Assembly (NCBI GenBank): GCA_946185805.1
Contig: CAMHKU010000023.1
Coordinates: 1 to 32,311, forward strand
Source: an uncultured Prevotellaceae bacterium
GTDB taxonomy: Bacteria; Bacteroidota; Bacteroidia; Bacteroidales; Bacteroidaceae
Length of the DNA stretch: 32,311 nucleotides
Direction of reading: 5' to 3'
Shown piece after piece: positions 1-32,311 of the stretch. The translations under genes were made by a program, and so were the position numbers. Under the pieces are notes generated by a model. It worked only from the letters and a program-made list of their open reading frames with translations, ran no database searches and had not been told where the DNA came from. Numbering within the stretch: the stretch's first letter is position 1; each line of letters starts with the position of its first letter.

Positions 1-1385
1 TCCGTCTTAACCTTCAGGTTGTCGATAATTTCCCAACCGAAAGAGCCGGCCATGTTGAGGTTCTTGCGCTGCTTCTTGCGGTCGTTGTCATACTGTGCCT
101 GAATGGGGTTGTAGAGGTTACCCAGGTCGTCGTCTTCAGCACCGGCCGATGCGTCGAGGTTCTTAATGGGGAACGGCGTGTAAATCACGGCGTAGCGCAG
201 ACGGCGGTCAGAGTCGTAGCTTCCTGTAGCATCCTGAGCGCCGCCGCCATTGATGTCGGTGATGCTGTAGCGTGCCTGGAAGTCGAGGGTGGTGCGCTTC
301 GAGGGCTTGGTGTTCAGTTTGAGGCTGAAGTTGTCGCGCTTGAACGATGAGCCAATCTGGATGGCCTTGTCGTTCATGTGGGCATAGCTGAAAGCATACT
401 TGATGTTATCAGAACCACCGTTGATGTTGATGTTGTGGTTGAAGGTGTGACCCGTGCGCCCGTAGACCAGATCCTGCCAGTCGTTGGTGGCAATGTTGTT
501 ATACAGGTCAGCATCCTGGTAGTTGCCGAAATAGTCGGTAAACGACTGAATCTTCGAGGGGTCGTTGTTGTTTCTCAGCAGGGCATACTCATACTGCCAG
601 TCCACGTAGTCGCGGGCAGAGAGCACATCCTGCTTCTGGGCAATTTTCTTCCAGCTGTAGTAGACGTTGTAGCTCACCTTTGTCTTGCCGGCCTTACCGC
701 TCTTGGTGGTGACGAGGATCACACCGTTAGCACCGCGGCTACCGTAGATGGCGGTAGAGGAAGCATCTTTCAGCACGGTGATGTCCTCAATGTCGTTGGC
801 GGGAATGTCGCTGATGCTCTCCACGGGGAATCCGTCGACGATGTAGAGCGGGTCGTTAGACTGGGTGATGGAGCCGCCGCCACGGACGCGGATCTTCACG
901 TCGGCGTCGGGCGAACCTTCAGTAGTGGTAATCTGCACACCGGGCATCTTACCCGTCAGTGCCTCCGAGGCGTTGGCCACGGGCACGGCCTGCAGGGTCT
1001 CACTGTTGACGGTGGCCACGGAACCCGTCAGATCCTTCTTCTTCACCGAGCCGTAACCGATGACCACCACGTCGTTGAGCGTGGTGTTGTCGTCTTCCAG
1101 CACGACGTTGACCGACGTCTTGCCTTTCACGTTCACGGTCTGCGTCTTCATGCCGATGTAGGAGATGACAATCGGATTGTTTCCCGTGAGCTTAATGGTG
1201 AAATTACCATCGAGGTCGGTGATACCGCCGTTCTTGGTGCCCTTCTCAATAATGCTGGCACCAATCACGCCTTCACCGCTCGAGTCCTTCACGTTGACCT
1301 TGACGGTCTGCGCCTGTATCGTGCCCACCACCATGATGAGGGCCAGTACAAGCGTCGCTCTGATACTCTTTAATTTTTCAGACAT
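1..1385 (-). CDS. SusC/RagA-type TonB-linked outer membrane protein, N-terminal part (runs off the left edge)
   Basis: Minus-strand translation from ATG at 1385: MSEKLKSIRATLVLALIMVVGTIQAQTVKVNVKDSSGEGVIGASIIEKGTKNGGITDLDGNFTIKL...VVVIGYGSVKKKDLTGSVATVNSETLQ...GSPDADVKIRVRGGGSITQSNDPLYIVDGFPVESISDIPANDIEDITVLKDASSTAIYGSRGANGVILV: signal peptide, carboxypeptidase-regulatory-like domain and plug motifs typical of SusC. Missing from the ORF track because it is open at the edge. Confidence 0.95.
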   Translation of the reverse strand, partial: MSEKLKSIRATLVLALIMVVGTIQAQTVKVNVKDSSGEGVIGASIIEKGTKNGGITDLDGNFTIKLTGNNPIVISYIGMKTQTVNVKGKTSVNVVLEDDNTTLNDVVVIGYGSVKKKDLTGSVATVNSETLQAVPVANASEALTGKMPGVQITTTEGSPDADVKIRVRGGGSITQSNDPLYIVDGFPVESISDIPANDIEDITVLKDASSTAIYGSRGANGVILVTTKSGKAGKTKVSYNVYYSWKKIAQKQDVLSARDYVDWQYEYALLRNNNDPSKIQSFTDYFGNYQDADLYNNIATNDWQDLVYGRTGHTFNHNININGGSDNIKYAFSYAHMNDKAIQIGSSFKRDNFSLKLNTKPSKRTTLDFQARYSITDINGGGAQDATGSYDSDRRLRYAVIYTPFPIKNLDASAGAEDDDLGNLYNPIQAQYDNDRKKQRKNLNMAGSFGWEIIDNLKVKT

Positions 1386-1514
1386 AGATTTTAGTAGTTT
1401 TAATGAATTATTTAGGGTTATTATTCCTCTTGGGCATAGTCTTCCTCATGCGGTTGACTGTGGGTTTTAGTAGCTTTTTCGTTTGCGTCTTTACGGTTTT
1501 TAGTAAATTTGGCG

Positions 1515-1522
1515 CAAAGATA
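1515..1522 (-). promoter_or_regulatory. Bacteroidetes -7 promoter box (TATCTTTG = TAnnTTTG) upstream of susC
   Basis: Exact TAnnTTTG on the minus strand, ~130 bp upstream of the susC ATG; only a weak -33 match. Confidence 0.5.
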
Positions 1523-1603
1523 CGAAATAAAAATCAATTAAAGAAACTTAAAGAGATAAATTTCTTGTAAACGTTTGCGTCGAAGTGTTAAAACACGAAG
1601 CAG

Positions 1604-1625
1604 GCGGGGCACTGTAGTGCTCCGC
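1604..1625 (-). terminator. Hairpin between the pectinesterase stop and the susC promoter; possible terminator
   Basis: GCGGGGCAC-TGTA-GTGCTCCGC, 9-bp stem with one G-U, no clear U-tract. Confidence 0.3.
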
Positions 1626-1672
1626 CCGCCTATACAGAGGAGTTAAGGTGTTAATTAGAGTAGAGGTAATGA

Positions 1673-1729
1673 CTTCTAACTTCTTCTAACTCCTTCTAAC
1701 TCCTTCTAACTTCTTCTAACTTCTTCTAC
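1673..1729 (-). repeat. Decamer tandem repeat (coding strand GAAGRAGTTA) directly after the pectinesterase stop codon
   Basis: + strand cttctaactt/cttctaactc repeated about 5-6 times; the same unit recurs at 32263-32311. Confidence 0.9.
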
Positions 1730-4700
1730 TTAATCACCTTCTTGCCGCCGATGATGTAGACACCCTTGCCGGCCTTGCTCACGCGCACGCCCTGCAGGTT
1801 GTAGATAGCGTCATCCTGCTGGCCGTCGGCCTTCACGGCGCTCACGGCGTTGACGGTACCGGCCACGGCGGCTGCGGGTCCGAAGCCGCCGCGGCTGTTA
1901 GCCGCACGGATGGTGAGGGCATCCTTGGCCGCATCGACGGTGATGTTGTAGGTGGGCTGCGTGGTGATGGCCACAAACTCGCCGTTCTTCTCTATCAGGT
2001 AGGCCGTAGCGCCGTTGTTGGCCGGTGTCCATGTCACGGTGCCGTTGTCATACTTGGCATCGGCGGGAGCCTCCAGCTGCTTGGCCTCCTGCTGTGCTGT
2101 CTGTGCCCAGTCGCCGAGTACGTAGTCGATGGTGTACTTGGCAGCCTCGTCGGCACTGAGGATGGTGTTGAGCGTGGTGTTCTGCTTGGTGAAGGTGACG
2201 GTGTTCGACGCCGGGGTGATGTCGTTGCCCTGTGCATCCTTGGTGCCATACTCGCCGGCAATGCTGTAGTCGCAGTTGATGCCGGAGAGGTTCCAGCGGG
2301 TAGCAATCAGCTTTGAGGGGGCTTCGAGTGTAGTGTTGAGGTAGATGCAGACGGGGTTGTCGCTCCATGCGCGGCCCAGGTTGTAAGAGTCGGCAAAGGT
2401 CTTCACGGTGCAGCCGTTGAACACGTAGAGCTCGGAGTTGGCCGAGATGGTGGTGGTGCTGCGCTTCTCGGTGACGATGGTGGCATTGTTGAAGTATGCG
2501 CGTCCGTTGCCGCAGAGGAAGTCCACCGTGCCGTGCAGCTCGCCGCCCTCGAAGTAGTAGAGTCCGCCCACCTTGTGCGAGTAGTAGGTGTCCTGATGCG
2601 ACAGGTGGTTGACGTTCTTGCAGATGGTCTTCGTGCCCTGGTCGTGCAGTGTGCAGGCGCGGCCGGTGGTGTTGGCGTCGTAATACATGTCGTTCTTCAG
2701 GGTCAGGTCCTGCATGTAGAGTCCCTCGCCGGTATTGTTCAGCAGGTCGGCCTTGCCTAAGCCCTCGATGGCCAGCGGCGGCGTGGTGACGACGATGGTC
2801 TTATCGGCACTCTGGCCTATGAGCGACACGTTCTTGCCCGAGATGGCGGTCATCACTTTCTCGCCAAGGTCGTAGGTGCCGTTCTGCAGGAAGATTTTGG
2901 CTCCCTCCTCAGCGCTGGCATTATTGATGGCTAAGATGAGGCTGGCGGCGTCGTCCTTCGGCACGATATAGTAGCCCGACTGCTCGTCCTTGGCCAGGAA
3001 GTTCTGTACGTTGTACACCTCTATGCGGTGCAGGTATGACTGTGCTGCGAAGGTGAAAGTGAGCTGGGTGGCTTCGCCGTCGTAGTTGACCACGGTTATG
3101 CCGCCGTCGGTTTCGGCTATAGCAGGCACATCGTTCTTAATTACGTTGCCCTTGGCGTCGGTAACGGTGATAGTGGTGCCGTTGCCATACTGGCAGAGGG
3201 CGAGCAGCACCTGAGCTTTGCCGGCCACGTCGACGGTAAACGAACCCTCGGCGGCAAAGTTCCAGCCGTGGTTGTTGTAATAAGCGCCGCCCGTGGTGGT
3301 GATTGTCTCGTGGTCCTCGGGATAGAATGTGGCCTTCGTCAGGTCGTAGGTCTGGATGCTGCCTACGCTTACTGACTCTATCGGCGTTACCTTGGCGCTG
3401 ATACTGATATTGCCGTTGACAGCGTCGTTGGCTTTCACTTTTGTCTCGTTGGCATAGAACCATCCGCGGAACTTCTCGCCCTGGCCGATGGTCAGGTCGG
3501 CCTCGCTGAAGGGCACGTCGCCGATGGCGTCGCCCTCATACACCTTCTTCGTGCCTAAGGTCTTGCCGTTCTGATCCTTATAGGTGACGGTTGCTTCCTG
3601 CACCTCAGCAGCCTCAGCCTTGAAATAGGGCAGGTAGGCAATGTCGCTGAAGGTCAGCACGGTGGGCTCGCCGACATAGAAGTAGGTGGCGGCGGCACCG
3701 TCCTGGTGGTAGCAGGTGGTGGTCTTCAGGTTAGGTTCGGCCAGCAGCTCGCCGGCGGCGTTGGTCACCTTGCAGGTGGCGGGGTTGGCATACTGGCAGC
3801 CGCCGATGGTGAACTTCACCGTGCCGTCTACGGGCACTGTGATGGTAACTTTGCCGTAGCCGTGGCTGTCGTTACGCTGCGTGCCGCTGAAGGTGACGCC
3901 GGCTGGCAGCGTCGAGGCGTCGAACTCGCCCTTGAGCTGGTCGTTGGTTATCTCGAAGTCGACGAATGTGCGAGCCACCGTCTCCTTGAACACTACCTTG
4001 GAGAGCACGCCCTCGACGGCGAGCTTGCGCTTGATGTAGATACCGGTGACCTCGGCGGGAATGTCGATAACCACGGCGTTAGACTCTGTCACGACGTCCG
4101 ACGTGGCGATGAGGTCGCCCTGTGTGGCGTTGCCGTCGGCAATGGTGCATGCCAGCACGTCGACGCTGAAGTCCTTCACGCCCGAGCGGGGGCCGATGAC
4201 GAGCGTCAGCTTGCCGGCCACGGCGGGCTTGGCAAAGAAGGCATAGCCGCTGGAGTTGAGCTTGATGCCCTTCAGGCCGTTGTTGGTGCCGGCACCGTCG
4301 TTGACGCTGGCGGCGTAGTACAGGCCGTTGTCGGGGCTGCCCTTAGGAGCGGCCTCGCTGTAATCCCAGGTCAGCACCACGGGTTCGGCGACAGGCCCGG
4401 CTGTAACCTCCACGACGTCGTCGGCCGTGCGGGGGCAAATCTCAATCTTGTCGTTATACATCACCACGATGCCGGTGACGTCGTACTTCTTGCCGTCTTC
4501 CAGGGCGGCGCTGGTCTTAAACTTGTCGTAGTAGACGATGCTATTGGTGCCGTCGGTCAGCAGTTTGTCGCCCTCGCCGGCCTGATAGGTCACGCCCTTC
4601 AGCGTTACCAGTGTGCTCTGGTTGGCCTTGTTGATGTCGGCAATCTTTTTCTCGGCAGCTGCCACGTCGCCATTGCTGGTGGTCAGAGCGTCCTTCTTGA

Positions 4701-5433
4701 AGTCGGTAATCTCGGCATTGCCCTGATAGAGCGTCAGGTAACATTCCATCTCGCCCGTCAGCTTCTCGCCAACCTCCAGGCCGTGGTTCTTGGTGTAGAC
4801 CAGCAGTCCGTAGCCCTCACTGTCGGCAATGTAGGCATTGCTGCCGCTGACAAAGACCACCTGCTGTCCGTCAAACTTGATGATGACGGGCGTGCTGGCG
4901 CTCTTGGCTTCGGCCTGAATGTCCTTCAGCGATGTGTAGGTGGGGTGGGTGGTTTCGCCCGTGCCGTAGTCGATGATGATGCTCTTGATGCGCACCTGGG
5001 TGTTTTCGGTGTTGGCATTGCCCAGCACAAACTTCTTGGCGCCGATGGTGTAGTCACCGTCGGTGCCTGTTACGGCTTTGCCGTCGACGGTGACAGACAC
5101 GTTGCTGTACTGTGCGCCGGTAAAGCTGATGTGGATACTGTTGATGGTCTCGCCCGAGAGCGACTCCACGGTGACGGTGTTGCCGCCGTCGGCCGACCAG
5201 TAGAATCGCATGTCGCCGGCTTTGTTGAGGCCGGGCAGATTGCTGTTGGCACCTTTGTCGCCGATGACCGACCATGAGGTGGCGTCGAGGCCCATGAGGG
5301 CGGCGTCGTTTTCGCCGGTCATGTTGGTGGTGGTGGTGCCTGTGTAGGCCATCGTCACCTCCTTAGCCGACACTGTGCTGCAGAGCAGCGTAAGCAGGCT
5401 CAGCAGCGTCAAACGTAAAAATTGAATCTTCAT
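1726..5433 (-). CDS. Secreted multidomain pectinesterase (CE8-like catalytic domain near the C-terminus)
   Basis: 1235 aa, signal peptide, and the pectinesterase signature HQDTYYSHKVGGLYYFEGGELHGTVDFLCGNGRAYFNNATI plus LGRAWSDNP. C-terminal YNLQGVRV...KGVYIIGGKKVIK. Confidence 0.87.
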   Translation of the reverse strand: MKIQFLRLTLLSLLTLLCSTVSAKEVTMAYTGTTTTNMTGENDAALMGLDATSWSVIGDKGANSNLPGLNKAGDMRFYWSADGGNTVTVESLSGETINSIHISFTGAQYSNVSVTVDGKAVTGTDGDYTIGAKKFVLGNANTENTQVRIKSIIIDYGTGETTHPTYTSLKDIQAEAKSASTPVIIKFDGQQVVFVSGSNAYIADSEGYGLLVYTKNHGLEVGEKLTGEMECYLTLYQGNAEITDFKKDALTTSNGDVAAAEKKIADINKANQSTLVTLKGVTYQAGEGDKLLTDGTNSIVYYDKFKTSAALEDGKKYDVTGIVVMYNDKIEICPRTADDVVEVTAGPVAEPVVLTWDYSEAAPKGSPDNGLYYAASVNDGAGTNNGLKGIKLNSSGYAFFAKPAVAGKLTLVIGPRSGVKDFSVDVLACTIADGNATQGDLIATSDVVTESNAVVIDIPAEVTGIYIKRKLAVEGVLSKVVFKETVARTFVDFEITNDQLKGEFDASTLPAGVTFSGTQRNDSHGYGKVTITVPVDGTVKFTIGGCQYANPATCKVTNAAGELLAEPNLKTTTCYHQDGAAATYFYVGEPTVLTFSDIAYLPYFKAEAAEVQEATVTYKDQNGKTLGTKKVYEGDAIGDVPFSEADLTIGQGEKFRGWFYANETKVKANDAVNGNISISAKVTPIESVSVGSIQTYDLTKATFYPEDHETITTTGGAYYNNHGWNFAAEGSFTVDVAGKAQVLLALCQYGNGTTITVTDAKGNVIKNDVPAIAETDGGITVVNYDGEATQLTFTFAAQSYLHRIEVYNVQNFLAKDEQSGYYIVPKDDAASLILAINNASAEEGAKIFLQNGTYDLGEKVMTAISGKNVSLIGQSADKTIVVTTPPLAIEGLGKADLLNNTGEGLYMQDLTLKNDMYYDANTTGRACTLHDQGTKTICKNVNHLSHQDTYYSHKVGGLYYFEGGELHGTVDFLCGNGRAYFNNATIVTEKRSTTTISANSELYVFNGCTVKTFADSYNLGRAWSDNPVCIYLNTTLEAPSKLIATRWNLSGINCDYSIAGEYGTKDAQGNDITPASNTVTFTKQNTTLNTILSADEAAKYTIDYVLGDWAQTAQQEAKQLEAPADAKYDNGTVTWTPANNGATAYLIEKNGEFVAITTQPTYNITVDAAKDALTIRAANSRGGFGPAAAVAGTVNAVSAVKADGQQDDAIYNLQGVRVSKAGKGVYIIGGKKVIK

Positions 5434-5481
5434 AAGCTTAATGTTTTAGGGTTATTTAATATGTTTGTTGTGGGTATTCCT

Positions 5482-7605
5482 TCAACGAGCGGTGTATTTG
5501 CGGCCGTTCTTGATGACGAGTCCGCGGTAGTTGTTGCCCACACGCTGGCCGCTGAGGTTGTAGACGGCGCCGGTGGTGCGCTCTGCGGCAACGTTGCTGA
5601 TGCCAGTAGCCACGCTGCGCAGCACCTCAAGCTTGATGATAAAAACATTGGTGCCCGATTTGCCGCGCGTCATCTTTAGACTCTTGCTGCCGGCTCCGGC
5701 CCCCACCGTCCACACGTTGGTGTTAGGTTGCTGGCCTACGTTGGCATGGATGTTGTTGAACAGGTATTCGTCGTCGATAATCGTGCCGTTGGCAAACTTG
5801 AAGTAGATAGAACCGGCGGCGTCGGTATCTTTGTTGCGGTAGGCAGTGATGCTCAGCTGGTCTTTCTCCTGAAGAGCCTCGTTGAGTGTCAGCTCCACAT
5901 AGGCGCTCTCGTCGACAGTAGCTTTCTTGCCGTTAAGCTGGATAACGGTATAGCCGTCGCGCGCGATGCCTACGCTCGTGCCGTCCTGAGCCACGATGGT
6001 GCCGCCGCTCTCAGTGCCTTGGTCCCATGTGTAAATGGCTTGTTGCTCTGTGGGCGTAGGGTCGTCGTCGTTGCTGCCGTAGCCTTTGCGGGCGGGGGTG
6101 CCGTCGTAGTAGTGCACACCTGCGGCGCGCGTCGTTGCGGGGTAGTATTCCTCTAGGGTGAAGTCGGCATCGGCGTTCTGTTGCTTGATCAAGTCCTCTA
6201 CCAAAGAGTTGGCATACACTTCAATGTTGGTGTAGTATCCCTTGGCGTCTAGGGTATAGGCCTTGGGATCCAGGTTGCCGCCGTTGGCCTGTTCCCACAC
6301 GTCGGGCATGCCGTCGCCGTCGCTGTCGGCCAGCACGTCGTAGGTTTCCAGCGTGGGCCATCCGCCGACGTCGCCTTGGGTGTCGATGAATCCGCCCGTA
6401 GAGCCGTTGCTACCCTTGAAGGTGTAGGTGCCGTTGCGCGTGTCCTTCATAATGCGGCGGTCAACGCTGTCGCGGCGGTAGGAAGCCCCCACATAGGCCA
6501 GCACCTTGTCAAAGGCCTTCTGTGCCGTGTGCATGGTGGTCAGCTGGTCGCTGTTCTCGGCCACGAAGCGAGTGGCCGACTTGATGCTGTTCTTCACCGC
6601 CGTGGTGTTGTTGTCGGGGTGTACGCCCTGCCAGTTGTCATTGGTTACTGCCGTCGAGCCATACATGTAGTTGCCGGTGATGTAGAAGTGTCCGGGAACG
6701 ACGGTGCTCGTGCCCATGGCCTTGGTACAGTTCGAGCACTTCGTAGTGGGGTTGATGATGCGAGCCTTGTTGCTCGACGTTGAGCCCGGCTTGTAGTAGT
6801 TGTTAATGATGTTGTACTTCTTGAAGTCGTTGTTGTCGTTGGCCGACTCACCGCCATAGGTGCTGTTGCCGCCCCAGTTGTAGACCACGTTGTTGATATA
6901 GTCGACGGGGCCTTTCTGCGTGTTGACGTAGTCGTGGTCAAACCTCGGGTTGCGGCTAGAGTGGTTAGCCAGCAGGTTGTGGTGGTAGGCAGCGTTCTTG
7001 CCGCCCCAGATGCCGCCGTAGCCGTGGGCACCCTTGCCGTGGATACTGTTGACCAGGCTCTCGGAGAGCATGCACCACTGTAGTGTGAAATTCTCTATGC
7101 CGTAGAACGAGCCACACTCATCTACCGACCAGCTCATGGAACAGTGGTCGATGATGATGTTCTTCTTCTCGCTGCCGGTGTGGAAATAGGCGTTCATGGC
7201 GTCGTCCTCGGTATTGGTCTCGTCGCCCAGACGGCAGCGCAGGAATCTTAAGATGACGTTGTTGGCCGAGATGTTCAGCGTGTGGCCGCTCACGCAGATG
7301 CCGTCGCCGGGAGCGGTCTGTCCGAGGATAGTGATGTCGTCTTTGTTGATTTTTAGCTGCGACTTCAGCTGGATGGTTCCCGACACGTCGAACACCACGA
7401 CACGCTTGCCGCTGGTGGTACAAGCGGCGCGCAGCGAACCGGGGCCGGAGTCGTTGAGGTTGCTCACGTGAATCACTTGTCCGCCGCGGCCACCGGTGGT
7501 GGTGTAGCGGGCCACGCCCTCGGCACCGGGGAAGGCAGGCACCTGCCCCAGCGCCGAGAGTGTGAGAATGTTAGTGGTTATTAAGAGTAGTGCTTTCTTA
7601 ATCAT
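5482..7605 (-). CDS. Secreted pectate lyase (PL1-like)
   Basis: 707 aa; FPGAEGVARYTTTGGRGGQVIHVSNLNDSGPGSLRAAC, VVVFDVSGTIQL, IIIDHCSMSWSVDE, FDHDYVNTQKGPVDYINNVVYNW. Confidence 0.87.
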   Translation of the reverse strand: MIKKALLLITTNILTLSALGQVPAFPGAEGVARYTTTGGRGGQVIHVSNLNDSGPGSLRAACTTSGKRVVVFDVSGTIQLKSQLKINKDDITILGQTAPGDGICVSGHTLNISANNVILRFLRCRLGDETNTEDDAMNAYFHTGSEKKNIIIDHCSMSWSVDECGSFYGIENFTLQWCMLSESLVNSIHGKGAHGYGGIWGGKNAAYHHNLLANHSSRNPRFDHDYVNTQKGPVDYINNVVYNWGGNSTYGGESANDNNDFKKYNIINNYYKPGSTSSNKARIINPTTKCSNCTKAMGTSTVVPGHFYITGNYMYGSTAVTNDNWQGVHPDNNTTAVKNSIKSATRFVAENSDQLTTMHTAQKAFDKVLAYVGASYRRDSVDRRIMKDTRNGTYTFKGSNGSTGGFIDTQGDVGGWPTLETYDVLADSDGDGMPDVWEQANGGNLDPKAYTLDAKGYYTNIEVYANSLVEDLIKQQNADADFTLEEYYPATTRAAGVHYYDGTPARKGYGSNDDDPTPTEQQAIYTWDQGTESGGTIVAQDGTSVGIARDGYTVIQLNGKKATVDESAYVELTLNEALQEKDQLSITAYRNKDTDAAGSIYFKFANGTIIDDEYLFNNIHANVGQQPNTNVWTVGAGAGSKSLKMTRGKSGTNVFIIKLEVLRSVATGISNVAAERTTGAVYNLSGQRVGNNYRGLVIKNGRKYTAR

Positions 7606-7657
7606 TGTTATGTGTGTGTGGATTATTCGTATCTTAAGTAACAGTAAAAAATATAGG

Positions 7658-9004
7658 CTATTTCAGCAGTTTTCTGCCGTTGCAAATGACCAGCCCCTTA
7701 TAACTGCTGTCCACGCGCTGCCCGCGAAGGTTGTAAAAAGGGCCTTGCTCATCCTCCCCGGCATGCTGCGTCAGCGGGCGTATGGTGGTGGCGTCGGCAG
7801 CGAAGAGCGTGGCGCCGGCACCGGCCTTCACGGCTGACGGCACGTCGCTGGCTGGTGCCACCGTATAGTCGTAAGGCATGCTGACGGTAGCCCCCGTCGA
7901 GGAGTGCTTCTTTGTAGTGGCGGCCACGTAGTTGTCCGACCGCCAGGTCACGGCGGTGGCTCCGCTCTGGCCGTAGTAGTTGTTCACGCCGGAGGCAAAG
8001 TAGTTGCCCTCGATGAGGAACTCTGAGTTCTTGCGCGGGTTGATGCAGTTGCTGGAGCCGCTGCAGGTGAAGTAGTTGTTGAGCATGTGAATCTTGCCCA
8101 CGCGCGCCATGGGCATACGCTGCTTGCAGTCCGTGCCCCACCAGTTGAAGGCAAAGGTGGTGTTCAGATAGCCCGTAGCCTCGCTGTCGCTGCTGCCTAT
8201 GAGGTTGGTGTTCTGGTGCATATACGAACGGTCGGTATAGCTGAAGGTACACCAGCTGACAGTGAAGAAGTCCGACTGCTGAGTGATGTCGAAGTTGCCG
8301 TCCATGCCGTCCTGGAAGGCGCAGTGGTCTATCCAGCAGTGCTTGGCCTTGGTGGCCGAGATGAGGTCCTTGCCGCCAACGTCGACGGAGCCGGGACCAA
8401 CGAAGGTGATGTTGCGTATGATGATGTTCTCGCAACCGCTGAGTGACAGTATGCCTGCGTTGCGGTAAGTCTCTTTCGTGTCGCCGGTCAGTTCAATGAT
8501 TATGCGGCGGGTGTTATACTCAGCCTGCTCGGTGACCTTAGTGCCGTTGGGCAATGTGCCGCCGCCGCTGCTGGTGCTCATGCTGGGAACGCCGGCGGCG
8601 TTGAGCGCCTGCTTCATCTCCGGCGTGACGTGCCACTGCGTGCAGAGACGTGCGCCATTGATGCCCAGCAGCGTCTTGCCGGTAGTGGTTACGCCGATGT
8701 TGCTTGAGACGATGAAGTCGCCCTGTGAACCGTCGAAGATGATGACGTCGTTCTGCTTGATGGCATTTTCAATAGTGCTCTTCATATCCTGACCGGTAGC
8801 CGTCAGTACAGTGCTCTTGCCTGTGAAGTTGGCGGGCAGTGGGTAGTTGTAGCAGCTCCCGCCGGTGATATTATAGACACTCGTGGCGCTGGTGCGCGAC
8901 GAGCGGGTGCAGAAGCCGAAGGGTGCGTTCTGGTCGTAATCGGCGGCCGTGGCTGCCACCGTCGTCAGCAGCCCCAGAGCCAGTATCAGTAGTTGTTTAT
9001 TCAT
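7658..9004 (-). CDS. Secreted pectate lyase (PL1-like)
   Basis: 448 aa; IRNITFVGPGSVDVGGKDLISATKAKHCWIDHCAFQDGMDGNFDITQQSDFFTVSWCTFSY, MPMARVGKIHMLNNYF. Confidence 0.87.
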   Translation of the reverse strand: MNKQLLILALGLLTTVAATAADYDQNAPFGFCTRSSRTSATSVYNITGGSCYNYPLPANFTGKSTVLTATGQDMKSTIENAIKQNDVIIFDGSQGDFIVSSNIGVTTTGKTLLGINGARLCTQWHVTPEMKQALNAAGVPSMSTSSGGGTLPNGTKVTEQAEYNTRRIIIELTGDTKETYRNAGILSLSGCENIIIRNITFVGPGSVDVGGKDLISATKAKHCWIDHCAFQDGMDGNFDITQQSDFFTVSWCTFSYTDRSYMHQNTNLIGSSDSEATGYLNTTFAFNWWGTDCKQRMPMARVGKIHMLNNYFTCSGSSNCINPRKNSEFLIEGNYFASGVNNYYGQSGATAVTWRSDNYVAATTKKHSSTGATVSMPYDYTVAPASDVPSAVKAGAGATLFAADATTIRPLTQHAGEDEQGPFYNLRGQRVDSSYKGLVICNGRKLLK

Positions 9005-9107
9005 ATTCTTTGTTGATGTCTAAGTAACATACCAAATTAATTGTTTATCATCATTTAAAGTGTTATCGGGGGTTTGGGTAAAGCGTCAGCGAGAGAGGTG
9101 TCGTATC

Positions 9108-12100
9108 TTACTGCATGCGCTGCAGTCCTTCCCAGCGCACGTTCCATGAGCCGTCCTGCGGGAAGCCCGGGTTCATGGGCTGCTGGCAGCCGTCCCATCC
9201 GGCGCACATCATGGCAATGGCCGACAGCAGGGCACCGTTGCCGGGCAGGTAGAGGCGCAGGCGGTCGGCGGTCTGGAAATTGTGGCCGTTCTTCAGGTAG
9301 GTATTCTTCTGAGTGTTGATGAGCAGGGCGTCGAGGGCTGTGGCCGGCAATCCTAAGCGGGCGGCGGCCATGGCCACCATGCCGTAGTCCCAGCCCCAGG
9401 TAGTCTGCCAGTTCCAGTTCTTCATCACCCATCCCAGCGTGGTGGCCATCTTGGCAGGGTCATAGAGTGGGTGGCTCTCTGACAGGGGCAGCAGGCCGCA
9501 GGCTCCCAGCACTGCCGGGTGGTCGTTGCGGCACTTCTCGTCGAAGGTCTGCAGCGTGGTCTTTCCTTGCGTCGGCTGTGCAGCGGCGGTGCCGCTCCCT
9601 ACGGTGTCGAACGGGTCAAACGACGGCAGCCCGGCGGTCTTGCCCTTCGGCAGTCCGGCGGTGTAGATACTGCCGTCACGCAGCGGCAGGGGCGTAAGGC
9701 CGTCGGCAATGGCGTCCCAATGGGCGTTGCGCGCTTTGCCCATGCGCTCGCGCCAGGCGTTGGCCACATTGAGGCCGTACTGCCAGTAGGCCAGCTCAAA
9801 GGGATGGTTGAAGGAGAAGTCCTTCGACATCGACTCCTGCATGGCCGTGGCGCCTTGCAGGTAGTAGGGGGGCTGGGGCTTCTGGGGCTTCTGGGGCTTC
9901 TGGGGCTTCTGGGGCGACTGGGGCGACTGGGGCTTCTGGGAGAACTGGGAGAATTGGGAAAATTGGGCGCTTGTGGTAGCCTTGTTGACGAAGTCGGCCA
10001 TGAATTCGGCGGTCTCTTCTACCTGGGTGGCATATTTCTTCAGCGTCTCTGCCGTGGGGTTGGCGCGGTAGAGCTCCTCGGCCATATATATATAATGTGG
10101 CTGCTGCCAGATGAGGAACGAGCCCGTGTTAGAGGGCGCCTCGCCGGCCCAGGGGTCGGTCATCTTCATCCAGCGGATACCCTTGAAGCCCTGGCGCTGA
10201 GCTATCTGACGCGCCACGGGGTAGGCCACGTCGTTGTACCAGTCCATCACGCGGGCCACCACCTCGGGGCGGTTCCACAGGGCGAAGTCTACCATGTGCC
10301 ACCAGGTCATCTCCAGGTGGGGGCGGCCAAACCATGAGTTGTAGGTCAGGCCCGTCTCCTGCGGTGGCTGGGAGTTGGCGCAGTTCACCTGGGTGAGGTA
10401 TTGCGAGAGCACCACGCGGCGTTCCAGCTCGCGGGCGCGTGGGTCGGTGCACTGCGAGAAGTCGACGATGGCGCCCTGCTGCCACCAGCGGTTCCAGGAG
10501 CGGATGACGGCGCGCAACTCCTGGTCGAAGACCAAAGCCCCTCCTACAGCCCCCGAGGGGGCTTCATTAGTCTTAGATGCGGGATTGCCAGCAATTCCGC
10601 TTACAGTGGGCTTGCCAGCTATTGTAGCCCCCTCGGGGGCAGAAAGGGGAGCTGTATAGGTGGCTTTAAAGGCCAGCACGTCGCTGGTGGTGGTGAGGGT
10701 GAAGTAGTGGCGGTCGCACTCGGTGATGGTGGCGTCGCCCTCCCATTGCAGGGTCAGCGTGTAGCGGGTGCTGTCTATCTGGTGGTCAATGACGGCGTAG
10801 TCCTTGCCGCTACTGACGATGCGTGAGGTGTGGCGTCCGGGTTTCGTCAGGTCGGTGGCAGCGTCGGCATGGCGGCCGGTGGGGTAGGGCAGGCGGATGC
10901 TCACGCGGGCGCGGCCGTCCTTGAGCAGGGGCGTCTTGATGCGGTAGATGACGGCGTCCTTGTTCTGCAGGGCGGCGGTGGTCACCTCCACGGGCTGGCC
11001 GTCGGCGCGGAAGCTGCTCTCAATCTTGCCGTCGTAGAGCTGCAGCTCCTGGCGGATGTCGGTGAGGTCGCTCAGGGGGATGAGGTTATGGGGCTGCTGG
11101 GGCGACTGGGGCTTCTGGGGCTTCTGGGGCGACTGGGCCCCATTAGCCTCAGAAGCCCCATTAGCCCCATTAGCCCCATCACGATAAAGCTCTAAGCCGA
11201 TGATGCCGAGGTTCAGGCGGTGGGGGTTCACGCGGAAATATTCCGTGGCAGCCACGCGGCGGGCGTCGTCGCCCTTCGAGGCTTTATACTCTACGGCGTA
11301 AGCCTCAGGGTGGCCGTGGCCCAGGTCGAACGACTTCTCGCTGTCCTGCGGTTGGAGGCCGGCGGTGTTTTCGAACTTATGCCATCCCCAGTCGGACATA
11401 GCTGTCAGAGGCACACCTGCCTCATAGTCAAAATGGTACGACTGCATGCCGGTGACGTCGACCGTCGTGGCGAAGTGGCCGTTGCCCACGGTGAGCGAGG
11501 CCAGCGGGTCGGCCTCGGTGATGACGGGATTGTTGCGGCCCACCACGGCCGGACGGTTAATCTCGGCCAGGGTGTTGGCGGTGTCGTAGCCCAGCATCTC
11601 CATCTCCAGCGATGCCCAGATGAAGGGTCCGAGGCCCTTGGCGTCGTTGTCGCGGACTTTCTCTGAGAGGTAGTAGCTGTAGCTGCCGTCGCGGCGGCGG
11701 TTCTCCTTGACCGTGCCCTTGGGGTTGATCTTCTTCAGCGCGGCCTCCACCTCGGGGGTGGCGGCGGGGCCGAGACCGGCCACCGAGCAGCCGCTGGTCA
11801 GCGAGATGGTCTTATCCTCGTTGACGCGGATGAAGTTGTTGATGATGCCGCGATAGGCGCGGATGCCCGCATCGCGGTATTTGGCGCCGACGTAGCCCTT
11901 GCGGTAAGCCTTCAGCAGGGCGTAGGTGAACATGGCCGAGCAGGTAGATTCTAAGTAATTTCCCTCGCGGCCGGGGCTGTCCATCACCTGATACCACGTG
12001 CCGCTCTGCTTGTCCTGCCACTTCAGAATGGCGTCGAAGTCTTTCTTCAGCAGGTCGATGACCTCGTCGCGGCGGCTATAGCTCTCGGGCAGGGCGTCGA

Positions 12101-14288
12101 GCACCTCGATCAGAGCCATCGTGTACCAGCCCTGGGCACGGCCCCAGCAGTGCTGCGACAGACCCGTCTCGGGGTCGGCCCAGAAAGCCTTGCGCGTCTC
12201 GTCGTAGGCGTGGCGGTTGAGGCCCGTCTTCGGGTCGAGGGTGCGCTCGTAGGTTACCTTCAGCTGGTTGACGGCGTCGTCGTAGATGGCGAGGGTTTGG
12301 GGGGATAGGGGATTTTGGGGCTGCTGGGGCTTCTGGGGCTTCTGGGGCTTCTGGGAATTTTGGGGCTTCTGGGATTTTTGGGATTTTTGGGGATTATTGG
12401 TGATGGGGGCCGTCAGGCAACGGTAGGGCAGACCCATGAAGATGCCGTCGAGCCACACCTGATAGGCGTAGATGGCCTTGTGCCAGTAGACCTTGTCGGC
12501 CACGGTGCGCGGCTGGTTCTGCAGCTGCTTCATCATGGTCTGCATGGCCAGCAGGTTCTTCTTCTCGGGCCACTGCTGATACATGCGGGTGACGAAGTGG
12601 CCGGTACGGATGTTGTCGAGGTTGTAGTCGAGGATGTTGTAGCCGCGGATGTCGCCCTTCTCGTTGATCATCGTGTCGGTGTACTCCTGACAGTACTTGC
12701 GAATCTCGTCGCCGCCGTAGCGCAGGTAGGTGTCGAGCATGCCCTCAAGCTCGATGCCCATGACGTAGCTCCACTTGGGGCGGGTAGAGAAGTCGAGCAT
12801 ATACGACTTCGGCGTGCGCTTCATCTCCGAGTAGGTCATCCACTCGGAGTAGTGCTTATAGGGCATCTCCGTGAGACAGAGCGAACCGTTGCAGAAGTAA
12901 TTGTCGTAGTGGATGTTACGCGTCTGTCCGGTAATCTTGTTGCCCTGGGCCACGCCGTTGAAGCGGCAGTTCTTCACCATCACGTCGTAGACATTGCAGA
13001 CGGTGTCGAGGCCGATGATCAGGGCGCCATACTTAGACTTCTCGCTGGTGACATTCTCCATATAGACCTTGCGCACCGTGGGGTTGAAGCCTCGGCAGCA
13101 AATCTCGTTGTGCTCGTAGTCGAGGTTGATCTTCAGCACGGCCTCCTTGCACTGGCCCACCTTGATGTCCTTCATGTTGATGTTCTCGATGATGCCGCCG
13201 CGACACGAGTTGGTTTTGATACGCAGCACGCGCTCCAGACTGGGCGAGTCCATCACGCAGTCGTGGGCAAACACATTCTGGCAGCCGCCGCTGATTTCGG
13301 AGCCCACGACCACGCCGCCGTGGCCGTTTTTCATCTCGCAGCCTCGGATGATGATGTTCTTCGACGGCATGTTGCGCTCGCGGCCGTCGCGGTTGCGGCC
13401 GCTCTTGATGGCTATGCAGTCGTCGCCGGTGTTGAAGAAGCAGTCTTCTATCAGCACGCGGTCGCAGCACTCAGGGTCGCAGCCGTCGCCGTTGGGGCCG
13501 TCGTTGATCATCTTTACACGCCTGACGGTGATGTCGGTGGAGTGCAGGGGGTGGATTACCCAGAAGGGCGAGCGCAGCAGCGTGACATCCTCCAAGAGTA
13601 TGCGCTCACACTTGTTGAAGCTCACCAGCTGGGGGCGCAGGCCGTCCTTGGGGCCGAAGACGCGCTCCGGCGAGCGCTGTCCCTGCTCGTTGTACATAGG
13701 TATGCCGTCTTCGCCGTTCTTCAGCAGGCGTGGACGGGCCTCTATCTTCTGGGCTATCATGCCCTCGCGCCATCCAAACTTGGCGGCACCGCACCACGGC
13801 CACCAGGTCTCCTTGCTGCCGCCGCCGTCGATGGTGCCGCGACCGGTGACGGCAATGTCGGTCTGCTTGAAGGCATAGATGCAGGGCGAGAGGTTGAAGC
13901 ACTCAAGGCCCTCCCACGACGTCTCGACGATGGGGTAGAGTTCGGGCTCGAAGGCAAACAGCAGGGTGGCGCCCTCCTCCACGAAGAGGTTGACGTGGCT
14001 CTTCAGCGTGATGGCACCCGTGAGGAACGGCTCGCCGGCGGGCACGACAACGCGGCCGCCGCCTTTCTTCGAGCATTTATCAATGGCTTTCTGGATAGCT
14101 TTCTGGTTCTGGGCAGCCGTGTTGGTAGTCTTGGCGCCAAACTTGGTAATGAGGTAGTCCTCGCCGTCAATCTGCGGCTGCTGGATACTTTGCTCTATCT
14201 GCCGATAGAGAGCGTCGTCCCACGCTTGGGCGTGGCTCAACAGTGGAAGCAGCAGGCAGAGCAGCGTCAGGTGTAGTAACTTTTTCAT
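9108..14288 (-). CDS. Trifunctional-looking fusion: GH28 polygalacturonase + GH105 unsaturated galacturonyl hydrolase + C-terminal GH65/GH95-like (alpha/alpha)6 domain
   Basis: 1726 aa. GH28: NDGPNGDGCDPECCDRVLIEDCFFNTGDDCIAIKSGRNRDG...NGHGGVVVGSEISGG. GH105: HCWGRAQGWYTMALIEVLDALPESY...NYLESTCSAMFTYALLKAYRKGYV. C-terminus: PLASLTVGNGHFATTVDVTGMQSYHFDYEAG...WFGRPHLEMTWWHMVDFALWNRPE. The family of the third domain is an inference from pattern. Confidence 0.85.
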   Translation of the reverse strand: MKKLLHLTLLCLLLPLLSHAQAWDDALYRQIEQSIQQPQIDGEDYLITKFGAKTTNTAAQNQKAIQKAIDKCSKKGGGRVVVPAGEPFLTGAITLKSHVNLFVEEGATLLFAFEPELYPIVETSWEGLECFNLSPCIYAFKQTDIAVTGRGTIDGGGSKETWWPWCGAAKFGWREGMIAQKIEARPRLLKNGEDGIPMYNEQGQRSPERVFGPKDGLRPQLVSFNKCERILLEDVTLLRSPFWVIHPLHSTDITVRRVKMINDGPNGDGCDPECCDRVLIEDCFFNTGDDCIAIKSGRNRDGRERNMPSKNIIIRGCEMKNGHGGVVVGSEISGGCQNVFAHDCVMDSPSLERVLRIKTNSCRGGIIENINMKDIKVGQCKEAVLKINLDYEHNEICCRGFNPTVRKVYMENVTSEKSKYGALIIGLDTVCNVYDVMVKNCRFNGVAQGNKITGQTRNIHYDNYFCNGSLCLTEMPYKHYSEWMTYSEMKRTPKSYMLDFSTRPKWSYVMGIELEGMLDTYLRYGGDEIRKYCQEYTDTMINEKGDIRGYNILDYNLDNIRTGHFVTRMYQQWPEKKNLLAMQTMMKQLQNQPRTVADKVYWHKAIYAYQVWLDGIFMGLPYRCLTAPITNNPQKSQKSQKPQNSQKPQKPQKPQQPQNPLSPQTLAIYDDAVNQLKVTYERTLDPKTGLNRHAYDETRKAFWADPETGLSQHCWGRAQGWYTMALIEVLDALPESYSRRDEVIDLLKKDFDAILKWQDKQSGTWYQVMDSPGREGNYLESTCSAMFTYALLKAYRKGYVGAKYRDAGIRAYRGIINNFIRVNEDKTISLTSGCSVAGLGPAATPEVEAALKKINPKGTVKENRRRDGSYSYYLSEKVRDNDAKGLGPFIWASLEMEMLGYDTANTLAEINRPAVVGRNNPVITEADPLASLTVGNGHFATTVDVTGMQSYHFDYEAGVPLTAMSDWGWHKFENTAGLQPQDSEKSFDLGHGHPEAYAVEYKASKGDDARRVAATEYFRVNPHRLNLGIIGLELYRDGANGANGASEANGAQSPQKPQKPQSPQQPHNLIPLSDLTDIRQELQLYDGKIESSFRADGQPVEVTTAALQNKDAVIYRIKTPLLKDGRARVSIRLPYPTGRHADAATDLTKPGRHTSRIVSSGKDYAVIDHQIDSTRYTLTLQWEGDATITECDRHYFTLTTTSDVLAFKATYTAPLSAPEGATIAGKPTVSGIAGNPASKTNEAPSGAVGGALVFDQELRAVIRSWNRWWQQGAIVDFSQCTDPRARELERRVVLSQYLTQVNCANSQPPQETGLTYNSWFGRPHLEMTWWHMVDFALWNRPEVVARVMDWYNDVAYPVARQIAQRQGFKGIRWMKMTDPWAGEAPSNTGSFLIWQQPHYIYMAEELYRANPTAETLKKYATQVEETAEFMADFVNKATTSAQFSQFSQFSQKPQSPQSPQKPQKPQKPQKPQPPYYLQGATAMQESMSKDFSFNHPFELAYWQYGLNVANAWRERMGKARNAHWDAIADGLTPLPLRDGSIYTAGLPKGKTAGLPSFDPFDTVGSGTAAAQPTQGKTTLQTFDEKCRNDHPAVLGACGLLPLSESHPLYDPAKMATTLGWVMKNWNWQTTWGWDYGMVAMAAARLGLPATALDALLINTQKNTYLKNGHNFQTADRLRLYLPGNGALLSAIAMMCAGWDGCQQPMNPGFPQDGSWNVRWEGLQRMQ
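9867..9969 (-). repeat. Nonamer array 3 (GGGGN5 on + strand) inside the fusion CDS
   Basis: ggggcttct / ggggcgact / gggagaact repeated; encodes SQFSQFSQFSQKPQSPQSPQKPQKPQKPQKPQPPY. Confidence 0.95.
10541..10659 (-). repeat. Inverted pair of palindromic elements (core GCCCCCGAGGGGGC) in frame in the fusion CDS
   Basis: + strand acagcccccgagggggcttc and gtagccccctcgggggcagaaaggggag; encodes APLSAPEGATIAGKPTVSGIAGNPASKTNEAPSGAVGGAL. Confidence 0.8.
11090..11188. repeat. Nonamer array 2, changes strand orientation at a GGGCCC centre
   Basis: ggggcttctggggcttctggggcgactgggccccattagcctcagaagccccattagccccattagcccc; encodes GANGANGASEANGAQSPQKPQKPQSPQQPHN. Confidence 0.95.
12299..12394 (-). repeat. 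Nonamer array 1 inside the GH105 region of the fusion CDS
   Basis: ggggctgctggggcttctggggcttct...gggatttttgggatttttgggg; encodes NNPQKSQKSQKPQNSQKPQKPQKPQQPQNPLSPQ. Confidence 0.95.
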
Positions 14289-14318
14289 GTCGTGATAGAT
14301 TTAGTTCGTAGTTTCGTG

Positions 14319-14326
14319 CAAAGATA
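14319..14326 (-). promoter_or_regulatory. -7 promoter box (TATCTTTG) upstream of the GH28/GH105 fusion gene
   Basis: Exact TAnnTTTG on the minus strand, 30 bp upstream of the ATG at 14288. Confidence 0.55.
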
Positions 14327-14443
14327 CGTAAAAAGCACGAGACTACGAACTAATTAAGGTTTTTTATGACGTAATCGTTTTAGTGGTAACTCAGTCATGC
14401 TGACCTTCGATAAAGGAAAAAGGACACATGATGAGTGGTAACT

Positions 14444-15223
14444 TTAGTGGGCCAGGGCGTCGAAGAGTCGGTCCAGTGCCTGGTCGGCGTTGCCGCCGGC
14501 CTCGTCGAGCAGGGTGACGAACTTCGAACCGATGATGGCGCCGGCGGCATTGTCCTGGGCAGCCTTCAGCGTCTGGGCGTTGCTGATGCCGAAGCCAATC
14601 ATGCGGGGGTTGCGCAGCTGCATCTGGTCGATACGGCGGAAATACTCCTGCTTCTGCTCGTCGAAGCTCTGCTGCGCGCCGGTGATGGCGGCCGACGACA
14701 CCATATAGATAAAGCCGTCGGTATGCTGGTCGATGAAGCGGATACGCTCGTCAGAGGTCTCCGGCGTGATGAGCATGATGACGCGCAGGTCGTAGCGGTC
14801 GGCGGCGGGCTTGACGGTCGACAGATAGTCGTCGAAGGGCAGGTCGGGGATGATCATGCCGCTGACGCCCGCGTCGGCAGCAGCCTGGCAGAAGCGGTCG
14901 ATGCCGTAGTGCAGGATGGGGTTGAGGTAACCCATGAGGATGAGGGGAATCTGTACGTCGTCCTTGATGGCTTTCAGCTGCTCAAAAAGCAGCTGCACAC
15001 TCATGCCGTTCTTTAGGGCGCGGGTGGCTGCCGTCTGGATGACGGGGCCGTCGGCCAGTGGGTCGCTGAAGGGTATGCCCACTTCGATGAAGTCGATGCC
15101 ACGGCGCTGCATGGTTTTTATCACGTCGCCGGTGCCGTCGAGGGTAGGACAGCCGGCGCAAAAGTAGAGGCTCAAAAGCTTCTTGTCGCCACGGGTGGCG
15201 AATATTTGGTTGATTTTGTTCAT
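14444..15223 (-). CDS. trpA: Tryptophan synthase alpha subunit
   Basis: MNKINQIFATRGDKKLLSLYFCAGCPTLDGTGDVIKTMQRRGIDFIEVGIPFSDPLADGPVIQTAATRAL. The longer ORF start at 15325 runs through repeat DNA and is rejected. Confidence 0.97.
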   Translation of the reverse strand: MNKINQIFATRGDKKLLSLYFCAGCPTLDGTGDVIKTMQRRGIDFIEVGIPFSDPLADGPVIQTAATRALKNGMSVQLLFEQLKAIKDDVQIPLILMGYLNPILHYGIDRFCQAAADAGVSGMIIPDLPFDDYLSTVKPAADRYDLRVIMLITPETSDERIRFIDQHTDGFIYMVSSAAITGAQQSFDEQKQEYFRRIDQMQLRNPRMIGFGISNAQTLKAAQDNAAGAIIGSKFVTLLDEAGGNADQALDRLFDALAH

Positions 15224-15284
15224 GGGTGTTGGGTGTTGGGTGATGGGTGATGGGTGATGGGTGTTGGGTGATGGGTGATGGATG
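15224..15284 (-). repeat. Heptamer array H1 filling the whole trpF-trpA spacer
   Basis: Coding strand CATCCATCACCCATCACCCAACACCC...CAACACCC then ATG; unit CACCCAT/CACCCAA. Confidence 0.95.
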
Positions 15285-16124
15285 TTAGTTCTGTAGCTCG
15301 GTGAGGAAGTGCTTGAGGGCGTCAATGTCTTTGAGGCCGGGGGCGGTCTCGAAGCGTGAGTTCAGGTCGATGCCGATGCACTTGTCGGCGGGGAAACCGC
15401 CGACCGCATTAGCGGATGAGGCGAACAGTGAACGCAGGCGCGGCGCGTCGTCGGGGCCGATGCCGCCGCTGAGCAGGAAGGGCTTCTCGCCGTCGTAGGC
15501 CGCGAGGACGCTCCAGTCGAACTGCTGGCCACTGCCGCCGACGGTCTGGCATTTCGTGTCGAACAGGAAGTAGTCTACACAGTCGTCATACTGCTTGTAG
15601 AGGGCAATGTCGTCGGCACTGCTGACGCTGATGGCCTTGATGAACTTGATGCCGGGGCGGATGGCGCCGAGATGGATGGTGGGCGCACCATCGGCCATCG
15701 CTGCCGGGGCGCTGTCGCCCATGGCGGCGGGGTCGAGTGTGCGCCGCAGGTTGCGGATGAGCGTCGGCGTCTCGTGGCCGTGCAGCTGGATGAGGTCCAG
15801 TTGGAAGTTCACCACGCGCGTGATGATGTTCTGAGCCATCTCGTCGACAAACACACCCACTCTGAGCGGGGCGCCATGTGCGGCTTGAGGTAACTCACTC
15901 CCCCTCCCCTCGGAGGGGGCAGGGGGGAGGTCTCCCTCGGAGGGGGCAGGGGGGAGGTTCCCCCTGTCAGGAATAATCCCCGCATGGGTGGGAATCATCG
16001 TCACATTACGCGGCGAGCGGTCCCAGAAGATCATGCCTATCCAATCTACGCCTAAGGCGGCTATCTGGCGGATGTTCTCGCCGTCGCGCAGGCCACAAAC
16101 CTTGATTAATTTACGATTTACCAA
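15285..16124 (-). CDS. trpF: Phosphoribosylanthranilate isomerase with several low-complexity insertions; probable TTG start
   Basis: KLIKVCGLRDGENIRQIAALGVDWIGMIFWDRSPR...VGVFVDEMAQ...LIQLHGHE...FLLSGGIGPDD...CIGIDLNSRFE. Confidence 0.93.
   Translation of the reverse strand: MVNRKLIKVCGLRDGENIRQIAALGVDWIGMIFWDRSPRNVTMIPTHAGIIPDRGNLPPAPSEGDLPPAPSEGRGSELPQAAHGAPLRVGVFVDEMAQNIITRVVNFQLDLIQLHGHETPTLIRNLRRTLDPAAMGDSAPAAMADGAPTIHLGAIRPGIKFIKAISVSSADDIALYKQYDDCVDYFLFDTKCQTVGGSGQQFDWSVLAAYDGEKPFLLSGGIGPDDAPRLRSLFASSANAVGGFPADKCIGIDLNSRFETAPGLKDIDALKHFLTELQN
15384..15415 (-). repeat. Double palindrome inside trpF
   Basis: GTCGGCGG-GGAAA-CCGCCGAC followed by CCGC-ATTA-GCGG; encodes SSANAVGGFPADK just before the conserved GIDLNSRFE. 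Confidence 0.75.
15907..15960 (-). repeat. 27-bp tandem duplication inside trpF
   Basis: ccctcggagggggcaggggggaggt twice with 27-bp period; encodes LPPAPSEGD LPPAPSEGR. Confidence 0.95.
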
Positions 16125-16158
16125 TTTACTGTTTACAAATTTACGATTTACTATTTAG
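16108..16158 (-). repeat. Heptamer-like array H2 upstream of and into trpF
   Basis: Coding strand TAAATAG TAAATCG TAAATTTG TAAACAG TAAATTGG TAAATCG TAAATTA. Confidence 0.8.
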
Positions 16159-16326
16159 GTTATACAAGATTTTATGTGGGTCGAACCTTTGTTTTTGGAA
16201 AACAGGGAAAAACAAGAAAAACAGGGAAAAACAATGTTAGCCAACAGTATAAGGTTTTTATCGGTTTTTGGGGTTTTTATCTGTCTTTCAAAAACAATTA
16301 TTCATCCACACTAAATCTTGCGGAAC
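16159..16326. mobile_element. MITE/ERIC-like hairpin element, copy A (trpC-trpF spacer)
   Basis: 168 bp, imperfect terminal inverted repeats GTTATACAAGATTTTATGTGG / GTTCCGCAAGATTTAGTGTGG and self-complementary along nearly its whole length; homologous to 18191-18357. Confidence 0.8.
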
Positions 16327-16352
16327 TACTATTTACTTATATTTACTTTCTG

Positions 16353-17126
16353 TTACTCGCCGTTGACCTTGAGGATAAACTCGCGGAGGGTGGCGCCGGG
16401 GTCGGGAGTCTTCATGAATGTCTCGCCGATGAGGAAGCCTCGGAAGCCCGCCTGCCGCAGCTGACGGATGGTCTCTGGGCTGCTGATGCCGCTCTCGCTG
16501 ACGAGGGCCGTCTGCTTGGCGGCGATGGCATCGCCACACAATGAAAGAAGACGGTCGGCCAGGCGGAAGCTGTTCTCCACGTCGGTATGGAACGAGCCGA
16601 GGTTGCGGTTGTTGATGCCGCAGAGGTCGGGGCCGAGGGTGGCATATTCCAGTTCCTCTTCGCTGTGCATTTCAAGCAGTACCTCCAGCCCCAGCTCATG
16701 AGCAGAACTCATGAGCGCACGGCACTCCTGTTTCGTCAGACAGGCGGCGATGAGCAGCACCGCCGAGGCGCCGCAGAGCAGAGCCTCGTAGAGCTGCAGC
16801 TCGGAGACGACGAAGTTCTTGTAGAGCACGGGGATAGTGACGCCGCTGCGCCGCGCCTCGGTAATAAAACGGTCGTGGCCGCCGAAATATTGTTTGTCGG
16901 TGAGAATACTAAGCGCTGCGGCGCCGTTCTGCTGGTAGCTCAGGGGAATCTCGTCGGCACGCCCCTCTTCCTTGATCCACCCCTTCGACGGCGAGCGCCG
17001 CTTGAACTCGGCAATGATGCCCGTGGTGGAGGCCAGCAGCGCCTCTCTGAGCGATGGCTTCGGGGCGGTCATCAGTGCTAGCTCCTGCCGCTTGGTGGCG
17101 ATAATTTCTTGCAGGATGTCAGTCAT
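16353..17126 (-). CDS. trpC: Indole-3-glycerol phosphate synthase
   Basis: MTDILQEIIATKRQELALM...IIAEFKRRSPSKGWI...LSILTDKQYFGGHDRFI...CGINNRNLGSFHTDV...LVSESGISSPETI...FLIGETFMK. Confidence 0.97.
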   Translation of the reverse strand: MTDILQEIIATKRQELALMTAPKPSLREALLASTTGIIAEFKRRSPSKGWIKEEGRADEIPLSYQQNGAAALSILTDKQYFGGHDRFITEARRSGVTIPVLYKNFVVSELQLYEALLCGASAVLLIAACLTKQECRALMSSAHELGLEVLLEMHSEEELEYATLGPDLCGINNRNLGSFHTDVENSFRLADRLLSLCGDAIAAKQTALVSESGISSPETIRQLRQAGFRGFLIGETFMKTPDPGATLREFILKVNGE

Positions 17127-18133
17127 GAGTTCAGCTCTACAAATTTCTTAAACGTGCGTAGGGCGGCACCGCTGTCGATGCTCTCGCGGGCGATGGCTAT
17201 GCACTCTTCAATATCCTTCTCGCCACGCTCCAGCACCTGGATGCCGAAGGCGGCGTTGGCCAGCACGATGTTCTTCTGGGCGGGCAGGGCGCGGTTTTCG
17301 AGCACGGCGTCGAAAATCTCCTTCGCCTCCTCCTCGGTGGCGCCGCCGCGCAGCTCTTCGGGTTTGGCAACCTGGAAGCCGAGGTCGGCGGGCTGGAAGA
17401 TGCGCTCATACTGGTTGGTGGTCACCTTGAACGGGCCGGTGAGCGAAATCTCGTCGTAGCCGTCGATGCTGTTGACGATGCCGTAGTCGATGCCAATCTT
17501 CTGGTACACCTGCGTGTAGAGCCGCATCTGGTCGAGGTTGGCCACGCCCAGCAGCTGACATGGTGGCTGCGAGGGGTTCACCAGCGGACCTAAGAGGTTG
17601 AAAATGGTGGGGAATTGCAGCGCCTTGCGGATAGGCCCCACAAACTTCATGGCGCGGGCGAAGAGCTGGGCGTGCAGGTAGACAATGCCCGCCTCGTCCA
17701 GGCAGCGGTTCAGGCGGTCGATGTCGTCGGTGAAGTGTACGCCGTGGTTGGCGATGACGTTGGAGGCGCCGCTGACGCTGGTGGCGGCATAGTTGCCGTG
17801 CTTGGCCACCTTGTAGCCGGCGCCGGCGATGACGAAGCAGCTCGTGGTAGAGATGTTGAAGGTGTTCTTGCGGTCGCCGCCGGTGCCTACCACGTCGATG
17901 TAGCGGTCGGCGCTGAGCAGGGCTGGCACGCCGGTCTCCAGAATGCCGTCGCGGAAACCTAACAGCTCGTCGACGGTGACACCGCGCATCTGTAGCGCCG
18001 TGAGCAGGGCGGTGATCTGCTCCGTGGGGTACTCGCTCTCGGTGATGCCGACGAGTATCTGTTTCATCTCTTCCCTGGTCAGGGTTTCGTGGTTGAGCAT
18101 CCTGTTCAGGATGTCTTTCATTGTCTGTGCCAT
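17123..18133 (-). CDS. trpD: Anthranilate phosphoribosyltransferase
   Basis: 336 aa; YIDVVGTGGDRKNTFNISTTSCFVIAGAGYKVAKHGNYAATSVSGASNVI...FNLLGPLVNPSQP; overlaps the trpC start by 4 nt. Confidence 0.97.
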   Translation of the reverse strand: MAQTMKDILNRMLNHETLTREEMKQILVGITESEYPTEQITALLTALQMRGVTVDELLGFRDGILETGVPALLSADRYIDVVGTGGDRKNTFNISTTSCFVIAGAGYKVAKHGNYAATSVSGASNVIANHGVHFTDDIDRLNRCLDEAGIVYLHAQLFARAMKFVGPIRKALQFPTIFNLLGPLVNPSQPPCQLLGVANLDQMRLYTQVYQKIGIDYGIVNSIDGYDEISLTGPFKVTTNQYERIFQPADLGFQVAKPEELRGGATEEEAKEIFDAVLENRALPAQKNIVLANAAFGIQVLERGEKDIEECIAIARESIDSGAALRTFKKFVELNS

Positions 18134-18190
18134 AGTTTTATGATTTGTGTTTTTTTGTCGTCATATCGTTATTCCGTTATTCCGAATTTG

Positions 18191-18357
18191 GTTCTATGAG
18201 ATTTTGTATGGATCTACATTCGTTTTTAGAAAACAGGAAAAAAACAAGTAAAACAGGAAAAAACAATGTAGACTGGCAGTGTAAGTTTTTTTGTCTGTTT
18301 TTCCGGTTTTTATCTGTTTTACAAAAAACTATCCATCCACACGAAATCTTGCAGAAC
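18191..18357. mobile_element. MITE/ERIC-like hairpin element, copy B (trpG-trpD spacer)
   Basis: 167 bp; ends GTTCTATGAGATTTTGTATGGAT / GTTCTGCAAGATTTCGTGTGGAT; shared core GAAAACAGGRAAAAACAAGWAAAACAGGRAAAAACAATGT and GGTTTTTATCTGT. Confidence 0.8.
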
Positions 18358-18364
18358 CCTGAAT

Positions 18365-18928
18365 TTATAGAAACATCCAGTTCTGCAGCATCTTCTTGCC
18401 GTCGGGCGTGAGCACGCTCTCGGGGTGGAACTGTATGCCGCGGACGTTCAGCTCGCGGTGACGCAGAGCCATGATCTGGCCCTCGTCAGAGACGGCCGTC
18501 ACCTCAAGACAGGCTGGCAGCCCCTCGCGGCTGACCACCCATGAGTGGTATCGCCCGATGGTGATGTCGCGGTCGAGGCCTGAGAACAGCGGGTCGTCGG
18601 CCACGATGTGGCAGGGGGTGGCCACACCGTGGAACACGTCGCTGAGGTTCTCTAACTTGGCGCCGAAGGCCTCGCCGATGGCCTGATGGCCCAGGCAGAC
18701 GCCGAGGATAGGCTTGCGGCCGGCATAGTGGCGGATGACGTCGAGCAGCAGGCCCGCCTCCGAGGGTATGCCCGGACCGGGGGAGAGGATAATCTTGCTA
18801 AACTGCTGCAGCTGTTCAAGCTCGAACTGGTCGTTGCGCAGAACGGTGACTTCTGCTCCTAACTCCTTGACCAGATGACTCAGGTTGTAAGTAAACGAGT
18901 CGTAGTTGTCGATGATTACTATCTTCAT
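18365..18928 (-). CDS. trpG: Anthranilate synthase, glutamine amidotransferase component
   Basis: MKIVIIDNYDSFTYNLSHLVKELGAEVTVLRND...ILSPGPGIPSEAG...ILGVCLGHQAIGEAFGA...GIQFHPESVLTPDGKKMLQNW. Confidence 0.97.
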   Translation of the reverse strand: MKIVIIDNYDSFTYNLSHLVKELGAEVTVLRNDQFELEQLQQFSKIILSPGPGIPSEAGLLLDVIRHYAGRKPILGVCLGHQAIGEAFGAKLENLSDVFHGVATPCHIVADDPLFSGLDRDITIGRYHSWVVSREGLPACLEVTAVSDEGQIMALRHRELNVRGIQFHPESVLTPDGKKMLQNWMFL

Positions 18929-18958
18929 AATTCGAGTGTTGTTCGTGTTAGTCGTGGT

Positions 18959-20491
18959 CTACATCTTTTCTGCCATGAGTATGGCGCGGCGCAGCGCACC
19001 GAGCTTGTTGTTCACCTCCTGCAGCTCGTATTCCTCGTTGCTCTTCGCCACGATGCCGCCGCCTGCCTGGAACCACAGCTCGCCGTTACGCGAGACGAAG
19101 GTGCGGATGGTGATGGCCTGGTTCAGCGAGCCGTCGAGGCCGATGATGCCGATGCAGCCGCCGTAGGCGCCGCGGTTGTGGGGCTCGTATTCAGAGATAA
19201 GCTGCATGGCGCGCACCTTCGGCGCACCGCTGAGCGTGCCGGCGGGGAAGGTGTCGATAAAGGCCTTGATGGGGTCTTTGTCGGCGTCGAGCTCACCACT
19301 GACACGCGAGACGAGGTGGATGACATGGGAGTAATACTGTATGTCTTTGTAATAGTCTACATGTACGCCGTGGCAGTTGCGGCTCAGGTCGTTGCGCGCC
19401 AGGTCGACGAGCATCACGTGCTCGGCATTCTCCTTAGGGTCGTTGCGCAGAAACTCGGCGCCCTGGCGGTCGGCCTCGGCATCGCCCGTGCGCTTCGTTG
19501 TGCCGGCGATGGGGTCGATGTAAGCTGTGTATGACCTCTCCCCTCTGGCAATGCGGCAATGCGTCTCGGGTGAGGAGCCAAAGATGCGGAAGCCGCCGAA
19601 GTCGAAGTAGAACAGGTAGGGCGAAGGGTTGATGCTGCGCAGGGCGCGGTAGAGCTTGAAGTCGTCGCCCTCGTAGCGCTGTATGAAGCGGCGCGAGAGC
19701 ACAATCTGGAACACGTCGCCGCGCAGGCAGTGCTGGATGCCGCGACGGATGTTGGCCTTGTGCTCGTCGTCGGTGAGAGTTGACCGCACGTCGCCCACGG
19801 GGTGGAAGTCGTAGGCCTTGACGTTGGCGCGGTTCATGGCCTGTAAGATGGCAGAGAGGGCTTCTGGGGATTCTGGGGCTAATGGGGCTTCTGGGGCATC
19901 TGGGGATTCTGGGGCTTCTGGGAATTTGGGGAATTTTGGGGCTTCTGTGAGGCTTACGACGGTGAGCTGGTTGTTGTGGTGGTCGAACACAATTACCACC
20001 TTATATAATATATATAGCATGTCGGGCGCATCGTTCTTGCTTTGCGTCTCGTCTTTCACGGCAATGTCCTCGAAGTAGCGCACGGCGTTGAACGAGGTGT
20101 AGCCGAAGAGTCCGCACACCGAGGCGTCGTCGCCGATGACGTGGATACGGTCGATGAGCGCGTGGATGGCGTCGGCCGTGGTATATGCCTTGGTTATCTC
20201 GTGCCGCTCGGTGGTGCCGTCGGGTAGGCTGATGGTGGCTGTGCCGTGGCCGATGGCCACGCTGGCGATGGGGTTGACACCGATAAACGACCGCGAGTTG
20301 CTCTGGTCGTGATAGTCGGAACTCTCCATCAGTGCACTCTGCGGATAAAGGTCGCGCAGCCGCATGTAGACGCCTACGGGGGTGTAGAGGTCGGCCAGAA
20401 TGGTCTTAGAGGAGGTTGTGAAGTTAAAGGCCTCCCCAAGCCCCTCCGCAGGAGGGGATGTTTGGTTACTTTTGCTATTGTTTGTTTCCAT
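18959..20491 (-). CDS. trpE: Anthranilate synthase component I, with repeat-encoded insertions
   Basis: 510 aa; DVFQIVLSRRFIQRYEGDDFKLYRALRSINPSPYLFYFDFGGFRIFGSSPE...DPIAGTTKRTGDAEADRQGAEFLRNDPKENAEHVMLVDLARNDLSR...FPAGTLSGAPKVRAMQLI. Confidence 0.97.
   Translation of the reverse strand: METNNSKSNQTSPPAEGLGEAFNFTTSSKTILADLYTPVGVYMRLRDLYPQSALMESSDYHDQSNSRSFIGVNPIASVAIGHGTATISLPDGTTERHEITKAYTTADAIHALIDRIHVIGDDASVCGLFGYTSFNAVRYFEDIAVKDETQSKNDAPDMLYILYKVVIVFDHHNNQLTVVSLTEAPKFPKFPEAPESPDAPEAPLAPESPEALSAILQAMNRANVKAYDFHPVGDVRSTLTDDEHKANIRRGIQHCLRGDVFQIVLSRRFIQRYEGDDFKLYRALRSINPSPYLFYFDFGGFRIFGSSPETHCRIARGERSYTAYIDPIAGTTKRTGDAEADRQGAEFLRNDPKENAEHVMLVDLARNDLSRNCHGVHVDYYKDIQYYSHVIHLVSRVSGELDADKDPIKAFIDTFPAGTLSGAPKVRAMQLISEYEPHNRGAYGGCIGIIGLDGSLNQAITIRTFVSRNGELWFQAGGGIVAKSNEEYELQEVNNKLGALRRAILMAEKM
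19857..19949 (-). repeat. Nonamer array 4 (GGGGN5) inside trpE
   Basis: ggggattct ggggctaat ggggcttct ggggcatct ggggattct ggggcttct gggaatttg gggaatttt ggggcttct; encodes EAPKFPKFPEAPESPDAPEAPLAPESPEA. Confidence 0.95.
20427..20463. repeat. Palindromic element, copy 1 of an inverted pair, inside trpE codons 10-22
   Basis: AAGGCCTCCCCAAGCCCCTCCGCAGGAGGGGATGTTT; encodes QTSPPAEGLGEAF. Confidence 0.92.
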
Positions 20492-20569
20492 GTTGATACT
20501 ATTATTGATGTTGTTAATGCTGGTAATATAAATGTAATATCGATGCGTGCTTTACTCTTTATGGCTATT

Positions 20570-20606
20570 AAACACCCCCTCCTTTGGAGGGGCTTGGGGA
20601 GGCCTT
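20570..20606. repeat. Palindromic element, copy 2, inverted, in the trpB-trpE spacer
   Basis: Reverse complement AAGGCCTCCCCAAGCCCCTCCAAAGGAGGGGGTGTTT; 34/37 identical to copy 1. Confidence 0.92.
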
Positions 20607-20614
20607 GCCCTCTT

Positions 20615-21793
20615 TTATGGCTTGTTGTTGAGGTACGTTTCGATGTCCTTGTCGCCGCGGCCGCTGACGGTGAGCACCACCACGTCGTCGGGCTTGAACG
20701 TCAGCTTCCTGAGGGCGGCTATGGCGTGGGCACTCTCTATGGCGGGTATGATGCCCTCCATGCGTGTCAGCTCGTAGCCGCCGCTGATGGCCTCGTCGTC
20801 GTTGATGCTCAGCACCTGCGTGCGTCCCTGGCGCGCCATGTTGCAGTGCATGGGGCCTACGCCGGGGTAGTCCAGACCGGCACTGATGGTGAAGGCTTCC
20901 TGTATCTGGCCGTCATCGTCCTGCATCACCAGCATCTTCGCGCCGTGCAGGATGCCCACCGTGCCACGGTGGATGGTGGCCGCCGTGTGGTCGGTGTCCC
21001 AGCCGTGGCCGCCGGCCTCGGCCAGCACTATCTTTACGCGCTCGTCGTCCATATAGTGGTAGATGGTGCCGGCGGCGTTGCTGCCACCGCCGATGCAGGC
21101 CACGAGGTAGTCGGGGTAGTCGCGGCCCACTTTCTCCTGCAGCTGCCACTTAATCTCCTCAGAGATGACGCTCTGCATCCTGGCCACCAGGTCGGGGTAG
21201 GGGTGGGGCCCCATCGTGGAGCCTACGATGTAAAAGGTGTCCGACGGGTGGCAGCACCAGTCGCGGATAGCCTCCGAACAGGCGTCAGAGAGCGTCATGT
21301 TGCCCGTGCGCACGGGGTGCACCTCGGCGCCCAGCATCTTCATGCGCTCCACGTTGGTATGCTGGCGCTCCACGTCGGTGGCGCCCATGAACACCTCGCA
21401 CTGCATGCCCATCAGGGCGCACACTGTAGCCGTGGCCACGCCGTGCTGACCGGCACCCGTCTCGGCAATGATGCGCGTCTTGCCCATCTTCTTGGCCAGC
21501 AGTATCTGGCCGATGGTGTTGTTAATCTTGTGCGCTCCCGTGTGGTTCAGGTCCTCGCGCTTCAGGTACAGCTGGCAGCCATACAGCTCGCTCATGCGGC
21601 GGGCATAGTAAAGCGGCGACGGACGGCCAACGTAGTCCTTGAGCAATGCGTGGTACTCGGCCTTAAACTCCGGGCTCTCCACGATGCCTAAGTATTGCTC
21701 CTGCAGGTTCTTCACCGTGGCATAGAGAATCTCGGGCACGTAGGCACCGCCAAACTCTCCGTAAAATCCTTTCTCGTCAACTTGATAGTTCAT
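20615..21793 (-). CDS. trpB: Tryptophan synthase beta subunit
   Basis: MNYQVDEKGFYGEFGGAYVPEILYATVKNLQEQY...GRPSPLYYARRMSE...LYLKREDLNHTGAHKINNTIGQILLAKKMGKTRIIAETGAGQHGVATATVCALMGM. Start chosen at 21793, not 21841. Confidence 0.97.
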   Translation of the reverse strand: MNYQVDEKGFYGEFGGAYVPEILYATVKNLQEQYLGIVESPEFKAEYHALLKDYVGRPSPLYYARRMSELYGCQLYLKREDLNHTGAHKINNTIGQILLAKKMGKTRIIAETGAGQHGVATATVCALMGMQCEVFMGATDVERQHTNVERMKMLGAEVHPVRTGNMTLSDACSEAIRDWCCHPSDTFYIVGSTMGPHPYPDLVARMQSVISEEIKWQLQEKVGRDYPDYLVACIGGGSNAAGTIYHYMDDERVKIVLAEAGGHGWDTDHTAATIHRGTVGILHGAKMLVMQDDDGQIQEAFTISAGLDYPGVGPMHCNMARQGRTQVLSINDDEAISGGYELTRMEGIIPAIESAHAIAALRKLTFKPDDVVVLTVSGRGDKDIETYLNNKP

Positions 21794-21817
21794 ATATTTT
21801 TTCGTTTTTGTGGTTGT

Positions 21818-21915
21818 CAATCTCCAATCTCCAATCTTCAATGTTCAATCTTCAATCTTCAATGTTCAATCTTCAATGTTCAATCTTCAATGTTCAATCT
21901 TCAATGTTCAATCTT
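21818..21915 (-). repeat. Heptamer array H3: exactly 14 units between the trp terminator and trpB
   Basis: + strand (caatctt/caatgtt/caatctc)x14 without interruption, 98 bp. Confidence 0.98.
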
Positions 21916-21919
21916 AACT

Positions 21920-21951
21920 AAAAAAGCCCGTCGCAAGAACGACAGGCCTTT
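21920..21951 (-). terminator. Intrinsic terminator of the trp leader (attenuator)
   Basis: Minus strand AAAGGCCTGTCG-TTCTTG-CGACGGGCTTTTTT: 8-bp GC-rich core stem (one G-U), extendable, followed by six U. Confidence 0.85.
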
Positions 21952-21992
21952 CATATCTTTTGCTCCCTTCCGATGGGTACGCGGCTATCTTC

Positions 21993-22049
21993 TCACGATT
22001 GACTGAATCTTGAGTTGCGCCACCACCAAAAGTTTGCTGTTTGTTTCAT
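21993..22049 (-). CDS. trp operon leader peptide MKQTANFWWWRNSRFSQS
   Basis: ATGAAACAAACAGCAAACTTTTGGTGGTGGCGCAACTCAAGATTCAGTCAATCGTGA: 18 codons with three consecutive TGG, between promoter and terminator, upstream of trpB. Confidence 0.87.
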   Translation of the reverse strand: MKQTANFWWWRNSRFSQS

Positions 22050-22079
22050 CTTTTGTCTCGTTTGGTTTGAATTCGGCTG

Positions 22080-22110
22080 CAAAGTTAATCATTTTATTTT
22101 AATCTGCAAA
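22080..22110 (-). promoter_or_regulatory. trp operon promoter: TTTG-N19-TAACTTTG
   Basis: -33 TTTG (22110-22107), 19-bp spacer, -7 TAACTTTG (22087-22080), matching TTTG-N19/20-TAnnTTTG; A-rich tract upstream. Confidence 0.8.
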
Positions 22111-22218
22111 CTTTTTGCCGCTTTTTTCTGCTTTTTGTTGAAAATGTGGTACTAATTATTTGTTTTCCTAAGTTTGTGTGAATATTTGAGAGTGGAATTC
22201 TAAAAGTTCAATGTCAGT

Positions 22219-22425
22219 TTACTCATCGGCCAGGATTTTTTTGATTTCCTCGTCGGTCTTGGTGAGCTTGTCGCGGCAGAGTTTGATGAGCTGCTGTGCA
22301 CGCTTGAGCTGGGTGGTCATCTGGTCGATGTCGAGTTCGTCGTTCTCCATACGGCGGACGATGGTTTGCAGCTCCTGGAAGGCCTGCTCGTAGGTGATGG
22401 GCGATGGGGTGGTGGGTTGTTTCAT
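22219..22425 (-). CDS. xseB: Exodeoxyribonuclease VII small subunit
   Basis: 68 aa; ITYEQAFQELQTIVRRMENDELDIDQMTTQLKRAQQLIKLCRDKLTKTDEEIKKIL. Confidence 0.93.
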   Translation of the reverse strand: MKQPTTPSPITYEQAFQELQTIVRRMENDELDIDQMTTQLKRAQQLIKLCRDKLTKTDEEIKKILADE

Positions 22426-23754
22426 ATCACGGTTGACTTGATGGTTCCTTTTTCTAATCGTGTCTGTATCAGGTCGCCGGGCCGCAGTAGCTTTGGGTCG
22501 TGCACGGCGTGGCCGTCCTTGATGGTGATGCTGTAGCCGCGGCGCAGCAGCAGCTGGGGGTCGAGCATCTTCAGTTTTTCAGCGGTCAGTTCTAAGCGGT
22601 GGCGCTCGGCGGTGAGTCGGCGCTCCAGAATTAGGGGCAGTCGCTGTAGATAGGTGTCAAGGCGCCCGCGCTGGGAGGTGATGCTGCATGGCGGCGGCCA
22701 TGCGGCTGTAGAGCTGGCTGAGGCGTGCCTCCTGGCGCGTCTTGACCACCGAGAACAGCCGGGGGATGACGCTCTGGAGCGTTGCAAGCCGGGCGTTGAG
22801 TGTTGAGAGTTTCTGCTGTGCCATGCGGGCGATGTCGGCCTGTGCGTCGTCAAGGGCGTTGAGCACCGCCTGGGCGTGGTCAATGAGGAAGGCCGCCGCC
22901 GCCGTGGGCGTCTTCACCCGCTGATGGCTCACCATGTCGAGGATGCACTCGTCGCGGTCGTGGCCTATGCCGGTAATGATAGGTATGGGGAAATTGGCCA
23001 CGTTCTCGGCCAGCGCCAGGGTGTCGAAGCCCGACATGTCGCTGGTGGCGCCGCCGCCGCGAATGATGACCACGCAGTCGAAGGTGGAGGGTGATGGCTG
23101 TTGGGTGGTGTCATAGATGCGGTTAAGGGCGTCGATGACGCTCTGCTCCACGCCCTCGCCCTGCATGGTGGCGGGGAAGAGCTGCGTGCGGAAGGCGAAG
23201 GGCGAGTCGGCCAGCTGTGCGGCGAAATCGCCGTAGCCGGCTGCCGTCTGCGAGCTGATGACGGCAATGTTGAGGCAGAACAGCGGCAGCGACAGCTCCC
23301 GCTGCAGGTCGAAGACACCCTCAGCCTTCAGCTGGCTGATGATTTCCTGGCGGCGGTGCGCCTGGTCGCCGAGGGTGAAGGTGGGGTCGATGTCGGTGAC
23401 TATCCACGAGAAGCCGTAAGCCTCGTGAAACTGCGGATAGACCTTGAGCAGCACCTTCATGCCCGCCTGCAAGCGCTGGCCGGTGGTGCGCTCGAAGTAG
23501 GGGCGGACAATCATCCATTTCGACGCCCAGCACTTTGCCGAGGCGCGGGCCACGGGAGTTCTGTTGAGGGTTGAGGGTTGAAATTTGAGATTTGAGGGTT
23601 GAGGGTATTGCACGAGCTCCATGTAGCAGTGGCCGCGGCTCTCGCGACACTCCGACAGCTCGGCCTCTACCCAGTATTCTCGGGGTAGGGCGGTCTCTAT
23701 CACCTGGCGCACCAGACCGTTGAGCTCAAGTAGGGTTAAGTGCTCATTCTTCAT
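22422..23754 (-). pseudogene. xseA: Exodeoxyribonuclease VII large subunit, split by an apparent frameshift near 22675-22690 (mutation, sequencing error or recoding)
   Basis: Frame 1 MKNEHLTLLELNGLVRQVIETALPREYWVEAELSE...VVIIRGGGATSDMSGFDTLALAENVANFPIPIITGIGHDRDECILDMVSHQRVKTPTAAAAFLI...RMAAAMQHHL then stop at 22657; the family C-terminus (SQRGRLDTYLQRLPLILERRL...LLRRGYSITIKDGHAV...LRPGDLIQTRLEKG) continues in another frame. Confidence 0.85.
23564..23605 (+). repeat. Heptamer array H5 inside xseA (six TTGARRK units)
   Basis: ttgaggg ttgaggg ttgaaat ttgagat ttgaggg ttgaggg; encodes YPQPSNLKFQPSTLNR on the minus strand. Confidence 0.92.
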
Positions 23755-23758
23755 TTCC

Positions 23759-23835
23759 CAATCTTCAATCCTCAATTCTCAATTCTCAATTCTCAATTCT
23801 CAATCCTCAATTCTCAATTCTCAATCTCCAATCTT
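23759..23835 (-). repeat. Heptamer array H4: 11 units spanning the S8 protease stop codon to the xseA start
   Basis: + strand caatctt caatcct caattct x4 caatcct caattct x2 caatctc caatctt. Confidence 0.98.
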
Positions 23836-25257
23836 CGCCCGTAGCGCCCCTACCATGTAGGCTTTCCAGAAGTTAGGCTTGCCGTAGCCGTAGACATTGT
23901 TAGGCGTCTGGCTGTTGTTGGCTGTCAGGCGTATGAGTTTGATAATGTCGGCTGCCCGCAGCGAGGGCATGGCCTGCCACAGACAGGCCACGAGTCCCGT
24001 GACGATGGGCGTGGCGAACGACGTGCCCATATCGCGTACCACCGACCCTCGGCCGTTGATGAGGATAGCCGGCGAGCCGATGGCCATGACGTCGGGCTTC
24101 ACGCGACCGTCCTGCGAGGGGCCTACGGCCGAGAAGGGGGCGTTGCCGCCCTGCGGATTGATGGCTCCCACGGTAATAATGTCGTCGGCGTCGGCAGGCA
24201 CGCAAATCTTCTTCCATGGTCCCATGCCGGTGTTGCCGGCGCTGTTGACCAGTATCATGCCCTTGGCGGCGAGCATCGAGGCCGTGCGCGAGATCAGCGT
24301 GGAGTGGCCGTCGAGCTGGCTGAGGGTGATGCTGGCGTGAGGGGCGTCGTAGTCGTTGTAGCCTAGGCTGCTGTTGATGACGTCGCAGCCCGCAGAGTCG
24401 GCCAGTTCGGCGGCCATGGCCCAGTAGTCTTCTTCTATGGGCTGTTCCGACTGCTGGTCTTCACAGCGTATGAGCCAGTAGCGGGCCTCGGGGGCTGTAC
24501 CCACCAGCACCTCGGGCACGTTGGTGGCCATGGCCGAGAGCACGCGCGTGCCGTGGTCGGTCTCAAAATATATCTGCTCGTCGCCGTTCTCGGGGTGGGG
24601 TGTCAGGGGGTTGTGCCACACGCAGTCGCGGATGCCGGCAATATCGAGAAAGCTGAAGGCCGGCAGGCGGTTGACATTCTGGAATCCGCCGTCGAGCACG
24701 GCGATGGTCATGCCCTTGCCGCGCAGGCCGATACTGTGCAGACGCTGGCCTCTAAGGTCTTCTATCTGCTCCTTGCCGCCGCCGTAGCGCTCCTGCTTGA
24801 CAGAGTCCCAGGGGTTGAAGTACTCATGGTAGTTGCCGCGCACGAGCTTGCGGTCGGTAGAGTCGGGCGACACCCACACCAGCTCGGCCTTCATCACAAA
24901 AGGCAGGGCGGCGAGGGGGCTGAGGGTGGCAGTGTCGGCGGTATGTACGACGACGGTGTTGTTCCACCGGCTGGTGCCCACGATGTCGACGCCCGGCTGC
25001 TGGCGAATGGTTTTCAGATAGCGTGGCGACACGGGCAGGTCGGTGCTGTCGAGGGCGAGCCCTTGGCGCTGGCGGCGCTCCACGCTCTTGGCCGAGAGCC
25101 ACCGCGTAGGGTGGGCCAGCTGGTAGGGCGAGAAAGCCTTGTCGCGCAGCGTCAGCCGGTACATATATTGTCGGCCGCCAGGATATTTCATCTTGGTGGC
25201 GGCATGGCCTATAGTCAAGGGCAGAAGGGTTAGTAGAGTAAAGATGAACCTAATCAC
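23821..25257 (-). CDS. Secreted subtilisin-like S8 serine peptidase, probable GTG start
   Basis: Catalytic triad contexts MTIAVLDGGFQ (D), YFETDHGTRVLSAMAT (H), MGTSFATPIVTGLVACLW (S). Start VIRFIFTLLTLLPLTIGHA gives a signal peptide. Confidence 0.88.
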   Translation of the reverse strand: MIRFIFTLLTLLPLTIGHAATKMKYPGGRQYMYRLTLRDKAFSPYQLAHPTRWLSAKSVERRQRQGLALDSTDLPVSPRYLKTIRQQPGVDIVGTSRWNNTVVVHTADTATLSPLAALPFVMKAELVWVSPDSTDRKLVRGNYHEYFNPWDSVKQERYGGGKEQIEDLRGQRLHSIGLRGKGMTIAVLDGGFQNVNRLPAFSFLDIAGIRDCVWHNPLTPHPENGDEQIYFETDHGTRVLSAMATNVPEVLVGTAPEARYWLIRCEDQQSEQPIEEDYWAMAAELADSAGCDVINSSLGYNDYDAPHASITLSQLDGHSTLISRTASMLAAKGMILVNSAGNTGMGPWKKICVPADADDIITVGAINPQGGNAPFSAVGPSQDGRVKPDVMAIGSPAILINGRGSVVRDMGTSFATPIVTGLVACLWQAMPSLRAADIIKLIRLTANNSQTPNNVYGYGKPNFWKAYMVGALRAKIGD

Positions 25258-25262
25258 GGCTG

Positions 25263-25294
25263 CAAAGGTAATAATAAGCGGGCGAAAAACCAAA
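25263..25294 (-). promoter_or_regulatory. Promoter for the S8 protease: TTTG-N20-TACCTTTG
   Basis: -33 TTTG 25294-25291, -7 TACCTTTG 25270-25263, 5 bp before the GTG codon. Confidence 0.65.
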
Positions 25295-25307
25295 ATATTT
25301 ACCGAAA

Positions 25308-25339
25308 TTTGGCTATTTATAAAAAATAATGTATCTTTG
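25308..25339 (+). promoter_or_regulatory. Promoter for the MATE gene: TTTG-N20-TATCTTTG
   Basis: -33 TTTG 25308-25311, -7 TATCTTTG 25332-25339, ATG at 25349. Confidence 0.7.
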
Positions 25340-25348
25340 CACTTCAAT

Positions 25349-26713
25349 ATGGACAATAAGCAAGCAACCCTGGAGCTGGGCACGAAGCCCGTAGGCCGTC
25401 TGCTGTGGCAATACGCCCTGCCGGCAATGGTGGCCATGACGGCGTCGAGCCTCTACAATATCATCGACCGCGCCTTTATTGGCCAGGTGGTGGGCGCCAA
25501 CGCCATTGCCGGCCTGGGCATCACCTTCCCGCTGATGAACCTCAGTGCGGCCTTCGGTGCCGCCGTGGGCGTGGGAGCCTCGACGTGCATCAGCGTGAAG
25601 CTGGGGCAGAAAGACTACAAGACGGCGGAACACCTGCTGGGCAACACCGTGACGCTGAACCTGATTATCGGCGTCCTGTTCATGGTGGTGTGTCTGGTGT
25701 TCCTCGACCCCATCCTCAGGTTCTTCGGCGCCTCAGACGCCACGCTGCCCTACGCCCGGCAGTTTATGGAGGTGATACTGGCGGGCAACGTCGTCACCCA
25801 CATGTATTTTGGCATGAATGCCGTGCTGCGGGCGGCCGGCAAACCGCAACAGGCCATGTATTCAGTGCTCTTCACCGTGGGCATGAACATCCTGCTGATT
25901 CTGGCCTTCGTCTGGTGGCTGCGTATGGGCATCCGCGGGGCGGCACTGGCTACCGTCTGCTCGCAGTCGATGGCCTTGTGCTGGCAGATGTGGCTGTTTT
26001 CCGACAAGCGCGAACTGCTGCACCTGAAGCGCGGCATCTACCGGCTGAAAGCCAACCTCGTGCGTAATATCATGTCTATCGGCGTGTCGCCGTTCCTGAT
26101 GCAGACGACGTCGTGTGTCATCGTCATCTTCATGAACAACCAGTTTGTGCGCTACGGCGGCGACATGGGCGTGGGAGCCTATTCGATAGCCAACTCCGTG
26201 GTGATGATGTTCTTCATGTTCGTCATGGGCGTCACCCAGGGTATGCAGCCTATCGTGGGCTACAACTACGGTGCCGAGAAATACGACCGCATGCTGCGCT
26301 GCCTGTGGATAGCTATCGCCGTGGCCACTGCCATCCTCATAGCAGGCTGGGTGCTGGCCATGCTCTTCCCTTACCAGATAGCACGCATATTCACCACCGA
26401 CGCCACGCTTATAGAGATGTCGGCACGAGGCCTGCGATGGGACATGCTCGTGTTCTTCGTCGTGGGTTCGCAGGCCGTCACCACTAATTTCTTCCAGTGC
26501 ATAGGCAAGGTGAAGATCAGCATCTTCCTGAGTCTCTCCCGCCAGCTCTTCCTGCTGCTGCCCATGGCCTATGCCTTCCCGCTGCTGTGGGGGCTCGACG
26601 GACTGTGGGCCTCGATGCCGGCCAGCGATTTCGGCTCGTGGGCCATGACCATACCCCTGTTGCTGTGGTATATGAAGAAGTTCAGAATGAAGAGCCAGGC
26701 CGTTAACCAATAA
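25349..26713 (+). CDS. MATE family efflux transporter
   Basis: MDNKQATLELGTKPVGRLLWQYALPAMVAMTASSLYNIIDRAFIGQVVGANAIAGLGITFPLMNL...VMGVTQGMQPIVGYNYGAEKYDRM; multiple TM segments. Confidence 0.95.
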   Translation: MDNKQATLELGTKPVGRLLWQYALPAMVAMTASSLYNIIDRAFIGQVVGANAIAGLGITFPLMNLSAAFGAAVGVGASTCISVKLGQKDYKTAEHLLGNTVTLNLIIGVLFMVVCLVFLDPILRFFGASDATLPYARQFMEVILAGNVVTHMYFGMNAVLRAAGKPQQAMYSVLFTVGMNILLILAFVWWLRMGIRGAALATVCSQSMALCWQMWLFSDKRELLHLKRGIYRLKANLVRNIMSIGVSPFLMQTTSCVIVIFMNNQFVRYGGDMGVGAYSIANSVVMMFFMFVMGVTQGMQPIVGYNYGAEKYDRMLRCLWIAIAVATAILIAGWVLAMLFPYQIARIFTTDATLIEMSARGLRWDMLVFFVVGSQAVTTNFFQCIGKVKISIFLSLSRQLFLLLPMAYAFPLLWGLDGLWASMPASDFGSWAMTIPLLLWYMKKFRMKSQAVNQ

Positions 26714-26724
26714 AACGTGAAACA

Positions 26725-27225
26725 ATGAAAAAGATAGGCATATTGAGCGACACACATAGCTACTGGGACGAGAAATACCTGCATTATTTCGAGCCCTGCG
26801 ACGAGATATGGCATGCCGGCGACATCGGCTCCGTAGAGGTGGCCGAGCGGCTGGCGGCGTTCCGGCCCCTGCGTGCCGTCTGTGGCAACTGCGACGGCGG
26901 CGACCTGCGGCTGATGTATCGGGAACTGAACCGCTTCAAGTGTGAGGACGTCGACGTGCTCATCAAGCATATCGGCGGCTATCCCGGCAACTACGACTAC
27001 AGCGTGCGCTCCACGCTCTTTGCCAATCCGCCGCAACTCTTCATCGCGGGGCATAGTCATATCCTCAAGGTGAAATATGACAAAACGCTCAACCTCCTGC
27101 ACATCAATCCCGGCGCTGCCGGCATACAGGGCTGGCACAAGGAGCGCACCCTCGTCCGCCTGACCATCGACGGCAGGGAGTTCAAGGATTGCGAGGTGAT
27201 AACGTTAGGAGATAATAAAATATGA
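26725..27225 (+). CDS. YfcE/MJ0936-type metallophosphodiesterase
   Basis: MKKIGILSDTHSYWDEKYLHYFEPCDEIWHAGDIGSVEVAERL...VCGNCDGGD...FIAGHSHILKVKYDKTLNLLHINPGAAG. Confidence 0.93.
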   Translation: MKKIGILSDTHSYWDEKYLHYFEPCDEIWHAGDIGSVEVAERLAAFRPLRAVCGNCDGGDLRLMYRELNRFKCEDVDVLIKHIGGYPGNYDYSVRSTLFANPPQLFIAGHSHILKVKYDKTLNLLHINPGAAGIQGWHKERTLVRLTIDGREFKDCEVITLGDNKI

Positions 27226-27301
27226 TAATATGTTGAATAATAAAGTTTTATTCGAACTTATAGATTATTTTAGGAAGAAGAAAAAATAACATTTTAGATA
27301 T

Positions 27302-28438
27302 ATGAAACGAACAATTGTCATTACAGGCGGCGCAGGCTTTATCGGGAGCCACGTGGTGCGCCTTTTCGTGAACAAGTATCCCGACTACCACATCATCAAC
27401 CTCGACAAACTCACCTATGCCGGCAATCTGGCTAACCTGAAGGACATCGAGCAGAAGCCCAACTACGAGTTTGTGAAGATGGACATCTGCGACTTCGACG
27501 CCTTCTACCGGCTGATGCAGGAAAAGAAGGTCGACGGCATCATCCACCTGGCCGCCGAGAGCCACGTAGACCGCAGCATCAAGGACCCCTTCACCTTTGC
27601 GCAGACCAACGTCATGGGCACCCTCTCGCTGCTGCAGGCCGCGAAGCTCTACTGGGAGAGCCTCCCCGAGAAGTACGAGGGCAAGCGCTTCTATCACATT
27701 TCCACCGACGAAGTGTATGGCGCCCTGGAGCTGACACACCCCGACGGCATCGAGCCACCCTTCACCACCACGGCATCGAGTGCCGAGCACCATCTGGCCT
27801 ACGGCGACAAGTTCTTCTTAGAGACCACGAAATACCAGCCGCACTCGCCCTACTCGGCATCGAAGGCGTCGTCAGACCATTTCGTGCGTGCCTTCCACGA
27901 TACCTACGGCATGCCAGTAGTGGTGACCAACTGCAGCAACAACTACGGTCCCTACCAGTTTCCAGAGAAACTCATACCGCTGTTTATCAACAATATCCGC
28001 CACCGCAAGCCGCTGCCCGTCTACGGCAAGGGCGAGAACGTGCGCGACTGGCTCTACGTTGAGGACCATGCACGTGCCATCGACCTCATCTTCCACAAAG
28101 GCAAGATTGCCGACACTTATAATATCGGTGGCTTCAACGAGTGGAAGAACATCGACATCATCCGCGTGCTGATCAATACCGTCGACCGTCTGCTGGGCCG
28201 AAAGGAGGGTGAGGATATGGACCTCATCACCTACGTCACCGACCGTGCCGGCCACGACCTGCGCTACGCCATCGACTCCAGCAAGCTGCAGCGCGAGCTC
28301 GGCTGGGAACCGTCGCTGCAGTTTGAGGAGGGCATAGAGAAAACCGTCCGCTGGTATCTCGACCATCAGGAGTGGCTTGACAACGTCACCAGCGGCGACT
28401 ACCAGAAGTATTACGAAAAGATGTATCAAAACCGCTAA
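27302..28438 (+). CDS. rfbB: dTDP-glucose 4,6-dehydratase
   Basis: MKRTIVITGGAGFIGSHVVRLFVNKYPDYHIINLDKLTYAGNLANLKDIE...HLAAESHVDRSI...YHISTDEVYG...PYSASKASSDHFVRAFHDTYGMPVVVTNCSNNYGPYQFPEKLIPL. Confidence 0.96.
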   Translation: MKRTIVITGGAGFIGSHVVRLFVNKYPDYHIINLDKLTYAGNLANLKDIEQKPNYEFVKMDICDFDAFYRLMQEKKVDGIIHLAAESHVDRSIKDPFTFAQTNVMGTLSLLQAAKLYWESLPEKYEGKRFYHISTDEVYGALELTHPDGIEPPFTTTASSAEHHLAYGDKFFLETTKYQPHSPYSASKASSDHFVRAFHDTYGMPVVVTNCSNNYGPYQFPEKLIPLFINNIRHRKPLPVYGKGENVRDWLYVEDHARAIDLIFHKGKIADTYNIGGFNEWKNIDIIRVLINTVDRLLGRKEGEDMDLITYVTDRAGHDLRYAIDSSKLQRELGWEPSLQFEEGIEKTVRWYLDHQEWLDNVTSGDYQKYYEKMYQNR

Positions 28439-28448
28439 CGTCAAGTAA

Positions 28449-28467
28449 ACTGCGCTACTAGCGCAGT
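28449..28467 (+). other. Intercistronic hairpin ahead of purT
   Basis: ACTGCGCT-ACT-AGCGCAGT, perfect 8-bp stem, 3-nt loop, no U-tract, ending 9 nt before the purT ATG. Confidence 0.7.
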
Positions 28468-28476
28468 CCACCGCCC

Positions 28477-29682
28477 ATGAAGAAAATATTGCTATTAGGC
28501 TCAGGAGAACTGGGCAAAGAGTTTGTCATCGCCGCCATGAGGGCTGGCCAGTATGTAATCGCTTGCGACCGCTACGACAACGCGCCGGCCATGCAGGTGG
28601 CCGACGAGCGGGAGGTGTTCTCCATGCTCGACGGCGACGCCCTGGAGGCTGTGGTCAATAAGCACAAGCCCGACATCATCGTGCCCGAGATTGAGGCCAT
28701 CCGCACCGAGCGCCTCTTTAAGTTTGAAGAGCAGGGCATACAGGTGGTGCCGTCGGCGCGGGCCGTCAATTATACGATGAACCGCCGTGCCATACGCGAC
28801 CTGGCTTCGCGCGAGTTAGGTCTGCGCACGGCCAAGTATTTCTATGCCAAGACCTTCGACGAGTTCAAGAAGGCTGCCGACGAGATTGGGTTCCCCTGCG
28901 TGGTGAAGCCCCTGATGTCGAGCAGCGGCCACGGACAGAGCTACGTGCATAACGACGGCGAGCTGGAGCAGGCGTTCCGCGAGGCCATGGAAGAGGGTAG
29001 GGGCGACGTCAAAGAGGTCATCATCGAGGAGTTCATCGACTTCGACTCGGAGTTCACCCTGCTCACCGTCACCCAGCAGCACGGCTGGCCTACGCTCTTC
29101 TGTCCGCCCATCGGCCATGTGCAGAAGGGTGGCGACTACCGCGAGTCGTGGCAGCCCTACAAAATCAGCGACGAGGCCCTGAAGCAGGCACAGACGATGG
29201 CCGACAAGGTGACGCGGGCGCTCACCGGCGCCGGCATCTGGGGTGTGGAGTTCTTCCTCACCAAGCAGGGCGAGGTCATTTTCTCGGAACTCTCGCCGCG
29301 CCCCCATGACACGGGTATGGTGACGCTGGGACACACCACCAATCTCTCAGAGTTCGAACTCCATTTCCGCGCTGTCATGGGCTTGCCCATTGCCGGCATA
29401 CACTTAGAGCATGCCGGAGCTTCGGCAGTGATCCTCTCGCCAGTAGAGGCCAACACTCCCGTGGACCGCTCACTGTTGCCCTACAATTTTGTCGACGCCC
29501 TGAAGGAGGACCGCACGCGCATACGTATCTTTGGCAAACCCGAGGCTCATAAGGGGCGCCGCATGGGTGTGGTGCTCTGTTACGGCGATGTCGATGCCGA
29601 TACCACCGCCCTGCGCGACAAGGCCAAGCGCCTGGCAAAGACTGTCCTCGGCACCGACCCTTACGCCGACCTGCGACACTAA
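28477..29682 (+). CDS. purT: Formate-dependent phosphoribosylglycinamide formyltransferase
   Basis: [56 protein letters not shown]...[27 protein letters not shown]...[16 protein letters not shown]...[18 protein letters not shown]. Confidence 0.96.
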
Positions 29683-29745
29683 ATCGAAAATAAATCGTAA
29701 ATAGTCAAATAGTAAATTAAATTAGGTTGTCAAATTGTAAATTAA
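29683..29745 (+). repeat. Heptamer-like array H7 (TAAATnG) between purT and the sugar isomerase
   Basis: taaatcg aaaa taaatcg taaatag tcaaatag taaatta aattagg ttgtcaaattg taaatta. Confidence 0.65.
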
Positions 29746-30131
29746 TTGAGCTACCCAAGATTGTCGACCCTCGCGGCAACCTTACCGTGGCCGAGCAGCT
29801 GAAGAACGTGCCCTTCGAGATAGCGCGCGTCTACTGGACTTACGATATTCCCGGCGGCGAGCGGCGCGGTGGCCATGCCCACCGCACGTGCCAGGAGGTG
29901 ATCATTGCCGTCAGCGGGTCGTTCGACGTGGAGCTCTTCGATGGTCGTGAGCGGAAGACATTCCACCTGAACCACCCCTATCAGGGGCTTTACGTGGGCA
30001 CCAACGTATGGCGCACGCTGGAGGATTTCTCCAGCGGCGCCGTTTGTCTGGTGCTGGCGTCAGAGCTGTTCTGCGAAGAGGAGTATATCTACGATTACGA
30101 CGAATTCCTGACGATAGCTGCCCATGATTGA
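29727..30131 (+). CDS. Sugar 3,4-ketoisomerase (FdtA/WxcM-like cupin), probable TTG start
   Basis: CKLIELPKIVDPRGNLTVAEQLKNVPFEIARVYWTYDIPGGERRGGHAHRTCQEVIIAVSGSFDVELFDG...VWRTLEDFSSGAVCLVLASELFCEEEYIYDYDEF. Confidence 0.9.
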   Translation: MSNCKLIELPKIVDPRGNLTVAEQLKNVPFEIARVYWTYDIPGGERRGGHAHRTCQEVIIAVSGSFDVELFDGRERKTFHLNHPYQGLYVGTNVWRTLEDFSSGAVCLVLASELFCEEEYIYDYDEFLTIAAHD

Positions 30132-31065
30132 CGTAGAGAGCTATAGTACTGACCGGCAGGCGCAGTGGAACGACTTTGTGGCGAAGGCCAAACAGGGAAC
30201 ATTCCTCTTTGACCGCCGCTACATGGACTACCACAGCGACCGCTTCAGCGACCACTCGCTGATGGTCAGCCGCAAGGGCAGGCTCGTGGCGCTGTTGCCG
30301 GCCAACGTCAGTGGCGATACGCTCTATACGCATCAGGGGCTGACCTATGGCGGACTGATTACCGACCGGCAGGCCACGGCGCAGACGGTGTGCGAAGTGC
30401 TGACGGCCGTGGACGAACGGCTGCGGGCTGAGGGGCTGCGGCGGGTGGTCTATAAGCCCGTACCGCATATCTATCATCTGCTTCCGGCTGAGGAGGATGT
30501 GTTTGCACTCGCCCTGCGCTGTCATGCCCGCCTCGTTGAGCGCGACGCCTCGGCGGTGATACCCCTTGACTGCCGGCTGCCCTTTACTGAGAGCCGACGC
30601 TCGGGGCTGCGCAAGGCGCTGGCGGCGGGCGTCACTATTGAGGCGTCGTCCGATGTTGATGCTTTTTGGGCTATACTTGCTGGTAACCTCGCCTCAAAGT
30701 ATGGTGCCACGCCTGTGCACACGGCTCAGGAGATGACACTGCTGATGAGCAGGTTCCCGCAGCAGATAAAACTGTATATGGCCTACAGCGCTGACCGTGA
30801 ACCACTGGGCGGAACGGTGGTCTACCTTACTCAACGCGTCGTGCACACGCAGTATATCTCCGCATCGCCGGAGGGCAAACGTTGCGGAGCTTTAGACTTG
30901 CTGTTTCACCGGCTCATCAACGAGACTACCTGGCAGCAGTCCTACTTCGATTTTGGCACATCAGCGCTTCCAGGTGGCAATGAGCTCAACGAGCAGCTAA
31001 TTTTCCAGAAACAGGGATTCGGAGGGCGCACCGTCTGCTACGACTGGTACGAATACGAACTTTGA
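30124..31065 (+). CDS. GNAT/FemAB-like acyltransferase
   Basis: 313 aa; overlaps the preceding gene by 8 nt; GGTVVYLTQRVVHTQYISASPEGKRCGALDLLFHRLINETTWQQSYFDFGTSALPGGNELNEQLIFQKQGFGG. Confidence 0.75.
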   Translation: MIDVESYSTDRQAQWNDFVAKAKQGTFLFDRRYMDYHSDRFSDHSLMVSRKGRLVALLPANVSGDTLYTHQGLTYGGLITDRQATAQTVCEVLTAVDERLRAEGLRRVVYKPVPHIYHLLPAEEDVFALALRCHARLVERDASAVIPLDCRLPFTESRRSGLRKALAAGVTIEASSDVDAFWAILAGNLASKYGATPVHTAQEMTLLMSRFPQQIKLYMAYSADREPLGGTVVYLTQRVVHTQYISASPEGKRCGALDLLFHRLINETTWQQSYFDFGTSALPGGNELNEQLIFQKQGFGGRTVCYDWYEYEL

Positions 31066-31088
31066 GATTTGAGGTTTGTGATTTGAGA
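31061..31088 (+). repeat. Heptamer array H6 at the GNAT-DegT junction
   Basis: tttgaga tttgagg tttgtga tttgaga then gcagATG; the GNAT stop TGA lies inside the first unit. Confidence 0.9.
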
Positions 31089-31092
31089 GCAG

Positions 31093-32238
31093 ATGATAGA
31101 ATATTTACCTTTGAAACGCATCACGGCGCTCCATGCCGCCGAGATCCACGACGCCCTGAGCCGCGTGGCCGACTCCGGGTGGTATCTCCGCGGCGAGGCA
31201 ACCGCCAGTTTTGAGCAACATTATGCCGACTATATCGGTACCCGCCATTGCATAGGCTGTGGCAACGGCCTTGATGCCCTCACGCTCATCTTCAGGGCTT
31301 ACATTGAGATGGGCGTCATGCAGCCAGGCGACGAGGTCATCGTGCCAGCCAATACCTACATTGCATCCATCCTCGCCATTACCGAGAACCGCCTCGTGCC
31401 GGTCCTCGTAGAACCCGACATCAACACCCTGCAGATTGACGACACACGCATAGAGCAGGCCGTCACCGAGCGCACCAGTGCCATCCTCATCGTCCACCTT
31501 TACGGTCGCTGTGCCTATACGCCGCTTATTGCCGACATCTGCCGCCGCCACCGCCTCCTCCTCATAGAAGACAACGCCCAGGCTCACGGCTTACTGTGCG
31601 ATGCGGTTTTGCCGCATCGAAAAACCGGCTCCCTGCGCGATGCGGTTTTGCCGCATCGAAAAACCGGCTCCCTCGGTCATGCCGCCGGCCACAGCTTCTA
31701 TCCCACAAAGAACCTCGGCGCCCTCGGCGATGCCGGCGCCGTCACCACCGATGACGACGAACTGGCCGCCGTCGTCCGCTCCCTGGCCAACTATGGCTCT
31801 TCGCGTAAGTACGTCTTCGACTACCAAGGCCGCAACTCCCGCCTCGACGAGCTGCAGGCCGCCGTCCTCGACGCCAAGCTGCGCTATCTCGACGCCGACA
31901 ACGCACGCCGCCGAGAGATTGCCGCTATATATATAAATAAGGTGAACAACCCCAATATCATCATCCCACGGCCTCGGGGCAACAGCGTGTGGCACGTCTT
32001 CCCTGTCCTCTGTGAACGCCGTGACGCTCTGCGCCAGTATCTGGCTGACAATGGTGTGATGACGGAGGTGCATTACCCGATTCCCCCTCACCGCCAGCGT
32101 TGCTATAGCCAGTGGGCTTCACTTTCGCTGCCCGTTACCGAGCATATCCATGCTCAGGAACTTAGTATCCCATGCCATCCGGCTATGACTGACGAAGAAA
32201 TCAATTGCGTGGTTAGCCTGCTTAATGCCTATGGATAG
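31093..32238 (+). CDS. DegT/DnrJ/EryC1/StrS aminotransferase (FdtB-like dTDP-3-keto sugar transaminase)
   Basis: [70 protein letters not shown]...[25 protein letters not shown]...[10 protein letters not shown]...[29 protein letters not shown]. Confidence 0.95.
31598..31675 (+). repeat. 39-bp tandem duplication of a palindrome inside the aminotransferase gene
   Basis: gcgatgcggttttgccgcatcgaaaaaccggctccct at 31598 and 31637; encodes (C/R)[12 protein letters not shown] twice. Confidence 0.96.
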
Positions 32239-32262
32239 CGATATAAGTGATTCAATTTTCTC

Positions 32263-32311
32263 AAGTTGAAGGAGTTAGAAGGAGTTGTAGGGAGTTAGAA
32301 GGAGTTAGAAG
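32263..32311 (+). repeat. Decamer array GAAGGAGTTA after the aminotransferase gene (continues off the edge)
   Basis: gaaggagtta gaaggagttg tagggagtta gaaggagtta gaag. Confidence 0.93.

Follow-up and report, generated by a model that had tools for sequence, protein, structure and literature searches.

Does the trp operon of an uncultured, Prevotella-type Prevotellaceae bacterium carry an attenuator ahead of its first gene and, if so, of which kind? The trpL leader of E. coli combines tandem Trp codons, a 1:2/2:3/3:4 pairing logic, a stop codon near region 2, and a terminator before the first trp gene. Attenuators were reportedly predicted in Bacteroidetes/Chlorobi too, by Vitreschak et al. in 2004. 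A Bacteroidete tryptophan peptide leader RNA is listed in Rfam as RF01692, Bacteroid-trp (Weinberg et al. 2010, Table 1; PMC2864571), and Bacteroid-trp in Flavobacterium psychrophilum has already been likened to the E. coli trp leader (PMC6414381). The window analyzed here is the whole stretch of DNA, 32,311 nucleotides in length. Read on the minus strand, it contains an element 5' of trpB that very probably acts as a ribosome-mediated attenuator of trp operon transcription.

A Trp-codon leader between promoter and terminator

The features of the locus are as follows.

22110-22080, minus strand: Bacteroidetes-type promoter, with the -33 TTTG at 22110-22107, a 19-nt spacer, and the -7 TAACTTTG at 22087-22080
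22049 (ATG) to 21993 (TGA), minus strand: leader ORF MKQTANFWWWRNSRFSQS*, 18 codons, identified from the sequence and from homologous leaders at trpB loci
22028-22020, minus strand: three tandem TGG (Trp) codons, the putative sensor, identified from the sequence and from a conserved run in relatives
21995-21993, minus strand: leader stop codon TGA, read from the sequence
22027-22006, minus strand: region 1, with inner arm CUCAAGAUU at 22014-22006 and outer arm GGUGGUGGC at 22027-22019, the latter within the Trp codons
22000-21983, minus strand: region 2, which contains the leader stop codon and pairs with region 1 through 22000-21992
21998-21983, minus strand: 5' arm of the antiterminator, UCGUGAGAAGAUAGCC, inside region 2 and spanning the leader stop codon
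21948-21931, minus strand: region 3, GGCCUGUCGUUCUUGCGA, the 3' arm of the antiterminator, made up of the terminator 5' arm, the loop, and the first 3 nt of the 3' arm
21951-21920, minus strand: intrinsic terminator, with stem 21951-21940/21933-21922, loop 21939-21934, and U6 at 21925-21920
21793-14444, minus strand: complete operon trpB-trpE-trpG-trpD-trpC-trpF-trpA, from its ORFs, with NCBIfam matches for seven of seven genes

The initial annotation of this DNA had proposed a promoter TTTG-N19-TAACTTTG, a leader with three tandem TGG codons at 22049-21993, and a terminator hairpin with U6 followed by trpB, and all of these are present where it had placed them. A simple terminator scan of the window did not list the terminator at 21951-21922. 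Between the terminator and trpB lies a 7-bp tandem repeat of 14 copies (window 21817-21915), which was not seen in those relatives' sequences that were inspected.

When the 320 nt 5' of the operon were dinucleotide-shuffled 20000 times, an ATG-initiated WWW leader of 6-45 codons arose once; conservation is the stronger evidence for the leader. Among 110 trpB loci sampled from relatives, 96 have a leader that starts with ATG and carries 2-4 TGG codons in tandem (three in 89, two in four, and four in three). In 93 of these 96, TAnnTTTG stands ahead of the leader ATG, nearly always at a distance of 25-34 nt, and a Shine-Dalgarno-like motif is absent in 94. A search of relatives for Trp-rich ORFs with terminators 5' of trpB had been put forward earlier as a check, and the combined leader-plus-terminator scan was passed by 95 of the 110 loci. 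No leader was found at trpB in 11 loci, most of which, by inspection, have other trp genes directly 5' of trpB; in the leaderless-trpB genomes that were searched, the element is ahead of trpD or trpF, whichever opens the cluster. In other families, it is often 5' of trpE. Overall, leader, Trp codons and terminator are found ahead of nearly all related trp operons.

An xseB-like coding sequence, on the same strand as the hairpin, ends ~270 nt 5' of it, and the hairpin might accordingly be the terminator of xseB, with the Trp-rich ORF being incidental. However, xseB and the hairpin are separated by a conserved promoter, and the leader and hairpin travel with the first trp gene, having been found ahead of trpB-, trpE-, trpD- and trpF-first operons. 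We regard an xseB terminator as extremely unlikely. Some leader peptides are known to act on translation or mRNA stability, and it is conceivable, if highly improbable, that this leader governs trpB in such a manner rather than through transcription termination. Against this, the element closes with a strong stem and U6, which in the window leaves ~130 nt to the trpB start (ATG at 21793), and in relatives the terminator stem is kept, usually with a T-rich tract after it.

Protector, antiterminator and terminator stems

Three pairings of the RNA exclude one another, namely a 1:2 protector, a 2:3 antiterminator, and a 3:4 terminator. The protector stem, which like the Rfam entry RF01692 was absent from the initial annotation, is formed on its region 1 side by the Trp codons plus the codons RNSRF. 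In the inner 1:2 stem, CUCAAGAUU pairs with AAUCGUGAG, and 98.1% of cells are paired; in the outer stem, the Trp codons pair with GCCGC-GUACC, 94.2% of cells are paired, and the 5' side is nearly invariant. The terminator has 98.9% of its pair cells standard, with double changes in seven of its 12 pairs. Stems 1:2 and 3:4 clearly covary: compared with a shuffle control that ignores the relatedness of the sequences, the inner 1:2 stem contains 30 double-change cells versus 8.0 and the terminator 51 versus 14.8 (0/500 in each case), and slid controls fall to 28-56% paired.

The antiterminator is a pairing of 16 bp with bulges between UCGUGAGAA-GAUAGCC and GGCCUGUCGUUCUUGCGA, with a duplex energy of -19.2 kcal/mol in the window. 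GATAGCC (21989-21983), which had been proposed as a candidate antiterminator arm, is part of the arm, but the full arm at 21998-21983 is about twice as long; the terminator 5' arm, previously named as its partner, is indeed engaged, together with the terminator loop. Covariation of the alternative stems had also been suggested as a check, and it holds for 3:4 but not for 2:3, which, aligned column by column, did not rise above shuffles (its score was reached by 158/500) because the pairing register differs between loop types. The support for 2:3 rests on pairing energies, and it was tested instead by comparing the duplex energies of own and swapped partners. Three loop types occur in the alignment (58 A, 13 B, and 8 C). 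Region 2 of type A pairs at about -19 kcal/mol with region 3 of type A and at -13.1 and -14.2 kcal/mol with those of types B and C, respectively, a loss of ~5-6 kcal/mol; region 2 of types B and C is permissive, and the swap test between types is therefore one-sided. In 46 diverse elements, 2:3 gave -18.2 kcal/mol with its own partner versus -13.4 kcal/mol with swapped ones, and a mean z of -2.9 against shuffles. Several families in this diverse set have entirely different yet matching 2:3 sequences, e.g., CUGUGUUAAGC with GCUUAACACAG in locus L172, and similar pairs are found in L148 and L158.

At two loci, L006 and L081, a shift of the reading frame against stem 1:2 has left the stem intact; what is conserved is therefore the RNA and not the peptide tail. 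On the basis of these shifted-frame leaders, of which there are only two, selection for the RNSRF peptide was rejected as the main constraint.

A predicted ribosome-dependent switch

We infer that the leader is translated, that ribosomes can stall within it, and that transcription terminates downstream in a manner responsive to tryptophan. When charged tRNA-Trp is plentiful, a ribosome would reach the leader stop codon and cover region 2, whereupon region 3 would pair with region 4 and transcription would end at ~21920. With little charged tRNA-Trp available, the ribosome would stall on the Trp codons, breaking the outer 1:2 stem and shielding the inner arm so as to leave region 2 free; region 2 would then pair with the emerging region 3 in the 16-bp antiterminator, and the polymerase would enter trpB. 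If no ribosome is present, 1:2 would form, and so would the terminator. No experiment on this element was found in the literature that was searched.

Counting from the first base of the P site, the leading edge of a ribosome is estimated to lie ~16 nt downstream. The switch was modelled by equilibrium folds with an assumed ribosome footprint, a stall being represented by hiding the RNA up to the ribosome edge. With the ribosome stalled on the third Trp codon and the RNA out to 21931, where region 3 is complete, P(2:3) was 1.00; with the ribosome at the stop codon, P(3:4) was 1.00; and with no ribosome, P(1:2) was 0.94 and P(3:4) 1.00. The modelled folds switch in the way that had been envisaged from the outset, with a ribosome at the stop codon masking the arm and a stall on the Trp codons freeing it. 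With full-length RNA (all of region 4 out), the terminator still wins despite the stall (P 0.90); therefore, antitermination must be kinetic, and timing matters. By the estimated footprint, region 1 would be poorly shielded by a ribosome on the first Trp codon; one stalled on the second or third would shield it.

Relation to Bacteroid-trp and other attenuators

This kind of attenuator is already known as RF01692, of which the window copy is an unlisted member; what is added here is the mechanism in fuller form and a range wider than that of the curated model. Both have a Trp-codon leader ORF, 5' of Bacteroidetes trp operons, and an overlapping 1:2-type stem, but the RF01692 model stops inside the terminator 5' arm and therefore lacks both the terminator and the antiterminator pairing. 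Rfam at curated thresholds gave nothing in the window. The RF01692 match surfaced in a permissive search only, with 29.9 bits (E 0.26 for 601 bases) against a gathering cut-off of 49 bits, and is the single match at E<=1 in the genome.

A covariance model, R1, was built from 79 relatives, mainly of one genus; it scored 121 bits on the window element, its sole strong match in that genome. R1 matched 72 of 100 relatives' genomes at E<=0.01, some weak matches being plain terminators, whereas the RF01692 cut-off was passed in seven of the same 100. In most genomes, sub-threshold RF01692 matches coincide with R1 matches, and at the homologues L166 and L149 the two models match at the same place, RF01692 above its cut-off (97.6 and 64.7 bits with R1, and 59.1 and 61.4 bits with RF01692, respectively).

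A T-box (tRNA), the TRAP protein, or the TrpR repressor, all of which govern trp genes in other bacteria, might instead sense tryptophan and work through this terminator or promoter. However, no T-box match at E<=10 was obtained in 21700-22300, where the best match is Bacteroid-trp; neither TrpR (PF01371) nor TRAP (PF02081) was found in the genome, which is ~74% complete; and none of the three would account for the conserved Trp codons. Such a sensor seems very unlikely. Classical ribosome-mediated attenuation, as the initial annotation had it, is supported by the Trp codons, the terminator, the three exclusive stems, the trp link, and the folds. As in classical trp attenuators, a short leader ORF with tandem end-product codons and an intrinsic terminator precede the first structural gene, and, by energies and folds, the 3' side of the antiterminator overlaps the terminator 5' arm and its 5' side lies at the leader stop.

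The window element shares with E. coli trpL the tandem Trp codons, the 1:2/2:3/3:4 logic, and the placement of the stop codon and terminator. It differs in that the operon is trpB-first, the promoter and initiation region are Bacteroidetes-type, mostly with no Shine-Dalgarno-like motif, and the antiterminator pairs through the terminator loop; the likeness is one of logic, with no sequence homology shown. Actinobacterial trp attenuators, with conserved complementary triples gGCC-rGCy-GGCC (PMC1262725), likewise have a Trp leader peptide and a terminator/antiterminator, and their triples resemble the GCC/GGCC core of the window element. They belong to another phylum, however, and this is a resemblance only, not a claim of homology.

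Occurrence with trp genes

In the genus on which R1 was mainly trained, all 27 TrpB-positive genomes matched it at E<=1e-13, and the nine TrpB-negative genomes yielded weak matches in two only, neither with Trp codons. Across the phylum, R1 matched 56 of 299 sampled genomes at E<=0.001; given its training mainly on one genus, absence outside that genus says little. Among 35 further loci, mostly from the phylum sample, 24 contain a Trp-codon ORF, all with downstream trp genes or a TrpB-like gene, and the remaining 11 have neither a Trp-codon ORF nor trp genes downstream. Weak R1 matches without Trp codons (L152-L156, L159, L160, L173, L174, and 11 phylum-sample loci) were set aside as ordinary terminators.

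In genome G041, two complete WWW leader/terminator elements stand in tandem 5' of trpE (L145:2842-3113, minus strand). Trp-codon leaders with terminators were also seen 5' of TrpB-like genes at L161:2896-3021 (minus strand), L216, and L218, the gene at L161 being TrpB2 (NF009057/TIGR01415), which suggests that the enzymes behind these leaders serve tryptophan synthesis.

Whether Trp-codon attenuation is an old, near-universal trp control across Bacteroidota, far beyond the reach of RF01692 and with an antiterminator that captures the terminator loop, is in our estimation evenly balanced. If true, it would imply close ribosome-RNA polymerase coupling at such leaders, in a phylum mostly initiating without Shine-Dalgarno sequences. 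The element indicates a means by which these bacteria may tune their tryptophan synthesis.

Additional observations

A GC-rich palindromic repeat, CCCCTCCnnnGGAGGGGCTTGGGGAGG, is found at window 20431-20457 and 20576-20602, in frame inside trpE and just 5' of trpE, with a looser copy inside trpF at about 15902-15918; the genome has eight exact copies, several as inverted pairs ~80-145 bp apart, in a REP/REPIN-like arrangement. The reading of xseA (exodeoxyribonuclease VII large subunit; window 22422-23775) seems split over two frames around 22660-22880, possibly owing to a frameshift or an assembly error. Window 9108-14288 encodes a 1726-aa predicted secreted, pectin-degradation-like protein with repeated QKPQKPQ low-complexity linkers.
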